NCBI RefSeq assembly: GCF_900128445.1
Contig: NZ_LT671417.1
Coordinates: 310,001-374,000, forward strand
DNA: 64,000 bases
Source of the DNA: Thermophilibacter provencensis
GTDB lineage: Bacteria > Actinomycetota > Coriobacteriia > Coriobacteriales > Atopobiaceae
Direction of reading: 5' to 3'
The position numbers were made by a program, and so were the translations under genes. Positions 1 through 64,000 of this stretch are shown here, in pieces (position 1 is the first letter of the stretch; every line of letters begins with the position of its first letter). The notes below the pieces were generated by a model. That model was not told the origin of the DNA. It did no database searches and worked only from the letters and a program-made list of their open reading frames with translations.

Positions 1-682
1 GGGCATCGGTGCTCACTGCCACCTGACAGCCAAGCTCGGCGCACGTCTCGGCAATCTGGGCGCAGCGGCCCCACGTGCGACCCCCGCGCCCACGGGACTC
101 CAGACTGTGCTCGTTAATCTCGACGAGCTTGCCCTGGTGCGCGGCCTCGCCCACGACCTCGGCGACGTCGAACGCCACGCCGGCGCGGCCCGTATGCCCG
201 AGCACGAGCACCTTGGGCTGCGCCAGCGCGCCGAGGTACATCTGGGTGGCCTCGGCGATCGTGGCGTCCTCGGCAAAGTCCTTGTAGTGCACGCTCGCGA
301 TCACATAGTCACAGTTCTCCAAGGCGCGCTCGAAGAGCGACGCCGGACGGCGGTACGGCCGGCCCACGATGCTCACGTCCGCCGGCACGTCCTGGCCGAA
401 GAGGCGTCCGTCGAGCGTGCGGATGTCCGCCTCCATGCCATGGAGCAGACGCACGCCCTCCCAGACGCGCGGCCAGACGCCCATGTTGATGAAGTGCTGG
501 TAGTCACGCAGGCTTCCGCGCGTGAGGTCGGTGTTGGGGAAGAGCATGTCGCTGAAGTGGTCGGTCACGCCCAGGAGCTCGAGGTCGGCATCGCGTGCGG
601 CGAGCACATTCTCGCGCACCGTGGAGTAGGCGTGGCGCGAGTAGAGCGTATGGGTGTGGACGTCACAGCGGTTCTGCAGCAT
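1..682 (-). CDS. PHP-domain metal-dependent phosphatase/hydrolase, C-terminus cut by window edge
   Basis: The reading frame runs leftward from an ATG at 682 with GAGGAG about 6 nt upstream and has no stop before base 1, so the 3' end is missing. The visible 227 residues start with MLQNRCDVHTHTLYSRHAYS, where the two His of HTHT are the first metal ligands of the PHP fold. A second conserved block, GVTDHFSD (about residues 39-46), and later segments ending in H (LLHGMEAD, IASVHYKD, VLGHTG) fit the remaining metal-binding positions. This resembles the YcdX-like PHP phosphatases more than DNA polymerase PHP domains, because it begins directly at the PHP motif. Substrate is unknown. It is followed upstream by the aminotransferase on the same strand; whether they are co-transcribed is unclear because a palindrome lies between them. 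Confidence 0.8.
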   Translation of the reverse strand, partial: MLQNRCDVHTHTLYSRHAYSTVRENVLAARDADLELLGVTDHFSDMLFPNTDLTRGSLRDYQHFINMGVWPRVWEGVRLLHGMEADIRTLDGRLFGQDVPADVSIVGRPYRRPASLFERALENCDYVIASVHYKDFAEDATIAEATQMYLGALAQPKVLVLGHTGRAGVAFDVAEVVGEAAHQGKLVEINEHSLESRGRGGRTWGRCAQIAETCAELGCQVAVSTDA

Positions 683-699
683 GGCTCTCCTCAAAATGG

Positions 700-724
700 G
701 TCAAAAGTGACTGTCACTTTTGAC
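700..724. repeat. 25-bp perfect palindrome between gene end and next gene
   Basis: Two 12-nt arms (GTCAAAAGTGAC and its complement) flank a single T. It lies directly against the stop codon of the aminotransferase gene (725-727). The core GTGACTGTCAC resembles the larger REP-like hairpins elsewhere in the window. It could act as a terminator for the leftward aminotransferase transcript. Confidence 0.6.
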
Positions 725-1909
725 TCATCGGTAGCTGTCGGCGAGGGCGGCCCAGGCGGGCATGGAGTTGACGATGGTCTCGTGGCTCACGCAGTATCCC
801 ACGCGAACCCAGCCCGGGCAGCCGAAGGAGTCGGACGGGACGGGCAGCAGCTCGAAGGTCCTGGCGCGCTCGAAGAACGCGTTGGCATCGGGCTCGAGCG
901 CCCTGACCCACAGGTAGAACGCGCCCTCGGGCTCGATGAACTCATAGCCCAGCGCCGAAAGCCCCTCGGTGAGGGCGCGGCGGTTCTCGGCATAGGCCTC
1001 CACGTCGCTCGGGCAGTCCACGCAGTCCATAAGCACGCGCTGGAAGAGCGCCGGGGCGCAAACAAAGCCCAGCTTTCGGCCGGCACCGGCCACGGCGAGC
1101 ACCAGCTCGTCGTGCTCGGGGTTGGTGGGCGGCACCAGCACCCAGCCGATGCGCTCGCCCGGCAGCGACAGGCTCTTGGAGTAGGAGTAGCACACGATCG
1201 TGCGGTCGTAGACGGACGGCACCCAAGGCACCTTCGCGCCGTAGGTGATCTCGCGATAGGGCTCATCGGCCACGAGGTAGATGGCAGTGCCGAGGCGCTC
1301 CTCCGCCTCGTGGAGCGCGCCCGAGAGCGCCTCGAGGTTGGCGCGGGAGTATACCGATCCCACGGGGTTGTTGGGCGAGTTGATGACAACGGCCTTGGTG
1401 CGCGGCGTGATCGCCGCGGCAACGGCAGCCACATCCACCTGGAACGTGGTGGGGTCCGCGAGGACCTCCACGCAGGCGGCGCCCGAGGTCTCGATCCAGA
1501 CGCGGTACTCGGGGAAGTACGGCGCGATCACGATAACCTCGTCGCCCGGGTTGACGACCGAATGGAACGAGATGGAGAGCGACGCGGCGGCCCCGCAGGT
1601 GAGGTAGAGGTCCCCGGCAGACGCCACCCCCTCGCCGAAGCGGCGGCAGAGGCTTGCGGCCACGGCCTCGCGCGCAGCGGGAAGGCCGCTCGCCGGCGTG
1701 TAGCCGTGGAGCTGCGTGGCGGGCAACGTGAGGCTCTTCTCGATAGAGGCGCGCACGGCGTCGGGGGCGGGGATCGACGGGTTGCCGAGCGAGAAGTCAA
1801 AGACGTTCTCGGCCCCGATCTGGGCCTTGCGCTCCTCCGCGTAGGCGGAGATCTCTCGAATGGAGGACTTCTGCGCGCCGTAGGCGACGCTCTTCTCGTT
1901 AAGTGACAT
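725..1909 (-). CDS. Class I/II pyridoxal-phosphate aminotransferase
   Basis: A 394-residue fold-type I PLP enzyme that moves an amino group between an amino acid and a 2-oxo acid in the cytoplasm. Visible family signatures are NSPNNPVG (177-184), the cofactor-pairing Asp in VADEPYRE (D215), and the Schiff-base lysine in YSYSKSLSLPGERIGW (K245), followed by the Arg typical of carboxylate binding. The start at 1909 is chosen over an in-frame ATG 16 codons upstream because GAGGAG precedes it by 6 nt. It is annotated in related families as aspartate or aromatic aminotransferase; substrate preference cannot be read from the sequence. It stands alone between palindromic DNA and a small winged-helix gene. 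Confidence 0.88.
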   Translation of the reverse strand: MSLNEKSVAYGAQKSSIREISAYAEERKAQIGAENVFDFSLGNPSIPAPDAVRASIEKSLTLPATQLHGYTPASGLPAAREAVAASLCRRFGEGVASAGDLYLTCGAAASLSISFHSVVNPGDEVIVIAPYFPEYRVWIETSGAACVEVLADPTTFQVDVAAVAAAITPRTKAVVINSPNNPVGSVYSRANLEALSGALHEAEERLGTAIYLVADEPYREITYGAKVPWVPSVYDRTIVCYSYSKSLSLPGERIGWVLVPPTNPEHDELVLAVAGAGRKLGFVCAPALFQRVLMDCVDCPSDVEAYAENRRALTEGLSALGYEFIEPEGAFYLWVRALEPDANAFFERARTFELLPVPSDSFGCPGWVRVGYCVSHETIVNSMPAWAALADSYR

Positions 1910-2001
1910 GCTGCTCTCCTCTCGCGGCACCGCCGCTCGCACGTTGCTGCGGCTCATTGTACTCGCGAGAAGGACCGTGAGGGGCGCTCCGCGGCAAGCC
2001 G

Positions 2002-2367
2002 TTATCGGGATTTATCCTGCTCCCGCACGCCCTTGAGCACCGCCCATCCCACCAGCGTGACCTCGTACGCGTTGGCATCGAAGCTCCCGTCCGCGCGCTT
2101 GGTCCGCCAGCTCCGGATGAGCCCCATCCTCTCGAGCTTCTGGCAGGAGCGGCGGACCGTCTGGGCAGACATGTTGATGCGTTCCACGAAGTCGCGGTTG
2201 GGGATGGAGACTCTTGCGTTGGGCCTGCCGACGCGCTCGCCCATCGCGACGAGAAGGGCGCGGTCGGTCTCGTTGATCTGAATCCGAACGCTCTGCGGAG
2301 TCTGCTTGGCCAACCGTGACACCTCCCCCACGCTCTGACGGGACCCCCATCGGGAGTCTCCCCTCAT
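2002..2367 (-). CDS. Small winged helix-turn-helix DNA-binding protein
   Basis: About 121 residues, basic, with a helix-turn-helix that reads roughly RVSIPNRDFVERINMSAQTV and then RSCQKLERMGLIRSW, followed by a short wing (KRADGSFDANAYEVTL). The arrangement matches MarR-like or HTH_36-type winged helices that open with a short N-terminal helix. No ligand or partner domain is present. The start is uncertain: the ATG at 2367 has no clear ribosome site, and a GTG about 15 codons inside has GGGGGAG too close to it. Function unknown; it is probably a transcription regulator. It has no obvious operon partner. Confidence 0.6.
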   Translation of the reverse strand: MRGDSRWGSRQSVGEVSRLAKQTPQSVRIQINETDRALLVAMGERVGRPNARVSIPNRDFVERINMSAQTVRRSCQKLERMGLIRSWRTKRADGSFDANAYEVTLVGWAVLKGVREQDKSR

Positions 2368-2544
2368 CCACGTGCAGAACGTAGCATCACGAAGCTTGCC
2401 AAACTCTTGTGTTACCGCAATCTAGCTGCTGATTATTTGAGCGTACCCCTTCTTGCGCGCAGCGATGGGCGCAGTCTGACGTCGTGTATTGTGAAAGGGC
2501 GGCAGTTTTTTGATAGGACCTACCAACACTTTTTTCTGAGCTAG

Positions 2545-2592
2545 AAAAATGCCGCTGGTTATTCGTTCAGAAGAACTCCATAACCAACGGCA
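2545..2592 (-). terminator. Rho-independent terminator of ftsH
   Basis: Reading the minus strand, the stem TGCCGTTGGTTAT pairs with ATAACCAGCGGCA across a 17-nt loop with one G-U pair and is followed by TTTTT. It lies about 20 nt after the ftsH stop. The remaining gap up to 2001/2367 shows no gene. Confidence 0.85.
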
Positions 2593-2613
2593 TCTATCAC
2601 TTTTCTCTGGGCC

Positions 2614-4548
2614 CTACGATTCCGCCTCGCCCTTCTCGTCGGCGACGTATTCGCCCCAGCGGTCCTCGAGCAGGGCGTCCACGGCCTCGCCCTCGACGGT
2701 CTCGCGCTCCAGGAGAACGCGCGCCATCGTGTCCATCTGCCTCCGGCGCTCGTCCAGAACCGAGCGGGCGCGCCCGTGGCCCTCGCGCATGATGCGCTCG
2801 ACCTCGTCGTCGATGCGCTTGGCGGTCTCGGCGGAGTAATCCTGGTGGTTGGCGTAGTCGCGGCCCAGGAAGACCTCGTGCTGTGCCTCGCCAAAGACCT
2901 GCGCGCCCAGCTCCTCGCTCATGCCGTAGCGCGTGACCATCGTGCGCGCGAGCTTGGTGGCGCGCTCGAGGTCGTTGCTCGCGCCCGTGGTGATGTCGTC
3001 GCAGAAGAGCTCCTCGGCGGTGCGCCCGGCGAGAAGGACGGCGATCTGGTCGAGCATGCCGTCGCGCGTCTCGAGGAAGTGGTCCTCCTCGGGGACCTGC
3101 ATCGTGTAGCCGAGCGCCTGGCCGCGGCTCACGATGCTGATCTTGTGGATGGGGTCGGAGTTCTCGAGCACGTGCCCCACGAGGGCGTGGCCCGACTCGT
3201 GATAGGCGATCACGCGGCGCTCCCGCTCCGTGATGACACGGCTCTTGCGCTCCGGGCCAGCCATGACGCGCTCCATGGCCTCCTCGACCTCGCCCGGACC
3301 GATCGTCTCCTTATGGCGGCGCGCAGCGAGAAGGGCCGACTCGTTCATGAGGTTCGCAAGGTCGGCACCCGTGAAGCCGGGCGTGATCTTGGAGAGCCGC
3401 TCGAAGTCCACGTCGTCGGCGAAGGGCTTGCCCTCGGCGTGGACGCGCAGGATCTGCTCACGTCCGCGCACGTCGGGGCGGTCCACGGTCACGCGCCGGT
3501 CAAAGCGGCCGGGGCGCAGCAGCGCCGGGTCGAGGATGTCGGGGCGGTTGGTTGCCGCGATGAGGATGACGGAGGAGTTGTCCTCGAAGCCATCCATCTC
3601 GACGAGCAGCTGGTTCAGGGTCTGCTCGCGCTCGTCGTGCCCGCCGCCGAGCCCCGCGCCGCGCTGGCGGCCCACCGCGTCGATCTCGTCGATGAAGACG
3701 ATGCAGGGGGCGGCCTCCTTGGCCTGCTTAAAGAGGTCGCGCACGCGCGACGCGCCCACGCCCACGAACATCTCCACGAAGTCGGAGCCGGAGATGGAGA
3801 AGAACGGCACGCCTGCCTCGCCGGCCACCGCCTTGGCGAGCAGCGTCTTTCCCGTGCCCGGGGGGCCCACGAGCAGCACGCCGCGCGGGATGCGGGCGCC
3901 CATGCTGTGATAGCGCTCGGGGTCGGAGAGGAAGTCGCGGACCTCCTGGAGCTCCTCCACTGCCTCGTCGATGCCCGCGACGTCAGAGAACTTCACCTTG
4001 GGGCGCTCGCTCTCGGCCGTCTTGGCCTTGGTCTTGGCAAACGACATCGTCTTGTCCTGCTGGCCGGACATCCGGTTCATGTAGAACACGAACACGCCCA
4101 CCAGAAGGAGCGTGGGCACCACGGAGAGCAGGATCGTCTCGAGCATCGCCGAGTCGGAGGTGTCGATCTTGTAGGTGACGTCCGGGTGCGCGGCCATGAG
4201 CTCGGCAAGCGAGTCGGTCCCCACGTAGACGCTCGTGTAGCGCACGAGAGCGCCCTCGTTGTCGGCCTCCGCGTCCTTCTCGTCATGCCAGTAGGTGCCG
4301 GAGACGCTGCCGTCCGAGGTCTTGTACGTGGCCTCGTGCACGCGGCCATCCTTGACCGCGGTCACGAACTCGTTGGTCGCGAGCGTGTCGGGCCCGCCGC
4401 CTCCCGGGGTGAGGGCGCCGCCCATTGAGAAGACGAGGTAGAGCACGATGGCGGCGACGATGGCCGTTGAGATGACGATGGAGCGACGGTGCCCGGGGCC
4501 GGGCATCCCCTGCGGGTTCTGACGGTCGGGCTTGTTCTGCTGGGACAC
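2614..4548 (-). CDS. ftsH: ATP-dependent zinc metalloprotease FtsH
   Basis: A 644-residue membrane-anchored AAA+ protease that unfolds and degrades membrane and some soluble proteins as a hexamer. Two transmembrane helices (about 23-41 and 137-157) bracket an extracytoplasmic domain. The AAA module shows Walker A GPPGTGKT (228-235), Walker B IVFIDEID (283-290), and the second region of homology ending RPGRFDRR (345-352). The zinc site is HESGH (450-454). The start codon is GTG with AAGGAG 8 nt upstream; the ATG-free context leaves no better choice. Length is normal for the family. It sits in the order tilS-hpt-ftsH on one strand, a conserved block in Gram-positive bacteria, and ends at a clear terminator. 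Confidence 0.97.
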
Positions 4549-4604
4549 GGTACTCCTTACGATGCGTGACGGGCCTCTCGCCCACCGGCCGCGAGCCGGG
4601 CGTC

Positions 4605-5156
4605 TTACTTCTGATAGACCTCGGGCTTGAGGATGCCGATGTAGGGCAGGTTGCGGTAGCGCTCCGCGAAGTCGAGGCCGTAGCCCACGATGAACTCGTC
4701 GGGCACGTGGGCGCCCACGTAGCGCGGCGTGACGGCGGGACGGTTGCCCGGCACGTCCTTCACAAGGAACGCCGCGACCTCGATGGAGGACGGGTTGCGA
4801 TTGGAGAGCATGCGCATGAGGTAGGAGAGCGTGAGGCCGGAGTCGAGGATGTCCTCGACGATAAGGACGTTGCGCCCCTCGATCTTGGTGTCGAGATCCT
4901 TCACAATCCGCACGACGCCCGAGCTCTTGGCGCCCTCGCCGTAGCTCGATACCGCCATGAAGTCGATGGCCATCGGGCAGTCAATCGCGCGCATGAGGTC
5001 GGCCATGAAGACGACGGCGCCCCGCAGGACGGCTACGACCAGCGGGTTCTTGTCGGCATAGTCGCGAGAAATCTCCGCGCCCATGCGGCTCACGACGTCG
5101 TGGATGTCCTTCTCGCTGAGCAGAATCCCCTGAACGTCGGGGTGCATCGACTCCAT
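4605..5156 (-). CDS. hpt: Hypoxanthine phosphoribosyltransferase
   Basis: A cytoplasmic purine-salvage enzyme joining hypoxanthine or guanine to PRPP. The 183-residue protein shows the PRPP-binding signature VLIVEDILDSGLTL in its centre and the PPi-loop segment VAVLRGAVVFMADLMR, with the flexible-loop SYGEG between them. The start at 5156 is chosen because GGGGAG precedes it; an upstream in-frame ATG would add 12 residues unlike the family. It lies 56 nt before ftsH and 70 nt after tilS, and is likely co-transcribed with both. Confidence 0.95.
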   Translation of the reverse strand: MESMHPDVQGILLSEKDIHDVVSRMGAEISRDYADKNPLVVAVLRGAVVFMADLMRAIDCPMAIDFMAVSSYGEGAKSSGVVRIVKDLDTKIEGRNVLIVEDILDSGLTLSYLMRMLSNRNPSSIEVAAFLVKDVPGNRPAVTPRYVGAHVPDEFIVGYGLDFAERYRNLPYIGILKPEVYQK

Positions 5157-5226
5157 GGCACTCCCCTTTCCGGGCGTCACCCGACGCCCCACGCGGCTCG
5201 ATTGTTCCAGAATAGCGCACGGCCTG

Positions 5227-6735
5227 CTAGTCGCCCACGACGAGCGTCAACTCCAGCAGCCATCTCGTCTGCGGGCCGCACCTCACGCGCTCGTCCGCTC
5301 GCACGCCCGCCACCCATACGACCGAGCCCGTGGGGGAGGTGTGCACGACGGGGAGGAGCGCGCGCTCCGAGAGGGGGACACGCGCCTCGCCAAGCAGGTC
5401 GGAGAGCTTCTTGGACTGCCCGTGCATGCCCAGGGGGCAGAGCACCTCGCCCGCATGGGGGACGTCGACCCAAAGCCGCCCCCCGCGCGCCGGGTCGACG
5501 CCAGCCGCCACGGCGTCAAGCAGGACGGAGGACCCCTCCCACTCAAGCCCGTGCGCCCGGGCGTGCGCCGCCGCGTCCGTCCCATCGGGGACGCGCAGCA
5601 CGCGCGCCGTGAGTGCGCGGCCGTCTGGAAACTCCAGCCTGCCGGGAACCTCGAGCCACGCCGCGACCGGGGCAGGCAGGGAGGTGCGCGCCCGAATGGC
5701 GAGGAGCCCGTGCTCGACGCGCACGTCCGCGCCCATCGGCACCGTCAGCGAGCCCTCTCCCGCCGCGACGCGCCCCAGCACCGAGGCCACGTGTCGCGCC
5801 TCGAGGCGGGCCTCCGGGCAGACGGAGAGAATCGCCTGGCGGACCACCCGGCGCGCGATGGCCACCTCGGTCGCCGCGAGGCGGGCGGCGTCGAGCACGA
5901 CGAGCCCCTCGGCCTCGCGGCGCGTGAGCTCGCGCAGGACGCGCGCCGCGACGGAGGTGAGGTAGGCGTCCTCCTCCGAGAGGATGTCGCAGGTCGTCGA
6001 CAGGCTCGCAACCACGCGCGGATTGCGCTCGCGGGCGATGGGCAGCAGCTCGTGGCGCACAAAGGCGCGCAGATAGTGGGTGTCCTCGTTGGTGCTGTCC
6101 TCGCGCCAGACGATTCCGCGCATGCGCAGCAGGTCGCAGAGCTCCGCGTGCGTACGGTCCAAAAGCGGGCGCACGATGCGGTTGCGCCGGCGCGGGATGG
6201 ACGAGAGGCCCGCCGCGCCCGTACCGCGGATGGCGTTCATGAGGAAGGTCTCGGCTCGGTCGTCCGCGGTGTGCGCCGTCACGATGCGCGCCGCCGATCG
6301 CGGAGTTCCGAAGCGGGCGGAGAGCTCGTTTGCGAGGCGGCCCGCCTCCGCGTAGCGCGCCTCGCGCCCGGCGTTCTCCACGTTGCCGCCAGGCGTTGAC
6401 GCGGCGAGCGCCGCCACGTCCACGCGCCGGATCGTGCAGGGGATGCCAAAGCGCGCGGCGAGGTCTCGGACGAACTCCTCGTCCTCATAGGCGTCCAGGC
6501 CGCGCAGGCCGTGGTTGACGTGGAGCACGTGCAGCCTCTCGCGGGCGATGCGGGCGGCACCGCGGCCGTCCTCGATGTCGAGAGCCGAGGTCGCGGCGAG
6601 CACGAGCAGGGCCGTCGAGTCCGCCCCTCCCGAGACCATGAGCACCACGGGGGCGGACCGCTCCTCGTCCGGGCGACCGCTCGGCCGGGCAAAGCGACTG
6701 CGGCCCGTGGTGTATCGACGAGAAACACTTGGCAT
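5227..6735 (-). CDS. tilS: tRNA(Ile)-lysidine synthetase TilS
   Basis: Adds lysine to C34 of the tRNA-Ile that reads AUA, changing both decoding and charging; acts in the cytoplasm with ATP. The N-terminal PP-loop SGGADSTALL (about 35-44) is the ATP pyrophosphatase signature, and LHVLHVNHGLRG follows as the second conserved block. The C-terminal half carries the less conserved TilS substrate-binding domains; at 502 residues the protein is on the long side. GGGAGG lies 7 nt before the ATG. It is the first gene of tilS-hpt-ftsH and diverges from the metallo-hydrolase gene; 83 bp between the starts must hold both promoters. Confidence 0.93.
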   Translation of the reverse strand: MPSVSRRYTTGRSRFARPSGRPDEERSAPVVLMVSGGADSTALLVLAATSALDIEDGRGAARIARERLHVLHVNHGLRGLDAYEDEEFVRDLAARFGIPCTIRRVDVAALAASTPGGNVENAGREARYAEAGRLANELSARFGTPRSAARIVTAHTADDRAETFLMNAIRGTGAAGLSSIPRRRNRIVRPLLDRTHAELCDLLRMRGIVWREDSTNEDTHYLRAFVRHELLPIARERNPRVVASLSTTCDILSEEDAYLTSVAARVLRELTRREAEGLVVLDAARLAATEVAIARRVVRQAILSVCPEARLEARHVASVLGRVAAGEGSLTVPMGADVRVEHGLLAIRARTSLPAPVAAWLEVPGRLEFPDGRALTARVLRVPDGTDAAAHARAHGLEWEGSSVLLDAVAAGVDPARGGRLWVDVPHAGEVLCPLGMHGQSKKLSDLLGEARVPLSERALLPVVHTSPTGSVVWVAGVRADERVRCGPQTRWLLELTLVVGD

Positions 6736-6818
6736 GCGCTGCCTCCCAACGGCTACCCTAGTACGTGCGGCCCGGACGGCGCCGCACGGGAAGAGTGTAC
6801 GACAGCGAGAGGACGACC

Positions 6819-7625
6819 ATGACCCCCGAGCTCCACCTGCACGTCCTGGCCAGCGGCTCCAAGGGAAACGCCGCCGTCGTAGAGGGGCCCGAGGGATCCG
6901 TGCTCGTGGACTGCGGCATCTCGCGCAGGGCGCTTCTCGCCCGGGCGGAGGAGCTCGGGCTGGACATGGGCGACATCCGCGCCGTCCTTCTCACCCACGA
7001 GCACTCCGATCACGTGGGCGGGCTCACCGTCTTCTGCAACCACTTCGAGGGCGAGCTCGTGACCACCGCGGGCACGGCCGCCGCCCGCCCATACCTCTCG
7101 GCGCTGCCCTTCACCATCGTGGGGCACGCCGACTCCTTCGAGCTGGCCGGCATGCGGGTGCAGGCCTTTCCCACCTCGCACGACGTCGCGGACCCGATGG
7201 GGTTTCGGTTCTCGACCGGCGACGACGCGCTTGGGTTCTGCACCGACACCGGCGAGCTGGGCCCCGAGGCACTCGCGGCACTCTCGGGCGTGCGCATCCT
7301 CGCGCTCGAGTCCAACCACGACGAGCGCATGCTCGCAACGGGACCGTATCCCGGCTACCTCAAGGCGCGCGTGGCCGGGCGAACCGGCCACCTCTCCAAC
7401 GCCCAGGCAGCCGACGCCCTGGGCTCTCTTGTGGGCGAGGACACCGAGACCGTCGTGGCCATGCACCTCTCGCAGGAGAACAACCGGCCGAGCCTCTGCA
7501 TGCGCGCGCTCGCAGAGGCGGTCGGCGCGGAGGCCGCGAACGACGCCTTCACCGAGGCCCGCACGCCCGACGGGCGGCTCACCATCTGCTGCGCGGCGCA
7601 GGACTGGCCGCTCACGGTCTGGTAG
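6819..7625 (+). CDS. Metallo-beta-lactamase-fold hydrolase, YycJ/WalJ-like
   Basis: A 268-residue protein whose N-terminus (LHVLASGSKGNAAVVEG) and metal motif LLTHEHSDHVGG are typical of the YycJ group of metallo-beta-lactamase-fold proteins. Further ligands are visible in FPTSHDVADP and ALESNHDERML, and MHLSQENNRP near the end. In Firmicutes the homologue is encoded beside walRK and is linked to DNA processing at division; here no walRK genes are near, so that role is only suggested. GAGAGG precedes the chosen ATG at 6819, whereas an in-frame ATG 18 codons earlier lacks a ribosome site. Confidence 0.85.
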   Translation: MTPELHLHVLASGSKGNAAVVEGPEGSVLVDCGISRRALLARAEELGLDMGDIRAVLLTHEHSDHVGGLTVFCNHFEGELVTTAGTAAARPYLSALPFTIVGHADSFELAGMRVQAFPTSHDVADPMGFRFSTGDDALGFCTDTGELGPEALAALSGVRILALESNHDERMLATGPYPGYLKARVAGRTGHLSNAQAADALGSLVGEDTETVVAMHLSQENNRPSLCMRALAEAVGAEAANDAFTEARTPDGRLTICCAAQDWPLTVW

Positions 7626-7923
7626 AGGCGGGCGCCCCTGCCGCACGGCGCCACGCGTGCGAGCCCGCTCCCAGACCGCACTCGTGGACCGCACTCGCGA
7701 GTGCGGTCAGTCTCCGGCGGCGCGGCGGGCACTTCTCGACGCATCGGCCCCATCAGGCCGCACCGGCGTCCTTTTTACGCCCAGTGCGGCCGCACTCCCG
7801 GAACACACTCGCGTGTATGCCCCTCCCGGATGGGGGTCGGGCGAGAAGGACCCGCATGACGAGGGGGCGACCCCCCCTGCCGGGAATCGCCCCCCTGACG
7901 GACGCAAGATGCGCGACGCGCGC
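7626..7923. other. 298-bp gene-free gap with palindromes between convergent genes
   Basis: No coding potential is seen. A perfect 22-bp palindrome centred on GCACTCGCGAGTGC occupies 7687-7708, and a direct half copy (GACCGCACTCGTG) lies just upstream. Further GC-rich inverted segments follow near 7775-7815 and 7826-7880 (GGGGTCGGGCGAGAAGGACC and GGGGGCGACCCCCC). The gap separates the ends of the metallo-hydrolase gene and nagB, so bidirectional termination is the simplest role. Confidence 0.5.
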
Positions 7924-8658
7924 CTACGCCTCCGGGCACTTGGCGAGCGCCGCCTCGTCGGCCACGACCACCACATTGGGGTGCAGCTGCAGGATGGAGG
8001 CCTGGCAGGACGGCGTGATCGGGCCGTAGATCATGTCGTGCACCGCCTGCGCCTTAGCGTCGCCGTTGGCCACGACGAGGATCCTCTTGGCGGCCATGAT
8101 GGTGCCGATGCCCATCGAGAACGCCTGGCGCGGCACGTCGTCGATGCTGTCGAAGAGGCGGCTGTTGGCCTGGATGGTGGACTCGGTGAGGTCCACGCAG
8201 TGGGTGCCCTTCACGAAGGCGTCACCGGGCTCGTTGAAGCCGATGTGACCGTTGTTGCCAATGCCCAGGAGCTGGAGGTCCTGGTTGCCGGCGGCGGCGA
8301 CGGCCGCGTCGTACTCGGCGCAGGCGGCCTCGTAGTCCTCCATCAGTCCGTCGGGCACGTGGGTGTTGGCCTTGTCGATGTTCACGTGATCGAAGAGGTT
8401 CACGTTCATGAAGTAGCGATAGCTCTGCTCGTGATCGCCGGGCAGGCCGCGATACTCGTCGAGGTTGTAGGTCTTGACCTTGGAGAAGTCGAGATCGCCG
8501 GCCTCGTAGGCGGCAACGAGGTTCTGATAGGTCCCGACGGGCGTGGAGCCCGTGGCAAGGCCGAGCACGCAGTCGGGCTTGAGGGTAACCTCCGCCGCGA
8601 TGATGGCAGCGGCCTTGCGGCTCATGTCCTCGTAATCCTTAGCGCGAACGATTCTCAT
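7924..8658 (-). CDS. nagB: Glucosamine-6-phosphate deaminase
   Basis: Converts glucosamine-6-phosphate to fructose-6-phosphate and ammonia, the step that feeds amino sugars into glycolysis. The 244-residue protein shows GLATGSTPVGTYQ (phosphate loop), the catalytic segment YNLDEYRGLP, the Asp/His relay region LLGIGNNGHIGFNEPG, and THCVDLT later. Length matches the short Gram-positive NagB form. The start MRIVRAKDY at 8658 is preceded by AAGGGATG and agrees with the family N-terminus; longer in-frame extension upstream is low-complexity and not credible. It is monocistronic, flanked by a palindromic gap on each side. Confidence 0.95.
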   Translation of the reverse strand: MRIVRAKDYEDMSRKAAAIIAAEVTLKPDCVLGLATGSTPVGTYQNLVAAYEAGDLDFSKVKTYNLDEYRGLPGDHEQSYRYFMNVNLFDHVNIDKANTHVPDGLMEDYEAACAEYDAAVAAAGNQDLQLLGIGNNGHIGFNEPGDAFVKGTHCVDLTESTIQANSRLFDSIDDVPRQAFSMGIGTIMAAKRILVVANGDAKAQAVHDMIYGPITPSCQASILQLHPNVVVVADEAALAKCPEA

Positions 8659-8906
8659 AACGCATCCCTTCCATAGACCGGCAAGCTCCCCGCCCGCCGT
8701 GCGGCCCCATCGGCCGCGGCCAATGTGACTGCGACCACCAGGGCGAGGTCGCCAAAAGCTATGAGAAGGACTCGTCGCGTCGAGGCCCCTGCCCGTCCAC
8801 GACGAACCGGGACTCCTCATCCCGGACAGTTATTGATTGTGCCTCATTTCCAACGTGTTTCGCCACCCTCTTGGGCGAGCGGCTCAAAAACGCCGCGGGC
8901 GGGCTA
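8659..8906. other. Upstream region of nagB, no gene seen
   Basis: About 250 bases with no credible reading frame. It should hold the nagB promoter, but I do not see a convincing -35/-10 pair. The right side runs into the long hairpin at 8907-8999. Confidence 0.4.
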
Positions 8907-8999
8907 CCGACGGGGGCTGCTGACAAGGGTGCCAGGGGCAACTGTCATGAGAGGATCATGACAGTTGCCCCTGGCACCCTTGTCAGCAGCCCCCGTCGG
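8907..8999. repeat. 44-bp perfect inverted repeat with 5-nt loop
   Basis: Two exactly complementary 44-nt arms surround GAGGA. The inner core reads GACAAGGGTGCCAGGGGCAA and TGTCA, resembling the shorter hairpin at 63190-63220. It ends about 18 nt from the rdgB stop, so it may terminate the rdgB transcript, but arm length and perfection exceed an ordinary terminator. Confidence 0.85.
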
Positions 9000-9017
9000 C
9001 ACCGGCCCCTCTTGCCG

Positions 9018-9641
9018 CTACAGCTTGGCGGCGAGGTCCTCCAGGGCATGGAAGCGGTGCGAGATCAGGTTCTTCTCGTCCAGCGTGAGCTCGGCCATCG
9101 TGCGGCCCGGCGTCTCGGCCGGCAGGAAGAGCGGGTCGTAGCCGAAGCCGTGCTCCCCGCGCGGCTCGCGGCCAACACGACCCTCGCAGTCCCCGTCCCC
9201 GCGCAGGACCTCGCCGCCACGGACGAGCGCCACGCTGGAGTGGAAGCGGGCCGTGCGGGCCTCGTCGGGCACGTCCTTCATCTGCGCCATGAGCTTCTCG
9301 TTGTTGGCGGCGTCGTTGCCGTGCTCGCCGGCCCAGCGCGCGGAGAAGATCCCAGGGGCGCCGTCCAGGGCGTCAACGCAGAGGCCGGAGTCGTCGGCCA
9401 CGGCCATGGGCAGGCCCGTCTCCTTCTGTGCCGCGCGCGCCTTGATGAGGGCGTTGTCGAAGAACGTGTCCCCGTCCTCCACCGGGTCGGGGAAGTCGCC
9501 CAGCTCCCCGAGGGCAACAAAGCGAACGCCCGGCATCACGGGCGCAAGAATGGTCTCGATCTCCACGACCTTGTGAGCGTTGCCCGTGGCCACGACCACG
9601 GTGCGCTCGGGATCGAGCTCGGCGATGCTGATCTCTGCCAT
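9018..9641 (-). CDS. rdgB: XTP/dITP diphosphatase (RdgB/HAM1 family)
   Basis: Hydrolyses non-canonical purine triphosphates such as dITP and XTP to monophosphates, keeping them out of DNA. The 207-residue protein shows VVATGNAHKVVEI at the start, DGDTFFDNALIKAR, VADDSGLCVDAL, and GFGYDPLFLP, the hallmark blocks of the family; the metal and base-binding Asp residues of DDSGL are intact. AGGAGG precedes the ATG at 9641; an upstream in-frame ATG would add 11 non-conserved residues. It follows rph by 33 nt on the same strand, a pairing that is common in bacteria and suggests one transcript. Confidence 0.95.
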   Translation of the reverse strand: MAEISIAELDPERTVVVATGNAHKVVEIETILAPVMPGVRFVALGELGDFPDPVEDGDTFFDNALIKARAAQKETGLPMAVADDSGLCVDALDGAPGIFSARWAGEHGNDAANNEKLMAQMKDVPDEARTARFHSSVALVRGGEVLRGDGDCEGRVGREPRGEHGFGYDPLFLPAETPGRTMAELTLDEKNLISHRFHALEDLAAKL

Positions 9642-9674
9642 CGTTCCTCCTTTGGTCGGCGGGTCCTCGCCCAC

Positions 9675-10406
9675 CTACAGCTTGAATCCCGTCACCTGAG
9701 CCTGAAGCTCGGCAAGGCGGGCGACGCCCTCCTGCCCGAGGTCAAGAAGCGCGTCCAGCTGCGCCCGGTCGAAGCAGGCTCGCTCGCCGGTTCCCTGCAC
9801 CTCCACGATGTCCCCGGATGCGGTGCCCACGAGGTTGAGGTCGACATCGGCACGTGAGTCCTCGGGGTAGTCGAGGTCAAGCAGGGCGATGCCGCCCACC
9901 ACGCCCGCGGAGACGGCGGCAACGCGGCCCGTGAGGGGCAGGCGCGGGAGCCTCCCGGCCTCCACGCGCCCGAGCAGCGCCTGATGGAGCGCCACCCAGG
10001 CTCCGGTGATCGACGCGGTTCGGGTTCCGCCGTCCGCCTGGATGACGTCGCAGTCCAGCGTGATCGTGATCTCCCCCAGGCGGTCGAGACGCGTGACCGC
10101 ACGCAGGCTTCGCCCGATGAGGCGCTCGATCTCCATCGAACGGCCCTTGCGGCCGCGATGCTCTCGCGGCGTGCGCCGGTTGGTCGATGCCGGCAGCATC
10201 GCGTACTCCGCGGTGACCCAGCCCGCATGCGACCCCTTGCGCCAGTTGGGCACGCCCTCCTCGACGGTCGCCGAGCAGAGCACGCGCGTGTCGCCAAACT
10301 CCACGAGGCACGACCCGTCGGCGTTCTTCATGACGTCGGGCGTTAGGGTGACCGGGCGCATCTCCGAGGCCGCGCGGCCAAACGAACGGGTGAGCTCTTC
10401 CGTCAT
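9675..10406 (-). CDS. rph: Ribonuclease PH
   Basis: A phosphorolytic 3'-to-5' exonuclease that trims tRNA 3' ends, assembling as a hexamer. The 243-residue protein contains [40 protein letters not shown] with its RNA-contacting arginines, [20 protein letters not shown] (the phosphate and metal site) and [16 protein letters not shown] lies before the ATG at 10406. It is the upstream member of rph-rdgB. Confidence 0.96.
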
Positions 10407-10420
10407 GGCATCTCCCCTCA

Positions 10421-10500
10421 AATTAATCCGCCCTCTAGGCAACCGGCGATTCGGCGACCTGCGCTTTTTCCTCCGGACCCTTCCAGAGGGCGGATTAATT
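10421..10500. repeat. Inverted repeat with 16-bp arms between rph and tRNA-Val
   Basis: AATTAATCCGCCCTCT at 10421-10436 is exactly complementary to 10485-10500, with 48 nt between. It lies just upstream of the rph start and downstream of the leftward tRNA-Val gene, so it could terminate tRNA-Val transcription or mark a mobile REP-like unit. The arms are A+T-rich at their tips, unlike the neighbouring DNA. Confidence 0.7.
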
Positions 10501-10569
10501 CTAGCAGCTGCCGCAAGCCGCCACGGAAAGGCCCCCGTCGCGCGTGGCGGGCGGGGGCCGGAGGATGGC

Positions 10570-10645
10570 TGGTGGGCGATGACGGGTTCGAACCGCCGAC
10601 CTTGTGCGTGTAAGGCACCTGCGCTAGCCGCTGCGCCAATCGCCC
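10570..10645 (-). tRNA. tRNA-Val (anticodon TAC)
   Basis: Reading leftward the 76 nt form a full cloverleaf: acceptor GGGCGAT pairs with ATCGCCC, T-arm GGCGG-TTCGAAC-CCGTC, and anticodon loop CTTACAC. Discriminator A and CCA are encoded. One G-A mismatch is at the base of the anticodon stem. Confidence 0.96.
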
Positions 10646-10691
10646 GAGCACCTGCAGTCTAGCATACGGCGCAGCGTCGCCGAGACGCGGC

Positions 10692-10697
10692 TATACT
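10692..10697 (+). promoter_or_regulatory. -10 box of murE, implying a leaderless mRNA
   Basis: TATACT ends 7 nt before the murE ATG, which places the expected transcription start at or next to the start codon. No purine-rich ribosome site precedes the ATG. No good -35 hexamer is seen. Confidence 0.5.
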
Positions 10698-10704
10698 AAC
10701 TCGT

Positions 10705-12231
10705 ATGAAGACTATTACGCTCACAGACATCGCGCGGGCGCTCAAGGCCTCCGGGACGCTTGCGGCACCCATCCCCGGCGATGCCGACGCCGTTTCCGTG
10801 ACGGGCGCTTCCTGCGACTCGCGCTCCGTCCGGCCTGGCGACCTCTTTGTCTGCAAGGGGGCCGCCTTCAGGCCCGCGTTCCTCGAGTCGGCCCTCGCCG
10901 CGGGCGCGGTGGCGTACCTCTGCGACGCCGCGCACGAGCGCGAGCTCGCCGACCGCGCGCCGGGCGTCCCCGCCCTCGTGGCCTCCGACCTGCGCCGCGC
11001 CATGGCGATTGCCTCCGCGGAGGCGTTCGGCCACCCAGACCGCGGCCTTCCAACCGTGGGCATCACGGGCACCAAGGGCAAGACCACGACGGCCTACATG
11101 CTCCGCTCCATCGTTGACGCCGCGCGTGGCGAGAAGAGCTGTGGCATGATCGGCACCGTGGAGACCTTCGACGGACGCGCGGACGAGCCCTCGAGAAACA
11201 CCACTCCCGAGGCGCCGGACCTCTGGCGCCACCTCGCCAACGCGCGCGAGACGGGGCTCGCCGCCCTGGTAATGGAGGTCTCGAGCCAGGCCCTCAAGTA
11301 CGACCGCACCTACGGCGTGTGCCTCGACGTGGCCTGCTTCCTCAACATCGGCCTCGACCACATCTCCCCCGTCGAGCACGCGGACTTCGAGGACTACTTC
11401 ACCTCCAAGCTCAAGATCTTCTCCCAGTGTGAGACCGCAGTCGTGAACCTGGACTCGGACCACGCCGACCGCGTCCTTGAGGCAGCCTCCCGCGCTCCGA
11501 GCACGCTCACGTTCGGGATCGGCCGTCCCGAGGCGGACGCCTGGGCGGACAGCATCGCCCACTCAGAGGAGGGCGTCGCCTTCACGCTGCACCTCGACGG
11601 ATGGGAGCGCCGCGTGCAGCTCCCCTTCCCGGGTGACTTCAGCGTATCCAATGCGCTCGCCGCGGCGCTCTCCGCGCAGCTGCTGGGCGTCGGGCCCGAC
11701 GCCATTGCGGAGGGCCTCGCACGAACGCGCGTCCCCGGGCGGATGGAGTTCTATCGCAGCGCTGACCGCCAGCTCACCGCCATCGTCGACTACGCGCACA
11801 ACAAGCTCGCCTTTGAGTCCCTCCTCTCCGCCGTCGCAGGCACCTTCAGGGGCGCCCGCGTGATCGCCGTCTTCGGGGCGGTGGGCGGCAAGGCCAGGGA
11901 GCGACGTCACGAGCTCCCCGAGGTCGCAGCGCGTTACGCGGACTACGTGGTGCTCACCGCGGACGACCCCTGGACGGAGGACCCGCTCGACATCTGCCAC
12001 GAGATGGAGCGGTCGCTCCCGGAGGGCTATCCCCACGAGGTCGTGATCGACCGCGAGGCCGCCGCGGCACGCGCCTTCGAGCTCGCGGAGGGCGAGAAGA
12101 GCGTCGTCCTGCTCCTCGCCAAGGGGCACGAGGCCTACCAGCTCACACGTGACGGCTTTGTCCCCTGCACCTCCGACTGCGAGCTCGCGCGTCGAGGCGT
12201 GGCCGCCCACGACAGGCGACATCTTGCGTAG
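10705..12231 (+). CDS. murE: UDP-N-acetylmuramyl-tripeptide synthetase MurE
   Basis: Adds the third amino acid to UDP-MurNAc-L-Ala-D-Glu in peptidoglycan synthesis, using ATP in the cytoplasm. The 508-residue protein has the Mur ligase P-loop GITGTKGKTTT (about 118-128), TTPEAPDLW, VMEVSSQALKYDR with the catalytic Glu and Ser, LNIGLDHIS, and C-terminal VDYAHNKLAFESLL. The amino-acid-selecting loop reads TADDPWTEDP (418-427) instead of the DNPR motif that marks meso-diaminopimelate enzymes, so the substrate is more likely L-lysine, L-ornithine or another residue. The ATG is the only start consistent with the family N-terminus. It stands alone rather than in a division-cell wall cluster. Confidence 0.93.
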   Translation: MKTITLTDIARALKASGTLAAPIPGDADAVSVTGASCDSRSVRPGDLFVCKGAAFRPAFLESALAAGAVAYLCDAAHERELADRAPGVPALVASDLRRAMAIASAEAFGHPDRGLPTVGITGTKGKTTTAYMLRSIVDAARGEKSCGMIGTVETFDGRADEPSRNTTPEAPDLWRHLANARETGLAALVMEVSSQALKYDRTYGVCLDVACFLNIGLDHISPVEHADFEDYFTSKLKIFSQCETAVVNLDSDHADRVLEAASRAPSTLTFGIGRPEADAWADSIAHSEEGVAFTLHLDGWERRVQLPFPGDFSVSNALAAALSAQLLGVGPDAIAEGLARTRVPGRMEFYRSADRQLTAIVDYAHNKLAFESLLSAVAGTFRGARVIAVFGAVGGKARERRHELPEVAARYADYVVLTADDPWTEDPLDICHEMERSLPEGYPHEVVIDREAAAARAFELAEGEKSVVLLLAKGHEAYQLTRDGFVPCTSDCELARRGVAAHDRRHLA

Positions 12232-12268
12232 CGCCCGGCCGGTCGTCACCCCAGATGCGCGGACGCAC

Positions 12269-12334
12269 TGAGTGACGGGATTTGGACGGATGGACAGCCC
12301 CCAGGGCCCTCGTCTGTCCAAATGCCGTCACTCA
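12269..12334. repeat. Inverted repeat between convergent gene ends (TGAGTGACG family)
   Basis: TGAGTGACGGGATTTGGAC on the left pairs with the complement of TGAGTGACGGCATTTGGAC on the right. A relative lies at 20111-20189 and a half copy at 23452-23470. Located between the convergent ends of murE and the Cof-type phosphatase gene. Confidence 0.75.
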
Positions 12335-12365
12335 TGGGTCTCTGCCCGCGGCTGACGCGGCGCTC

Positions 12366-13202
12366 CTAGATGAGCCCGAAGTGCTCCAGCGCCGCGGGCA
12401 CGCCGTCCTCGGCAGCCGTGAGCGTCACGTAGTCCGCCACCTCGCGCACGTTGGGCAGCGCGTTGCCCATGGCCACGAAGGTCTCCACCGCGGCGCGCAT
12501 GGGGAGGTCGTTCTCCGAGTCGCCGAAGGCAAAGGTGCCCTCGCGCCCGCGGCCCAGGCACGCGAGCGTCGCCTCGATGCCCGTCCCCTTGTCGACGCCG
12601 CGCATCGAGAACTCAAGCACGCCGCCCTGGAGGTCGCAGATCGTGTAGTGCTCGTCGATGAAGTCGCGCAGAGGCGCGAGGTCGCGCTCCTCAACGCCGT
12701 TCGAGCAGAACTTGCTGTAGCGGTGCGCCACGGTGAGCTCGGCGACGTCCTCTGCCGTGCGCGCAAGACGCGAGCCCGGAAGGTGCGCAGGCCGCCCGGA
12801 GGGGTTGAGCTCCACGTTGTCGTCATCGCCCTCGAGGGTGATGTCGACGCCCGCCGCCGCAAAGCGCCGCGCCGTCTCGAGGAGCAGGTCGCGCTCGATG
12901 AACTCGGCGCGCACAACCCTGTCTCCCACGCACACGAACGCGCCGGCCCCCGCCACGAAGCCGTCGGGGTTGAGGTCCTGGATCGTCTGCGGGATGAACG
13001 GCAGGTGGCGGCCGGTGCAGATGAAGGTGAGGTTGCCCGCCGCACGCATGCGGGAGAACGCCTCGTAGACGGCTGGCGAGGGTTTGATGGGAGGAAGCTC
13101 CCGGCGCTCCTCCGCGCTCATCGCCCTCATCTTCTCGTAGTCATGCCACACCAGCGTGCCGTCAACGTCAAAGAACGCGACCGCGCCGTTCTTCTTGCCC
13201 AT
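12366..13202 (-). CDS. Cof-type HAD-IIB phosphatase
   Basis: A 278-residue cytoplasmic phosphatase of the Cof/YidA group acting on sugar phosphates or related small phosphoesters. It begins AVAFFDVDGTLVW with the DxD nucleophile pair, has TFICTGRH (motif II), a lysine-bearing region GVDKGTGIEATLACLG (motif III), and FAFGDSENDLPM (motif IV), with the long type-IIB cap between motifs II and III. A GGGGGAGAG ribosome site touches the ATG. Substrate is not predictable. It converges on murE and is downstream of nothing obvious, so it is probably its own unit. Confidence 0.88.
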   Translation of the reverse strand: MGKKNGAVAFFDVDGTLVWHDYEKMRAMSAEERRELPPIKPSPAVYEAFSRMRAAGNLTFICTGRHLPFIPQTIQDLNPDGFVAGAGAFVCVGDRVVRAEFIERDLLLETARRFAAAGVDITLEGDDDNVELNPSGRPAHLPGSRLARTAEDVAELTVAHRYSKFCSNGVEERDLAPLRDFIDEHYTICDLQGGVLEFSMRGVDKGTGIEATLACLGRGREGTFAFGDSENDLPMRAAVETFVAMGNALPNVREVADYVTLTAAEDGVPAALEHFGLI

Positions 13203-13304
13203 CTCTCCCCCTTACGCAACGTTTCCGATGCGGCATTGTACCCGACAAGGGTAAGCCTCATGAAAGCTGCGGTATTGGAAGCCCCTCGAGCCCCCAGACG
13301 CAAA

Positions 13305-13330
13305 GGGGCCGAGCCCGAAGGCCCGACCCC
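13305..13330 (-). terminator. Terminator of the iron alcohol dehydrogenase gene
   Basis: On the minus strand an 11-bp stem starting GGGGTCGGGCC closes a UUCG tetraloop and is followed by TTTGC. It lies about 30 nt after the stop codon of the adjacent leftward gene. Confidence 0.8.
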
Positions 13331-13358
13331 CTGCTGCGAAGCGATAAGAACGCGAGGC

Positions 13359-14573
13359 TTAGAAGTCCACGTCCACGTCGTTGTAGACGCACTCGAGGAG
13401 CTTCTCCATCTCCTCCTGGGACGGCTGGCGCGGGTTGGAGCCGGTGCAGGCGTCGAGGATGGCGTTGGCGGCCACGTCGGCCTTCTTGGACTCGAACTCG
13501 GCGTAGTCAATGATGGACTCGTCGGCCTTCACGCCGCCCTTGCCGTAGTTCTTGATGCCCTGCGGGATGTCCAGCTTGTCGTTGAGGTCGCGGATGCACT
13601 GGACGAGGGACGCGACGAGCTCGTCCTCGGTCTCGCCGTCGAGGTGCAGGACCTCCTTGGCGATGTAGGCGTAGCGGCTCTTGGCGCGCTCGTCCTTGGC
13701 GTTGAACTGGATGACCTTGCCGAGGTACATGGCGTTGGCGCAGCCGTGGATGATGTGGTCGCCGGAGAAGGCGGCGCCGGTCTTGTGGGCCATGGAGTGC
13801 ACGATGCCGAGCAGGCCGGAGGAGAAGGCGATGCCGGCGATGCACTGGGCCTCGTGCATGTGCTGACGGGCCTCGTGATCGCCCTGGTAGGACTTGGGCA
13901 GCCACTCGACGATCTCACGGATGGCGTGGAGGGCGTTGGCATCGGTGAACATGGAGCCCGCGGTGGAGACGTAGGCCTCGATGGCGTGGGTCAGCGCGTC
14001 CATGCCGGTGTGGGCGCAGAGCTTCTGCGGCATGGTGTAGGTGAGCTCGGGGTCGACGATGGCCACGTCAGGCGTGATGTTGAAATCGGCGAGCGGGTAC
14101 TTGATGCCCTTCTCGTAGTCGGTGATGACGGAGAAGGCCGTGACCTCGGTGGCCGTGCCGGAGGTGGAGGCGATGGCGCAGAACTTGGCCTTGGTGCGGA
14201 GCTCGGGGAAGCTGAACGGCACGATGGCCTGCTCGAAGGTCTCCTCGGGGTACTCGTAGAAGAGCCACATGGCCTTGGCCGCGTCGATGGGCGAGCCGCC
14301 ACCGATGCCGATGATCCAGTCGGGCTGGAACTTCTGCATGGCCTCGGCGCCGCGCTTCACGGTGTCGACGGACGGGTCGGACTCGACGCCCTCGAAGATC
14401 TCAACCTCGAAGCCAGCCTCCTTGAGGTCGGCCTCGACGTCCTGCAGGAAGCCGCCGCGACGCATGGAGCCGCCGCCGGTGACGATCATGGCGCGGGAGC
14501 CCTTGAGGTTCTTGACCTCGTGGCGAGCGCCCTCACCAAAGTACAGGTCGCGCGGGTTGGTGAAACGTCCCAT
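13359..14573 (-). CDS. Iron-containing alcohol dehydrogenase
   Basis: A 404-residue group III (iron) alcohol dehydrogenase, oxidising or forming alcohols with NAD(P)H. The nucleotide loop GIGGGSPIDAAKAMW is clear, as are ASTSGTATEVTAFSVI and the two family signatures holding the iron ligands, VDPELTYTMPQKLCAHTGMD and GIVHSMAHKTGAAFSGDHII. It resembles the C-terminal part of bifunctional AdhE and stand-alone butanol or 1,3-propanediol dehydrogenases. GGAGGAG precedes the ATG at 14573; an ATG 19 codons upstream is disfavoured because its extra residues are basic and not family-like. In a fermenter this would regenerate NAD. It is transcribed alone and ends at a strong hairpin. Confidence 0.93.
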   Translation of the reverse strand: MGRFTNPRDLYFGEGARHEVKNLKGSRAMIVTGGGSMRRGGFLQDVEADLKEAGFEVEIFEGVESDPSVDTVKRGAEAMQKFQPDWIIGIGGGSPIDAAKAMWLFYEYPEETFEQAIVPFSFPELRTKAKFCAIASTSGTATEVTAFSVITDYEKGIKYPLADFNITPDVAIVDPELTYTMPQKLCAHTGMDALTHAIEAYVSTAGSMFTDANALHAIREIVEWLPKSYQGDHEARQHMHEAQCIAGIAFSSGLLGIVHSMAHKTGAAFSGDHIIHGCANAMYLGKVIQFNAKDERAKSRYAYIAKEVLHLDGETEDELVASLVQCIRDLNDKLDIPQGIKNYGKGGVKADESIIDYAEFESKKADVAANAILDACTGSNPRQPSQEEMEKLLECVYNDVDVDF

Positions 14574-14832
14574 AACACTCCTCCAATTCCTATGCCGCCG
14601 CCACCGCGACGGATTCGAACGGGAGACCATCTCCCCCGTTTTCGCCGAACGAGAAGTACCGCCCCGGGCCGTCGAGGGATCGGCGACTCGGCCGGATTCA
14701 GTATAGCGAAATCGACTGGCAACATTGCGATGTTTCCGGCGCGAGAGCCGCTTCGCGGGCGGAGCCGCGAGCTCCCGCCCCCGCCCGTGGCGCGCCCTTC
14801 TCGGCTACCATAGGGGGACGAGAGGGGGCAGC

Positions 14833-15873
14833 ATGGCGCACGACCCACGGCGAGAGGACTACCAGCGGCTGAGCCTGCGTTTTGCGGAGGAGCTCGACAA
14901 GGGCGACCCCGCGGACGCCGCGCGCGCCTTCGCCTCGTTTGGGCGGCGCTTCGCCCAGGACCGCGACGGCCTCCCCCAGACGGACGCCGACCGCGCCTTC
15001 CACCTCGTGGCGATGGCGAGCGACGTCGTTGACAGGCGCCTCCCCTTCGCCTCCGACGAGCAGGCGCCCGACCTCATCAAGCGCGGGAAGGAGCTGCTCG
15101 AGGAGGCCCTGAGGCTCGACCCGGCGTGCCATGACGCGACGCGCATGCTCTCGTCCTCGAGAACGGCGTCGATCGACGAGCGCTACCGCTTCCTCAGCGA
15201 CCATGCCGACGAGGTCCGCGCATCCTGCGAGCAGGCGCGCGACCAGGCGCTCGGCGAGCTGAGCGACGAGCGCGCCGCCCTCGCGGCGGACATCGCGATG
15301 CGACCCTACTGGCGCTGGCTCGCCTCCCTCGCGGAGGAGGCGCTCATCTGCGGGCGCAACCGCGTCGCGATCGACGTCTCCGAACGGCTCCTCGCATCTG
15401 ACCCGCGAGACACCTCCGACGTCCGCTTCACGCTCGCCTACGCGCTCGCAAAGCTCGAGGACCTGCAGGGCTGGCTGGCGCTGACAAAGCGCTACGCCGC
15501 GCTCGCCTCGGGCCGGCCGGCCGACGACGCCTGGACCCTGCTCGCCGGTGCCTCGCTCGCGTTTCACAACGGCAACCCCATGGTCGCGCGCACGGGGATC
15601 GAGAAGCTGCTGAGGAGGTACCCGGGCGGCGCCATGACGCTCATCCGCCAGGCCGAGCTCCCCGACGGCGAGTTTGCCCGGCTGCACGTGGCCCCCTATA
15701 GCGAGGACGAGCTCATCCTCGCCGTCAGCGAGGGAATCGTGCTGCTGCAGGAGGGGACGGACCGCTCCGGGAGGGGCACCTTCGGCGCCTGGGTGGCCCG
15801 CGAGGCCGCGCGCATCGACCCCAAGGCGGCGCGCGAGGCGATGGCGGCAAGAGAGGGGGGCCAGCAGTCGTGA
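14833..15873 (+). CDS. Unknown cytoplasmic alpha-helical protein, paralogue of the next gene
   Basis: 346 residues, acidic and rich in Ala, Arg, Asp and Glu, with no membrane segment or signal peptide. Segments such as LPFASDEQAPDLIKRGKELL and ERLLASDPRDTSDVRFTLAY read like tetratricopeptide-type helix pairs, ending in a block that begins NGNPMVARTGIEKLLRRYPG. The C-terminal half aligns by eye with the following gene (LAYALAKLED versus LALARLED; GGAMTLIRQAELPDG versus GGAYALLRPTYVEPY). The ATG at 14833 follows AGAGGGGGCAGC. Function unknown. It overlaps the next gene by 4 nt, so the two are translated together. Confidence 0.75.
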   Translation: MAHDPRREDYQRLSLRFAEELDKGDPADAARAFASFGRRFAQDRDGLPQTDADRAFHLVAMASDVVDRRLPFASDEQAPDLIKRGKELLEEALRLDPACHDATRMLSSSRTASIDERYRFLSDHADEVRASCEQARDQALGELSDERAALAADIAMRPYWRWLASLAEEALICGRNRVAIDVSERLLASDPRDTSDVRFTLAYALAKLEDLQGWLALTKRYAALASGRPADDAWTLLAGASLAFHNGNPMVARTGIEKLLRRYPGGAMTLIRQAELPDGEFARLHVAPYSEDELILAVSEGIVLLQEGTDRSGRGTFGAWVAREAARIDPKAAREAMAAREGGQQS

Positions 15874-16829
15874 ACGCATGGGACGAGCTCGTGGAGCGCT
15901 GCGCGCAGCGTCGCCTGAAGAAGCTGGGGCCGCTTTCTGACGAGGCCTATGCTGAGCTGGTGCTCGCCGTGCGCGAGAACCCCGAGTCGTTCATCGAGCA
16001 CACGCCCGAGCGCGCGATGCTCGTGATAGCGCGGGCGCTCGACGCCTATCGCGCGAGCTGCAGAAACGACGACCTCCTCGACGACGCCGCCTTCGAGGAG
16101 GAGCGCTCGCGAAGGCTCGCGAAGGCGCACGCCGAGTTCACCCTCGCGCGCGAGATAGACGAGAGCAGCCTCGACGCGTGCCTGCTCGAGCTGCTCACGG
16201 AGGACCGCGACCCCGACCTGCTCTTCCGGGGCCTCATCGAGCTCGAGCGCGACTTCTCCTCGGACGAGCTGCCCCCGGGCGACGCCTGGGACGACGTCTT
16301 CTACCGACCCCACCTGCGGCTGCGCGCCGCCCTGGCGAGAACCTGTCTCGACACGGCGCGCTACGGCATAGCCGAGCGCGCGGCGACCTCCGTGATGGAC
16401 GCCTCCCCATCAGACCCGCTCGGCGCCCGCCACACCTGCGCCCTCGCGCTCGCGCGGCTCGAGGACGAGAAGGGCTTCGATGCGCTCGACGCGCGCTTCT
16501 CCCGGCAGGGCGACCCGTGGTCCCACCTCGCGCGGGTGATCCTCCTCTACAAGCTCGACCGCATGAGCGCGGCACGGCGCGCCCTGCGCGGCTTTGACCA
16601 GCTCTGCCGCGGCGGCGCCTACGCGCTGCTGCGCCCCACCTACGTGGAGCCCTACCTCCCCGACCGGCCCGACGTCACGCCGGGCGGCTTCGAGGAGAGC
16701 GTGTTTGCCGTGCGCGAGGCGGAGCCCATCATCGCCGACGTGCCCGACTTCATCAACTGGTGCCAGGGCCATGACTGGCTCGTCGCGTCCGCGCGACGGT
16801 TTGCCGAGAAGAACGACCTGGACTGGTAG
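15870..16829 (+). CDS. Unknown cytoplasmic helical protein, second paralogue
   Basis: 319 residues starting at a GTG that overlaps the stop of the preceding gene in GTGA, a classic coupled arrangement. Predicted all-helical and soluble. The region ATSVMDASPSDPLGARHTCA and the block GGFEESVFAVREAEPIIADV parallel the first paralogue's ERLLASDPRDTSDVRFTLAY and SEDELILAVSEGIVLLQEG. TPR-like repeats are plausible but degenerate. No catalytic motif is seen. The pair may form a heteromeric scaffold; this is inference only. Confidence 0.75.
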   Translation: MNAWDELVERCAQRRLKKLGPLSDEAYAELVLAVRENPESFIEHTPERAMLVIARALDAYRASCRNDDLLDDAAFEEERSRRLAKAHAEFTLAREIDESSLDACLLELLTEDRDPDLLFRGLIELERDFSSDELPPGDAWDDVFYRPHLRLRAALARTCLDTARYGIAERAATSVMDASPSDPLGARHTCALALARLEDEKGFDALDARFSRQGDPWSHLARVILLYKLDRMSAARRALRGFDQLCRGGAYALLRPTYVEPYLPDRPDVTPGGFEESVFAVREAEPIIADVPDFINWCQGHDWLVASARRFAEKNDLDW

Positions 16830-16920
16830 CTTGGGCGCGGCGGCCTTCTCGCCGGGCAGCTGGGAACATCCCCCGCTGACAGACGGCCCGGACCGCGCGG
16901 CGATCCGGGCCTCAGGCTCG

Positions 16921-16996
16921 TGGTGCCCCCAACGGGAGTCGAACCCGTGTCGTCGCCTTGAAAGGGCGATGTCCTAGGCCACTAGACGATGGGGAC
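16921..16996 (-). tRNA. tRNA-Glu (anticodon TTC)
   Basis: A 76-nt cloverleaf read leftward: acceptor GTCCCCA with TGGGGGC, anticodon loop CTTTCAA, T-loop TTCGACT, and encoded CCA. Confidence 0.97.
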
Positions 16997-17005
16997 GCAC
17001 GGGAG

Positions 17006-17011
17006 AGTATA
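17006..17011 (-). promoter_or_regulatory. Extended -10 promoter of tRNA-Glu
   Basis: On the minus strand CCGTCTGGTATACT carries a TG-N extended -10 box whose TATACT ends 9 nt before the tRNA. The same CGTCTGGTATA string recurs upstream of the ftsB-like gene near 19165-19176. Confidence 0.55.
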
Positions 17012-17026
17012 CCAGACGGGGTGCCG

Positions 17027-17329
17027 TTAGGATTTCGGGGTCATTGTGGCGCTGGCAGCACGTGGGGGTTAGTATCCTGGGGTCGTTGCAGGTGGCGGCG
17101 CAAGGCGCGTTAGGGATTCGGGGCTGTTGCGGGCGCGGGGCGCCCGGCGGCGGCCCGTCGGGGCCCGCTGCGCGCGGACGGGCGCGGAGAGCGCGGCCCG
17201 CAGGTTCTTCTCGCCACCGTGGGCGCGCAATGGCACGGATTTCTTAACCCCATATGCGCAAGGCGCCGCAACAAGCCCAAATCGCTAACGCGCGGACGCC
17301 GCGGGCGCGCAATGACCCCAAAAGCCTAA
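17027..17329. repeat. Mirror array, 41-bp unit: three direct units then three inverted units
   Basis: Units beginning TTAG start at 17027, 17069 and 17110 (steps 42 and 41). The same unit in inverse orientation ends at 17247, 17288 and 17329 (steps 41 and 41). Shared consensus is close to TTAGGNATTTGGGGTCATTG followed by a GC-rich tail. The centre (17131-17220) is extremely GC-rich and contains CAGGTTCTTCTCGCC at 17201-17215. The array fills the gap between tRNA-Glu and tRNA-Leu and has no credible reading frame. Confidence 0.8.
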
Positions 17330-17391
17330 GCGCATCCGAAACCATCCGACAGCAAAATGCCCGGGACGGCAATTCCCGGGCAAGAAATCGC

Positions 17392-17476
17392 TGGTAGGGG
17401 CGGTGGGACTCGAACCCACAATCCTTGCGGCGAGAGATTTTAAGTCTCCTGCGTATGCCAATTCCGCCACGCCCCC
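17392..17476 (-). tRNA. tRNA-Leu (anticodon TAA)
   Basis: An 85-nt class II tRNA read leftward: acceptor GGGGGCG with CGCCCCT allowing one wobble, anticodon loop CTTAAAA, long variable arm, T-loop TTCGAGT, and encoded CCA. Confidence 0.97.
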
Positions 17477-17496
17477 GCGTGCGCGCTCATACCATC

Positions 17497-18525
17497 CTAG
17501 CGCAGCGGGCGCTCCGGGAGGGCATGCATCTCGGGGCGCCATCCCACCGGCGAGGCCGTCCCGTCGAGCGAGGCCGCGGCCGTCAGGGCCAGGCCAAAGA
17601 GCAGGTCGGACTCGCTCGCCTGAAGCGCCGAGAAGGACGTCTGGCGCATGAGCTCGGAGATGGCAACGGCGCCGCCCAGGATCACGGGCGCGCGCTTGGC
17701 CTGCAGGCCCGGCAGCTCGGCGCGCTGCTCGACGGTAAGGCCGGCAAGGCGGGCCTCGAGCGCCTCGACCTTCTCGCGCGTGAGGCTGGCAAGGTGGACG
17801 CGCGCGGAGTCATAGGGCTCCATCTCGGCATCCATGGCCACGAGGCTCGTGACCGTGCCGCCGCAGACGACGAGCGCCTCCGGGGCGCCCGCGACGGCGC
17901 GCTCGGAGCCGGCTGCCCAGAGCCCGCCCTCCTCGACGGCCGGGGCAAACCCCTCGGCGACGAAGGCGTGGGCGGCAGCCAGGTCGCCCGCGGTCGGCAG
18001 CGGGGCAGCCTGGAGGTACTTCTCGGTCACCCGGCGGCAGCCCACGTCGACCGAGCGCACGTAGGTGAGGTCGAGCGCCCCGTCCTCCCCCAGCGACCCG
18101 AGGGCAAGCTCGGTGGAGCCGCCGCCGTTGTCGGCCACGAGGATGCGCCGGCCCCGGAAGTCCTGGGCCACGCCGAGAAACGTCAGCGAGCCCTCAATCC
18201 GGCCGGGAATGACGAGCGGCGAGAGGCCCAGGGACTCGAGCGCAGACGTCATGTCGCGCGAGTTCTCCGCGTCGCGGGCCGCGCTCGTGAGGGTGCAGCA
18301 CGCCGCGGGGGCTCCGGCCTCGACGGCCAGGGCCACGTAGCCGCGCACGCAGGAGAAGACGCGCTCGATGGCGTCCGGCCGGAGCCGTCCCGTGGCGTCG
18401 ACCCCCTCGCCGAGGTTGCAGATCTCCGAGTGCTTGATGAGGCGGGTCACGCGCCCGCCCTCGACGTCCGCCACGGCGAGGCGGGCGGTCACGGTCCCGA
18501 TGTCGATGCAGGCCACGCGCGTCAT
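17497..18525 (-). CDS. Ppx/GppA-family exopolyphosphatase or pppGpp phosphatase
   Basis: A 342-residue member of the ASKHA fold. It starts TRVACIDIGTVTARLAVADV (phosphate-1 loop, with Thr where Ser/Asn is usual), has the catalytic segment ILVADNGGGSTELALG (phosphate-2 loop) and ALVVCGGTVTSLVAM. The length fits the short Ppx/GppA proteins of actinobacteria, which lack the C-terminal HD-like half. Substrate could be polyphosphate or pppGpp. GGGAGAG precedes the ATG at 18525; longer extensions upstream overlap the neighbouring gene in another frame. Third gene of mazG-ftsB-ppx, 1 nt after the ftsB-like stop. Confidence 0.88.
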   Translation of the reverse strand: MTRVACIDIGTVTARLAVADVEGGRVTRLIKHSEICNLGEGVDATGRLRPDAIERVFSCVRGYVALAVEAGAPAACCTLTSAARDAENSRDMTSALESLGLSPLVIPGRIEGSLTFLGVAQDFRGRRILVADNGGGSTELALGSLGEDGALDLTYVRSVDVGCRRVTEKYLQAAPLPTAGDLAAAHAFVAEGFAPAVEEGGLWAAGSERAVAGAPEALVVCGGTVTSLVAMDAEMEPYDSARVHLASLTREKVEALEARLAGLTVEQRAELPGLQAKRAPVILGGAVAISELMRQTSFSALQASESDLLFGLALTAAASLDGTASPVGWRPEMHALPERPLR

Positions 18526-18526
18526 G

Positions 18527-19108
18527 CTACTCTCCCTTGTACTGGAAGACGAGGTCGCCGATGACCACGTACCAGGGGAGCGCCTCGCCCTCGTTGGCGG
18601 GGGCGTCGTCGGACTCCTCCGGCGCGCCCTCGAGCACGACGCCGACCTCGCCCTCGTCCACAAATCCGCGACGGCGCGCCTCGTCCTCGATGCCCTCGCG
18701 GGTCTGGAGGCGGCTGATGTCTCCCTGATACTCCTCGATGCTGGCGTTGAGCCCGTCAAGCGTCTCCTGCTTCACGCCCTGGTCACGCCACGCGCGATAG
18801 AGGCCCTGCGCCGGCGGGTAGACCGAGACGAGGACGAAGAGCACGACGGCGGCGATGACGATCGGCGCGCGAAGGCGCGAGAGCAGGCCGGATGCGTCGA
18901 CCTCCCGCACGCCGCGCAGGAGAGACGGGCCCGACGGACGCCTTCCCGCGTCGCCGCGCGCGGGCGCGCCCTTCTCCGCGCGCCGACCGGGGGCCCTCCT
19001 CGCCGCGCCCTGGGCGCGCGAGACGCGCCGGCCGGGCGCGCCCGCGGATGCCGGGCGTGCCCCCATGCCGACTCTCAGGCTGGGTCTTGTGAGTACTCTC
19101 TCGCTCAT
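18527..19108 (-). CDS. FtsB/DivIC-type septum formation initiator
   Basis: A 193-residue bitopic membrane protein of the divisome. A long basic, Arg/Ala/Pro-rich cytoplasmic N-terminus (1-80) precedes one transmembrane helix (VIAAVVLFVLVSVYPP, about 84-100) and a short extracytoplasmic coiled coil (KQETLDGLNASIEEYQGDIS), the standard DivIC layout. The C-terminal part contains EDEARRRGFVDEGEVGVV, matching the conserved ERLGYVxPGE-like segment of the family, followed by an acidic linker. Ribosome site is weak. Neighbours mazG and ppx on the same strand repeat a common actinobacterial order (usually eno-ftsB-ppx). Confidence 0.85.
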   Translation of the reverse strand: MSERVLTRPSLRVGMGARPASAGAPGRRVSRAQGAARRAPGRRAEKGAPARGDAGRRPSGPSLLRGVREVDASGLLSRLRAPIVIAAVVLFVLVSVYPPAQGLYRAWRDQGVKQETLDGLNASIEEYQGDISRLQTREGIEDEARRRGFVDEGEVGVVLEGAPEESDDAPANEGEALPWYVVIGDLVFQYKGE

Positions 19109-19198
19109 GCCGCTGCTTCGTTTCTGGTTCGTGTTTGGCTGGGCTGTACGCTGTGTCTGCCTTAGTTATACCAGACGGGCGGCGGCACGGGGGCGCGC

Positions 19199-20050
19199 TC
19201 AGAGGTTCTCCTCCGCCTTCGCACGGTCCCAAAGCTCATTCAGGGCCGCAGCGTCAAGCTCGTCGAGAGCAACGCCCAGCTCACGGGCCCTCTCCTCCAT
19301 GCGGGCCCAGCGCGCCCTGAACTTGCGGTTGGAGGCCGCGAGCGCCTCCTCGGCGTCGATGCCCTCCCAGCGGGCCACGTTCACGAGCGCAAAGAGCAGG
19401 TCGCCAAACTCCGCGGCGCGCTCCGGGGAGCCCGGCGCCTCACGCTCCATCTCCGCGCGCTCCTCGGCGACCTTCTCCCACACGCCCGCCTCGTCCGGCC
19501 ACTCAAAGCCCGCCTTGGCGGCGCGCTTGGAGATCTTCTGGCACTGCATGAGCGCGGGGAGGGAGCGCGGCACGCTGTCGAGCAGCCCCTGCGGCCGCTC
19601 GTCCTCGCCGGAGGCGGCGCGCTCCGCGGCCTTCACCTCGTCCCAGATGTCCTGGACCTCACCGCCGTCGCCGGCCGCCGCATGCTCGCCAAAGACGTGG
19701 GGATGGCGGCGCACGAGCTTCTCGTTCAGGCCGTGGATGACGTCGTCGATCGTGAAGGCGCCGTCGTCCGCGGCTATCTGCGCGTGCAGGACCACCTGCT
19801 CCAGGACGTCGCCGAGCTCCTCTGCCAGGTGCGTGGCGTCATCCGCCTCGATGGCCTCCACAACCTCGTAGGCCTCCTCGACCATGTTGCGCGTGATGGA
19901 GCGGTGCGTCTGCTCGCGGTCCCACGGGCAGCCGTCCGGCTGGCGCAGGCGCCACATCGTGCGGACCAGGCGATCGAACTCGGGGTGCGTGGCCGGCGCT
20001 CCCGGGCGAGCGGCGTTCTCGGCGTCCACGCGGTCGGCGATCTGGGACAT
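19199..20050 (-). CDS. mazG: Nucleoside triphosphate pyrophosphohydrolase MazG
   Basis: Removes pyrophosphate from NTPs and aberrant dNTPs. The 283-residue protein has CPWDREQTHRSITRN and two all-alpha NTP-PPase modules; the first shows EEAYEVVEAIE followed by EELGDVLEQVVLHA, the EExxE...ExxD metal-binding pattern. The second module near the C-terminus (EFGDLLFALVNVARWEGID) keeps ExxD. Start ATG follows AAGGAG. Upstream gene of the ftsB-ppx group, with a 90-bp gap that contains a possible second promoter (TATAAC on the minus strand at 19165-19170). Confidence 0.94.
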   Translation of the reverse strand: MSQIADRVDAENAARPGAPATHPEFDRLVRTMWRLRQPDGCPWDREQTHRSITRNMVEEAYEVVEAIEADDATHLAEELGDVLEQVVLHAQIAADDGAFTIDDVIHGLNEKLVRRHPHVFGEHAAAGDGGEVQDIWDEVKAAERAASGEDERPQGLLDSVPRSLPALMQCQKISKRAAKAGFEWPDEAGVWEKVAEERAEMEREAPGSPERAAEFGDLLFALVNVARWEGIDAEEALAASNRKFRARWARMEERARELGVALDELDAAALNELWDRAKAEENL

Positions 20051-20110
20051 CTCGGCTCCTTCTGCAGCAGGTTCTTCTCGCCTGCGATTCTACCGCGGGG
20101 CGCCCTGCCG

Positions 20111-20189
20111 CCGGGCGAGTGGCTCGTTTTGGACGGACGGCCGCCTCGTACGGGCCTCATCCGTCCAAAACGCGTCACTCAGCCGGGCG
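20111..20189. repeat. Inverted repeat between mazG and the CobW gene (TGAGTGACG family)
   Basis: CGAGTGGCTCGTTTTGGACG on the left is nearly complementary to the right arm (complement TGAGTGACGCGTTTTGGACG), with additional pairing of CGTACGGGCC across the tip. It is a relative of 12269-12334. Confidence 0.7.
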
Positions 20190-20220
20190 GGACGCAACAG
20201 CGCGCGGCGAGAAGAGCGCG

Positions 20221-21249
20221 CTACTCGTGATGATGGTGATGGTGATCGTGGTGCCCGCCGTGATGTTCGCCGTGATAGTCGCCGGCATCATCCAGCGCCG
20301 CCTCCGCGTGGCCCGCGGCCACGGCGTCCCGCACGAGCGGCAGCAGCGTCTCGCGCAGCCAGGGCCTGCGCACCTCCGGGCCGATGAACACCGCGAGCGC
20401 GCCGTCCTTCTCGCCCTCGGCGGGCGGCTCGGCACCGGTGACGGACCACGCCCGGTCAACAACGTCGAAGCGCAGCCACTGGCCGCCGCAGGGCAGCAGG
20501 CCCTTGGCGCGCACGACCTCTCCGAAGACTCCCGCGACCAGCGCGTCCAGAAACCACAGCAGGTGGTTCTCGGTGGGCAGCGAGACCCCCGCCAGAGACA
20601 GGCTCTCAAACTCGTCCTCCGCCGGCGCCGCGTCCGGGCGCGCCGCAGCCCGATCCGGGTCGAGGTCGTGCTCCAGCAGCGCCGAGAAGAACTCGTCGGG
20701 CAGCTGTCCGTACGGCACGTCCACGATCCGTGCCGCCGGGTTCTTCTCGGCCACCCACGCCCGTGCAGCGGCGACCTGGCCAGGCCCCGCATGCTGCACC
20801 TTGGAGAGCACCACCACCGGCGCCGTGGCAACCTGATCGAGGTAGATGTCAGAGAAGCGCTCGCGCTGGCGCTCCCAGGCGACCGCGTCCACGATCACGA
20901 GCGGCGCGAGCAGCGAGATGCGCTCGTAGCTCACCTGGTCGACGTTTTCCAGCACGCTGGAGAGGCGCGCGACGCCCGTGGGCTCCACGACCAGGTACTC
21001 GGGGTCGAGCGTGTTGGCTATGGTGAGCACGGACGCGGCGAAGTCCTGCTTGCCCGAGCAGCAGATGCAGTTCTCGGTGGACTCCCAGACGGAGAGCTCG
21101 TCGGTCTCAGAGAGAACCTTGGCGTCGATGTCCGCCTGGCCGTACTCGTTCTCGTACACCACGAAGTCGCGCCCGGTGCGCCGGGCGAGCTCCTGGATGA
21201 ACGTCGTCTTTCCGGCCCCGAGGAAGCCGGACACCACCAGCACGCGCAT
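20221..21249 (-). CDS. CobW/P47K-family GTP-dependent metal chaperone
   Basis: A 342-residue G3E GTPase. Walker A is GFLGAGKTT (8-16), the metal-binding CxCC motif appears as ENCICC, and the CobW C-terminal domain follows. The last 17 residues are almost pure histidine with Gly, Glu and Asp (HGEHHGGHHDHHHHHHE), a zinc or nickel buffer typical of metallochaperones. The probable role is delivering zinc (ZNG1/YeiR-like) or another divalent metal to a client enzyme. The ATG at 21249 is chosen because the P-loop must start at residue 8; the longer in-frame start lacks support. No metal-uptake genes or Zur-type site are seen beside it. Confidence 0.88.
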   Translation of the reverse strand: MRVLVVSGFLGAGKTTFIQELARRTGRDFVVYENEYGQADIDAKVLSETDELSVWESTENCICCSGKQDFAASVLTIANTLDPEYLVVEPTGVARLSSVLENVDQVSYERISLLAPLVIVDAVAWERQRERFSDIYLDQVATAPVVVLSKVQHAGPGQVAAARAWVAEKNPAARIVDVPYGQLPDEFFSALLEHDLDPDRAAARPDAAPAEDEFESLSLAGVSLPTENHLLWFLDALVAGVFGEVVRAKGLLPCGGQWLRFDVVDRAWSVTGAEPPAEGEKDGALAVFIGPEVRRPWLRETLLPLVRDAVAAGHAEAALDDAGDYHGEHHGGHHDHHHHHHE

Positions 21250-21375
21250 GCGACCCCCAACCTGAAACGCCGTCGCTTTTGGGCACGTCGATTCTCTCAC
21301 ATGTTAGCCAGCCCTTGCGCTGGCCCACATTCCGCCGCGTCCGTCCCGGCGTAGGAGAAGATCGTCATTTCGTTG

Positions 21376-21393
21376 TATCACGGTATCGTGATA
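21376..21393. promoter_or_regulatory. Operator-like dyad upstream of the DUF4160/DUF2442 pair
   Basis: TATCACGGTATCGTGATA has 7-bp arms around a 4-bp centre. It is 31 bp before the DUF4160 start and overlaps the likely promoter (TATACT at 21392-21397). A dimeric HTH protein, perhaps the second gene of the pair, could bind it. Confidence 0.55.
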
Positions 21394-21424
21394 TACTGCT
21401 CCCAACCGAGGGAAGGTGGTCAGC

Positions 21425-21679
21425 ATGCCCGTACTTGCCCGCTTTTACGGAATCGTCATACGCATGTACTTCCTTGGCTCGGAGCACAACCCTCCGCACA
21501 TTCACGCGATCTATGGAGACAACACAGCGGCCTTCGACATTCGGACGGGCAACTTGCTCGACGGAGAGCTTCCTTCACGAGCCGCCACAATGGTCCGCGA
21601 ATGGATTGGACTTCATCGAGTCGCCCTCATCGAAATGTGGGAGACACAGGAGTTCAGAGCGCTTGCTCCACTAGACTGA
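21425..21679 (+). CDS. DUF4160 protein, possible toxin-antitoxin component
   Basis: 84 residues beginning MPVLARFYGIVIRMYFLGSE, with the DUF4160 hallmark HNPPHIHAIYGD and DGELPSRAATMVREWI. DUF4160 proteins are typically encoded next to DUF2442 proteins, as here (13-nt gap), and the pair has been proposed to be toxin-antitoxin-like; no activity is established from sequence. GGAAGGTGG precedes the ATG at 21425. Codon choice is less GC-extreme than the neighbours, which suggests acquisition. Confidence 0.8.
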   Translation: MPVLARFYGIVIRMYFLGSEHNPPHIHAIYGDNTAAFDIRTGNLLDGELPSRAATMVREWIGLHRVALIEMWETQEFRALAPLD

Positions 21680-21692
21680 GAGGAGTAGTCCC

Positions 21693-22127
21693 ATGTTTCA
21701 CAAGATAAAGGACGTAACACCCCTTCCTGGCCTTTGCATGCGCGTGCAGTTTGTCAACGGAACGACCAAGCTCTACGACGTCGCACCGCTTACCGAGCGA
21801 TTCGACGCCTTCCAGGAGCTCAAGAGAGGCCATCTGTTCGAGGATGTCGAGGTCGACGCCGGCGGATACGGCGTCTCGTGGAACGATAACCTTGACCTGT
21901 CCTGCGACGAAATCTGGGAGCACGGCGAGCCCATAACGACGGAGTTCGACGGGCTGATGTCGTTCGCCGACGCGAGCGAACTCTGGGGGCTCAGCGAGTC
22001 CACACTCCGCAAGGCGGTCTCATACGGCAAGATCGTCGCCGGCATCGACGCGAGGAAGTTTGGCAAGCAGTGGATCGTTACCTCCGCTGCCATGCACAGA
22101 GAGTACGGGGAGCCGCTGAGCGCCTAG
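21693..22127 (+). CDS. DUF2442 protein with C-terminal helix-turn-helix
   Basis: 144 residues. The N-terminal 80 match DUF2442 (VTPLPGLCMRVQFVNGTTKL, then DVEVDAGGYGVSWNDNLDLS). The C-terminal 55 residues form an excisionase-like DNA-binding domain: SFADASELWGLSESTLRKAV, then KFGKQWIVTSAAMHREYG. This fusion makes it the obvious candidate to bind the dyad upstream of the pair. AGAGGAGTAGTCCC precedes the ATG. Second gene of a two-gene unit. Confidence 0.8.
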   Translation: MFHKIKDVTPLPGLCMRVQFVNGTTKLYDVAPLTERFDAFQELKRGHLFEDVEVDAGGYGVSWNDNLDLSCDEIWEHGEPITTEFDGLMSFADASELWGLSESTLRKAVSYGKIVAGIDARKFGKQWIVTSAAMHREYGEPLSA

Positions 22128-22152
22128 GCGCATGCGACCCCCAGACAAACGA

Positions 22153-22184
22153 GCGGGCGGGGGTCGAGAAGGACCCCCGCCCGC
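22153..22184. terminator. Bidirectional hairpin between convergent genes
   Basis: GCGGGCGGGGGTC and its exact complement form a 13-bp stem around a 6-nt loop, between the end of the DUF2442 gene and the end of the zinc alcohol dehydrogenase gene. Confidence 0.75.
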
Positions 22185-22199
22185 GACTCACCTAAAACG

Positions 22200-23258
22200 C
22201 TAGTCGATGACGACGACCGGCTTGATGAGGTCGGCAGGCTTGTCACGCATGAGGAAGAGCGCCTCCTCGAGGTGATCCCAGCCGTGGAAGACGTGGGTGG
22301 AGAGCGGCGCCACGTCCAGACGGCCGGAGCTCACGAGCGAGCCGAGCTTCTCCATGCGCAGGCGGCCGCCGGGCATGAGGCCGCCGCGGATGTCCTTGTG
22401 CCCCATGCCGACGCCCCACTCCACGCGCGGGATGGTGACGAAGTCGCCGCCGCCGAGGTAGTTGACGTTGCCGATCTTGCCGCCGGGCTTGAGGGCCTTA
22501 ACGGCGTCCTCGAAGGTCTGGCAGCCGCCGCCGGCCACGATCACGCGGTCGACGCCCTTGCCGTCGGTCATCTCGAGGACCTGGTCGGCAATCGGGCCAT
22601 CCTTGTAGGAGATGAACTCGGTGGCCCCGTAGCCCTTGGCGGCCTCGACGCACTTGGGGCGCGTGCCCACGGCGATGATGCGGGAGGCGCCGCGCAGGTT
22701 GGCGCCAGCCACGCTCATGAGGCCGACGGGGCCGATGCCGATGACGAGGACCTCGTCGCCAAACTGCACGTCGGCGAGCTCGACGCCGTGGAAGCCGGTC
22801 GGGACCATGTCGGAGAGCATGCAGGCGTCGACGGGGTTGATGTTCTCGGGCAGGTGGGCGAGGTTGCCGTCCGCGTCGTTGACGTGGAAGAACTCGCCAA
22901 AGACGCCGTCCTTGAAGTTGGAGAACTTCCAGCCCGCGAGCATGCCGCCGGAGTGCATGGAATAGCCGGCCTGCGCCTCAAGGGAGTTCCAGTCGGGCGT
23001 AATGGCGGGGATGAGGACCTTGTCGCCGGGCTTGAAGTCACGGACGAGCTCGCCGACCTCGTCGACGACGCCGCAGGCCTCGTGGCCAAGAATCATGTTG
23101 TGGCGCTCGCCGATGGCGCCCTCCCAGAGCGTGTGCACGTCGGACGTGCAGATGGCGACGGCCAGCGGACGGACGATCGCGTCCATCGGCCCGCACGCCG
23201 GGCGCTCCTTCTCGATCCAGCCGGACTCGCCGATCTTGAGCATTGCGTAACCCTTCAT
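22200..23258 (-). CDS. Zinc-dependent NAD(P) alcohol dehydrogenase
   Basis: A 352-residue medium-chain dehydrogenase resembling the secondary alcohol (isopropanol-type) dehydrogenases of clostridia. It shows AICTSDVHTLWEG with the first zinc Cys, GHEACGVV with the His-Glu ligands, MVPTGFHGVELA, and the Rossmann motif IGIGPVGLMSVAGANLRGA. The structural-zinc Cys cluster of plant/animal enzymes is absent, as in the Thermoanaerobacter enzyme. ATG at 23258 follows AAAGGGGTG. It is monocistronic and converges on the DUF2442 gene. Confidence 0.92.
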   Translation of the reverse strand: MKGYAMLKIGESGWIEKERPACGPMDAIVRPLAVAICTSDVHTLWEGAIGERHNMILGHEACGVVDEVGELVRDFKPGDKVLIPAITPDWNSLEAQAGYSMHSGGMLAGWKFSNFKDGVFGEFFHVNDADGNLAHLPENINPVDACMLSDMVPTGFHGVELADVQFGDEVLVIGIGPVGLMSVAGANLRGASRIIAVGTRPKCVEAAKGYGATEFISYKDGPIADQVLEMTDGKGVDRVIVAGGGCQTFEDAVKALKPGGKIGNVNYLGGGDFVTIPRVEWGVGMGHKDIRGGLMPGGRLRMEKLGSLVSSGRLDVAPLSTHVFHGWDHLEEALFLMRDKPADLIKPVVVID

Positions 23259-23451
23259 GGGCGCACCCCTTTCGGTCGGTGGTTGCCTGCCCCCGCGATA
23301 CGGAGACCCTATCGGGCTCGGTACCCACCTTCGCACCCCGGCAAACCTCCGGACCGGCAAGCGATATATGCGGTGTCGTGAGTGGCAATTCACGCAGGCG
23401 AGGGTGAGTGCCGAACGCACGGGTAGCGCCCGCATCAGGCGCGCCCACGGC

Positions 23452-23470
23452 CGAGTGACGCGTTTTGACC
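23452..23470 (+). repeat. Half copy of the TGAGTGACG-family hairpin beside the IS end
   Basis: CGAGTGACGCGTTTTGACC matches one arm of the hairpins at 12269 and 20111 but has no partner arm. It ends 13 bp from the left end of the IS remnant, so insertion may have removed the other arm. The rest of 23259-23483 shows no gene. Confidence 0.5.
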
Positions 23471-23527
23471 AGACGGGGGGCTCGGACAAAAAGTTGGACA
23501 CCCATAGGTGTCCGGATTGGAGTCCGA

Positions 23528-23995
23528 GTGTACCCAGAGGAAGTGAGGGCAGAGGCCGTGGAGGCCGTCCGCCTGGGTTTCAGCCTGGCCGAGGCGGCGG
23601 AGCTCGTCGGCTGCTCTAAGTCCACGGTGGGCGCATGGGTGCTCGCCGCCGGCGCCGGGCGCCCGGGGCGCGGCGGCGCCGTACACTTGCCCTACGACAC
23701 GAAGGTGGGGCTCGTCGCCCGCTACAAGGCGGGCGAGCGCGCCGCGGACCTCGGCCGCGGGGCCGGCGTGACGGGATGCGCCGTCACCAACTGGGCGCGC
23801 AGGCTCCGCGAGGAGGGGGTGCTCTCGCTCATGGCGGGGGACGAGATCAGGGCCGCCGCGCCCGAGCCCGCCGGGCCGCCGTCCGAGCTCGAGGGGCTCA
23901 GGCGCAGGTGCGGGGAGCTGGAGCTGGAGAACGCGATACTCAGGGGCACGGTGGACATACTAAAAAAGACCCCGGCGCCGACCCCTCGGACCTGA
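23528..23995 (+). CDS. IS3-family OrfA (helix-turn-helix subunit), element 1
   Basis: About 155 residues from a GTG at 23528 (GGAGTCCGA just upstream; an ATG would lie outside the IS end). The N-terminal homeodomain-like HTH reads AVEAVRLGFSLAEAAELVGC, and a second HTH follows, DLGRGAGVTGCAVTNWARRL. The C-terminal leucine-rich stretch LRRCGELELEN-like coiled coil leads to the frameshift site. It looks intact, but its partner reading frame is broken. Confidence 0.8.
   Translation: MYPEEVRAEAVEAVRLGFSLAEAAELVGCSKSTVGAWVLAAGAGRPGRGGAVHLPYDTKVGLVARYKAGERAADLGRGAGVTGCAVTNWARRLREEGVLSLMAGDEIRAAAPEPAGPPSELEGLRRRCGELELENAILRGTVDILKKTPAPTPRT
23962..23968 (+). other. Programmed -1 frameshift heptamer A AAA AAG
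   Basis: In the OrfA frame the codons are CTA AAA AAG; slipping back one base continues as AAA AAA GAC into the OrfB frame without a stop. This is the canonical IS3-family slippery site and lies at the A/B junction. Confidence 0.85.
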
Positions 23996-24605
23996 CGCGG
24001 GCTGAGAGGGCGGCGCTGGCCGAGTCGCTCAGGGCCGAGTTCGGGCTGGCCCGCGTGCTCGCGGCGCTCTCCCTGCCGAGGAGCACGTTCTACCACCGCC
24101 TCGCAGCCGCGTCGGCCCCGGACCCCTACGCCGCGCTCAGGCCCCTCGTGCGCGCGAAGTTCGAGGCGTCGGGCGGCGCCTACGGCCCGGCGCGCGTCTG
24201 GGCCGCGCTGAGGTCGGGCGGCGGCGAGCCCCAGAGGGCGCGCGGGGCCGCCTCGCTCGACCCGTCGCGCCCGGTGAGGGTGAGCAAGAAGGTGGTCAGG
24301 CGCGTCATGCGCGAGGAGGGGCTCTCGGCCCGCGCCGCCGCGCCCGCGGCCCGGCCCTACAGCTCCTACGCCGGCGAGGAGGGCATGGCGGGCGCGCCGA
24401 ACCTGCTGCTCGTCGACGCCTCCCGCGACCCGCGCGACTTCTCGGCCGGGCGGCCCGGCGAGCGCCTCGTCACCGACATCACGGAGCTCGGGCTCCCCGA
24501 CGACGCCAGGAAGGCGTGCTTGTCGCCCGTCATCGACCTCTTCGACGGCGACGTCGTGGCCTTCTCGGCCGGGACCAGCCCCCTCCAAGGCCCTCGTCGC
24601 CGAGA
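23963..24605 (+). pseudogene. IS3-family OrfB (DDE transposase), element 1, truncated
   Basis: After the frameshift the protein reads DLTRAERAALAESLRAEFGL, then LSLPRSTFYHRL and KKVVRRVMREEGLSAR, the standard OrfB N-terminus. In the catalytic core the first Asp is in LVTDITELGLPD and the second in SPVIDLFDGDVVAFSAGTSP. One base appears lost after TSP (frame shift from SKALVAE to LQGPRR), and similarity stops near 24605, so the catalytic Glu and C-terminus are missing. Confidence 0.82.
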
Positions 24606-25331
24606 AGTCGTGGGAGTCCGCCGTGCCCTCGGCGAGCAGCAGGTTCGGCGCGGAGCGCAGCCCTGCTCGCCGGCGTAGGAGCTGTAGCGCCACCGGCGCG
24701 GCCGGCGGGCCGCGAGGCCCTCCTCGCGCATCACGCGCCTCACGCGCTTCTCGGAGGCGACGACCCCGCGGCGGCGCAGCTCGGCGTGCACGCGCCGGTA
24801 GCCGTAGCGGTCCCGGCCCGCCTCGAACGCCTCCCTCACGAGCGGCCTGAGGGCCGCGTACCGGTCGCGGCCCAGGCGCGAGCGGTGGTACTCATATGAG
24901 CTCCTCGATATCCTCAAGAAACCGGCGATCGAGCGGAGGGGCAGGCCTGTCTCCCGCCTCAATCTCTCGCCGAGCTCGCACTTGCTCCTGTTCGAGATCG
25001 AAGCCAGGTCCCACCCTCCCGCTTTTAGGTCGGCCAACACCGCCCTGAACAGCAGGTTCTCTATCTGCGCCGGCGCCAGCCCCGCGAGGGGCCCGGTCGC
25101 CGGCGGGTCGTACAGCCCCTTCTCGGACATGCGCGCCGCCCTTCCGCCGGTGGTGTCGCCGCCCATCCTACCGGAGCCCCACGGCGCGCCCGTGTAGCTC
25201 CTCGGCAGGAGACCAGCGGACCACGCGCCGGCGGTGCTGAGGGGGACGCCGGCGAGCTCCGCCGCCTCCCGGAGCGTCATCCCCTCCTCCCGCGCGAGCA
25301 GCACCAGGCCGACCTCGTCCCCGTCGTGCAT
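24600..25331 (-). pseudogene. IS3-like transposase, element 2, frameshifted and truncated
   Basis: Read leftward from the ATG at 25331 (GGAGG before it). A HTH (MTLREAAELAGVPLSTAGAW) and the OrfB-type N-terminus (IAGFLRISRSSYEYHRSRL, KRVRRVMREEGLAARRPRR) lie in one uninterrupted frame, unlike element 1. After YSSYAGEQG a one-base loss shifts the frame; the continuation APNLLLAEGTADSHDFSAT is found in another frame and then ends at the junction with element 1. Not functional. Confidence 0.8.
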
Positions 25332-25388
25332 GCGGACCTCCGTCCCGGACCCGCGAGGGTCCAACTTTTCGTCCGCATCCCCAGCTCG

Positions 25389-25609
25389 TCTAGAATTTGC
25401 GGCCCTTGTCCGGGGCGATTCTAGAAATCGCCGCCCTTGTCGCCGGCCCTTCTGAGAAACGGCGGCCTTGTCCGGGAGGCTTCTAGAGAACGCGGCCCTT
25501 GTCCGCCGCAGGGGCCGCGGGGCCGTACAACCCCTCGGATTCCTAGACACGGTGCGGACAAGGGCGGCGTTTCCTAGGCGCGGCCAGGACAAGGGCGGCG
25601 TTTCCGAGA
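25389..25609. repeat. Mirror array A, 31-bp unit: four direct units, then three inverted
   Basis: Direct units (consensus CTAGRAANCGCCGCCCTTG plus TCC) start at 25389, 25420, 25451 and 25482, exactly 31 bp apart. Inverted units start at 25525, 25556 and 25587, again 31 bp apart; the innermost is degenerate. The centre (CCGCAGGGGCCGCGGGGCC region) is shared with array B at 32210-32492. The left edge is 14 bp from the IS end. No gene is present in 25375-25626. Confidence 0.88.
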
Positions 25610-25626
25610 AGGGCGCGCCGCCGTGA

Positions 25627-26280
25627 CTACGCCAGCGAGGCGACCCGTCGCTCCCCGACCAGGTCGACCAGCTCGAAGAGGTCGTCCATCACGAGGTCCG
25701 CCTCGCGCTGGTCGAGAAGGGCCCCGTCCGGCTGGCGCAGCGCGCACACGAGCGCGCCCGCCGCCTTGCCGGCACGGATGCCGGTCGGCGAGTCCTCGAC
25801 CACGACGGACTCCTCGGGGGACACGCGCAGGCGTCGCATGGCGCGCAGGTAAATCTCGGGGTCGGGCTTGTGGGCGACGCACTCGTCGCCGCTGATCACG
25901 TAGTCCGTGAGGCCGCCGAGGTCGAGCGCCTCCATGCACTCCTCGATGAGGAAGCGCGGCGACGACGAGCAGATGGCGATCCTCACGCCACGGCCGCGCA
26001 GGGCGACGAACGTCGCGTGCGCGTGCCTGTTGCCCAGCTCGCCCCAGGGCGTGGGATGCTCGTCGGCGAAGCGGTTGTACCCGGCGCGCAGGCGCTCCCG
26101 CAGCGCGGCGTCGCCGGGGACGCAGCGCTCCCAGGACTCGTCGTCGTGGACGCCGGTCCAGTCGTCGACGTCACCCAGCTCGAACCCCTGACCGCGCAGA
26201 TACTCGACGCGACGCCGGTTGTAGTAGCGCTCGGTGAACGCAAGCACCCCGTCCATGTCGAACAGCGCCGCCTTGACCAC
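25627..26280 (-). CDS. HAD-superfamily phosphatase, beta-phosphoglucomutase-like
   Basis: 217 residues. Motif I is ALFDMDGVLAF, motif II ICSSSPRF, motif III lysine in CVAHKPDPEIYLRAMRRL, motif IV VVEDSPTGIRAGKAAG; the helical cap lies between I and II. This is the phosphoglycolate phosphatase/beta-phosphoglucomutase subgroup acting on sugar phosphates. GTG start with AAGGAG 7 nt upstream. It follows the PTS EIID gene on the same strand but a strong hairpin (26303-26341) separates them, so partial co-transcription is the most that can be claimed; a role on the sugar phosphate delivered by the PTS is plausible. Confidence 0.88.
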   Translation of the reverse strand: MVKAALFDMDGVLAFTERYYNRRRVEYLRGQGFELGDVDDWTGVHDDESWERCVPGDAALRERLRAGYNRFADEHPTPWGELGNRHAHATFVALRGRGVRIAICSSSPRFLIEECMEALDLGGLTDYVISGDECVAHKPDPEIYLRAMRRLRVSPEESVVVEDSPTGIRAGKAAGALVCALRQPDGALLDQREADLVMDDLFELVDLVGERRVASLA

Positions 26281-26302
26281 TTCCGCTCCTTCCGTGAGAC
26301 GA

Positions 26303-26341
26303 CGCGCCGCCGCGGCCGCGGGGGGCGGGCGCGGCGGCGCG
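26303..26341 (-). terminator. Hairpin between EIID and the HAD phosphatase gene
   Basis: CGCGCCGCCGCG pairs with CGCGGCGGCGCG across a 15-nt loop. No U-run follows, so attenuation or mRNA stabilisation is as likely as full termination. Confidence 0.6.
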
Positions 26342-26364
26342 AGAGAGGGACGTTGCGCAGGGTC

Positions 26365-27180
26365 CTACACGAGCCCGAGGGCGGCGAGGACAATGCCCAG
26401 GATGAGCAGGCCGAACATGACCATCGTGCCCGAGCGTCCGCTCTTGAGCAGCTTGTAGCAGCCACCGACGAGGCCGAGCGGGAGGATGTACGGGCAGATC
26501 TGGTCGAGGACCTCCTGGAGCACGACCGTGGCGCCGTTGATGTCGACCGTGGCGCTGAGCGTGAGCAGGACCATCGAGGGGATCATGGCGCCGATGACCA
26601 TGAGGCCCATGATGCGCGCGGCCTCGGTGACCTTCTGGAGCGTGCCGTCGCTCGAGATGCGCTCGAGGAACTTGGAGCCGCCGCTGTAGCCGATCTTGAA
26701 GCCCCAGCGACGCACGATCTCGGACGGGATCACGTTGAGGATCGCGTAGATGATCGGGCCGAGGACGTTGCCCGCCACGGCGAGCGGCGCGCCGATGCCG
26801 GCGCCGATGACGCGGAAGGTGCCCCAGAAGAACGAGTCGCCGATGCCGGCGAGCGGGCCCATGAGCGCCGCCTTGACCGAGGTGATGGAGCTGGTGTCGT
26901 AGCTTCCGGGCTCGGAGGCGTTCTGCTCCTCCATCGCGCAGGTCAGGCCGATGATGAACGGGGAGGTGGACGTCGCGCAGTTGAAGAACTCGAGGTGGCG
27001 CTTCACGGCCTCCTGCATGGCCTTCGGGTCGTCCTTGTAGAGCTCCTTCAGGGCGGGCATCATCGTGTAGCCGTAGCCCGTGGACATCTGCCGCTCGTAG
27101 TTGAAGCAGCCGAGCAGCTGGTAGTGACGCCAGAAGACGCGGCGGAGGGTCTTGGCGCTAATCTTCTTCTCTTCTGCCAT
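26365..27180 (-). CDS. PTS mannose/fructose/sorbose-family EIID component
   Basis: A 271-residue membrane subunit that, with EIIC, forms the sugar channel of a mannose-family phosphotransferase system. The N-terminus carries RRVFWRHYQLLGCFNYERQM, the middle the conserved PFIIGLTCAMEEQNA and ALMGPLAGIGDSFFWGTFRV, and the C-terminus hydrophobic segments (VIGAMIPSMVLLTLS; TMVMFGLLILGIVLAALGLV). Two bases separate it from EIIC, so it is translated with it. Complete relative to the family. Confidence 0.95.
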   Translation of the reverse strand: MAEEKKISAKTLRRVFWRHYQLLGCFNYERQMSTGYGYTMMPALKELYKDDPKAMQEAVKRHLEFFNCATSTSPFIIGLTCAMEEQNASEPGSYDTSSITSVKAALMGPLAGIGDSFFWGTFRVIGAGIGAPLAVAGNVLGPIIYAILNVIPSEIVRRWGFKIGYSGGSKFLERISSDGTLQKVTEAARIMGLMVIGAMIPSMVLLTLSATVDINGATVVLQEVLDQICPYILPLGLVGGCYKLLKSGRSGTMVMFGLLILGIVLAALGLV

Positions 27181-27182
27181 GA

Positions 27183-27977
27183 TTAGAGCTCCTCACTGTC
27201 GTCATCGTCGACGACGGTCTCACCGGACGTGGCGGCAAGGACGGACCCGGAGGCCTTGTTGCCGCTCAGCATGTAGTAGACGACGGCCGCGATGGCTCCG
27301 AAGAAGGCGGCGCCGAGGGTGCTCACGCCGAGGAACGCGGCGAGCGCGAAGCCGAGGAACAGGAACACGCCGAACTTCTTGTCCCAAGTGAGCTGGATCA
27401 GCATGGCCACGCCGAGGGCGGGCAGGATGTTGCCGGACTGGTTGAGGCCGTTCTGGATGACGTCGGGGATCTGGTCCACGAAGGCGGTGATGACGCCGGA
27501 GCCCAGAACGAAGCCTAGGAAGATGGGCACGAACTTGAACAGGAAGTACACGATGCCGCCGCCCCAGACGCACCAGTCGATGAGGTCGTACTTCTCCTTG
27601 TCGGCGAGGCGGTCGGCCTGGTGGGCGAAGAAGGTGTTCACGATCGGCGCCGCGATGTCGCAGATCTGCGCGACGACGGCGATGGGCACCGCGAGGGCGA
27701 GCGTGGTCTCGTAGGACGCGCCGGTGCTGATCGCGAGCGCGGTCGCGAGCGCGGAGCCCACGACGACGTTGGGCGGGGTGGTGGTGCCGATGCCGTTGAG
27801 GCCCATCCACACGAGCTCGAGCTCGCCGCCGATCACGAGGCCCTTCATCGGGTCGCCCATGATGAGGCCCACGATCGGGCCGATGATGATCGGGCGGTCG
27901 AGCATGTGCTGACCACCGAGACGGGACTCGAGGTAGATCAGCGACGCCACGAGGGCGACCAAGAATCCTTGCAGCAT
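27183..27977 (-). CDS. PTS mannose/fructose/sorbose-family EIIC component
   Basis: 264 residues, mostly hydrophobic. The N-terminal LVALVASLIYLESRLGGQHM and the signature IGGELELVWMGLNGIGTTTP match the sugar-binding EIIC family. It forms the transport unit with EIID. The C-terminus ends in a run of acidic residues (VVDDDDSEEL) that is not a standard family feature. The gene follows EIIB after a 60-bp gap that contains a GC hairpin. Confidence 0.95.
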   Translation of the reverse strand: MLQGFLVALVASLIYLESRLGGQHMLDRPIIIGPIVGLIMGDPMKGLVIGGELELVWMGLNGIGTTTPPNVVVGSALATALAISTGASYETTLALAVPIAVVAQICDIAAPIVNTFFAHQADRLADKEKYDLIDWCVWGGGIVYFLFKFVPIFLGFVLGSGVITAFVDQIPDVIQNGLNQSGNILPALGVAMLIQLTWDKKFGVFLFLGFALAAFLGVSTLGAAFFGAIAAVVYYMLSGNKASGSVLAATSGETVVDDDDSEEL

Positions 27978-28004
27978 GTCGTTCCTCTCTCTTGCTGACT
28001 TGCG

Positions 28005-28030
28005 GCGGGCGCGCCGGGCGACGCGCCCGC
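28005..28030 (-). promoter_or_regulatory. Intercistronic hairpin between EIIB and EIIC
   Basis: GCGGGCGCG pairs with CGCGCCCGC around an 8-nt loop in the short gap between two PTS genes. It probably protects or tunes mRNA segments of the operon. Confidence 0.5.
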
Positions 28031-28037
28031 TCCGTTC

Positions 28038-28541
28038 CTACTTGAAGGCCCGCTCGATGGCCGCGAAGTCGGCGCTCTCGAGCGTGGGGTTGGCCTGGCC
28101 GAAGACCGTGACGCCGGCGTCGTTCAGGGCGCGCGCCGCCTCGAGCTCCTCGGCGGTGGTGTAGACCTGCGGGATGATGGCCACGTAGGTCTCGCCGGGC
28201 TTCTTGTTCACGCCGGCGGTGCCGATGTTGAGACGCGTGAACTTGTGCACGTCGTCCAGCAGGTCATAGATCCGCTTGGCGTCCTCCACCGTCTGCGTGA
28301 CCAGGAAGATCTTCTTGTTGTCGTTGACGGGGTTGTTGAGCGCGGCCGCCGCCTTCTCGACGGACTTGACGAACAGCTTCACGCCGGCGGGCTTGGCCAG
28401 CTTGAGCGAGTTCTTCTTGAACTCGTCGGCCGCCGCGGCGTCGTTGGCCACCAGAATGGTCTCCGGCGCGAGGTGCGACGTCCAGGCAACGGCTACGAGT
28501 CCGTGGATGAGGCGGTCGTCTGCCCTGGTGAGCACGATCAT
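28038..28541 (-). CDS. PTS mannose/fructose/sorbose-family EIIB component
   Basis: A 167-residue cytoplasmic phosphocarrier that passes phosphate from EIIA to the sugar. The conserved N-terminus IVLTRADDRLIHGLVAVAW contains the phosphorylated His (in LIHG, about residue 13). The rest matches the Man-family IIB fold (FLVTQTVEDAKRIYDLLDDV). Normal length. Confidence 0.95.
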   Translation of the reverse strand: MIVLTRADDRLIHGLVAVAWTSHLAPETILVANDAAAADEFKKNSLKLAKPAGVKLFVKSVEKAAAALNNPVNDNKKIFLVTQTVEDAKRIYDLLDDVHKFTRLNIGTAGVNKKPGETYVAIIPQVYTTAEELEAARALNDAGVTVFGQANPTLESADFAAIERAFK

Positions 28542-28570
28542 GTCTACTCCCTTCCCTGTTCTTCTCGGCT

Positions 28571-28587
28571 GCTCGCCCGCGGCGAGC
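28571..28587 (-). promoter_or_regulatory. Intercistronic hairpin between EIIA and EIIB
   Basis: GCTCGCC pairs with GGCGAGC around CGC, 7 bp after the EIIA end. It resembles the other intercistronic hairpin in this operon. Confidence 0.45.
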
Positions 28588-28594
28588 CTCTTGG

Positions 28595-29032
28595 CTAGAG
28601 CTCCTCCTCGTCCTCGTCTCCCTCCTCCTCGGCGCTCGGCTCCTCGGGAGCGGGGATGTCCGCGAGGGGGAGCATGAGCTGGGCGCGTGCGCTCGCCACC
28701 GTCTGCGCGAGCGTCTCATACGTGGGGTCGTCCTCGAACGCGAGCTCGAGGAGCAGAGGCATGTTGATGCCGCTCACCAGCAGGAATCCGTACTCGCCCG
28801 CCAGCCTCATCGCCACCTGGTTGACGGAGCCGCCGGGGATGTCGGTGCACACGACGACGGGGCCGCCCGCGGGCAGCGCCTCGAGCGCCTCTCGCAGCTC
28901 GCGCTCGAACTCGGTCGTCGCCACGTAGCCGTTGAGGTAGTGGACGTTGTCGGCGTCCGCCTTGAAGAAGCGGATCGCGCCGGCAAAGCCCTCGGCGAGC
29001 GTGGAGTGCGTGGCGATAAGAACCTGGCTCAT
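28595..29032 (-). CDS. PTS mannose/fructose/sorbose-family EIIA component
   Basis: 145 residues. QVLIATHSTLAEGFAGAIRF carries the phospho-accepting His (about residue 9), and VVVCTDIPGGSVNQVAMRL is the second family block. The C-terminal 25 residues are an acidic tail (PSAEEEGDEDEEEL) beyond the EIIA fold. It starts 9 bp after the SIS-domain gene and so is translated with it. Confidence 0.95.
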   Translation of the reverse strand: MSQVLIATHSTLAEGFAGAIRFFKADADNVHYLNGYVATTEFERELREALEALPAGGPVVVCTDIPGGSVNQVAMRLAGEYGFLLVSGINMPLLLELAFEDDPTYETLAQTVASARAQLMLPLADIPAPEEPSAEEEGDEDEEEL

Positions 29033-29041
29033 GGCGCGCTC

Positions 29042-30148
29042 CTAGTTGAGGTGGGCGAACGAGGTGCGGTTGGCCGGGCGGTAGCGCGTGTCGATCTTGG
29101 CGTTGATGCAGTTGCGGCAGGCCATGATCTGCAGGGGGATCACCATGACCAGCGGGGTGAGCTCGTCGGGGACCTCCTGCTCGAAGCAGATGGACTTCTC
29201 GCCAAACTCCCCGGCGTGGTCGCCGTTGGTGATGACGAAGACGTGGTCGGTGACCTTGTTGTCCTCGTACCACTTGAGGAAGCTCGGGACGCGCTCGATG
29301 CCGGGGCCGTCCGGCGCGACGAAGAAGGAGTAGTTGTTCTCGTCGAGCGCGTAGTGCGGGCCGTGGATCATCTCCTCGAGCTCGTAGCCGCGCACCGGCT
29401 TGTGGAAGGTCTCGTTGAGCTTGAGCTCGGCCTCCTCGGCGGTGCAGGCGTTGATGCCGTAGGTGCAGACGTAGCCGCGCGTGATGGCCATGAGCTCGAA
29501 GACGTTCGCGTCGTACCAGGCGTCGGCCTGGGCGACGAAGCTGTCGTAGTCGTTCGCGAGGCGCTCGGCGTCGGCGAGCTTCTGCGCGTAGGCGGCGTCG
29601 TCGAGGGTGCCCAGGGCGTGGCCGGCGGCGATGGCGAGCAGGTAACCCTCGAAGAGCGAGACCTGGTAGCCGCGCGTCTCCACGTGCACCTCCTCCTTGC
29701 CCGTGAGCAGACGGATGGCGGAGTCGACGCTCTCGGTGACGGGGCTGTCCATGACGTCGGTGAGCGCGAGCGCGTAGAAGCCGGCCTCGTGCGCGCGGCG
29801 CATGACGTCGATGGTGGAGACGCTCGTGCCGGACTGCGAGACGCCCACGACGAGCACCTGGTCGGGACGATAGGCGCCGCTCGTGGCGATGTCGTTCTCG
29901 TCGAAGCGCGTGGGGAAGCCGGCGCTGGCCTCGACGCGCGCGTAGCGCTGCATGAGCGTGGAGATGTAGATCGAGGCGTTGTAGCTCGTGCCCGAGCCCA
30001 CGAAGTAGACGCGCTTGAAGTCGTGCGTCGTCATGAGCTCGACGAACGGGTCGCAGAACACCGCGCGCTCCGCGAAGGCGTTGCGCAGCGCGTGGCCGGT
30101 GTCCTTGATGTAGCCGTACATGCTGGGGTCTTCGAGCTTGGTGATCAT
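29042..30148 (-). CDS. SIS-domain sugar isomerase/deglycase
   Basis: A 368-residue double-SIS protein like FrlB/GfrF (fructoselysine-6-phosphate deglycase) and AgaS/glucosamine-6-phosphate deaminases. The first SIS domain has YFVGSGTSYNASIYISTLMQ and VGVSQSGTSVSTIDVM; the second covers the C-terminal half with ELKLNETFHKPVRGYELEEM and HGPHYALDENNYSF. No glutaminase domain is present, so it is not GlmS. As the first gene of an operon with a Man-family PTS, it probably processes the 6-phosphorylated import product, either an amino sugar or an Amadori compound. AAGGAG lies 6 nt before the ATG. Expression is likely controlled by the divergent GntR regulator. Confidence 0.85.
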   Translation of the reverse strand: MITKLEDPSMYGYIKDTGHALRNAFAERAVFCDPFVELMTTHDFKRVYFVGSGTSYNASIYISTLMQRYARVEASAGFPTRFDENDIATSGAYRPDQVLVVGVSQSGTSVSTIDVMRRAHEAGFYALALTDVMDSPVTESVDSAIRLLTGKEEVHVETRGYQVSLFEGYLLAIAAGHALGTLDDAAYAQKLADAERLANDYDSFVAQADAWYDANVFELMAITRGYVCTYGINACTAEEAELKLNETFHKPVRGYELEEMIHGPHYALDENNYSFFVAPDGPGIERVPSFLKWYEDNKVTDHVFVITNGDHAGEFGEKSICFEQEVPDELTPLVMVIPLQIMACRNCINAKIDTRYRPANRTSFAHLN

Positions 30149-30183
30149 GTCCGCTCCTTCGGTCCGCTTGTCCTTAGCAACTT

Positions 30184-30193
30184 TGTATATACA
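30184..30193. promoter_or_regulatory. Candidate GntR operator, site 1 (TGTATATACA)
   Basis: A perfect 10-bp palindrome 35 bp upstream of the SIS-gene start. It shares TGTA(T/C)A(G/T)ACA with two more sites in the same divergent gap. Confidence 0.55.
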
Positions 30194-30270
30194 TTTTGTC
30201 TCTTTGTAATGACATTGTGGGCCGAATGGTATCTATCCGTCGGTAACTGGCTGATGGCGAGGTGAACATA

Positions 30271-30280
30271 TGTACAGACA
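30271..30280. promoter_or_regulatory. Candidate GntR operator, site 2 (TGTACAGACA)
   Basis: Matches the shared decamer and lies in the middle of the 275-bp divergent region, 87 bp from site 1. Confidence 0.5.
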
Positions 30281-30365
30281 AACCTGAAAAACAGCAGCTC
30301 CTGGAGGCGGCGTCGCTGGCGGAAGCCACCGGAACCCGACGTGTTTCGACCGTTGGAATAATTCA

Positions 30366-30375
30366 TGTATAGACA
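30366..30375. promoter_or_regulatory. Candidate GntR operator, site 3 (TGTATAGACA)
   Basis: Lies 48 bp before the GntR start, 95 bp from site 2, in A+T-richer DNA; suits autoregulation. Confidence 0.55.
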
Positions 30376-30423
30376 ATTACAAACAGTTTGTTACCCTCCT
30401 TGGTAGAGACGGGAGGAGGCGTC

Positions 30424-31137
30424 ATGGCGCGAGAGCCCAAGTACCGGTTGGTCGAGAAGACCGTCCACGAGATGATCGAGGACGGGACGCTCAAGGTGGG
30501 AGACCAGGTCCCCACCGAGGAGGAGCTCTGCGAGCGGTTTGGCTTCTCGCGCATGACCGTGAGCAAGGCCCTCAACAACCTCTCCGCCGACGGCTACATC
30601 GAGCGCGTCCCCGGGCGCGGCAGCTTCGTGACCCGCCGCCACGTGAACAAGAGCCTCGCCGGCGGGGCGAGCTTCACCGAGGACATGGCCGCCATCGGCC
30701 TGAAGGCCGGCGCGCGCCTCATCTCCTACGAGGTCGTCAGCGCAGCAGACGCGCCGGTGGCTGCCGAGAAGCTCGGGCTCTCGGGCACGGACCTCATCCA
30801 CCACTTCGTGCGCCTCCGCACCGGCGACGACATGCCCATAGCCATCAGCGACACCTACATCTCCGCCCCCGTAATCCCCGCGATCAGCGTGGAGTGCCTG
30901 AACGGCTCGCTCTACGACTACGTCCACTCGCTCGGCATCAGCACCTCGCACGTCGACCAGGAGCTTCGCGCGCTGCTGCCCACCGAGGAGCAGAAGCGCC
31001 TGCTCGAGGCCGACGACATCGCCCTGCTCTGCTCGTCGCACGTGACCTACACCACGATCGACGGCATCTCTGTGCCGTTCGAGTACATCAACACCTACTA
31101 CAACGGGAGCGTCTACACCTACCGCCACACCACGTAG
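30424..31137 (+). CDS. GntR/HutC-family transcription regulator (UTRA domain)
   Basis: 237 residues. N-terminal winged helix: KYRLVEKTVHEMIEDGTLKV, then PTEEELCERFGFSRMTVSKA and GRGSFVTRR, a textbook GntR DNA-binding domain (1-72). Residues about 90-235 form a UTRA ligand-binding domain that usually senses a phosphorylated sugar. The ATG at 30424 has GGAGG 5 nt upstream, better than the start 12 codons earlier. It diverges from the SIS-PTS operon, and three shared decamers lie between the genes, so it probably represses both and is relieved by the operon's sugar phosphate. Confidence 0.93.
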   Translation: MAREPKYRLVEKTVHEMIEDGTLKVGDQVPTEEELCERFGFSRMTVSKALNNLSADGYIERVPGRGSFVTRRHVNKSLAGGASFTEDMAAIGLKAGARLISYEVVSAADAPVAAEKLGLSGTDLIHHFVRLRTGDDMPIAISDTYISAPVIPAISVECLNGSLYDYVHSLGISTSHVDQELRALLPTEEQKRLLEADDIALLCSSHVTYTTIDGISVPFEYINTYYNGSVYTYRHTT

Positions 31138-31159
31138 GTCTTCAACAACGGAGGAACGC

Positions 31160-32176
31160 ATGCGTCACGACGACCCTGGGCGGCTCGCCGCCGAGGAGGA
31201 GCTCTCTCATGCCGGGGTGAGGCCGGAGCAGGCCTCGCCCGCCTACGAGGGGGCGCCCGTCATCCAGGCCGAGCGTCTGCTCACGCCCGAGGAAGAGCGC
31301 ATGAGCGACCGCCTGCTGCTGCGCCGCGACCGCCCGAGCATGGTGCGGACCGCCGTGGCGGTGAACGTCGGGGCGATTCTGTGCGCGCTGTCCTACGTGC
31401 TGTTCCAGGCCCCCAACAACCTCGCCACCGGCGGTGCATCGGGCATGGCCATCGTCATCTCCACGCTCGTCCCCGCCCTGCCGAGCGACGTGGCGCTCTG
31501 GGCCGTGAACGTGGCGCTCGTGGTGGTCGGCCTGATCTTCGTCGAGCGTCGCGCCGTGGCCTGGAGCGTCGTGGCGTCGATCCTGCTCTCGGTATACGTA
31601 AGCGTGCTCCAGGCGCTGGTCCCCGTGAGCGGGTCCGTGACGGGGGACCTCTGGATCGACCTCGTCTGCTCGCTGGTGCTCGTCGCCGCAGGCGCGGGCA
31701 TCGCCTACAACGCCGGCGCCTCCACGGGAGGGACCGACATCCTGGTGATGGCGCTCGCGCGACACACGAGCCTGCCCACCGGCCACGCGATCACTGTGGT
31801 CAACGCCGTGACCGCCTGCTCGGGCGTGGCGCTCTACGGGGCGCGGACGGGCATTTACTGCATCATTGGCCTGCTGCTGGAGACGGTCATCGTGAACGGC
31901 GTGCTCGACGACCTCAAGCAGCACAAGGTCTGCACCGTCGTCTGCCGCCAGCCCGCGCGCGTCCAGGAGTTCGTGGTGCGCCGCCTCGCGCGCACCGCCA
32001 CGGTCTGGCTTGCGTACGGGGCGTACACGGGCAGGGAGCTCTCGGTCGTGATGACCGTGCTGACGCGTTCGGAGGCCCTCAGGCTCGAGAAGTACCTGCG
32101 GGGGATCGACCCGGACGCCTTCGTGACCTACGTCAACACGTCGCAGATCACGGGCCACGGCTTCCGCTGGGTGTAG
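31160..32176 (+). CDS. YitT-family membrane protein (DUF161 + DUF2179)
   Basis: 338 residues. A 60-residue cytoplasmic N-terminus rich in Glu and Arg is followed by about six transmembrane helices with the family motifs APNNLATGGASGMAIVIST and YNAGASTGGTDILVMALARH, then a C-terminal soluble DUF2179 domain (about 255-338). Function of the family is unknown; transport or sensing is suggested by architecture. GGAGG precedes the ATG. It follows the GntR gene by 22 bp on the same strand and may be co-transcribed with it. Confidence 0.88.
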   Translation: MRHDDPGRLAAEEELSHAGVRPEQASPAYEGAPVIQAERLLTPEEERMSDRLLLRRDRPSMVRTAVAVNVGAILCALSYVLFQAPNNLATGGASGMAIVISTLVPALPSDVALWAVNVALVVVGLIFVERRAVAWSVVASILLSVYVSVLQALVPVSGSVTGDLWIDLVCSLVLVAAGAGIAYNAGASTGGTDILVMALARHTSLPTGHAITVVNAVTACSGVALYGARTGIYCIIGLLLETVIVNGVLDDLKQHKVCTVVCRQPARVQEFVVRRLARTATVWLAYGAYTGRELSVVMTVLTRSEALRLEKYLRGIDPDAFVTYVNTSQITGHGFRWV

Positions 32177-32209
32177 GGTTGCGTCCGGACTGTTCTTATC
32201 GGCCGCAAC

Positions 32210-32492
32210 TCCAAGAATCGCCGGGGTTGTCCGGGGGACGTCTAGGATTTGCCGCCCTTGTCCGGGGCGGCCCCGGGAATCGCCGCCCTTGTCGCCCGCC
32301 CTTCTAAGAAACGGCGACCTTGTTCGAAGAGCTTCTAGAGAACGCGGCCCTTGTCCGCCGCAAGGGCCGCGGGGCAGTACAACCCCTCGGATTCCTAGAC
32401 GCGGCGCGGACAAGGGCGGCATTTCCTAGATGCGGCCAGGACAAGGGTCGGCTTTCCTAGAAGCGCGGGCGACAAGGGCGGGGATTCCGAGA
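32210..32492. repeat. Mirror array B, 31-bp unit: five direct units, then four inverted
   Basis: Direct units start at 32210, 32241, 32272, 32303 and 32334; inverted units start at 32377, 32408, 32439 and 32470. Every step is exactly 31 bp. The best units read TCTAGAGAACGCGGCCCTTG and, inverted, GGACAAGGGCGGCATTTCCT. The central block is nearly identical to that of array A. The array fills the 331-bp gap between the convergent YitT and mfd gene ends and contains no gene. Confidence 0.9.
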
Positions 32493-32507
32493 AGGGCAGC
32501 GACCCCG

Positions 32508-35500
32508 CTACTCCTCGTCCACCTCGTCGTCGCCGCCGATCTCCTCGAGAACGCCGAGCGCGGCGGGCATGACCTCCTCCTCGGTGCGATGGAAGGGGTA
32601 AGCCACCTTGTGAGTCTTGGGGTACACGAGCGCGCCGCGCTCCTTGAGCCTGAGCGCCACGGGGCGCGGCACCTCGACCCCCTGGTAGATGAGCCGGCCG
32701 TTGGAGAGGCTGACAGAGGAGCATCCCAGCCGCTGCGCGCGAATGCGCACGCGGGCGCGGTCGAAGAGGTTGCGCCCGGCCAGCGGCAGCGCGCCGAAGT
32801 CCTTCTCGCACTCCTCCTGCAGGGCGTCCACCTCGGCCAGGTCCACGGCAGCAGCCAGGCGCCGGTACGCGAGCACGCGCTTGTCCACGTCGGGCAGGTA
32901 CTCCTCGGCGAGGAAGAAGTCCGCCGGCAGGTTGATGGTGACCTCTGCCCGCTCAACGTCGCGCGTCTCGCCGCGCGCCTCTGCCACGGCCTCGCCGAGC
33001 ATCTGCGTGAAGAGGTCAAAGCCCACACTGGAGAGGTTGCCGTGCTGCTCGGCGCCCATGAGCGAGCCCGCGCCGCGAATCTCGAGGTCGCGCATCGCGA
33101 TCTTCATGCCGCTGCCCAGGTCCTGATACTCGTTGATGGCGGTGAGGCGGTCGGTGGCCTCGGGCGTGAGGGGCTGCTCGGCCGGGAACATGAAGTAGGC
33201 GAAGGCCTGCGTGCGCCCGCGACCTACGCGGCCCTTGAGCTGGTAGAGCTGTGCCAGTCCCAGGCGCTGCGAGTCCTCGATGATGAGCGTGTTGGTGCGC
33301 GGGTTGTCGATGCCGCTCTCGATGATCGTGGTGGCCACCAGCACGTCTATCTCATGCTCCTGGAAGTGGAGCATCACGTCCTCGACCTCGCGCGCGCTCA
33401 TCTTGCCGTGCGCCACGCCCACGCGGGCCTCGGGCGCGGCCTCCATCACGCGCTCCACGGCGTCGTCGATCGTGTGGACGCGGTTGCTCACGTAGTAGAC
33501 CTGCCCCTTGCGCGCGAGCTCATCACGAATTGCGGCGGAGACGATGTCCGGGTCCCACTCCCCCACGGTGACCTTCACGGGCAGGCGCCCGGGCGGGGGC
33601 GTCATGATGAGGCTCATGTCGCGCACGCCGCTCATGGCCATCTGCATGGTGCGCGGGATGGGCGTGGCCGAGAGCGTGAGCACGTCCACCTGCTCGCGCA
33701 TGTTCTTGAGCTGCTCCTTGTGCTGCACGCCAAAGCGTTGCTCCTCGTCGATGATGACGAGCCCCAGGTCGTACGGGTTGACGTCTGCCGAGAGCAGCCG
33801 GTGTGTGCCAATGAGCACGTCCACCGAGCCGTCCGCGAACCCCTCGAGCGCCTTGCGCTGCCGGGCCGGGGTCACAAAGCGGGAGAGCACGGCAACCTTG
33901 AGGTCAAAGGGCGCAAAGCGCGAGAAGAACGTCTCGAAGTGCTGCTGCGCCAGGATGGTCGTGGGGCAGAGCACCATGACCTGCTTGGCGTCCTGGCAGC
34001 ACTTGAAGGCCGCGCGCAGGGCCACCTCGGTCTTGCCGAAGCCCACGTCGCCACAGAGCAGGCGGTCCATCGGACGGCGCGCCTCCATGTCCGCCTTGAT
34101 GTCGGCGATCGCTGAGCGCTGGTCGGACGTGAGCTCATAGGAGAAGCTCGCCTCCATCTCCTCCTGGACGGGAGTGTCCTGGGCGAACGCGTAGCCGGGC
34201 ACGGAGCTGCGGCGCGTGTAGAGGTCCACGAGGTCAAACGCGAGCTTCTTCGCGGAGCGCCGCGCCTTGCCGGTGGCGCGCGACCAGTCGGCCGTGTTGA
34301 GGCGCGTGAGGCGTGGGCTGGCGCCGTCCGGCCCCACATAGCGCGTGATGCGGTCCACCTGCTCAAAGGGCACAAAGAGCTTGTCGCCGCCGGCATACTC
34401 CAGGAGGAAGTAGTCGCGCTCGCGACCGGCCACCTCCTGGCGCACGATTTCCGCGAAGAGCGCGATGCCGTGCGTGGCGTGAACGACGTAGTCCCCGGGC
34501 TTGAAGGGGAAGGTCACGCTCGTGGGGTCCACGCGCCGGGCGCGGCGGCGGTTCTTGGCCGTGCGCGCCGTGAGGTCGGAGACCGAGAAGACCGCAAGCC
34601 CCGCCGTGGGAATCACGATGCCCGCCGGCACCGGCGCGTCGATGAACGTGACGCGCCCGCGCTCGAGGGGCGGGACCTGCGGGTCGTTGTTCTCGGACGA
34701 GGTGCCGAGCGACTCCACGACGGGAACGGATTCGTCGGTGAAGCGCAGCTCCAGGGCCTCGCGCGCCGCGCGGTCCGGCACGGCGAAGAGCACCGAGGCC
34801 CTGTCGTCCACGAGCTGGCGCACACGGCCCATGAGCTTGGCGTCAGAACCGGCGATCTGCGGCTGGCGCACGGCAAGCTCGGCCGTCGCCGCGCCCGACC
34901 CCGCGCGCAGGATGGACGAGAAGGACAGGCGTTGCTGGCTGCCGAAGTCCATCTCGCGCGGTGCGGTATAGAGACCGTCGAGCGAGACATGCGAGGCGTT
35001 TGCCGCGACAGAGATCTCGTCATAGGCACGCATGCAGTCGTCGAAGAGGGCGCGCGGCTCGGCGAGCACCACGAGGGCGTCGGCGCTCATGTGCTCGAGC
35101 GGGCCAGACGTGGACCCGTAGAGCGCCGGCAGATACCGCTCCAGAGCTGGGTCGGCCGCGCGCTGGCGGATCAGCTCGAGGTCCGCGGCTATCTTGCCGT
35201 TGTCCTGTGCGCGGTTGTAGAGCGCCCGCTCGGCGCGAGTCACGGTCTCGTCAGTGAACGCCAGCTCGCGGCAGGGGGAGACCGTCACCTCAGAGAGCTC
35301 GCCGATGGTCTGTCCCGTGGAGGGGACCATGCGGCGCACGCGATCGATCTCGTCGCCGAAGAACTCTAGGCGCACCGGCGAGGTGGCCTGCGCCGGAAAG
35401 ACGTCGACCGCGTCACCGTGCACGTGGAAGGTGCCGGGCGCGTCCACGTCCCCGGCGTCGGTGTAGCCCATGCCCACGAGCAGAGCCGGGACATCCTCAA

Positions 35501-35954
35501 AGGGCACCTCCTCCCCCACCGCGAAGGTGCTTGAGGCGAAGTAGCCCGAACCCCGGGGCGGCACGCGACGCAGCAGCGCGTGCGCCGAGGCCACCACGAC
35601 GCACCTCTCGCCCTCGGCGAGGCGCGCGACGGCGCGGCAGCGCGCGCCAATCACGGCGTCGTCCGGCGCGGAGTCCGACCACGGGCGGTCGCGGCGCTCC
35701 GGATAGCGGCAGACCGCGTCCTGCCCAAGCCACGCCGCGAGCGCGCGGGCCGCGCGGTCGGCGGCCTCCTCGCCCGAGACCACGAAGAGGCAGGGGCGCG
35801 GGTCGCGAGCCCAGAGGGCCGCAAGCACGAGCGGGCGCGCGGACTGCGCCACGGCGAGCGTGGCGTCATGGCCGGCCCCGAGCTCGCGCAGCAGCGGCTC
35901 GAGCTCGGGAGCGGAGAGGAGCTTGCGGGAGACGCGGTCGATCAGCATGGGCAT
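32508..35954 (-). CDS. mfd: Transcription-repair coupling factor Mfd
   Basis: A 1148-residue translocase that removes stalled RNA polymerase and recruits UvrA. The N-terminal third is the UvrB-like part without helicase motifs. The RNA-polymerase-interacting domain is seen as KPGDYVVHATHGIALFAEIV and FVPFEQVDRITRYVG. The motor has Walker A GDVGFGKTEVAL, the DEEQ box IIDEEQRFGV, LSATPIPRTMQMAMSG, and helicase motif VI QLKGRVGRGRTQAFAY. The C-terminal TRCF domain is complete. Two ATGs (35954 and 35948) are possible; the second has a better-spaced AGGG. It is transcribed alone. Confidence 0.97.
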   Translation of the reverse strand: MPMLIDRVSRKLLSAPELEPLLRELGAGHDATLAVAQSARPLVLAALWARDPRPCLFVVSGEEAADRAARALAAWLGQDAVCRYPERRDRPWSDSAPDDAVIGARCRAVARLAEGERCVVVASAHALLRRVPPRGSGYFASSTFAVGEEVPFEDVPALLVGMGYTDAGDVDAPGTFHVHGDAVDVFPAQATSPVRLEFFGDEIDRVRRMVPSTGQTIGELSEVTVSPCRELAFTDETVTRAERALYNRAQDNGKIAADLELIRQRAADPALERYLPALYGSTSGPLEHMSADALVVLAEPRALFDDCMRAYDEISVAANASHVSLDGLYTAPREMDFGSQQRLSFSSILRAGSGAATAELAVRQPQIAGSDAKLMGRVRQLVDDRASVLFAVPDRAAREALELRFTDESVPVVESLGTSSENNDPQVPPLERGRVTFIDAPVPAGIVIPTAGLAVFSVSDLTARTAKNRRRARRVDPTSVTFPFKPGDYVVHATHGIALFAEIVRQEVAGRERDYFLLEYAGGDKLFVPFEQVDRITRYVGPDGASPRLTRLNTADWSRATGKARRSAKKLAFDLVDLYTRRSSVPGYAFAQDTPVQEEMEASFSYELTSDQRSAIADIKADMEARRPMDRLLCGDVGFGKTEVALRAAFKCCQDAKQVMVLCPTTILAQQHFETFFSRFAPFDLKVAVLSRFVTPARQRKALEGFADGSVDVLIGTHRLLSADVNPYDLGLVIIDEEQRFGVQHKEQLKNMREQVDVLTLSATPIPRTMQMAMSGVRDMSLIMTPPPGRLPVKVTVGEWDPDIVSAAIRDELARKGQVYYVSNRVHTIDDAVERVMEAAPEARVGVAHGKMSAREVEDVMLHFQEHEIDVLVATTIIESGIDNPRTNTLIIEDSQRLGLAQLYQLKGRVGRGRTQAFAYFMFPAEQPLTPEATDRLTAINEYQDLGSGMKIAMRDLEIRGAGSLMGAEQHGNLSSVGFDLFTQMLGEAVAEARGETRDVERAEVTINLPADFFLAEEYLPDVDKRVLAYRRLAAAVDLAEVDALQEECEKDFGALPLAGRNLFDRARVRIRAQRLGCSSVSLSNGRLIYQGVEVPRPVALRLKERGALVYPKTHKVAYPFHRTEEEVMPAALGVLEEIGGDDEVDEE

Positions 35955-36020
35955 CCCTACATGAGGACGCGCCGGCCCCGGGTCCGGGGTCGGTGCGCGA
36001 TGGCTTGGTTTTCCCGACTA

Positions 36021-36026
36021 TTGTAC
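36021..36026 (-). promoter_or_regulatory. -10 box upstream of mfd
   Basis: TACAAT on the minus strand 67 nt before the mfd start. The 15-mer GGCGAGAAGAACCTG (36047-36061 on the minus strand) lies just upstream of it; the same 15-mer precedes mazG and dnaX. Confidence 0.45.
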
Positions 36027-36087
36027 CCGCAGCGCGGTGCGTGCACAGGTTCTTCTCGCCCGGTGCGAGGCCTCCATCCCGGGGAGC

Positions 36088-36126
36088 GTCGCGAGGCCCC
36101 GCATATCCGCCCCGCAGGGGGCGGCG
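36088..36126. repeat. GTCGCGAG hairpin, copy 1
   Basis: GTCGCGAGGCCCCGCATATC followed by CGCCCCGCAGGGGGCGG folds into a GC hairpin. It is related to two copies at 37654-37696 and 37715-37757 on the other side of the AAA ATPase gene. Confidence 0.6.
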
Positions 36127-36194
36127 TGCGAAAGGGACAGTCGCTTCTGCACACTGAAAAACGTGTGCAGAAGCGACTGTCCCTTTCGCACGCC
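36123..36194. repeat. REP-like hairpin with 32-bp perfect arms upstream of the AAA ATPase
   Basis: GGCGTGCGAAAGGGACAGTC and the rest of a 32-nt arm are exactly repeated in inverse orientation around TGAAAAAC. The core AAAGGGACAGTCGCTTCTGC is a variant of the AAAGGGGACAGGCACTTTTG units elsewhere. Confidence 0.85.
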
Positions 36195-36273
36195 CTCACA
36201 TGGCCAATTTTGGTAACATTATATTGCCAATATATCCCATTTTGGATTGACAAGCATCCAGTTTGGAATCGCC
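36195..36273 (+). promoter_or_regulatory. A+T-rich promoter region of the AAA ATPase gene
   Basis: The stretch TAACATTATATTGCCAATAT is far richer in A+T than the surroundings and contains the dyad ATATTGCCAATAT (7-bp spaced halves). No exact -35/-10 pair can be fixed. Confidence 0.4.
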
Positions 36274-37626
36274 ATGAATGAGACCGTTGCCGCGCTTCTT
36301 CAAGAGTTCTCTCTTGACCTCTATCGCCCCATCATCAGGCGCAATCTTGACCTGGGGCCCGCCTTACCGCCGCGCGCGGGCAACCTTGTGAAAGTCGTGA
36401 CCGGCATGCGGCGATCGGGAAAGTCCTACCGCCTCTTCCAGGAGATGGACGACCTGATGCGTGCCGGCGTGCCACAGGAGCGCATCTGCTACTTCAACTT
36501 TGAGGATGACCGCCTCGGGCGCGTTGTGCCCGCGACGGGAGACCAGGTTATCGAGGCCTTCCGCTACCTTCACCCCGGCCTCGCCGAGGAGGACGGCCTG
36601 TATCTGTTCTTCGACGAGCTTCAGGAGATGGAGGGCTGGGGCTCCTGGTTGCGCCGCATAGTGGATACGACGAAGGCGACCATCTACGTGAGCGGTTCCT
36701 CGTCAAAGATGCTCTCGTCGGAGATCGCGACGGAGTTTCGCGGCAGGGCGATCGACTTTGAGCTTCTGCCCTTCTCTTTCCGTGAGATTGTGGCGCAGGA
36801 CCCTTCCCTGGCCCCGAGCCTGAGGGCCCACATCCAGACGGCGGCACAGGCTGCGCGGCTGCAGGCAAGCCTCGACGCCTACCTCGTCAGCGGCGGCTTC
36901 CCCGCAGCGCAGGGGCTTCCCCGACCTCAGGCCAGCGCCTTGCTCCAGTCATATACGCAGCGGGTCGTGGCGCGCGACGTGGTGGAACGCCACAATCTTG
37001 CGCGCCCTCGCGTTGCCTCCGCCTTTGCGCGAAGGCTCATGGGGCTGAACGCACGCCAACTCTCCGTGCGCAAGGCCGAGAATGACCTGCGCTCGGCGGG
37101 GCTCGCGACGGGACGAGGCTATCTCGCCGACCTGCTCGGATACTTTGAGGAGGCCTATCTCGTCTTCCCGGTGCAGGAGTTCACCCGCTCCCTCTCTGAA
37201 AGCACGACGGCGCAGCCCAAGGTGTACGCCATTGACCCAGGGCTTGCCCTCGCCAACAGCCGCGCGGGCGTCAATGACCGGGGGCAGCGCCTGGAAGATG
37301 CCGTGTATCTTGAGCTTCGCCGCAGAAACCCGGGAGGACGCGAGGGCACCATCTCGACCCTGCGTACCAAAGGGCGCGGTCTTGAGGTGGACTTTGTCGT
37401 CGGGGATATCCTCGATGAAGCACCGACCCAACTCGTGCAGGTCACGGAATCCATGGACGACCCCGTCACGGCGCAGCGAGAGCTGCGCGCGCTCTGGGAG
37501 GCCATGCGGGAGACGGGCCTTGAAGAAGGGGTGCTCGTCGTCGGGAACGGGCTTGATGCCACCCACGAGTCCGATTTTGGGCGCATCCACCAGGTCCCCG
37601 CCTGGAAATGGCTGCTCTTCTCGTAA
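36274..37626 (+). CDS. AAA-family ATPase with DUF4143 domain
   Basis: About 450 residues. The ATPase part shows Walker A VTGMRRSGKSYRLF, FNFEDDRL, Walker B-like LYLFFDELQEMEGW, and a sensor region IYVSGSSSKMLSSEIATEFR, the AAA_14 pattern. The C-terminal DUF4143 nuclease-like domain begins around 215 (LVSGGFPAAQGLPRPQ) and includes EDAVYLELRRR and GLEVDFVVGD, which keeps the E...D-V-D-F pattern of PD-(D/E)XK folds. Such proteins are widespread, often on mobile DNA, and without assigned function. The start may instead be a TTG nine codons earlier. It is a lone gene between two hairpin clusters, with mixed base composition, suggesting acquisition. Confidence 0.85.
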   Translation: MNETVAALLQEFSLDLYRPIIRRNLDLGPALPPRAGNLVKVVTGMRRSGKSYRLFQEMDDLMRAGVPQERICYFNFEDDRLGRVVPATGDQVIEAFRYLHPGLAEEDGLYLFFDELQEMEGWGSWLRRIVDTTKATIYVSGSSSKMLSSEIATEFRGRAIDFELLPFSFREIVAQDPSLAPSLRAHIQTAAQAARLQASLDAYLVSGGFPAAQGLPRPQASALLQSYTQRVVARDVVERHNLARPRVASAFARRLMGLNARQLSVRKAENDLRSAGLATGRGYLADLLGYFEEAYLVFPVQEFTRSLSESTTAQPKVYAIDPGLALANSRAGVNDRGQRLEDAVYLELRRRNPGGREGTISTLRTKGRGLEVDFVVGDILDEAPTQLVQVTESMDDPVTAQRELRALWEAMRETGLEEGVLVVGNGLDATHESDFGRIHQVPAWKWLLFS

Positions 37627-37653
37627 GCTGTCAGGTGCGCGTGGCCCCGGAGT

Positions 37654-37757
37654 GTCGCGAGGGCCCCACGGAGTCAGCATGCGGGGCCGTGGCGACATTT
37701 CTTCGCCGTAAAACGTCGCGAGAACCCCGCGTACCCGCCCTGCGGGGGTGTGGCGAC
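37654..37757. repeat. GTCGCGAG hairpins, copies 2 and 3 in tandem
   Basis: Copies start at 37654 and 37715 (61 bp apart). Each opens GTCGCGAG, passes a CCCC/GGGG stem and closes GTGGCGAC. They follow the AAA ATPase gene; copy 1 precedes it. Confidence 0.7.
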
Positions 37758-37775
37758 ATTTCTGCGTGCGGGGGC

Positions 37776-37871
37776 CGTGCAAAGGGGACGGGCGTGCAAA
37801 GGGGACAGGCACTTTTGCACGGGACCGTGCAAAAGTGCCTGTCCCCTTTGCACGCCCGTCCCCTTTGCACG
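37776..37871. repeat. 96-bp near-perfect palindrome (47-bp arms, 2-nt centre)
   Basis: Each arm contains a partial unit (GTGCAAAGGGGACGGGC) and a full unit (GTGCAAAGGGGACAGGCACT then TTTGCAC). The arms are exactly complementary around GA. It touches the stop codon of the GH13/GH77 gene and may terminate the glycogen operon. Confidence 0.9.
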
Positions 37872-37873
37872 TC

Positions 37874-40800
37874 TTATCGGCCGGACTCCTCCACGAGCTC
37901 GGAGAGCCGCGCGCCCGCGGCCTCCACGAGCTCGGCGTCCGCGAACCAGCGCCAGCCGCCCGCGATGCCGGGCACGTTGAGGCGCGCCTCGTCGTCGAGG
38001 CCGAGCACGTCCTGGAGCGGCACGATCGCCACGTCGGCCGCGGAGGCCAGCGCGCGGCGCAGGACCGCGTCCGCGAGCGCAGCAGCGTCCTCCCCCTCAA
38101 CGCCGAAGCGACTCTCGCAGAAGCCCAGAAGCGTCTGGTTGTCATGCGTTCCGGTGTAGACCACGGTCTCGGGCCGGGGCTCGTAGGACTCGCGGACGTC
38201 GCCGTCGTAGAACTGCACCACATCCATGCCCGCAAACCCGGTCGAGCTCATGAGCGCGCGGACCGCCGGCGTGATGGCGCCGAGGTCCTCCGCGATGAAC
38301 GGCAGCGGGCCAAACTGGCGGTGCGCCGCCTCGAAGAGCTCCGCTCCCGGTCCAAATGCGAAGGAGCCCTCGCTCGCGGGCTTTCCGGACGGCACCGAGA
38401 AATACGACGAGAACCCGATGAAGTGGTCGAGCCGCACGTAGTCGTAGAGCGCCAGCATGCGACTGAAGCGACGGAGCCACCACCCGTAGTTCTGCTCGCG
38501 CAGGATGTCCCATCGGTAGGTGGGGTTGCCCCACACCTGGCCCTCGGGGGCGAAGGCGTCTCCGGGGGCGCCGGCCTGGCGGCGCGCGTGCCCCGACTCG
38601 TCGAGGTCGAAGATGTCAGGCTCGCTCCAGACGTCCGCGGAGTCGCCGGAGACGTACATGGGCATGTCGCCGATGACCTGCACGCCGCGCGCGTGCGCGT
38701 AGTCGAGCAGGTCGCGCCACTCACGGTCGAAAGCGTACTGCAGGCGGCGGTGGTTCTCGACGGCGGCCGCGATGCGCGGGTTGCGCGTGAGCGCCGGGCT
38801 ATAGTGGCGATAGCGCGCCGGCCAGCTCTGCCACGGCCCCTCGCCGAAGAGCTCCTTGATGGCGCGGAAGGTGGCATAGGGCGTCAGCCAGTAGTCGTTC
38901 TCCTGGCAGAACTCGAGGTAGTCCTCAGAGGCGCCGATCTTCTCGAGACCCGTGAGCGTTGTCGCCACGTCCTTCTCGAGAAGGTCCGTGTTGCCCGCAA
39001 AGGCGGAGACGCCCGCGTACGGAGATCCGTACTCGTCCGTGGGGTTCACGGGGAGGACCTGCCAGTAGCTCTGGCCATGGTCGGCGAGCCAGTCAACGAA
39101 GCGGCGGGCGGGGGCGCCGAGGGTGCCCGGCTTGCCGCCGTTGGGGATCGAGGTGATGTGGCAGAGCACGCCCATGCCCCGATCGAGCGGGAGCTGGAGA
39201 CGCCGCGCGCGATGGAAGTGAAGGACCGACGTGCCGAGCGGCCACAGGAACGTGGACGCCTGGCCGCCCTCGACCTTGGGCGCGCGCCCCGAGACCACAT
39301 CCGTGACGAGGTCGCCCACCATGGGGACCTTGACGTCGTGCGCCTCGGAGAGGCTCGCGTTGACGAGGACGCACACGCTCTCCTCCGCCCCCGTCCGCCA
39401 GAAGCCGAAGACGTCCTCCCCAAATGAGAAGGGCTCGAACTCGCCGTCCACGAGCACGGGGAGCGTGCGGCGGATGGCGATGGCGTTGCGATACGTCAGG
39501 AGGCAGTCGGCGTGCCCGCGGCTACCGTCCCACGGGAAACTCCCGCGGCAGTACGGGTCCCGCAGGCCCTCGAGGCCGACCTCGTCGCCGTAGTAGATGC
39601 AAGGGACGCCAGGAAGCGTCATCTGCAGGAGCGCGGCAACCCACAGGCGCGCCTTTGCAAGCCCCACCTGGTCGTCCGGGAGATGCCAGCCGGCACGCTC
39701 CGCCTCCGGGATGGAGTCCGGGTCCGGGGCCCCGCCGAGCACGGTGAAGAGGCGCTCGCGGTCATGGCTGCCCAGGAGGTTGAGGGACGAGTAGAAGTTG
39801 TCGCGCGGGTAGTTCTCGCGCAGCTGCTCGAGGCGGGCGGCAAGCTCGGGGGCGCCGATCTCCCCCCTCAGGAAGGCGAGGACGCCGGTGCGGAACGGGT
39901 AGTTCATCGTTCCGTCGAGCTCACGACCCTGGAAGTACTGACGGAGCCTGCCGTAGGCGAGCTTGTTGGAGGCGTCCTCCCAGACCTCCCCGATCAGCAC
40001 GCCGTCGGGGCGCTCCGTGACGAGCGCGCGCTTGATGTCCTCGATGAACTCGTCCGAGAGCTCGTCGGCCACGTCGAGGCGCCAGCCGCGCGCGCCGGCG
40101 CGCAGCCACTTGCGCACCACGCCGCGCCGGCCGCAGATGAGCTCGTGGTAGTCAGGGTTGTCCTCGTTGAGCGCCGGCAGGTCGCCGTTGCCCCACCAGC
40201 CCGCGTAGGTGCCGTCCTCGTTGAAGAAGTACCAGCCGCGATAGGGCGAGTCAGGGCTCTGGTAGGCGCCGAGGTCAGGGTAGTTCCCATATGAGTTGAA
40301 GTAGCGCGAGTCCTGGCCGGAGTGGTTGAAGACGCCGTCCAGGATGATGGAGATGCCCCGGTCCTCGGCGTCCACGCACAGGGCGCTGAAGTCCTGCTCG
40401 GTGCCCAGCAGAGGGTCGATGGCAAGGTAGTCCGCCGTGTCATAGCGGTGGTTGGAGGAGGCCTCGAAGATGGGGTTGAGGTAGACTGCCGTCACGCCGA
40501 GGTCCTCGAGGTACTCGAGCTTCTCGCGGATGCCCTCGAGAGTCCCCCCGTAGAAGTCCCACACGGCGATGCCGCCCTCCGGCGTGCGCTCGTAGTCGAC
40601 GGGCCTGTCCCAGTCCACGAGCCGGTGCCCCGGCCCCTTGCGCGGCCGGTCGAGCGTCTTGGCGCGCTCCTCCCAGTCCGCGCCGCGCGCAAAGCGGTCA
40701 GGGAAGATCTGGTAGACCACCGCGTCGCGGTACCAGCGGGGCTGCTCCGCGCGCGGGACGTAGACGGTGATCTGGAACGAGGGCGGGTCTCCGTACGCGA

Positions 40801-41119
40801 AGGCGCCCTCTCCCGTGGTCCAGCCCGGCTTGGCGCCGTAGCGCCAGACCGAGCCGTCCTTGGCCTCGATGTCGAAGCTGTACCAGACGACGCCGGTCTC
40901 AGCCGGCCGATAGTTTGCCGAGAAGCGCAGGCAGTCCCCCTTGAGGGAGCCGTGCATCTCGATGAGCTCCTCGCCGTGGGCGTCCGTCCAGATGCGCAGC
41001 GTGCAGAAGACGACGTCGTCCCCCCACACGTCTATGGACAGCGAAACGGTGCCGCCCAACTGGACGGCACCGAAAGGACTTCTGTACTCCGGCTCGGATG
41101 TGACGTGACGTGCCTTCAA
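37874..41119 (-). CDS. GH13 alpha-amylase fused to GH77 4-alpha-glucanotransferase
   Basis: A single 1081-residue frame with two enzymes. Residues about 1-125 are a beta-sandwich typical of neopullulanase-type enzymes. About 126-610 is a GH13 catalytic domain: DGVFNHSGQDSR, GWRLDVADEL (nucleophile Asp), LIGEVWED (acid Glu) and LLGSHDRERL. About 620-1081 is GH77 (MalQ-like): SYWQVLPVNPTDEYGSPYAG, YDYVRLDHFIGFSSYF (nucleophile Asp), FIAEDLGAITP and YTGTHDNQTLLGF. The fusion couples hydrolysis of alpha-glucan with disproportionation of the resulting oligosaccharides. TTG start 2 nt after the glgA stop with GGAGAGA upstream. Last gene of the glycogen operon; cytoplasmic, no signal peptide. Confidence 0.93.
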   Translation of the reverse strand: MKARHVTSEPEYRSPFGAVQLGGTVSLSIDVWGDDVVFCTLRIWTDAHGEELIEMHGSLKGDCLRFSANYRPAETGVVWYSFDIEAKDGSVWRYGAKPGWTTGEGAFAYGDPPSFQITVYVPRAEQPRWYRDAVVYQIFPDRFARGADWEERAKTLDRPRKGPGHRLVDWDRPVDYERTPEGGIAVWDFYGGTLEGIREKLEYLEDLGVTAVYLNPIFEASSNHRYDTADYLAIDPLLGTEQDFSALCVDAEDRGISIILDGVFNHSGQDSRYFNSYGNYPDLGAYQSPDSPYRGWYFFNEDGTYAGWWGNGDLPALNEDNPDYHELICGRRGVVRKWLRAGARGWRLDVADELSDEFIEDIKRALVTERPDGVLIGEVWEDASNKLAYGRLRQYFQGRELDGTMNYPFRTGVLAFLRGEIGAPELAARLEQLRENYPRDNFYSSLNLLGSHDRERLFTVLGGAPDPDSIPEAERAGWHLPDDQVGLAKARLWVAALLQMTLPGVPCIYYGDEVGLEGLRDPYCRGSFPWDGSRGHADCLLTYRNAIAIRRTLPVLVDGEFEPFSFGEDVFGFWRTGAEESVCVLVNASLSEAHDVKVPMVGDLVTDVVSGRAPKVEGGQASTFLWPLGTSVLHFHRARRLQLPLDRGMGVLCHITSIPNGGKPGTLGAPARRFVDWLADHGQSYWQVLPVNPTDEYGSPYAGVSAFAGNTDLLEKDVATTLTGLEKIGASEDYLEFCQENDYWLTPYATFRAIKELFGEGPWQSWPARYRHYSPALTRNPRIAAAVENHRRLQYAFDREWRDLLDYAHARGVQVIGDMPMYVSGDSADVWSEPDIFDLDESGHARRQAGAPGDAFAPEGQVWGNPTYRWDILREQNYGWWLRRFSRMLALYDYVRLDHFIGFSSYFSVPSGKPASEGSFAFGPGAELFEAAHRQFGPLPFIAEDLGAITPAVRALMSSTGFAGMDVVQFYDGDVRESYEPRPETVVYTGTHDNQTLLGFCESRFGVEGEDAAALADAVLRRALASAADVAIVPLQDVLGLDDEARLNVPGIAGGWRWFADAELVEAAGARLSELVEESGR

Positions 41120-41121
41120 GC

Positions 41122-42621
41122 TTACCTGTCTCTCCGCTTGTTGTACCGAATGATCTCCGGATGGAGGTCGTGGTAGATGTCCATATAGTCGTTCGCGGCG
41201 CGGCGCCAGCTGAAGTCTGTCGCCATGGCCTGCTGCATCAGGTTAGACCAAGCGTCGGGATCGGTCCAGAAGATCTCGCACGCGCCGAGAAGGGTGTCGG
41301 CCATCTCATCGCCGTTCATGTTGGCAAACGAGAAGCCCGTGCCCTCGCCGGTGTACTTGTTGTACGGGACGACCGAGTCACGCAGGCCGCCCGTCTCGCG
41401 CACCACGGGAAGCGTGCCGTAGCGCATGGCGATCATCTGGGAGAGGCCGCAGGGCTCGAACTCGGACGGCATGAGCAGCAGGTCGCCGCCGGCGTACATG
41501 CGGTGCGAGAGCGCGTTGTCAAACGCGATGCGCGCGCACATCTGGCCGGGATACTTGGCCGCGAAGTAGCGGAACGCGTCCTCGTGGTCCTTGTCGCCCG
41601 TGCCGAGGATGGCAACCTGGACGCCGCGGGACATGAGGTGGTCCATCGCGTAGCGGACAAGGCCGAGGCCCTTCTGGTCCGTGAGGCGGCCGATCGAGAC
41701 CACGAGCGGGCGCGTGGGGTCCTGGTTGAGGCCCAGCTCCTCCTGGAGGGCGCGCTTGCACTCGGCCTTGCCCTCGATCTCCTTGGCGGAGTAGTTGGCC
41801 GGAATCATCGAGTCCGTCGTGGGGTTCCAGATGGACTGGTCGATGCCGTTGAGGATGCCGCGCAGCTGGCCCGAGCGGCGGCGGAAGATGTCGTCAAGGC
41901 CCTCGCCGTAGAACGGCATCTGCAGCTCGTAGGCGTAGCTCGGGCTCACCGTCGTGAGGAAGTCCGTGTAGAGCAGGGCGCCCTTCATGAAGTTGATGGA
42001 GCGCTCGTCGCAGCGGAGCTGGTCGCGGGCGGCCGGGATGTGGGCGAGGCCGAGCACCTGCTCGAGCATCTCGTCGCTGTACTGGCCCTGGAACTTGACG
42101 TTGTGAATCGTGAAGATGGTCTTCACGTTGGCGCACTGCGGGACGTCCTGGTAGAACTCGCGCAGGAACACGCAGCACAGCGCCGTCTGCCAGTCGTTGC
42201 AGTGCAGCACGTCGCACTCGAGCTCGGGCACCTTGGTGATGGCCTCGCAGATGGCCTTCGAGAAGAACGCGAAGCGCTCGCCGTCATCGAAATAGCCGTA
42301 GAGGCTGTCACGCTTGAAGTAGGCCTCGTTGTCGATGAAGTAGAAGTCGAGGTCCTGCATAGAGAGCTTCTCGATGCCGCAGTACTCGTTTCGCCAGGCG
42401 AGCGGCACGTAGAACTCGGTGACGTGCTTCATCTGGTCGAGGTACTCCTGCGGAATCGTGGAGTACTTGGGCAGGATGACGGCGACGCGGGCGCCGGCGT
42501 GCTTGAGTGCGCGGGGAAGGGAGCCGGCGACGTCCCCGAGGCCGCCCGACTTGGCAAACGGGACGGCCTCGGAAGACGCGAAGAGCACCCTCAACTTCCT
42601 GCGCTTGGCATTGGTTGACAC
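41122..42621 (-). CDS. glgA: Glycogen synthase (GT5)
   Basis: 499 residues transferring glucose from ADP-glucose to alpha-1,4-glucan. The ADP-glucose motif is AKSGGLGDVAGSLPRAL (about 23-39), HCNDWQTAL and TIFTIHNVKFQGQY follow, and the C-terminal GT-B half has SIGRLTDQKGLGLV and LMPSEFEPCGLSQMIAM with the retained E-x7-E glutamates. GTG start with GAGGGAG upstream. It follows glgD by 18 bp and is translationally close to the GH13/GH77 fusion. Confidence 0.97.
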   Translation of the reverse strand: MSTNAKRRKLRVLFASSEAVPFAKSGGLGDVAGSLPRALKHAGARVAVILPKYSTIPQEYLDQMKHVTEFYVPLAWRNEYCGIEKLSMQDLDFYFIDNEAYFKRDSLYGYFDDGERFAFFSKAICEAITKVPELECDVLHCNDWQTALCCVFLREFYQDVPQCANVKTIFTIHNVKFQGQYSDEMLEQVLGLAHIPAARDQLRCDERSINFMKGALLYTDFLTTVSPSYAYELQMPFYGEGLDDIFRRRSGQLRGILNGIDQSIWNPTTDSMIPANYSAKEIEGKAECKRALQEELGLNQDPTRPLVVSIGRLTDQKGLGLVRYAMDHLMSRGVQVAILGTGDKDHEDAFRYFAAKYPGQMCARIAFDNALSHRMYAGGDLLLMPSEFEPCGLSQMIAMRYGTLPVVRETGGLRDSVVPYNKYTGEGTGFSFANMNGDEMADTLLGACEIFWTDPDAWSNLMQQAMATDFSWRRAANDYMDIYHDLHPEIIRYNKRRDR

Positions 42622-42639
42622 GGTGGTTCTCCCTCGGTA

Positions 42640-43734
42640 CTAGTCGCGAGACTTCTCCTTGATGAGCACGTCCTCAGGGGTGCCCCTGAGCTCGGTGCCG
42701 GCGGGGACGACGTTGGCGCGGTCCACGATCGCGTTCTCGACGCGCGCGCCGCTCTTGACGACGCAGCCCTGCATCACGATCGAGTTGCGCACGGTGGCGC
42801 CGGCCTCGATGATGACGTTGCGGCCGAGGATTGTGTCGCTCACGCTGCCGTAGATGCGGTCGCCGGAGGAGACGGCCGAGTTGAGCACGTGGGAGCCGAC
42901 CTCGAACTTGGCGGGCGGCGTGTCGTGCGTCTTGGTCTTGACGGTGCGCTCATCGGGGAAGAGCTCGGCGGTGATGCGCGGGTCGAGCAGGTCCATGTTG
43001 GCGCGGAAGTAGGAGCGCTTGTTGAAGATCGGCGCGACGTAGCCGTCGTACTCGTAGGTGCGCACGTTCACGCGGCCGAAGTCGCCGGACATGGCCTCGA
43101 AGAGGTCGAGGTAGTCCGTCGGGCCGTACCAGTCGAACATGTCGAGCAGGAGCTGGCGGTTGATGACGAAGCAGTCGAGGAACATCGTCTCGCCGAAGTT
43201 GGCGCCGTGGTGCACGCCGCAGACGCGGCCGTCCTCGACGTCGAAGGCGGTAACGTCGGCGTCCTTCTCGGAGGCGGTCTTGACGATCACCGTGACGTCG
43301 GCGCCAGACTCCTTGTGCGCGTCATAGACCTTGTTGAGGTCGGCGTTGAACACGAAGTTGGCGGTCGAGAAGAACACGGCGTCGGAGGTGCTGCGCGTGA
43401 AGTACGCCTTGTTGTGGACGAGGTCGCGCAGCAGGAAGCGGGCGCCGGTGCGGGAGGTGCCGAAGGCGGAGCCGGGCAGGATGAACAGGCCGCCGTTCTT
43501 GCGGTCGAGATCCCAGTCCTTGCCGGAGCCCACGTGGTCGATGATGGAGCGGTAGTTGTACGGCATGACCATGCCGACGGTGCGGATGCCGCAGTTCACC
43601 ATGTTGGAGAGGGCAAAGTCGACGAGGCGGTAGCGGCCGAAGTAGGGCAGCGACGCCACGGGGCGGCTCTCGGTGAGCGCGGTCGACTCCTTTGCCGAGT
43701 AGTTGCAGGTGATAAGGCCGATGACCTTCTCCAT
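42640..43734 (-). CDS. glgD: Glucose-1-phosphate adenylyltransferase regulatory subunit GlgD
   Basis: 364 residues related to GlgC but with altered catalytic motifs: the N-terminus reads VIGLITCNYSAKESTALTES instead of the GGxGxRL loop of GlgC. The second half is a left-handed beta-helix (ILGRNVIIEAGATVRNSIVM). In Firmicutes and allied groups GlgD associates with GlgC and modulates activity. ATG 2 nt after the glgC stop, so translation is coupled. Confidence 0.94.
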   Translation of the reverse strand: MEKVIGLITCNYSAKESTALTESRPVASLPYFGRYRLVDFALSNMVNCGIRTVGMVMPYNYRSIIDHVGSGKDWDLDRKNGGLFILPGSAFGTSRTGARFLLRDLVHNKAYFTRSTSDAVFFSTANFVFNADLNKVYDAHKESGADVTVIVKTASEKDADVTAFDVEDGRVCGVHHGANFGETMFLDCFVINRQLLLDMFDWYGPTDYLDLFEAMSGDFGRVNVRTYEYDGYVAPIFNKRSYFRANMDLLDPRITAELFPDERTVKTKTHDTPPAKFEVGSHVLNSAVSSGDRIYGSVSDTILGRNVIIEAGATVRNSIVMQGCVVKSGARVENAIVDRANVVPAGTELRGTPEDVLIKEKSRD

Positions 43735-43736
43735 GA

Positions 43737-44885
43737 TTAGTTCTCCCCCTTTCCGACCACGACGTCGTTGCCGATGACGGCGGTGTCCTTCGTCTGGTCG
43801 ACGCTGCCGACGCTAACGTTCTCCTCCACGACGGAGTTCTCGCCGAGGATGGCGCGCACGACGTGGGCCCCATCCTTGACCCTCGCGCCCGGGAGCAGCA
43901 CCGAGTCGATAACCGTCGCACGCTCGCCGACGTAGGCGTCGGTCGAGAGAATCGAGTGCTTGGCGGTGCCGTAGACCTGGCAGCCGTTGGAGACGAGGCA
44001 GTCGTCGATGGTGGCGTCCTTGCCCACGAGCGCGGGCGGGCGGGTGGACGAGTTGCTCATGATGGGGAACTCGTTGCTGAAGATGTCGAAGGCGGGGTTG
44101 GGCCCGAGGAGGTCCATGCTCGTCTCGTGGTAGCTCGAGATGGTGCCGACGTCACGCCAGAAGCCCTCGAACTTGTAGGTGTAGAGGCGCTTGCCGGCCT
44201 CGAGGAGCTTCGGGATGATGTCGCCGCCGAAGTCGTGGCTCGAGTTCTGGTCGTTGGCGTCCTCCTTCAGAGTCTCGACGAGAAGGTCGGCGGTGAAGAT
44301 GTAGATGCCCATGGAGGCGAGGTTTGAATCGGGCTTCTTGGGCTTCTCGGTGAACTTGCTGATGCGGCCGTCCTCGTCGGCGGTCAGGATGCCGAAGCGG
44401 GAGGCCTCCTCCCAGGGCACCGGCATGACGGCGATGGTGAGGTCGGCGTTGTTCTTCTTGTGCGTCTCGAGCATGTCGTCATAGTCCATGCGGTAGAGCT
44501 GGTCGCCGGACAGGATGAGGACGTAGTCGGGATCGTTGGTCTCGATGTAGCCCAGGTTCTGGGTCACGGCGTCGGCCGTGCCCTCGTACCAGGCGCCGCC
44601 GGTCTGGGTCGCGTAGGGAGGGAGGATGGAGACGCCGCCGCCGCGCTCGTCGAGGTTCCACGCCTCACCCGTCCCGATGTAGCTGTGCAGCAGGTACGGA
44701 CGGTACTGCGTGAGGACGCCCACCGTCGTGATGCCCGAGTTGGCGCAGTTCGAGAGGGCAAAGTCGATGATGCGGAACTTCCCGCCGAAGGAAACCGCCG
44801 GCTTTGCGACGTTGCTCGTCAGCGCACCGAGCCTGCTGCCCTGACCGCCTGCCAGGAGCATTGCGATGCACTCTTTCTTACTCAT
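43737..44885 (-). CDS. glgC: Glucose-1-phosphate adenylyltransferase GlgC
   Basis: 382 residues making ADP-glucose from ATP and glucose-1-phosphate, the committed step of glycogen synthesis. [20 protein letters not shown] holds the nucleotide loop, [20 protein letters not shown] follows, [15 protein letters not shown] carries the metal Asp, and the C-terminal beta-helix covers about 285-382. ATG preceded by AGGAGTGGGGGT. Third gene in the operon, with a hairpin before it. Confidence 0.97.
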
Positions 44886-44911
44886 ACCCCCACTCCTTTC
44901 GACTACCAGAC

Positions 44912-44935
44912 GCGGGGGCCGCGGAGGACCCCCGC
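44912..44935 (-). terminator. Hairpin between glgP and glgC
   Basis: GCGGGGGTCC pairs with GGCCCCCGC around a short loop in the 58-bp gap. It may reduce read-through from glgBP into glgCDA. Confidence 0.55.
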
Positions 44936-44943
44936 ACGTAAGC

Positions 44944-47376
44944 CTAAATGTGCCAGATATCCGTCATGTACTCACGGATAGTTCGGTCAGAAGAGAAATA
45001 TCCGGCCTTGGCGGTATTGTGGAGCGCCGCCTTGTTCCACGCGAGACGGTCGCCGTAGGATCCGGTGAGCTCCTCCCATGCCTGGACGTAGGAGTGGAAG
45101 TCGCGCAGGACCAGATCCGGGTCGTTGTCGACCATCAGGTAGTCGTGGATGCTGTCGAAGTTGCCGGAGAGCCGCGCGAGCGTGCCGTCGGTCAGCATGT
45201 CCACGATGCGGCCGACGCGGTCGCGGTCGCCGTTGTACATGTCCCAGGCGTAGTAGCGGCCGCTGGCGCGAAGCGCGTCGACCTCGTCCGCGTGCAGGCC
45301 GAAGATCTTGATGTTCTCGGGGCCCACGAGCTCGGAGATCTCGATGTTGGCGCCGTCGAGGGTGCCAAGGGTGATCGCCGCGTTCATCATGAGCTTCATG
45401 TTGGAGGTGCCGGAGGCCTCGGCGCCCGCCACGCTGATCTGCTCGGAGATCTCCGCGGCGGAGTAGATGAGCTGCGCGTTGGAGACGGCGAAGTTGGGCA
45501 CAAAGGCCACCTTGATCTTGTCGTTCACGCGCTCGTCGTTGTTGATGACGTCGGCGACCGAGTTGATGAGACGGATGACCTCCTTGGCGAAGGTGTAGCT
45601 CTGGGCCGCCTTGCCCGAGAAGATGAAGGCCGTCGGGCGCGGGCTGTAGCCCGGGTCCTTGAGCATGCGGTTGTAGAGGTCGAGCACCTTGAAGACGTTG
45701 AGGAGCTGGCGCTTGTAGGCGTGGAAGCGCTTGACCTGGACGTCGAAGACCATGTTGGTGTCAAGCTCGACGCCGGAGGTCTCCTTGACGTAGGCGGCCA
45801 GACGCTCCTTGTCGGCCTTCTTGGCGGCCTCCATGCCGTCGAGGAAGCTCGCGTCCCCCTCGAAGGGAAGCAGCTTCTCGAGCTCCATGGCGTCGGTCAT
45901 CCAGCCGTCGCCGATGGCCTCGGTGATGAGCTTTGCGTAGGCCGGGTTCGCCTCCGCGAGGAAGCGGCGGTGCGTCACGCCGTTGGTCTTGTTGTTGAAG
46001 CGGTGCGGCATCATCTCGTAGAACTCGTGGAAGACGCTGTCCTTGAGGATCTGCGTGTGCAGCGCGGAGACGCCGTTGATCGAGTGCGAGAAGATGATCG
46101 AGAGGTTGGCCATGCGGACCTGGCCGTCCCAGAGGATGGCGGTCTTGCTCAGGACGTCGGTCCAGTTGCCCTCGTTCGGCGAGAGGTGGTTGGACAGGCT
46201 CTCGCGGTAGCGGCGGTCGACCTCGTCGATGAACATGTAGAGGCGCGGCAGGAGGTTGCGGAAGGTGTTGATGGGCCACTTCTCCAGCGCCTCGGGCATG
46301 ACCGTGTGGTTGGTGAAGGAGATCGTCTCCTTGGCGATCCTGTAGGCCTCGTCGAAGCCCACGCCCTTCTCGTCAACGAGGATGCGCATGAGCTCGGGGC
46401 CGCACATGGCGGGGTGCGTGTCGTTGGTGTGGACGCAGACGTGCTCGCCGAGGTGCTCCCAGTCGGGACCGAACTCGCGCTCGTAGGTGCGCAGGATCGT
46501 CTGCAGGCCGGCGGAGACGAAGAGGTACTCCTGCTTGAGTCGCAGCATCCGGCCGTGCTCGCCGGCGTCATTGGGGTAGAGGATCGTGGAGATGGCCTCG
46601 ACGTCCGAGCGGAACTTGTTGGCGCGCGCGTAGTCGCCGGCGTTGAAGGCGTCGAGGTCGAAGTCCTCGGTGTAGGGCTCGGCCGACCACAGGCGCAGCT
46701 TGTTCACGACCTTGCCGCCGTAGCCGATGATGGGCACGTCGTACGGGACGGCGCGGACGACCTCGCCGCCCTCCTGGGTGAACCAGAACTTGCCGTCCTC
46801 CTCGTGGCGGACGACCTCGCCGCCAAAGCGGACGAGCACGGCGCTGCCGTCCTTGCGGGTCTCCCAGGGGAAGCCGCCCGCAAGCCAGTTGTCCGTGCGC
46901 TCGACCTGGCGGCCGCCCTCGATGTACTGGCGGAAGAGGCCATAGCGGTAGCGCATGCCGTTGCCGTAGCCGGCGATGCCCTCGTGGGCCATGGAGTCGA
47001 GGAAGCACGCGGCCAGGCGGCCCAGGCCACCGTTGCCGAGGCCGGGATCGACCTCCTGGCGGCAGAGGGCGTCGAGGTCGGCGCCCATCTCCTTGACGCC
47101 CTTCGCGACGAGGTCGCGGACGCCGAAGTTGATCAGATAGTTGTCAAGCAGGGGACCGAGGAGGAACTCGAGGGAGAAGTAGTAGACCTTCTTGGCTCCC
47201 TTGGGGTGGGACTCCGGGAAGATGGCGCGGCCCTTGTTGGCGATGAGCTCGGCGAGGGCGTAGAAGCGCTCGTGGTCGGCAAGGCCCTCGAAGGGCGTGC
47301 CGTAGCGCGCGACGCACGCCTCGCGGTACTGCTCGACAAAGTCCTGCTCGTTCTCAAAAATCTTGTTGTCAGTCAA
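44944..47376 (-). CDS. glgP: Glycogen phosphorylase (GT35)
   Basis: 811 residues releasing glucose-1-phosphate from glycogen with PLP as cofactor. [20 protein letters not shown] and the glycogen-storage/catalytic blocks [17 protein letters not shown] and [18 protein letters not shown] are present, and the PLP lysine lies in [20 protein letters not shown]. The start is a TTG at 47376 with AGGAGAGG 4 nt upstream; a longer reading from 47475 would add 33 Arg/Pro-rich residues and is rejected. Second gene of the operon after glgB. Confidence 0.97.
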
Positions 47377-47467
47377 AGCCTCTCCTAGCGTCGGGCGACA
47401 AGAACTCGGGGGCGTGCGAGACGGTCCCGCACGAGGGCATCGGCTGTCGCTTGGCCGCCACCCATCT

Positions 47468-47490
47468 GGGGCCACCCGTCGGGTGGCCCC
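47468..47490 (-). terminator. Hairpin downstream of glgB
   Basis: GGGGCCACCC and its complement form a 10-bp stem with a 3-nt loop, 8 bp after the glgB stop. No U-tract on the minus strand, so it may be an intercistronic stabiliser. Confidence 0.55.
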
Positions 47491-47498
47491 ATAAAAGT

Positions 47499-49658
47499 TT
47501 ACTCCGCCTTCGTCGTTTTTCTAGCGGCGGGTTTCTTCGATGACGCCGCCTTTACGGAAGACGTCGCCTTCTTGGCCGCGGGCTTTTTTGCGGCGGGCTT
47601 CTTCGGCGCCGCCTTCTCGGCCGTCTTGACCGCCTTGGCAGCGGTCTTGGTGGCCTTGGCCGCAGGCTTCTTCTTCGCCGGGCGGCGCAGCGTGCCCGTC
47701 TTCTTGAGAATCATGCCGCCGAGCGGCGGAACGCGCACCACGAGGGACTGCTCGCGGCCGTTCCACGGCTCGTCCTGGCACTTGAGCTTGCCGGTGTTGA
47801 TGACGCCGGAGCCGCCGTAGCGCTCGTCGTCGGAGTTGAACATCTCCTCGTAGACGCCCCACTCGGGCACGCCCATGCGGAAGTCCTCGCGCGCGTTTAC
47901 GTCAAAGTTGATGAGGATGACGAGCTCGTCGCCGGGCTTGTCGCCCCTGCGGATGAACGAGATGATCGACTGGTCGGCATTGTCCGCGTCGATCCACTCG
48001 AATCCCTCGGAGGCGAAGGCGCGCTGCCAGAGCGCGGCGTTGTCGTTGTAGAAGCGGTTGAGGTCGCGGACGAACTGCTGCTGGTGGCGGTGCGTCTCAT
48101 ACTGCTCGGCGAGGAAGTACTGGATCCCCTCGTAGTAGCGCCACTCGATGAACTGGGCGATCTCGTTGCCCATGAAGTTGAGCTTGCCGCCGGGGTGCGT
48201 GACCTGGTAGAAGGCGAGCGCCCTCATGCCGGCGAACTGCCGCCAGTAGTCGCCGGGCATGCGCGTGATGAGCGAGCACTTCCCGTTGACGACCTCGTCG
48301 TGACTGAGCGGCAGGATGAAGTTCTCGTTGAACTGGTACATGGAGGAGAACGTCAGCATGCGGTAGTTGCCCGGGCGCCACGGGAAGTCGGTCTGCATGT
48401 AGTGCAGGGTGTCGTTCATCCAGCCCATGTCCCACTTGAAGTGGAAGCCGAGGCCGCCGTCCTCGGGCGGGTAGGTCACGAGCGGCCAGGCGGTGGACTC
48501 CTCGGCGATCATCATGACGTCGGGATGGAACTTGCCCATGACCTCGTTGGTCTGGCGGATGAACGCGGAGGCGTCGAGGTCCTCCTCGGTGCCCTTCTCG
48601 TTGAAGCGCTTCTGGCCGGGGTCGTCGATGCCGAAGTTCATGTAGAGCATCGAGGAGACGCCGTCCATGCGGATGCCGTCGGCGTGGAAGAGGTCGGCCC
48701 AGAAGAGCGCGTTGGAGACGAGGAAGCTGCGGACCTCGCCGCGTGAGTAGTCGAACTGATGCGTGCTCCAGTTGGGGTGGATCTTGTGCTCGTAGAGCAT
48801 CTCGCCGTTAAAGGTGGCGAGGCCCTGGGCGTCTGCGCAGAAGCCGCCCGGCACCCAGTCGAGGATCACGCCGATGCCGGCCTCGTGGCAGGCGTCGATG
48901 AAGTGCATGAACTGCTTGGGGTTGCCGTAGCGCGAGGTGGCGGCGTAGTAGCCGGTGGGCTGGTAGCCCCAGGAGCCGTCGAACGGGTGCTCGTTCACGG
49001 GCATGACCTCGACGTGCGAGTAGCCCATGTCCTTGGCGTAGGCGACCAGCTCGACGGAGAGGTCGTCGTAGGAGTAGACGACGCCGCGCTGCGCGGGGAA
49101 CGGGTCGCCGGGGCCGGGATACGTGCCGTCGGGGCGGGGCTCGCCCTGCGGCTCGTCACCGTGGCGGCGCCAGCTGCCGAGGTGCACCTCAAAGATGTTG
49201 AGCGGCTCCTTGAACATGTCGCGCTTGGCGCGCGCCTTCATGTAGGCGCCGTCGGCCCAGTCATAGCCGGCGAGGTCGAAGGTGCGCGACGCGGTACCCG
49301 GAATCTGCTCGGCGTAGAAGCCGTACGGGTCGGCCTTGTAGAGCTTGCGGCCGTCCGCGGTCTCGATCAGGTACTTGTAGAGCGCCTCGTGACCGATGCC
49401 GGGGACGAAGCCCTGCCAGACGCCGCCGGTCTCGGAGCAGGAGAGCGGGTTGGCCTGCTCGTCCCACCCGTTGAAGTCTCCGATGACGTGCACGCTCTTG
49501 ACGTCGGGCGCCCAGACGGCGAAGTGGTAGCCGCTCGTCCCGTCGTCATCCACGGCAGGGTGGGCGCCCAGCTTCTCGTAGCTCCGGTACCACTTTCCAC
49601 TTGCGAGCAGGAACAGGTCGTCGTTGCTCAGATAGAGGGTGCTGTCAAGAGATTCCAT
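47499..49658 (-). CDS. glgB: 1,4-alpha-glucan branching enzyme with histone-H1-like tail
   Basis: 720 residues forming alpha-1,6 branches. An N-terminal CBM48 (GAHPAVDDDGTSGYHFAVWA) precedes the GH13 barrel with EVMPVNEHPFDGSWGYQPTG, GIRMDGVSSMLYM (nucleophile Asp), MIAEESTAWP (acid Glu) and LPLSHDEVVNGKCS; the C-terminal beta domain ends about 650. Residues 653-720 are an unexpected lysine/alanine/proline-rich tail (repeats of KPAAK and AAKA type) resembling histone H1 or bacterial HU extensions. The ATG at 49658 is preceded by GAGGAG and fits the family; 12 extra upstream codons are rejected. First gene of the glycogen operon. Confidence 0.95.
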   Translation of the reverse strand: MESLDSTLYLSNDDLFLLASGKWYRSYEKLGAHPAVDDDGTSGYHFAVWAPDVKSVHVIGDFNGWDEQANPLSCSETGGVWQGFVPGIGHEALYKYLIETADGRKLYKADPYGFYAEQIPGTASRTFDLAGYDWADGAYMKARAKRDMFKEPLNIFEVHLGSWRRHGDEPQGEPRPDGTYPGPGDPFPAQRGVVYSYDDLSVELVAYAKDMGYSHVEVMPVNEHPFDGSWGYQPTGYYAATSRYGNPKQFMHFIDACHEAGIGVILDWVPGGFCADAQGLATFNGEMLYEHKIHPNWSTHQFDYSRGEVRSFLVSNALFWADLFHADGIRMDGVSSMLYMNFGIDDPGQKRFNEKGTEEDLDASAFIRQTNEVMGKFHPDVMMIAEESTAWPLVTYPPEDGGLGFHFKWDMGWMNDTLHYMQTDFPWRPGNYRMLTFSSMYQFNENFILPLSHDEVVNGKCSLITRMPGDYWRQFAGMRALAFYQVTHPGGKLNFMGNEIAQFIEWRYYEGIQYFLAEQYETHRHQQQFVRDLNRFYNDNAALWQRAFASEGFEWIDADNADQSIISFIRRGDKPGDELVILINFDVNAREDFRMGVPEWGVYEEMFNSDDERYGGSGVINTGKLKCQDEPWNGREQSLVVRVPPLGGMILKKTGTLRRPAKKKPAAKATKTAAKAVKTAEKAAPKKPAAKKPAAKKATSSVKAASSKKPAARKTTKAE

Positions 49659-49830
49659 GTCAGGCTCCTCGAAGGTCAGTGCACAGGACAACACTCATTG
49701 TGATGCCTACGTCAACCACATGTCCACGAAAAGGCGGCGAGTGCGGGAAATGGGGCGGCGAAGCAATGCGACGCAGGCAGGCCCCCACGCCCTGGGCGCG
49801 CGCGGATTGCCCCGCGCCGTGGAAAGCGTG

Positions 49831-49856
49831 GAAAAGTGCCTGTCCCCTTTGCGCGC
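49831..49856 (-). repeat. Half REP-like unit
   Basis: GAAAAGTGCCTGTCCCCTTT followed by GCGCGC equals one arm of the GTGCAAAGGGGACAGGC palindromes, here without its partner. Lies upstream of the glgB promoter region and downstream of the rubrerythrin gene. Confidence 0.65.
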
Positions 49857-49860
49857 TGCG

Positions 49861-49938
49861 CACGCGAGAGGCCCCGACCTCCTTGGCAGGACACTCCGCA
49901 AAGCGCGGTCCTGCGTGGAAGTCGGGGCCTCCCGCGTG
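49861..49938 (-). terminator. Long hairpin terminator of the rubrerythrin gene
   Basis: Outer arms (CACGCG-GAGGCCCCGAC type, about 22 nt with two mismatches) and an inner stem CAGGAC/GTCCTG form a 78-nt structure starting 17 bp after the rubrerythrin stop. No clear U-run. Confidence 0.65.
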
Positions 49939-49955
49939 CGTGTCAGGTCAGGCGA

Positions 49956-50501
49956 CTAGTAGTTCAGGGCCTGCTCCTCGAAGTATGCCTTCGGGTGGTT
50001 GCACACCGGGCAGACCGCGGGGGCCTCGGCACCGACGTGCAGGTGACCGCAGTTGCGGCACTTCCAGACCTTGACGCCCTCGCGAGCGAAGACCTCGCCC
50101 TTCTCGACGCGCTCGGCCAGCTTGTTGTAGCGCTCCTCGTGGTGCTTCTCGATCTCGCCGACCATGCGGAACTTGGCCGCGATCTCGGCAAAGCCCTCGG
50201 CCTCGGCGGTCTCGGCGAAGCCCTTGTACATGTCGGTCCACTCGTAGTTCTCGCCCGCCGCGGCGTCCTTGATGTTGGTCAGGGTGTCGGGCACCTCGCC
50301 GCCGTGGAGATACTTGAACCAGAGCTTGGCGTGCTCCTTCTCGTTGCCAGAGGTCTCGGTGAAGATCGCGGCGATCTGCTCGTAGCCCTCCTTCTTGGCC
50401 TTGCTCGCGTAGTAGGCGTACTTGTTGGTAGCCTGGGACTCGCCGGCGAAGGCAGCCTCGAGGTTCTTCTTCGTCTGCGAGCTCTCAAAGTCAACGGCCA
50501 T
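49956..50501 (-). CDS. Rubrerythrin
   Basis: 181 residues, a peroxide-reducing di-iron protein of anaerobes. The four-helix part carries the two metal motifs [15 protein letters not shown] and, later, [11 protein letters not shown] with [12 protein letters not shown] between; the C-terminal rubredoxin domain has [13 protein letters not shown] and [13 protein letters not shown], giving the four iron Cys. Normal length and order. AGGAG precedes the ATG. Monocistronic with its own hairpin terminator; suits an oxygen-sensitive host. Confidence 0.97.
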
Positions 50502-50580
50502 TGGAACTCCTCTCCTGTCCCCTCTCGGGAACGCTCGACGTGCGCCGGGCCCTCTGCCCGGTATTAGGACACTGTATCAT

Positions 50581-51468
50581 TTAGACGTACCAAATGCCAC
50601 AGTCGTTATGGCAAAATCCCTCGCGTTCGAGCTCGTCGAGAAGTGCCCGGACGTCCGGCTCGCCTATGGCACTTCTACCCGCCCGGAGCTCCGCGCTAAC
50701 GAGCTCCTGGAAAATCGTCTCAAAGTCTGCGCCGCCGGGCCCGTCCCCTCGGTGGGCGAGAAGAACGCGCAGCAGCTCCGCGCGCTTCTGCCGGTGCGAG
50801 CCCTCGAAGCGCGACTGGCGCGTGTGCCCGCGCGAGCGTCGCGACGGGTTGGGAACGGTGCGCTTGAGGTAGGCACCGTAGTCGAGCAGGGCGTAGTACC
50901 AGGTGCGCGGGTCATCCTCGGGATCGCTCGCGTCCGGCGGGCAGGTGTCCCGCACGAGCGGCACCAGCTCGCGGTCGGGAACGGACTCGGCGCTCGGGTA
51001 GAGCTCGTGGAGAAAGACGGTGCGGACGTTGGTCTCGAGGTAGACCCCGGGCAGGTCGAAGGCGAAGGCCCGTATGCCCGCCGCCGTGGCCGGCCCGATT
51101 CCCGGCAGCGCCTCGAGGGCGGCGGCCTCGTCGGGCATCACGCCGCCCGCGGCCGAGACCGCCCGCGCCGCGCGCAGGACGGAGAGGGCCCGGCGGTTGT
51201 AGCCGAGGCCCTGCCATTCGTCCAGCACGTCAGCGGCGTCCGCCGCAGCGAGCGCGTCCACCGTGGGGAACCGCTCGAGCCAGCGCTGCCAGCGCCCGTC
51301 AACGCGCGTCGTCTGGGTCTGCTGGAGCATGACCTCGGATATCCAGATGGCATAGGGGTCGCGCGTGCGACGCCACGGAAGGTCACGGTAGAGCTCACGC
51401 CCGCGCTCGAGCACGAGGGCGCGAAAGTCTTCCAGGGCAGGGCGCCCGTGTTCCGAGGGCTCGCTCAC
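50581..51468 (-). CDS. MutY-like adenine glycosylase lacking the iron-sulfur cluster
   Basis: 295 residues of the HhH-GPD family. PWRRTRDPYAIWISEVMLQQ contains the MutY catalytic Glu (E45) and LPGIGPATAAGIRAFAF the helix-hairpin-helix (121-137). Two differences from classical MutY are plain: the catalytic Asp position reads LETNVRTV (E145) instead of LDGNVKR, and the C-x6-C-x2-C-x5-C cluster that should follow the domain is absent, replaced by LKRTVPNPSRRSRGHTRQSR. A NUDIX-like 8-oxoG domain is also not evident. It probably still excises adenine from mispairs, but the specificity is inference. GTG start at 51468 overlaps the Rrf2 stop by 4 nt, so expression is coupled. Confidence 0.85.
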   Translation of the reverse strand: MSEPSEHGRPALEDFRALVLERGRELYRDLPWRRTRDPYAIWISEVMLQQTQTTRVDGRWQRWLERFPTVDALAAADAADVLDEWQGLGYNRRALSVLRAARAVSAAGGVMPDEAAALEALPGIGPATAAGIRAFAFDLPGVYLETNVRTVFLHELYPSAESVPDRELVPLVRDTCPPDASDPEDDPRTWYYALLDYGAYLKRTVPNPSRRSRGHTRQSRFEGSHRQKRAELLRVLLAHRGDGPGGADFETIFQELVSAELRAGRSAIGEPDVRALLDELEREGFCHNDCGIWYV

Positions 51469-51956
51469 GCAGCCCCCTCGATGTGCGCGGCGCCGCGCGC
51501 CGCACCCTCGTCGACGAGCTCGAAGGTACCCCGGAACACCGGCGAGCGGCGCTCCACCACAAGCTCGTGCAGGGTGACGGACGAGAAGAGCTGGTGCAGC
51601 ATCCGCTCGGCGTTGCACCAGACGGACGTGAAGCGGCAGGCTCCTCGGCGCGGGCACGGCTCGGTGCCGTCGAGCGCGGTGGCGCAGCCCGAGACGATGA
51701 TGGGGCCCTGCACCGCCTCAACGAGCTGGAGCAAGGTGGTCTCGCGCGGGTCCACGGCGAGCCTCATGCCGCCCGCGGCGCCGCGCGAGTTCTCGACGAT
51801 CCCCGCGAGGGCGAGGTCGTGCTGGATCGAGCGGGCGAAGGAGTACGGGATGCTGTTCTCCTTGGCCGCCGTGCGGACGGAGATGATCCCGTCCGGGTCG
51901 CTCACGAGCGCGGCGAGCATGCGCAGCGCGTAATCGGTCTTCCGTGATATCTCCAT
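51465..51956 (-). CDS. Rrf2-family transcription regulator
   Basis: 163 residues. N-terminal winged helix MEISRKTDYALRMLAALVSD, then IPYSFARSIQHDLALAGIVE and NSRGAAGGMRLAVDP. The sensor segment carries four Cys (SGCAT, EPCPRRGAC, VWCNAER), suited to hold a [2Fe-2S] or [4Fe-4S] cluster as in IscR/NsrR/RsrR relatives. Start at 51956 follows GGGGAGGAGCC. Middle gene of HAD-Rrf2-MutY-like; GTGA overlap with the glycosylase gene ties an iron-sulfur sensor to DNA repair. Confidence 0.93.
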   Translation of the reverse strand: MEISRKTDYALRMLAALVSDPDGIISVRTAAKENSIPYSFARSIQHDLALAGIVENSRGAAGGMRLAVDPRETTLLQLVEAVQGPIIVSGCATALDGTEPCPRRGACRFTSVWCNAERMLHQLFSSVTLHELVVERRSPVFRGTFELVDEGAARGAAHIEGAA

Positions 51957-51994
51957 GGCTCCTCCCCTCGGCGCCTCCCCCGCGCCGATCGAAC

Positions 51995-52687
51995 CTACGC
52001 GTTCCAGTTGAGAATCTGCCAGCCGCGGCGCTTTGCGAGCAGCCTCAGCGTCTTGCCCGGGCAGACCGCAACGGCCGTCTCGGCGCGGGCGAGAAGGTCC
52101 TTGTCGCTGTGATGGTCGCCGTAGGCGCGGGCGAGCTCCCAGCGCCCGACCCCCAGGCGGGCATCGCACCAAGCCGCTGCGGCGCGGTACTTCTCGTCGC
52201 CCGCCACCACGGGACCGTCCACGGCGCCCGTGTAGTTTCCCTGATCGTCACGCTCCATGTGCGTGGCCGCATACCCGTCGAACCCGATTCTCTTGGCCGC
52301 GGCGGCCGCTATGGCGTCAAAGGTCGCGGACACGAGAAGGGTCACCAGGCCCTCGTCGTGGCAGCGACGCACCTCGGCGAGCGCCTGCGTGCGATAGCGC
52401 GGAACGAGCACCTTGTCGTGGAAGCGCACCATGAGGGCGTCCACCTCGCTGGCGCTGCGTCCCTTGAGGGAGCCGAGCACGAGCTCCCTGGCCTCGTCCT
52501 GACGATACGGCAGGTGGAGCTTGTAGCGGACGCCCCACCAGATCAGCCTCAGCGCCCTGGGCAGGGACATCGCGCCGTTCAGGATCAGGTACTCGGTGAA
52601 GAGCGCGCCCGACTGCCCCCGGATGGAGGTCCCATCAAAGTCGAAGACGGCGACGCGGTATGTGGTCTGCTCGGCGCTGGGGTCCAT
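51995..52687 (-). CDS. HAD-IB family hydrolase (SerB-like)
   Basis: 230 residues. Motif I is VAVFDFDGTSIRG, with Thr-Ser; the cap region is helical (YLILNGAMSLPRALRLIWWG); motif II VTLLVSATFDAIAA; motif III lysine in VAGDEKYRAAAAW; motif IV ARAYGDHHSDKDLL. This matches the HAD-IB group of phosphoserine phosphatase and related lipid or nucleotide phosphatases. The ATG at 52687 is preceded by GAGGGAACGAGG. First gene of the unit, 38 bp before rrf2. Confidence 0.87.
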   Translation of the reverse strand: MDPSAEQTTYRVAVFDFDGTSIRGQSGALFTEYLILNGAMSLPRALRLIWWGVRYKLHLPYRQDEARELVLGSLKGRSASEVDALMVRFHDKVLVPRYRTQALAEVRRCHDEGLVTLLVSATFDAIAAAAAKRIGFDGYAATHMERDDQGNYTGAVDGPVVAGDEKYRAAAAWCDARLGVGRWELARAYGDHHSDKDLLARAETAVAVCPGKTLRLLAKRRGWQILNWNA

Positions 52688-52792
52688 CCTCGTTCCCTCG
52701 TCAGATTCAAAACTGATGTGAATATGATACCCCGAGATGAGCATTTGAGAGTGAAAAAACCAGGCACCGGACGATGAGTTTACATACGAGAA

Positions 52793-52812
52793 AGGGGCCC
52801 CGAAGGGCCCCT
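52793..52812 (-). terminator. Terminator of tRNA-Asp
   Basis: On the minus strand an 8-bp stem AGGGGCCC closes a UUCG tetraloop and is followed by TTCTC, 13 bp after the tRNA. Confidence 0.75.
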
Positions 52813-52824
52813 CGTACGGTGCAA

Positions 52825-52901
52825 TGGCGGGATGTAAGGGACTCGAACCCTCGACCTCCGACGTGACAGGCCGGCGCTCTAACCAGCTGAGCTAACACCC
52901 C
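52825..52901 (-). tRNA. tRNA-Asp (anticodon GTC)
   Basis: A 77-nt cloverleaf read leftward: acceptor GGGGTGT with ACATCCC (one G-U), anticodon loop CTGTCAC, T-loop TTCGAGT, discriminator G and encoded CCA. Confidence 0.97.
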
Positions 52902-52922
52902 GTTCGCCTTGCGCGGAAGCTA

Positions 52923-52951
52923 TTCTTACATAGGTCGCCCCTCTCTGGCAA
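52923..52951 (-). promoter_or_regulatory. Promoter of tRNA-Asp
   Basis: TTGCCA (-35) and TAAGAA (-10) on the minus strand are separated by exactly 17 nt and lie 22 nt before the tRNA. Confidence 0.7.
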
Positions 52952-52994
52952 GAGGAATTTTGAAAAAATCTTCCTCCTGCCGATTTTTTTCGAA

Positions 52995-53068
52995 GGGGGC
53001 GTGCAAAGGGGACAGGCACTTTCGCACGGCGTGCCGCGCGAAAGTGCCTGTCCCCTTTGCACGCCCCC
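52995..53068. repeat. REP-like palindrome with 31-bp arms
   Basis: GGGGGCGTGCAAAGGGGACA and the rest of a 31-nt arm pair perfectly around a 12-nt loop. Same core as 37776 and 63071; here CTTTCGC replaces CTTTTGC. Sits after the end of the membrane-protein gene (stop 53091). Confidence 0.88.
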
Positions 53069-53090
53069 CTTGCACGCCTGCCCGCATGGC

Positions 53091-53921
53091 CTACTCGAGG
53101 GCGACCTCCGTGACCGAGCCCGACGCGTCCGTCACCCGCAGCGTGGCTCCGGAGAGCTCCACCGAGGTGGCCTCCCCCACGCCCTGGACCATCGAGCCGT
53201 CCTGACCGGCGACGTACGTGGCGGACCCGTGGCCGCCGATCACGTAGCAGACCACGTCCCAGGCCCCGTCGCGGTTTTCGGGGACGAGCAGGGTCTCCGC
53301 GCGGCGGACAAGGGCGATGGGCGTGCCCTCCAGCTCCGCGAGAACCTCGTCGGCGCCGTCGGAGCCAACGCGGACGAGGCCCATGCCGCCGTCGTCAAGC
53401 TGTCGCAGGGCGTAGGTGACGCCCTCGTACGAGACGGTGCCGTCGACGCCCGTCTGCTCCGACCCGGCGTCATGCTCCGTCTGCTGCTCCTGGTACTCGC
53501 GCTCCGCGTCGGTGAGGGCCGTCTGACCGTGGCCCTGCTGTGGGGCGGCCTCCTCTGAGGAGGGGCTCAGCACCGCGGCCGCGCAGCGACCGAGGAAGAA
53601 GACGAGAATCATGGCCGCCAGCGCGGCGAGGACGAGAAGAACGACGTTCTTGCGGCTGCGCCTCGGGCCGCCATGCGCGGAGCGGGCCTCGGGGTGGCGC
53701 TCGTAGTAGCGCTCCTCGGCGTTGTGGCGCGCACGGCCCGCCGCCTCCGCGGCGTTGCTCCTCGTGGTGACCCGGGCGCCCTGCCCCGCCCGGATTGTGG
53801 AGATCCGGTCGGAGTCGCTTGCCAGGCGCTGGCGCGCCCCGGCGGCGCGGGGCCCTCGCGCCCCTCGTGCCGAGGCCTGCGGCGCACCATGAGCGGGACG
53901 CCTCCTCTGTCCGTCAGCCAT
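53091..53921 (-). CDS. Unknown single-pass membrane protein
   Basis: 276 residues. A 92-residue basic, Arg/Ala-rich cytoplasmic N-terminus is followed by one transmembrane helix (VVLLVLAALAAMILVFFLGR, about 94-113) and an acidic extracellular part. An EREYQEQQTEHD stretch precedes a small beta-rich domain (VSYEGVTYALRQLDDGGMGL to the end). No known catalytic motif. AAGGGGGAAG precedes the ATG. It lies 16 bp downstream of recR on the same strand, so it belongs to the dnaX-ybaB-recR transcript. Function unknown. Confidence 0.75.
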   Translation of the reverse strand: MADGQRRRPAHGAPQASARGARGPRAAGARQRLASDSDRISTIRAGQGARVTTRSNAAEAAGRARHNAEERYYERHPEARSAHGGPRRSRKNVVLLVLAALAAMILVFFLGRCAAAVLSPSSEEAAPQQGHGQTALTDAEREYQEQQTEHDAGSEQTGVDGTVSYEGVTYALRQLDDGGMGLVRVGSDGADEVLAELEGTPIALVRRAETLLVPENRDGAWDVVCYVIGGHGSATYVAGQDGSMVQGVGEATSVELSGATLRVTDASGSVTEVALE

Positions 53922-53937
53922 TGCGCTTCCCCCTTAG

Positions 53938-54546
53938 CTAGACCTCCCGGCGCGCCTCAATGGCGCGGCCGAGGGTCACCTCGTCTGCATACTCAAGGTC
54001 CCCGCCCACGGGCAGGCCGCTCGCCAGCCGCGTCACGCGCACGCCGAGCGGGCGGATGACGCGGGCCAGATAGGTCGCCGTGGTCTCGCCCTCGACGTCC
54101 GGGTTGGTGGCGAGGATGACCTCGTCCACCGTGCCGTCGGCGAGGCGGGCGAGCAGCTCGCGGACGTGCAGCTGCTCCGGCCCGATCTTGTCCATGGGGC
54201 TGATGACGCCGCCGAGGACGTGGTAGAGGCCGTGGTACGTGCCCGTTCGCTCGATGGCCGTGACGTCGCGCGGCTCTGAGACCACGCAGATGGACGCGCG
54301 GTCTCGCGTTCCGTCGGCGCAGACGTCGCAGGTGTCGCGCGTCGCGTACGAGAAGCAGACGGGACAGAAGTGAACCTGCTGCTTCACGTCGAGGATCGCG
54401 TTGGCGAGGCGGCGCGCCTCCTCGGCATCCGCCTCGAGGAGGTGGTAGGCGATCCGCTGGGCTGACTTCGGCCCCACGCCGGGCAGTCGGCCGAGCTCGT
54501 CGAGCAGCCGCTGGAGCGCGCGACCATCGTTGACCGGGTCGATCAT
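53938..54546 (-). CDS. recR: Recombination mediator RecR
   Basis: 202 residues. Helix-hairpin-helix [17 protein letters not shown] (21-37), zinc finger [16 protein letters not shown], and a Toprim domain beginning [20 protein letters not shown]. It acts with RecO/RecF at gaps and stalled forks. Complete. ybaB lies 13 bp upstream, completing the usual dnaX-ybaB-recR order. Confidence 0.97.
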
Positions 54547-54559
54547 CCCGAAGACCGCC

Positions 54560-54895
54560 CTAGAAGAGGCCCGGGATGTTGAGGCCGCCCGTGACGGCGC
54601 TCATCTGCTGGCTCGCCATGCGCTCGGCGGACTCGAGGGCGTCGTTCACGGCGGCGAGGATCATGTCCTGCAGCATCTCGACGTCCTCGGGGTCGAGCGC
54701 GTCGGGGGCGATGGCGAGCGAAGTCAGGCGCATGTCGCCCGTGGCCGTCACCTTGACGGCACCGCCGCCCGCGCTCGCGGTGACCTCGGTCTCGGCGGCC
54801 TTCTGCTGCGCGGCGATGAGCTGCTCCTGCATCTTGCGGGCCTGCGCCATCATCTGGTTGCGGTTCATGCCGCCCATGTTGAATCCCTTGGCCAT
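54560..54895 (-). CDS. YbaB/EbfC nucleoid-associated protein
   Basis: 111 residues. A Met/Asn-rich start ([20 protein letters not shown]), coiled coil, then [20 protein letters not shown] and [20 protein letters not shown], the family core. Binds DNA as a dimer. ATG at 54895 follows AAAGGAG. Between dnaX and recR as in most bacteria. Confidence 0.95.
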
Positions 54896-54929
54896 CTTGG
54901 CTCCTTTCGTCCTCCCGGGCGCGCCGGGA

Positions 54930-57074
54930 TCAGTCGTCGTCCTCGTCCCCGTCCTCCTCGGGCTCGGCCGTGAAGCCATCCCCCGAGACGGGGTCACCAT
55001 CATAGGCGAGCTCGGCCGCGGCGTCCTCGTCGGAGGTCGTCACCGCCGGCTCCACGCTCACCTCGAGCGGCTGCCCGAACGCCTCCGCCAGCATGGAGGC
55101 GATGTCCGCGAACTCGGGCGTGAGCTCCGCGCCCCCGCCGACGGCCCCGACGTCGCCCGCGGGCGCCGAGGTCGGGGCGTCCCAGGGCATGGGGTAGTCC
55201 GGGGCGGCGGTTTCCGGTGCCGGTGTCATAGGCTCGGGGGCCGGGGCGCTCGGAGCGGGAGACACCGGCGTCGGCGCTGGCGCAGGCTGCGGAGCAGGCT
55301 GAGGCCTGTGGCCCGGCACGGGTGCCGGGCGCTCAGAGCGGGAGATCGCCTGACTGGCGAGGCTCGACTCCACGTACACCACCTGGCGCGGGCCAAACGT
55401 GGCGGCAATCACCGGGTCCACGCTCTCGCGGACGTCCGCGCGCTCGAGCATCCTTGCCGCGAAGTGCGACCCCTTTGGCAGCGACACCATGAGCTTCTCG
55501 CCGTCGTCGGAAACCGCAGTAGAGGAGAGGAGCAGCGAGCCCTTGGCCGGCACCTGCGCCACGAGCTGGTCGACGACCTGCTTCCAGAGCCGCTGGAGGT
55601 TGCCGTTCGTGACGCCCCCGCCGCGAGCCGACCCGCCCCTTCCGCTCGCTCCACGCTCGGCTGGCGCCTCGCTCACTTCGTGAGTCGCGGCGGGAGGGGC
55701 GGGTCGGCTCGCGGCGGGGGCTGCCGGAACAGCAGGAGCCTCCGCAGGTCGGGAGGTCGTCGGCCGCTCGGGCGCCGGGGCGGCCACAGGCGCGCTGCTC
55801 CTCTCGGCGATCGGCTCCGGGACGGCTTCCGTCTGGGGTTGGGGGTGTGACGGCGCCGCGGGTTGAGGGGTGGCCGGGGCGGCGGATCGCGGATCGAGGT
55901 TCTTCTCGCCGTGCGGGGTGGCGAGGATCGCCACCTGGCGCTCGAGGTCGGCCACGCGCTCGGCCAGGGACTCAAGCGTGAGGTCTGAGTCTGGGCGGGC
56001 AATCCTCGTGAAGGCAATCTCCAGAACGAGCCGCTGGTTGGGGGCGGTACGCATCTCGCTTGACGCCTCGCCCAGGATGGTCAGAACCCGCGAGAGGCGG
56101 TCGGGCGCGCCAAACGCGGCGGCCTCGCCACGCAGGGAGTCCAGCTCCTCCCCGCGCGCTTCCACCACGTCGTCGGCGCTCGGCACCACCGAGACCACGT
56201 AGACGTCGCGGACGTGCGCGGCGAGCTCGCGCGTGAACTGCAGGAGGTCGCGCCCCGCCTCTGCGAGCGAGGCCACCTCGGAGAAGAGCACCGCCACGTC
56301 TCGGTGGGCCATCGCGCGGGACACCTGCCCCAGCACAGAGCCCGAGACCTCGCCGAGGAAGTCGGACGCGGCGGCGAGGCTGATCTCCCCCGCGCCGAAG
56401 ACGGAGAGCTGCTCGAGCGTGGTGAGCGCGTCGCGCATGCCGCCGCGCGCATGGCGAACGATGAGCTCGAGCGCGCGCTCGTCATAGGCAAAGCCCTCCT
56501 GGCCGCAGACGAACGCCAGGTGCGCCTGCATCTCCTCGTTGCCGATGGCGTGGAAGTCAAAGCGCTGCACGCGGGAGAGGATGGTGGCCAGGATCTTCTG
56601 GGGGTCGGTGGTGCACATGATGAAGACCACGTGCTCGGGGGGCTCCTCGAGCGTCTTGAGCAGCGCGTTGAACGCCGCCGTGGTCAGCATGTGGACCTCG
56701 TCGATGATATAGACCTTGCAGCGCCCGCGCGTGGGGGCATAGCTCACGTGGGAGATGATCTCCTCGCGGACGTTGTCCACGCCCGTGCGGGACGCGGCGT
56801 CGAGCTCGATGACGTCAGGGTGCTCGCCGGACGCGATGAGCTGGCACTGCTCGCAGGTGCCGTCGGGCAGGGCCGCCGGGCCGCGCTCGCACATGAGGGC
56901 CTTGGCGAGGATGCGCGCCATCGTGGTCTTGCCGGTGCCGCGCGGGCCGCAGAAGAGGTACGCGTGGCTCGTGCGCCCCTCGAGCACGGCGCGCTTGAGG
57001 GTCTCGACCACATGGCCCTGGCCCACGACCTGCTCAAACGTCTGCGGACGGTACTTGGTGTACAGCGATTCCAT
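54930..57074 (-). CDS. dnaX: DNA polymerase III subunit gamma/tau
   Basis: 714 residues, the clamp-loader ATPase. RPQTFEQVVGQGHVVETLKR leads to Walker A FCGPRGTGKTTMARIL, a zinc module CERGPAALPDGTCEQC, DEVHMLTTAAFNALLKTLEE (Walker B) and SRVQRFDFHAIG (sensor). Residues about 390-520 form a long Pro/Ala-rich linker; the C-terminal part carries a tau-like segment and a final acidic stretch (EEDGDEDDD). ATG at 57074 is preceded by GGAGGTCGC. A TATACT -10 box is 32 nt upstream on the minus strand (57106-57111). No internal frameshift signal is obvious. Confidence 0.96.
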   Translation of the reverse strand: MESLYTKYRPQTFEQVVGQGHVVETLKRAVLEGRTSHAYLFCGPRGTGKTTMARILAKALMCERGPAALPDGTCEQCQLIASGEHPDVIELDAASRTGVDNVREEIISHVSYAPTRGRCKVYIIDEVHMLTTAAFNALLKTLEEPPEHVVFIMCTTDPQKILATILSRVQRFDFHAIGNEEMQAHLAFVCGQEGFAYDERALELIVRHARGGMRDALTTLEQLSVFGAGEISLAAASDFLGEVSGSVLGQVSRAMAHRDVAVLFSEVASLAEAGRDLLQFTRELAAHVRDVYVVSVVPSADDVVEARGEELDSLRGEAAAFGAPDRLSRVLTILGEASSEMRTAPNQRLVLEIAFTRIARPDSDLTLESLAERVADLERQVAILATPHGEKNLDPRSAAPATPQPAAPSHPQPQTEAVPEPIAERSSAPVAAPAPERPTTSRPAEAPAVPAAPAASRPAPPAATHEVSEAPAERGASGRGGSARGGGVTNGNLQRLWKQVVDQLVAQVPAKGSLLLSSTAVSDDGEKLMVSLPKGSHFAARMLERADVRESVDPVIAATFGPRQVVYVESSLASQAISRSERPAPVPGHRPQPAPQPAPAPTPVSPAPSAPAPEPMTPAPETAAPDYPMPWDAPTSAPAGDVGAVGGGAELTPEFADIASMLAEAFGQPLEVSVEPAVTTSDEDAAAELAYDGDPVSGDGFTAEPEEDGDEDDD

Positions 57075-57167
57075 GCGACCTCCGATGGCTGGATACTGAC
57101 CTCCCAGTATACCCGGGCCGCCGGACGCCAGACCTCGCCCCACAGGTTCTTCTCGCCCCACGCCGTG

Positions 57168-57214
57168 GGCGTCAGGCGTGCAAAGGGGACAGGCACTTTT
57201 GCACGCCTGACGCC
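57168..57214. repeat. REP-like single unit with 17-bp arms upstream of dnaX
   Basis: GGCGTCAGGCGTGCAAA pairs with its complement across GGGGACAGGCACT. It contains one copy of the core rather than two facing copies, unlike 52995 and 63071. Confidence 0.8.
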
Positions 57215-57232
57215 AGTGGCACGCGACCGAAC

Positions 57233-57265
57233 GGGCCCGCAGCCCAGAGGGAAGGCTGCGGGCCC
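57233..57265 (-). terminator. Hairpin after the first GH3 gene
   Basis: GGGCCCGCAGCC and its exact complement form a 12-bp stem with a 9-nt loop, about 30 bp from the GH3 stop (57295). No U-run. Confidence 0.65.
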
Positions 57266-57294
57266 ACTATCAGCAGCGACCGCGTCTGGAGGAG

Positions 57295-60171
57295 TTAGGC
57301 CGCAAGTCGCCTGCGGTAGCTGCGCAGCACGGCGACCTCACAGCCGACGAGCACCGCAGCGACCACGACATCCGCCACGATGGCGCCGATCTGCCACCCG
57401 GCCAGGCCCGTCTCGGCCGCACCGTCCTCGTACGCCCAGCTCGAGACCACCGTGTACATGATGTTCTTGCTCGCCTGGCGCATGTAGGCCACCGTAGAGG
57501 CATCGGTCACGTCAGCGGGCACGTTGGGGCCGCCGCCGTAGGTGGAGAGCATCGCGTCCACGCCGTTGGCGAGCGCCGCATCCGCGTTCATGAAGCCGTG
57601 GCCGTTGTTGCGGAAGAAGTCCGTGAGCGCCATGCCTCGGAAGCCCCACTCGTCGCGCAGGACGCCGTTCATGAGCTCGGAGTCCTCGCCCGCCCACCTG
57701 GTGCCGAGGAAGTTCCAGGACACCATGACGGCATTAGCGCCGGCATCCTTCACGGGAATCTCGAAGGCGCGCAGGTAGACCTCGCGCATGGCCTGCTCGT
57801 CGGCCCAGACGCAGACCATCTTGGCGTTGCCGTCGTAAAGGGCGAAGTGCTTGACGTAGGCGTAGACGCCCTTGGACTTGGCACCGCTCACGGCGTGGAC
57901 TGCAATGAGGCCGGACATGGTGCCATCCTCGGAGTAGAACTCATAGTTGCGCGCGCCGAAGGCGGAGCGGTGGATGTTCACGCCGGGGGCGTACCAGCCC
58001 TCGATGCCCATCTCGCGGCACATCTGGCCCATTATCTCGCCGTAGCGATACTGCAAGTCAGGGCTCCACGTCGAGGCAAGCACCACGGGAATGGGCAGGC
58101 CGATGGAGCCCTCGCCGGTGAAGTTCTGGTTGATGGCGGTGGGGCCGTCGGCATCGATGGTCTGAACCTTGCCAACGGAGTCCACGGCGGGCGTCTGGTA
58201 GCCGGACATGGAGATGAGCTCCACCATCTCGTCCACGGTCATCTGGTCGAGGAGCTGGTCCCAGCGCGGATCGTCGTAGTCGGCGTCGCGCAGGTCGGCC
58301 AGGGTAAGGCCGTTCTTCTCGCCGGTCGCGGGCATCTCCGCCGTGGGGTCCAGGTACGTGGTGTAGTCAAAGTTTGAGTTGAGGTGATACTCGGCGCGCT
58401 GCTCGTCCGTCATCTCGGTGCTGGCGGCGGGGGCGCACGCCTCGTCGTAGTTCGCAAAGCCGCCCGCGCGGGAGAGGTACGTCACGTCGCCGGCAATGTC
58501 CTCGAAGCGCGCCTCGGCAGCGGTCGCGTCGTCTTCGCGCGGGTTGGACCCGTCGAAGGCCTCCGTCTCGGCAAGCGAGAAGGACCGGCTGTCCAGCACG
58601 TCATGGCTGTTCGCGCGGATGGAGACCTCGTACTCCCCCGCATCGAGCACGTAGCAGCCGCGGCCGTCCACGTCGAAGGACGCCATGTCCTCGACGTCAA
58701 GCTCGAAGCTGATCGTCTGGGAGTCGCCCGGCTCCAGAAGCTTGGTCTTCTCGTACGCGGCGAGGTTTGCGGCGGCCTTCTCGATGCCTCCGTCAATGTA
58801 GGGCGGGTTGTAGTAGACCTCGACCACGTCCTTGCCGGCCACGTCGCCGGTGTTGGTCACGGTAACGTCAAAGCGCACGGTGTCACCGTCGACCGTCAGG
58901 TCGCTCATGGACTGCTCGAAGGTGGTGTAGGAGAGGCCGTGGCCAAACGGGTACTGGACGGTGGTGTCGTAGTCAAAGTCCATGCGACCAGCCTGGGCCT
59001 CGGCGTAGGCCGTCTCATAGTACTTGTAGCCCACGTAGATGCTCTCCGCGTAGTTGATATAGGCCGGGTAGTACATCTGGGGCACGCCGTTGTTCATGCC
59101 CTCGACGCCCATGTCCTCCATGTTGGTGTAGTCGGCCTTGACGGCGTTGTTCCAGTAGGGTGTCTCGGTGATGTCGTAGACAAAGGTGTCGGGCGTGCGG
59201 CCGGAGGGGTTGACCTCGCCGGTAAGGATCCGCCCGAGCGCGTTGAAGCCGGTGTTGCCGGGACCGGCGGCCCAGATGACGGCACCAATCTGGTCGTAGT
59301 CCTCGACCCAGCCGAGCTCCATCGGGTTGGAGCCGTTGTAGACCACGATGACCTTGTCGAAGTTCTCGCAGACCATCTCGACCATGTTCTTCTCGGTCTG
59401 GGAGAGGCGCAGGAAGTGGTCGCCGGCCTCAAAGTCCGCATACTCGTCGGAGTTGTTGTCGTAGGGGACGGCCGTCATGTCGACAGGCATGTCGTTGTGG
59501 CCCTCGCCCGCCAGGCGGGAGATCACGATGACGGCGGTGTCGGAGTACGAGCGCGCGTTGGCGAGAAGATCGTCCGAGTACGCCTCGACGGTGGGCTGCG
59601 GCAGGTCCCAGCTCTGGGAGAGCTCGCTCACCTCGGGCACCGCGCCAAAGTCCGCGTAGAACTGGCTCAGCTCCTCGTTGTACTCGATTCCGGCATTGAC
59701 GAGGCTGTCCTTGATGGAGACCTTCTCGTAGAGGTCATTGATGCCGCCGGAGCCCACACCGGAGTAGACGGGGTTCTCGGAGGCGTAGCCAAAGAGGTTG
59801 ACCTTCGCGCCCGACGCCAGCGGCAGCGTGGCGCCATCGTTCTCAAGCAGGACAAACCCCTCGCCCGTAATCTCCTCGGTGAGGGCCTGGGCCTCCTCCG
59901 TGGTCTCCTCGGAGACCGTGAGCGCCGGGCTCGTTGCCAGGCCGATGAGCGTGGCCAGGGGGCCGAAGCACATCGCCGTCACCAACGCGGCAACCACGAG
60001 CACGCACGCGATGGCCGCCTGGGCGCGCACGAGGAACCTCTTGGGCTTGGGCTGCCTGCGCGCCACGACCATGGCCACCACCATCGCCACGAGGGCGACG
60101 CCGATGACCACGAGATATGGCACGCACAGAGCGAGGACCGCGTAGACGTCCTCAAGATCGATCTCTAGCAT
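57295..60171 (-). CDS. Membrane-anchored GH3 glycosidase with permuted domain order
   Basis: 958 residues. Two N-terminal membrane helices (about 12-37 and 50-73) precede what is normally the C-terminal half of GH3 enzymes: GEGFVLLENDGATLPLASGA, GAVIWAAGPGNTGFNALGRI and YPFGHGLSYTTFEQSM, then a fibronectin-III-like region (VTVTNTGDVAGKDVVEVYYN). The normal N-terminal TIM barrel comes after, about 640-900: VDEMVELISMSGYQTPAVDS, DGPTAINQNF, YVKHFALYDG, and the nucleophile segment GFRGMALTDFF, where TDF replaces SDW. A last membrane helix ends at RSYRRRLAA. Probably a beta-glycosidase at the outer face. GGAGGAG precedes the ATG. It diverges from the TetR gene over a long dyad. Confidence 0.88.
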   Translation of the reverse strand: MLEIDLEDVYAVLALCVPYLVVIGVALVAMVVAMVVARRQPKPKRFLVRAQAAIACVLVVAALVTAMCFGPLATLIGLATSPALTVSEETTEEAQALTEEITGEGFVLLENDGATLPLASGAKVNLFGYASENPVYSGVGSGGINDLYEKVSIKDSLVNAGIEYNEELSQFYADFGAVPEVSELSQSWDLPQPTVEAYSDDLLANARSYSDTAVIVISRLAGEGHNDMPVDMTAVPYDNNSDEYADFEAGDHFLRLSQTEKNMVEMVCENFDKVIVVYNGSNPMELGWVEDYDQIGAVIWAAGPGNTGFNALGRILTGEVNPSGRTPDTFVYDITETPYWNNAVKADYTNMEDMGVEGMNNGVPQMYYPAYINYAESIYVGYKYYETAYAEAQAGRMDFDYDTTVQYPFGHGLSYTTFEQSMSDLTVDGDTVRFDVTVTNTGDVAGKDVVEVYYNPPYIDGGIEKAAANLAAYEKTKLLEPGDSQTISFELDVEDMASFDVDGRGCYVLDAGEYEVSIRANSHDVLDSRSFSLAETEAFDGSNPREDDATAAEARFEDIAGDVTYLSRAGGFANYDEACAPAASTEMTDEQRAEYHLNSNFDYTTYLDPTAEMPATGEKNGLTLADLRDADYDDPRWDQLLDQMTVDEMVELISMSGYQTPAVDSVGKVQTIDADGPTAINQNFTGEGSIGLPIPVVLASTWSPDLQYRYGEIMGQMCREMGIEGWYAPGVNIHRSAFGARNYEFYSEDGTMSGLIAVHAVSGAKSKGVYAYVKHFALYDGNAKMVCVWADEQAMREVYLRAFEIPVKDAGANAVMVSWNFLGTRWAGEDSELMNGVLRDEWGFRGMALTDFFRNNGHGFMNADAALANGVDAMLSTYGGGPNVPADVTDASTVAYMRQASKNIMYTVVSSWAYEDGAAETGLAGWQIGAIVADVVVAAVLVGCEVAVLRSYRRRLAA

Positions 60172-60252
60172 GACTGCTCTCCTCCGTTCTTCTCATAACG
60201 AGACTGCAATCCCTCTAGGAAGAGGCTACGTCTCCGTCGGAGGGCCCAGTCG

Positions 60253-60302
60253 GACACCTTTGCCGACGCCGTCCGTTTGTTGACGGATTTGCGGAAGGTG
60301 TC
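60253..60302. promoter_or_regulatory. 50-bp dyad operator between GH3 and TetR genes
   Basis: GACACCTT ... GTCCGT and ACGGAT ... AAGGTGTC form an interrupted inverted repeat centred on TTGTTG. Its position between the divergent starts suits binding by the adjacent TetR-family protein. Confidence 0.6.
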
Positions 60303-60343
60303 TCATCTCGGGGATGGCAGACTTGCCTCACGAGGGAGGGGCC

Positions 60344-60958
60344 ATGGCAAAACAGGACGATCGTCGGGCGCGCTTCACGCGCGAGGCGCTCAAGGACGCC
60401 CTTCTTGGGCTGCTTGGCGAGAAGGGCTTCAACGACATAACCGTGGCAGAGCTCTGTCGCCGCGCCAACGTCACGCGTGCCACGTTCTACCGGCACTTCG
60501 GCGGAATCATGGACGTGGTTGACCTGCTCGTGGACGACGCCTTTGACGTGGCGAACAACGTGCGCGGCGAGAGCGCGGGCCTTGCGCTGCTCGAGCGGCT
60601 GGAGGCGGTGGCGGCGCTGAGAAGTCCTGACGAGCTGCGCGACCACGAGAGCCTGCTGCCCACCTGCCAGCGCTTGGCAAATGACGAGAAGTACCTGCCG
60701 ATGCTCACGGACATGGCGCTCGCCGAGCACGTTATCCACCGCATCTACCTCATCGAGCACGACAGCTCGGTGCCCCTCTACATGCTCGCGGGAGGATTGC
60801 GCCGCGAGGAGGCGGAGCTGCTCTTCCAGCGCGACCTCTACGGAGCGTTCTACATGAACCGCGCGATGCACTGGAGGAAGGACGACCTCTGGTACCGCAC
60901 GCAGCTGCACATCAGCCGCGGGATCCTCGGCTCGCTCGAAACCCTCCGCAACCGCTAG
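60344..60958 (+). CDS. TetR/AcrR-family regulator
   Basis: 204 residues. N-terminal HTH: FTREALKDALLGLLGEKGFN, then ITVAELCRRANVTRATFYRH; the C-terminal ligand/dimer region is helical and resembles the TetR_C_33-like (DhaS-type) regulators, ending WYRTQLHISRGILGSLETL. The ATG at 60344 follows GAGGGAGGGG. It probably controls the divergent GH3 gene and perhaps the two-component genes 34 bp downstream. Confidence 0.9.
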   Translation: MAKQDDRRARFTREALKDALLGLLGEKGFNDITVAELCRRANVTRATFYRHFGGIMDVVDLLVDDAFDVANNVRGESAGLALLERLEAVAALRSPDELRDHESLLPTCQRLANDEKYLPMLTDMALAEHVIHRIYLIEHDSSVPLYMLAGGLRREEAELLFQRDLYGAFYMNRAMHWRKDDLWYRTQLHISRGILGSLETLRNR

Positions 60959-60992
60959 ACTGAGGGCGTCAGCCGTGCGAGAGGGAGGTCGC

Positions 60993-61706
60993 ATGTACCG
61001 CGCACTCATCGTGGAGGACGACCCGCAGGCAGCAGAGACGCTGCGCGCCCACCTCGAGCGCTATGCCGCCGAGCGCGGCACGTCCTTCTCGGTGGAGATC
61101 CTCCCGTCCGCACTCGAGTTCCTTGAGGGCACACGCCCCGCCGACGTCGTCTTCATGGACATCGGCCTTCCGGGCGTGAGCGGCATGGAGGCCGCCGAGG
61201 TCATGCGCCAGACCGACGAGCTGACGCCGCTGATCTTTGTGACCGACCTCGCCCAGTACGCGGTGCGCGGCTACCAGGTCGACGCGCTCGACTTCATGGT
61301 CAAGCCCGTGACCTACGAGGACTTTGCCCTGCGCATGGGCCGCGCGATGCGCGTCATGGATCGCAACGCGGGCGGGACGGTGAGCGTCGCCACGGACGAG
61401 GGCCTGCGCGTCATCGCCGAGAAGGACGTTGTCTACGTGGAGATCTTCCGTCATGACCTCTACTGGCACGTCACGGGCTCCGCACAGCCGCTCCACGCTC
61501 GCGGAACGCTCACGAGGGTCGCCGAAGAGCTCGGAGCCGAGCGGTTCTGCCGCGTCTCGGCAAGCCACCTCATCAACATGGGGCAGCTCGCCCTCATCCG
61601 CCCGGGGTCAATCGTCATGAGCGACGGGACCGAGATCGTCATATCCCGGCGTCGCCGACGTGAGGTCCTTGAGACGCTCACCCGCTACGTGGGCGGGAGC
61701 CTCTGA
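60993..61706 (+). CDS. LytTR-family response regulator
   Basis: 237 residues. Receiver domain with YRALIVEDDPQAAETL and phospho-acceptor Asp in VVFMDIGLPGVSG (D56), and FVTDLAQYAVRGYQVDALDF. The C-terminal LytTR DNA-binding domain (about 130-235) includes VVYVEIFRHDLYWHV and RVSASHLINMGQLALIRPGS. GAGAGGGAGG precedes the ATG at 60993. Its stop overlaps the start of the sensor kinase gene by 1 nt. Confidence 0.94.
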   Translation: MYRALIVEDDPQAAETLRAHLERYAAERGTSFSVEILPSALEFLEGTRPADVVFMDIGLPGVSGMEAAEVMRQTDELTPLIFVTDLAQYAVRGYQVDALDFMVKPVTYEDFALRMGRAMRVMDRNAGGTVSVATDEGLRVIAEKDVVYVEIFRHDLYWHVTGSAQPLHARGTLTRVAEELGAERFCRVSASHLINMGQLALIRPGSIVMSDGTEIVISRRRRREVLETLTRYVGGSL

Positions 61707-63061
61707 TGGGCACGACGGCGCTGACCCTTGCCAGGCTCCCCTACGACTTCGTCAGCATCCTCGCCCTCTCGGCGAGAATGGCGGTGGGCATCGCGCTCTT
61801 CTCCTGGCAGCTGCCGCGGCGGGAGGGCTTTGCCCGGCGCGTCGCGGCCATATCGTGCCTCTGGCTGGCAGGCGCGGCGGCATTCGTGGCCGCCGGCCTC
61901 ACCGTGCCCGACCCCGGGCCCGTTGGCTCAGCGTTTCTGCAGCTCACGCTCTTCTCGATGGTTCTTCTCGCCTGCACGGCGAGCGTGTATGCGCTCTTCG
62001 AGGCAAGCGTGTGGGTGGCGCTCTTCTGCTCCACGGCCGGCTATACCGTGCAGAACCTCGCCTCGGGAACCGGCGAGCTGGTCTTTGCGCTGCTCCCGCT
62101 TGTTGGCGTGGACCCGCGCGACCCCATGGTCGCCCTAGTCACGTGGGCGCTCACCGCCGTGGCGGTCTTTGTGCCGTGCCACCTGCTCGTGGGTCGCAAG
62201 ATCAGCAGCGAGGGGCTCGCGCAGGTTGAGGACCGCTCGATGCTCGCCATGATGGCGGTGGTGTCCCTTGTGGTCATCGGGTTTGACCTCACAATCAAGC
62301 TGCTCTTTGAGCAGGGCCTCGGCCTGGGGTTCGTCGTGGTGCTGCGAGTCTTTCACGCGCTCGCATGCGTCTTCACGCTCTCCATGGAGTACGTTCTGCT
62401 CTACCGCCGCCACCTCGAACAGGACATGGCCGCCGCCGAGCACCTGCTTGCCGAGCGCGAGCGCCAGTACCGCATGAGCCGGGAGAACATCGAGGCCATC
62501 AATATCAAATGTCACGACATCAAGCATCAGATTCGCACGCTCGCCGAGAGCGGTCCCTCCGTCGACGCCGGTGTGCTCAGCGACATCGAGCGCGAGGTCA
62601 GCGTCTATGACTCGGCCGTGCAGACGGGGAACGAGGCCCTGGACACCATCCTCACCGAGAAGGGCCTCGTCTGCGAGCAGCGCGGGATAACGCTCACGTG
62701 CACGGCGGACGGCTCGGCGCTCGGGCGAATGGCGCCCGCGGACCTCTATGCGCTCTTTGGCAACGCGCTCGACAACGCCATCGAGGCGGCAGGCGCGATC
62801 GATGACCCGGCCCGACGCTCAATCACGCTCTCCGTGCGCGCCGTCGTGGGCGTGGCGACCGTGCACGTGGAGAACTACGTTGCCATCGCGCCGCGCTTCA
62901 CGGCGGACGGCCTGCCCGAGACGACCAAGGGCGACCGCGCCAACCACGGCTTTGGCACCCGCTCCATGCGCGCCATCGCCGAGCGCTACGGCGGCACGCT
63001 CACCGTGGGCTGCGAGGACGGCGTGTTCCGCCTCGACGTGATGATCCCGCTAGTCGTGTAA
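61706..63061 (+). CDS. GHKL-domain sensor histidine kinase
   Basis: 451 residues. About six membrane helices in the first 230 residues (for example FLQLTLFSMVLLACTASVYA), then a coiled coil and the phosphorylation site NIKCHDIKHQIRTLAES typical of peptide-sensing GHKL kinases (ComD/AgrC/VirS type). The catalytic part has LYALFGNALDNAIEAAG (N box) and NHGFGTRSMRAIAERYGG (G box). Partner of the LytTR regulator. The signal is unknown; no precursor peptide gene is seen nearby. Confidence 0.93.
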   Translation: MGTTALTLARLPYDFVSILALSARMAVGIALFSWQLPRREGFARRVAAISCLWLAGAAAFVAAGLTVPDPGPVGSAFLQLTLFSMVLLACTASVYALFEASVWVALFCSTAGYTVQNLASGTGELVFALLPLVGVDPRDPMVALVTWALTAVAVFVPCHLLVGRKISSEGLAQVEDRSMLAMMAVVSLVVIGFDLTIKLLFEQGLGLGFVVVLRVFHALACVFTLSMEYVLLYRRHLEQDMAAAEHLLAERERQYRMSRENIEAINIKCHDIKHQIRTLAESGPSVDAGVLSDIEREVSVYDSAVQTGNEALDTILTEKGLVCEQRGITLTCTADGSALGRMAPADLYALFGNALDNAIEAAGAIDDPARRSITLSVRAVVGVATVHVENYVAIAPRFTADGLPETTKGDRANHGFGTRSMRAIAERYGGTLTVGCEDGVFRLDVMIPLVV

Positions 63062-63070
63062 GCCGCGCGA

Positions 63071-63140
63071 GGGCGTGCAAAGGGGACAGGCACTTTTGCA
63101 CGCATGCCCGTGCAAAAGTGCCTGTCCCCTTTGCACGCCC
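63071..63140. repeat. REP-like palindrome with 32-bp perfect arms
   Basis: GGGCGTGCAAAGGGGACAGG plus CACTTTTGCACG pairs perfectly with its inverse around a 6-nt loop. It starts 10 bp after the sensor kinase stop. Confidence 0.9.
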
Positions 63141-63154
63141 CCTTCGCACGCCAT

Positions 63155-63185
63155 GGGCGCCGGCCCGCAGTGCGGACCGGCGCCC
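63155..63185 (-). terminator. Hairpin between convergent sensor kinase and second GH3 genes
   Basis: GGGCGCCGGCCCGCA pairs with GCGGACCGGCGCCC with one mismatch; on the plus strand it is followed by AAAA, on the minus strand by CATGG. Confidence 0.5.
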
Positions 63186-63189
63186 AAAA

Positions 63190-63220
63190 CCTGACAGTTG
63201 ACCCTGTCACCTTTGTCAGG
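63190..63220. repeat. Short hairpin relative of the 44-bp inverted repeat
   Basis: CCTGACAGTTGACCCTGTCA then CCTTTGTCAGG: 7-bp outer arms with an internal TGAC...GTCA. It overlaps the GH3 stop codon (63216-63218). Core order matches 8907-8999. Confidence 0.6.
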
Positions 63221-64000
63221 ATTCGCGCTCGGCCTTACGCTTCACGTGGTTGCGCCATCCGGTGAAGCCAATGAGGGCGAGGCCCGCCACGGCCACAACG
63301 TTGACGCCGAGCATGAGCGCCTCGACCTTCTGCATGCCAGGCTTGTAGACGCTGCCGGGCATGGCGCCGTCCATGGCGTTGGAGTTGGCCACGGTATAGA
63401 GCAGGTGGTGGATCGCCTCGCGACCGTAGTGATACTGAGCCGCGTTATTCTCGTCGTACGTCCACCGACTCGTCTGGTCCTGATAGGTGAGCTTGGAGTC
63501 ACCGCCGGCCTCGATCATCTGGTAGGCATCCATGAAGACGCCGGTGTTGGCGTTGTCTGTGATGATGAAGCCGTCAAAGCCCCACTCGTCGCGGACGAGC
63601 TCGGTAAGCAGGGCGTACGAGCCGCCCGTCCACGTGGCGCCAATGCGGTTGAAGCCGGTCATGACGCCCCGACAGGCGCGAACCTGCTTCGTGGCATTGG
63701 AGTAGGTTCCGTCGCCGTTGTCCTCGAGGTAGTTGAGGTCGACGTCGCCCACCTTCATGCACATCTCGAAGGGCTCGAGGTAGATCTCGCGGATGGACTG
63801 CTCGTTGGCCCAGGTGGCAATGGAGAACTGGCCCTCGCGGTCGCCGCGGTGGTTCTCCTGGTCGTTGAGGGCAAAGTGCTTGATCATGGCGTAGACGCCC
63901 TTGGAGGCGGCGCCCTTGACCTCGAGCGAGCCGATCACGCCGGAGAGGAACCCGTCCTCGGAGTAGTACTCGCCGTTGCGGCCGGTGAAGGGCGTGCGGT
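63216..64000 (-). CDS. Second GH3 glycosidase with C-terminal membrane anchor, 5' part beyond window
   Basis: The frame is open to base 64000; 261 residues are visible. TPFTGRNGEYYSEDGFLSGV, SKGVYAMIKHFALNDQENHR and the nucleophile segment GFDGFIITDNANTG belong to the GH3 TIM barrel, and the protein ends with a membrane helix (VNVVAVAGLALIGFTGW) and basic residues. Since the barrel is at the C-terminus, this is the same permuted architecture as the GH3 protein at 57295-60171, to which it is clearly related. The nucleophile motif is TDN. Gene end overlaps a small hairpin. Confidence 0.88.
   Translation of the reverse strand, partial: RTPFTGRNGEYYSEDGFLSGVIGSLEVKGAASKGVYAMIKHFALNDQENHRGDREGQFSIATWANEQSIREIYLEPFEMCMKVGDVDLNYLEDNGDGTYSNATKQVRACRGVMTGFNRIGATWTGGSYALLTELVRDEWGFDGFIITDNANTGVFMDAYQMIEAGGDSKLTYQDQTSRWTYDENNAAQYHYGREAIHHLLYTVANSNAMDGAMPGSVYKPGMQKVEALMLGVNVVAVAGLALIGFTGWRNHVKRKAERES

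Follow-up and report, generated by a model that had tools for sequence, protein, structure and literature searches.

Repeats between bacterial genes are usually read as hairpins, such as REP and ERIC, or as CRISPRs. Sites of a different kind are known from the iteron arrays of replication origins and the multi-site ends of transposons (TnsB/MuA), where asymmetric sites of about 22 bp stand in register and are bound cooperatively; the arrays reported here likewise have several asymmetric sites of about 22 bp in register. The nearest known kind is the REP/BIME cluster. REPs and BIMEs are, like our repeats, dispersed extragenic elements forming composite clusters with orientation flips, many per genome, and BIMEs bind IHF and gyrase while REPs bind Pol I (PMC2817692). 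Inverted arms made of short tandem units, as found here, are also described, in the accessible portions of two sources, for the foldback elements Galileo and Tetris (PMC3573991, PMC4079207).

Array geometry and the repeat unit

The window, by which we mean the whole stretch of 64,000 nucleotides analysed from Thermophilibacter provencensis, holds two mirror arrays of the same family (Table 1). For array 2, the initial annotation described five direct units facing four inverted units at one exact 31-bp period, and the re-mapped unit starts confirm this, with steps of exactly 31 bp in both arms; its direct starts stand, while its inverted starts were off by one (32378, not 32377). Array 1, at 25389-25609, lies 7 kb from array 2. 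In the genome as a whole (2.63 Mb), 9 places match the 22-base unit pattern with at most 3 mismatches, all in these two arrays, and the backward control gives 0.

Table 1. Coordinates of the arrays and neighbouring features in the window
Feature	Position	Strand	Basis or score
Array 1, direct arm, four units, cores 25389, 25420, 25451, 25482	25389..25512	+	unit mapping
Array 1, inverted arm, three units, cores 25526 (degenerate), 25557, 25588	25517..25609	-	unit mapping
Block 97.1% identical to Olsenella sp. An270 (G013): HAD hydrolase, PTS genes, GntR regulator, YitT, array 1	25383..32186	.	alignment, family search; SIS gene and PTS membrane genes named by eye
YitT-family membrane protein, convergent, to the left of array 2	31160..32176	+	PF02588, PF10035
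Array 2, direct arm, five 31-bp units (22-bp core + 9-bp spacer each), starts 32210, 32241, 32272, 32303, 32334	32210..32364	+	19, 33, 28, 27, 30 bits
Array 2, centre, 22 bp between innermost cores, start-to-start 44	32356..32377	.	unit mapping
Array 2, inverted arm, cores 32378 (degenerate), 32409, 32440, 32471	32369..32492	-	7, 37, 23, 30 bits
mfd-like gene, convergent, to the right of array 2	32508..35954	-	presumably mfd, a name taken from the initial annotation rather than a family search

According to a profile of 405 units from several species, the unit is a 22-bp asymmetric conserved core, about TCTRGRAATCGCCGCCCTTGTC, with a 9-bp variable, G+C-rich spacer. Only one of the eight window units folds with z below -2, showing that the units are not palindromic. 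The degenerate cores, the spacers of 9 or 19 bp and the orientation flip at the centre speak against a CRISPR; the earlier statement that this is not a CRISPR holds, while the accompanying one that variable spacers are missing does not, as each 22-bp core has a 9-bp variable spacer after it. A variant unit with CTTCTC was revealed by a looser two-unit skeleton in G004, G015 and G028.

On the whole, 144 mirror arrays in 142 groups were mapped in eight species: Olsenella sp. An270 (G013) with 38, Atopobium sp. UBA1382 (G003) 29, Olsenella uli An820 (G030) 26, an uncultured Olsenella (G024) 22, Thermophilibacter gallinarum DSM 107455 (G004, picked with the variant CTTCTC pattern) 20, Atopobiaceae S24M_St_33 (G015) 4, the window's own genome (G000) 2 and G028 1. 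All 142 two-armed groups start on the left with a direct unit and end on the right with an inverted one; since 104 of these had earlier been cut at inverted-to-direct joins, the order there is partly by construction. These 104 came from 99 uncut groups (106 pieces), and a direct unit comes first in 98 of the 99; the remaining group has a single arm and lies where a contig begins. Outside the 142 groups stand one-armed groups at contig ends (L010, L049) and single units (L066, L082).

Within the arms, 614 of 733 steps measure 31 ± 1 bp, 93 measure 41 ± 1 bp, 21 measure 62 ± 1 bp and five are of other lengths. The step is mostly 41 bp in T. gallinarum and two other species and 31 bp elsewhere, with one of the 93 steps of 41 ± 1 bp belonging to a 31-bp species; within single T. 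gallinarum arrays some 31-bp steps accompany the usual 41. The centre step equals 44 plus whole unit lengths in 125 of the 144 arrays. Among the other 19, 16 deviate from 44 by whole 10.35-bp turns to within 1.5 bp and three (26, 52, 94) are out of phase, with a binomial p of 1.5e-6 that assumes a chance rate of 0.3 and treats as independent 19 centres which are not so, because some are orthologues. For the centres, periods between 10.2 and 10.5 bp (R 0.90-0.96) fit better than one of 11.0 bp (R 0.62-0.64), and the arm steps do not discriminate between these periods. The estimate of about three helical turns per 31-bp unit is supported. A single ancestral unit length could account for most of the in-phase steps; independent tests come only from the 31/41 switch and the odd centres. 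The whole-turn spacing expected of an iteron-like array of phased protein sites is seen here, G007 being an exception: read by eye, it has a mirrored array of distantly related units with steps of 38 bp and 50 bp, out of phase. There, at 2000-2180 of L259, one arm consists of near-identical 38-bp tandem units (GGGATTYCGCGGGGTTGCG core) and the other of two units 50 bp apart.

Variation in unit number under a kept mirror layout, raised by the initial annotation, is seen across species at one locus (5+6, 6+4, 4+4 and 12+9). In G030 (L105, L106, L265), three complete mirror arrays follow in succession within one intergenic region; in L105 the links joining the arrays are alike over the 31 bases compared, which may mean that a mirrored array is duplicated as one block.

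The letters of the unit are unequally constrained. In three orthologous arrays of the sister species G004 and G015, changes occur at 12 of 323 high-information core positions (3.7%), 49 of 284 spacer positions (17%) and 42 of 149 other core positions (28%); in the surrounding DNA 428 of 11559 positions are changed. High-information positions and spacers differ with Fisher p 2e-8, the strong positions having been chosen by us from the information content of the same G004 units, with position 12 omitted (15 of 345 with it). Core positions 0-2, 5-8, 10, 13, 17-19 and 21 are unchanged or nearly so. Judged from the alignments, this is the pattern that a bipartite protein contact on double-stranded DNA would leave.

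Distribution, genomic position and history

The array family is dispersed and belongs to one genus (the Thermophilibacter/Olsenella group). Further copies in related genomes were indeed found: at no more than 3 mismatches, 7 of 31 genus genomes have unit matches (G013 122, G024 91, G030 51, G003 47, the own genome 9, two with 1 each), and 8 of 140 in the family, the eighth being G130 with 1 match. The two nearest relatives, G014 and G029, have none at this threshold. With the looser two-unit skeleton, 10 of 140 genomes match, all within the genus; the backward control gives 2 matches elsewhere among the 140, and the match in G010 may be chance. In five Olsenella-related gut species there are dozens of intergenic arrays per genome, 20 to 38 mapped in each. 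A scan of public genomes adds one mirror array on a contig labelled uncultured Collinsella (L280); two proteobacterial contigs also matched, with no array on either. By the mfd tree alone, from which G003 was left out (gene split, no locus), the array species look scattered. In the rpoB tree (29 rows; G009 dropped, G010 without the locus), G003, G013, G024 and G030 group with G027 and G028 as a six-member clade, and a separate clade of the four alone has a p-AU of 0.065.

The arrays keep their places across species. For 98 of the 142 arrays, which fall into 30 clusters, both flanks recur in more than one species. Eight of the 20 T. gallinarum arrays, with CTTCTC and a 41-bp step, occupy loci holding CTTGTC arrays with a 31-bp step in other species, and the CTTGTC unit has no match in T. 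gallinarum even when 3 mismatches are allowed. This shows that letters and period have changed at conserved positions. For orthologous arrays, cores are 78% alike, spacers 58% and flanks 85%, figures that pool all aligned pairs and count loci common to several species repeatedly.

By the calls of a rough, codon-usage-based gene caller, all 142 groups are intergenic, with overlap of a called gene never beyond 60 bp at an edge, and they stand a median of 26 bp from a stop codon (n 165) and 130 bp from a start (n 115). The 138 arrays with both neighbours called (4 of 142 are without a called neighbour) lie in 38 convergent, 88 co-directional and 12 divergent gaps, and all are mirrored. Background gaps number 53, 238 and 49, respectively; they come from 20-kb stretches of G013 and G004 chosen away from arrays, which give gene orientations and not array density. 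The arrays are enriched between convergent genes (chi-square p 0.005), a modest preference obtained with the rough gene caller and with several arrays in one gap counted apart. Behind glnA, an array is present in 5 of the 30 species viewed (G013, G003, G024, G004, G015) and missing in, for example, G030, G027, G026, G023 and G028; some array-free species carry other palindromes or hairpin-like sequences there. Autoregulation by a neighbour was rejected, as the 20 proteins scanned beside shared arrays are unrelated enzymes, transporters and others, with one MarR regulator and three without a family; proteins beside arrays in divergent gaps were also read for this guess. No candidate binding protein for the unit appears among the proteins scanned beside arrays.

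The 6.8-kb block with array 1 is missing from G014 and G029, where mfd adjoins adh (the gene at 22.2-23.3 kb of the window), and mfd aligns at 85% to An270 and at 94% to G014. Set against the identity of the block to An270, this suggests that array 1 arrived within a transferred block. The array behind mfd in An270, and likewise the one in G024, can be aligned with array 2, which may be either native or separately acquired. At the block edge, decayed transposase pieces (HTH_23/HTH_Tnp_1, HTH_21, weak rve; 23465-25592), which we take to be IS3-like, abut array 1, and the outermost direct unit of An270's array is missing from array 1 at this edge.

Other repeats accompany these loci. One, GTGCAAAGGGGACAGG facing its complement, occurs at 37773-37871 of the window and directly behind mfd in G014 (L336, 4727-4834), and several other species have yet other palindromes behind mfd, which are candidates for REP elements. 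The 11-mer TTCTTCTCGCC (or its complement GGCGAGAAGAA) occurs eight times in the window (17205, 20072, 36050, 50755, 55900, 57147, 58313, 61962). In many species it or a close variant also stands behind mfd and glnA, frequently next to arrays or short hairpins, and it is similar to how the CTTCTC variant of the unit ends.

A proposed binding platform and its rivals

Among the roles proposed by the initial annotation, the protein-binding platform is favoured by the phasing, the per-position constraint and the conserved positions. The arrays, most of which lie behind genes, are probably helically phased, mirror-symmetric platforms to which one sequence-specific protein would bind on double-stranded DNA. 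Each unit would be an asymmetric 22-bp double-stranded site for the same putative protein; sites 31 or 41 bp apart (3 or 4 turns) would lie on the same face of B-DNA, pointing from both sides to the dyad centre, and a chain of cooperatively bound protein would form a single symmetric nucleoprotein structure between the genes, with a preference for places close behind stop codons and at a distance from promoters. Its likely role would be to structure the chromosome locally or to insulate transcription units from each other, mostly at gene ends. In a wider proposal, which we offer tentatively, a putative bipartite protein may form symmetric filaments on dozens of arrays per genome as a chromosome-organising system of the genus, in which protein and sites would co-evolve, letters and period (3 to 4 turns) being rewritten together while the positions are kept.

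The obvious other way to read a mirror array is as a long structured RNA or bidirectional terminator, whose transcript would be one hairpin acting at gene 3' ends. Actually, both strands of the window array are predicted to fold far more stably than shuffles (z -8.9 and -8.6; 0 of 100 shuffles as stable), and the closeness to stop codons and the convergent enrichment would suit such a role. Selection for the hairpin would, however, predict that facing units match best, and they do not: among 259 facing and 993 non-facing pairs from 87 of 104 arrays, core identity is 15.63 vs 15.66 of 22, and spacer identity is 3.36 of 9 for facing, 3.08 for non-facing and 3.35 for same-arm units, a small pooled excess far from pairing. 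The per-array sign-flip test gives p = 0.18 for 31-bp arrays (96 of 119 taken) and 0.22 for 41-bp arrays (15 of 25), and 1 of 271 facing spacers is fully complementary. The hairpin reading thus fails; the structured RNA listed by the initial annotation is not supported, and no compensatory change between facing units is seen. At gathering scores, Rfam yields only four tRNAs within the window, and the centre steps fit B-DNA better than an 11-bp period. A terminator tied to convergent genes is further weakened by the gap orientations, with full mirror arrays also between divergent genes (12 of 138), and by the terminator scan, in which array-bearing 3' ends are not depleted of intrinsic terminator-like hairpins relative to controls (G013, 6 of 37 vs 6 of 110; G004, 2 of 18 vs 6 of 106). 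We therefore regard the RNA or terminator reading as very unlikely. Bending by phased AA (unit positions 6-7) and TT (17-18), with binding of gyrase or a general nucleoid protein, seems more improbable still. These steps are 11 bp apart, about one turn, and recur every 31 bp, so that all would lie on one helix face, and the arrays stand behind genes, where positive supercoils collect. Strong constraint is, however, also found at non-A/T positions (e.g. 13, 21), and this, together with letters differing in concert between species, points to specific recognition. The model for gyrase wrapping is BIME-2, which binds gyrase (PMC2817692).

There is more to be said for a selfish or mobile repeat, a foldback-like MITE or the sites of a domesticated transposase, with whole arrays copied and homogenised by gene conversion. 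Presence per locus is patchy, arrays coming and going as at glnA, and a first clustering left 27 of 104 arrays as singletons. The window's two arrays are 88% alike, against about 86% between array 1 and its An270 orthologue, inside a block where the adjoining gene is about 97% identical. Against mobility, no one-armed group away from contig ends is found in the stretches examined, so no carrier gene between arms is seen; the outer flanks of 104 arrays show by eye no shared end sequence or target duplication, and the glnA locus compared with array-free species shows by eye no target duplication or defined ends. The phage and plasmid collections give no blastn match to the window array, and viral contigs no match to the exact two-unit pattern. 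A domain search for Mu-type (Mu/TnsB) transposases gave no match, its control being also silent. Array positions are common to several species, and per-position constraint within units is not expected of decaying copies. On this balance we consider the mobile repeat unlikely, and the binding platform remains our preferred explanation.

Comparison with known repeat systems

In a mainly open literature on the host genus, REP/BIME, helical phasing, foldback elements and iterons, we found no earlier description of this family. The arrays suggest that an inverted array resembling a hairpin can be a helix-phased platform of double-stranded DNA, and that a comparison of species can separate position, letters and period. 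They offer a direct way to test how scattered binding sites change along with their protein, as well as a concrete bait for a putative structural DNA-binding protein in common gut bacteria.

Unlike iterons and the TnsB/MuA ends, the mirror arrays number dozens per genome, are mirror-symmetric and have no cargo seen between the arms. Galileo and Tetris, so far as the accessible portions of their sources describe them, differ in being eukaryotic, while the mirror arrays are without cargo, without target duplication by eye, and have shared positions and per-position constraint. With respect to REP/BIME, many extragenic copies in clusters with orientation flips are found here too (142 groups). The multi-unit REP cluster that the initial annotation listed is nevertheless not what the units indicate, given their lack of palindromes, and a RAYT/REP system was rejected since the RAYT-type Y1 transposase domain (PF01797) has 0 matches in G013 (98% complete), the genome with most unit matches. 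The domain itself is present in 28 of the 31 genomes of the genus, other array species included. Each of the 28 has 1 to 6 matches, most of them within open frames of some 250-300 aa, and this collection could serve to match RAYTs to species-specific palindromes. In fact, the two kinds differ in both unit and layout: the core profile of the mirror-array unit is asymmetric, and REP/BIME elements alternate in orientation whereas mirror arrays flip once, at a fixed centre, with steps that follow the helix.
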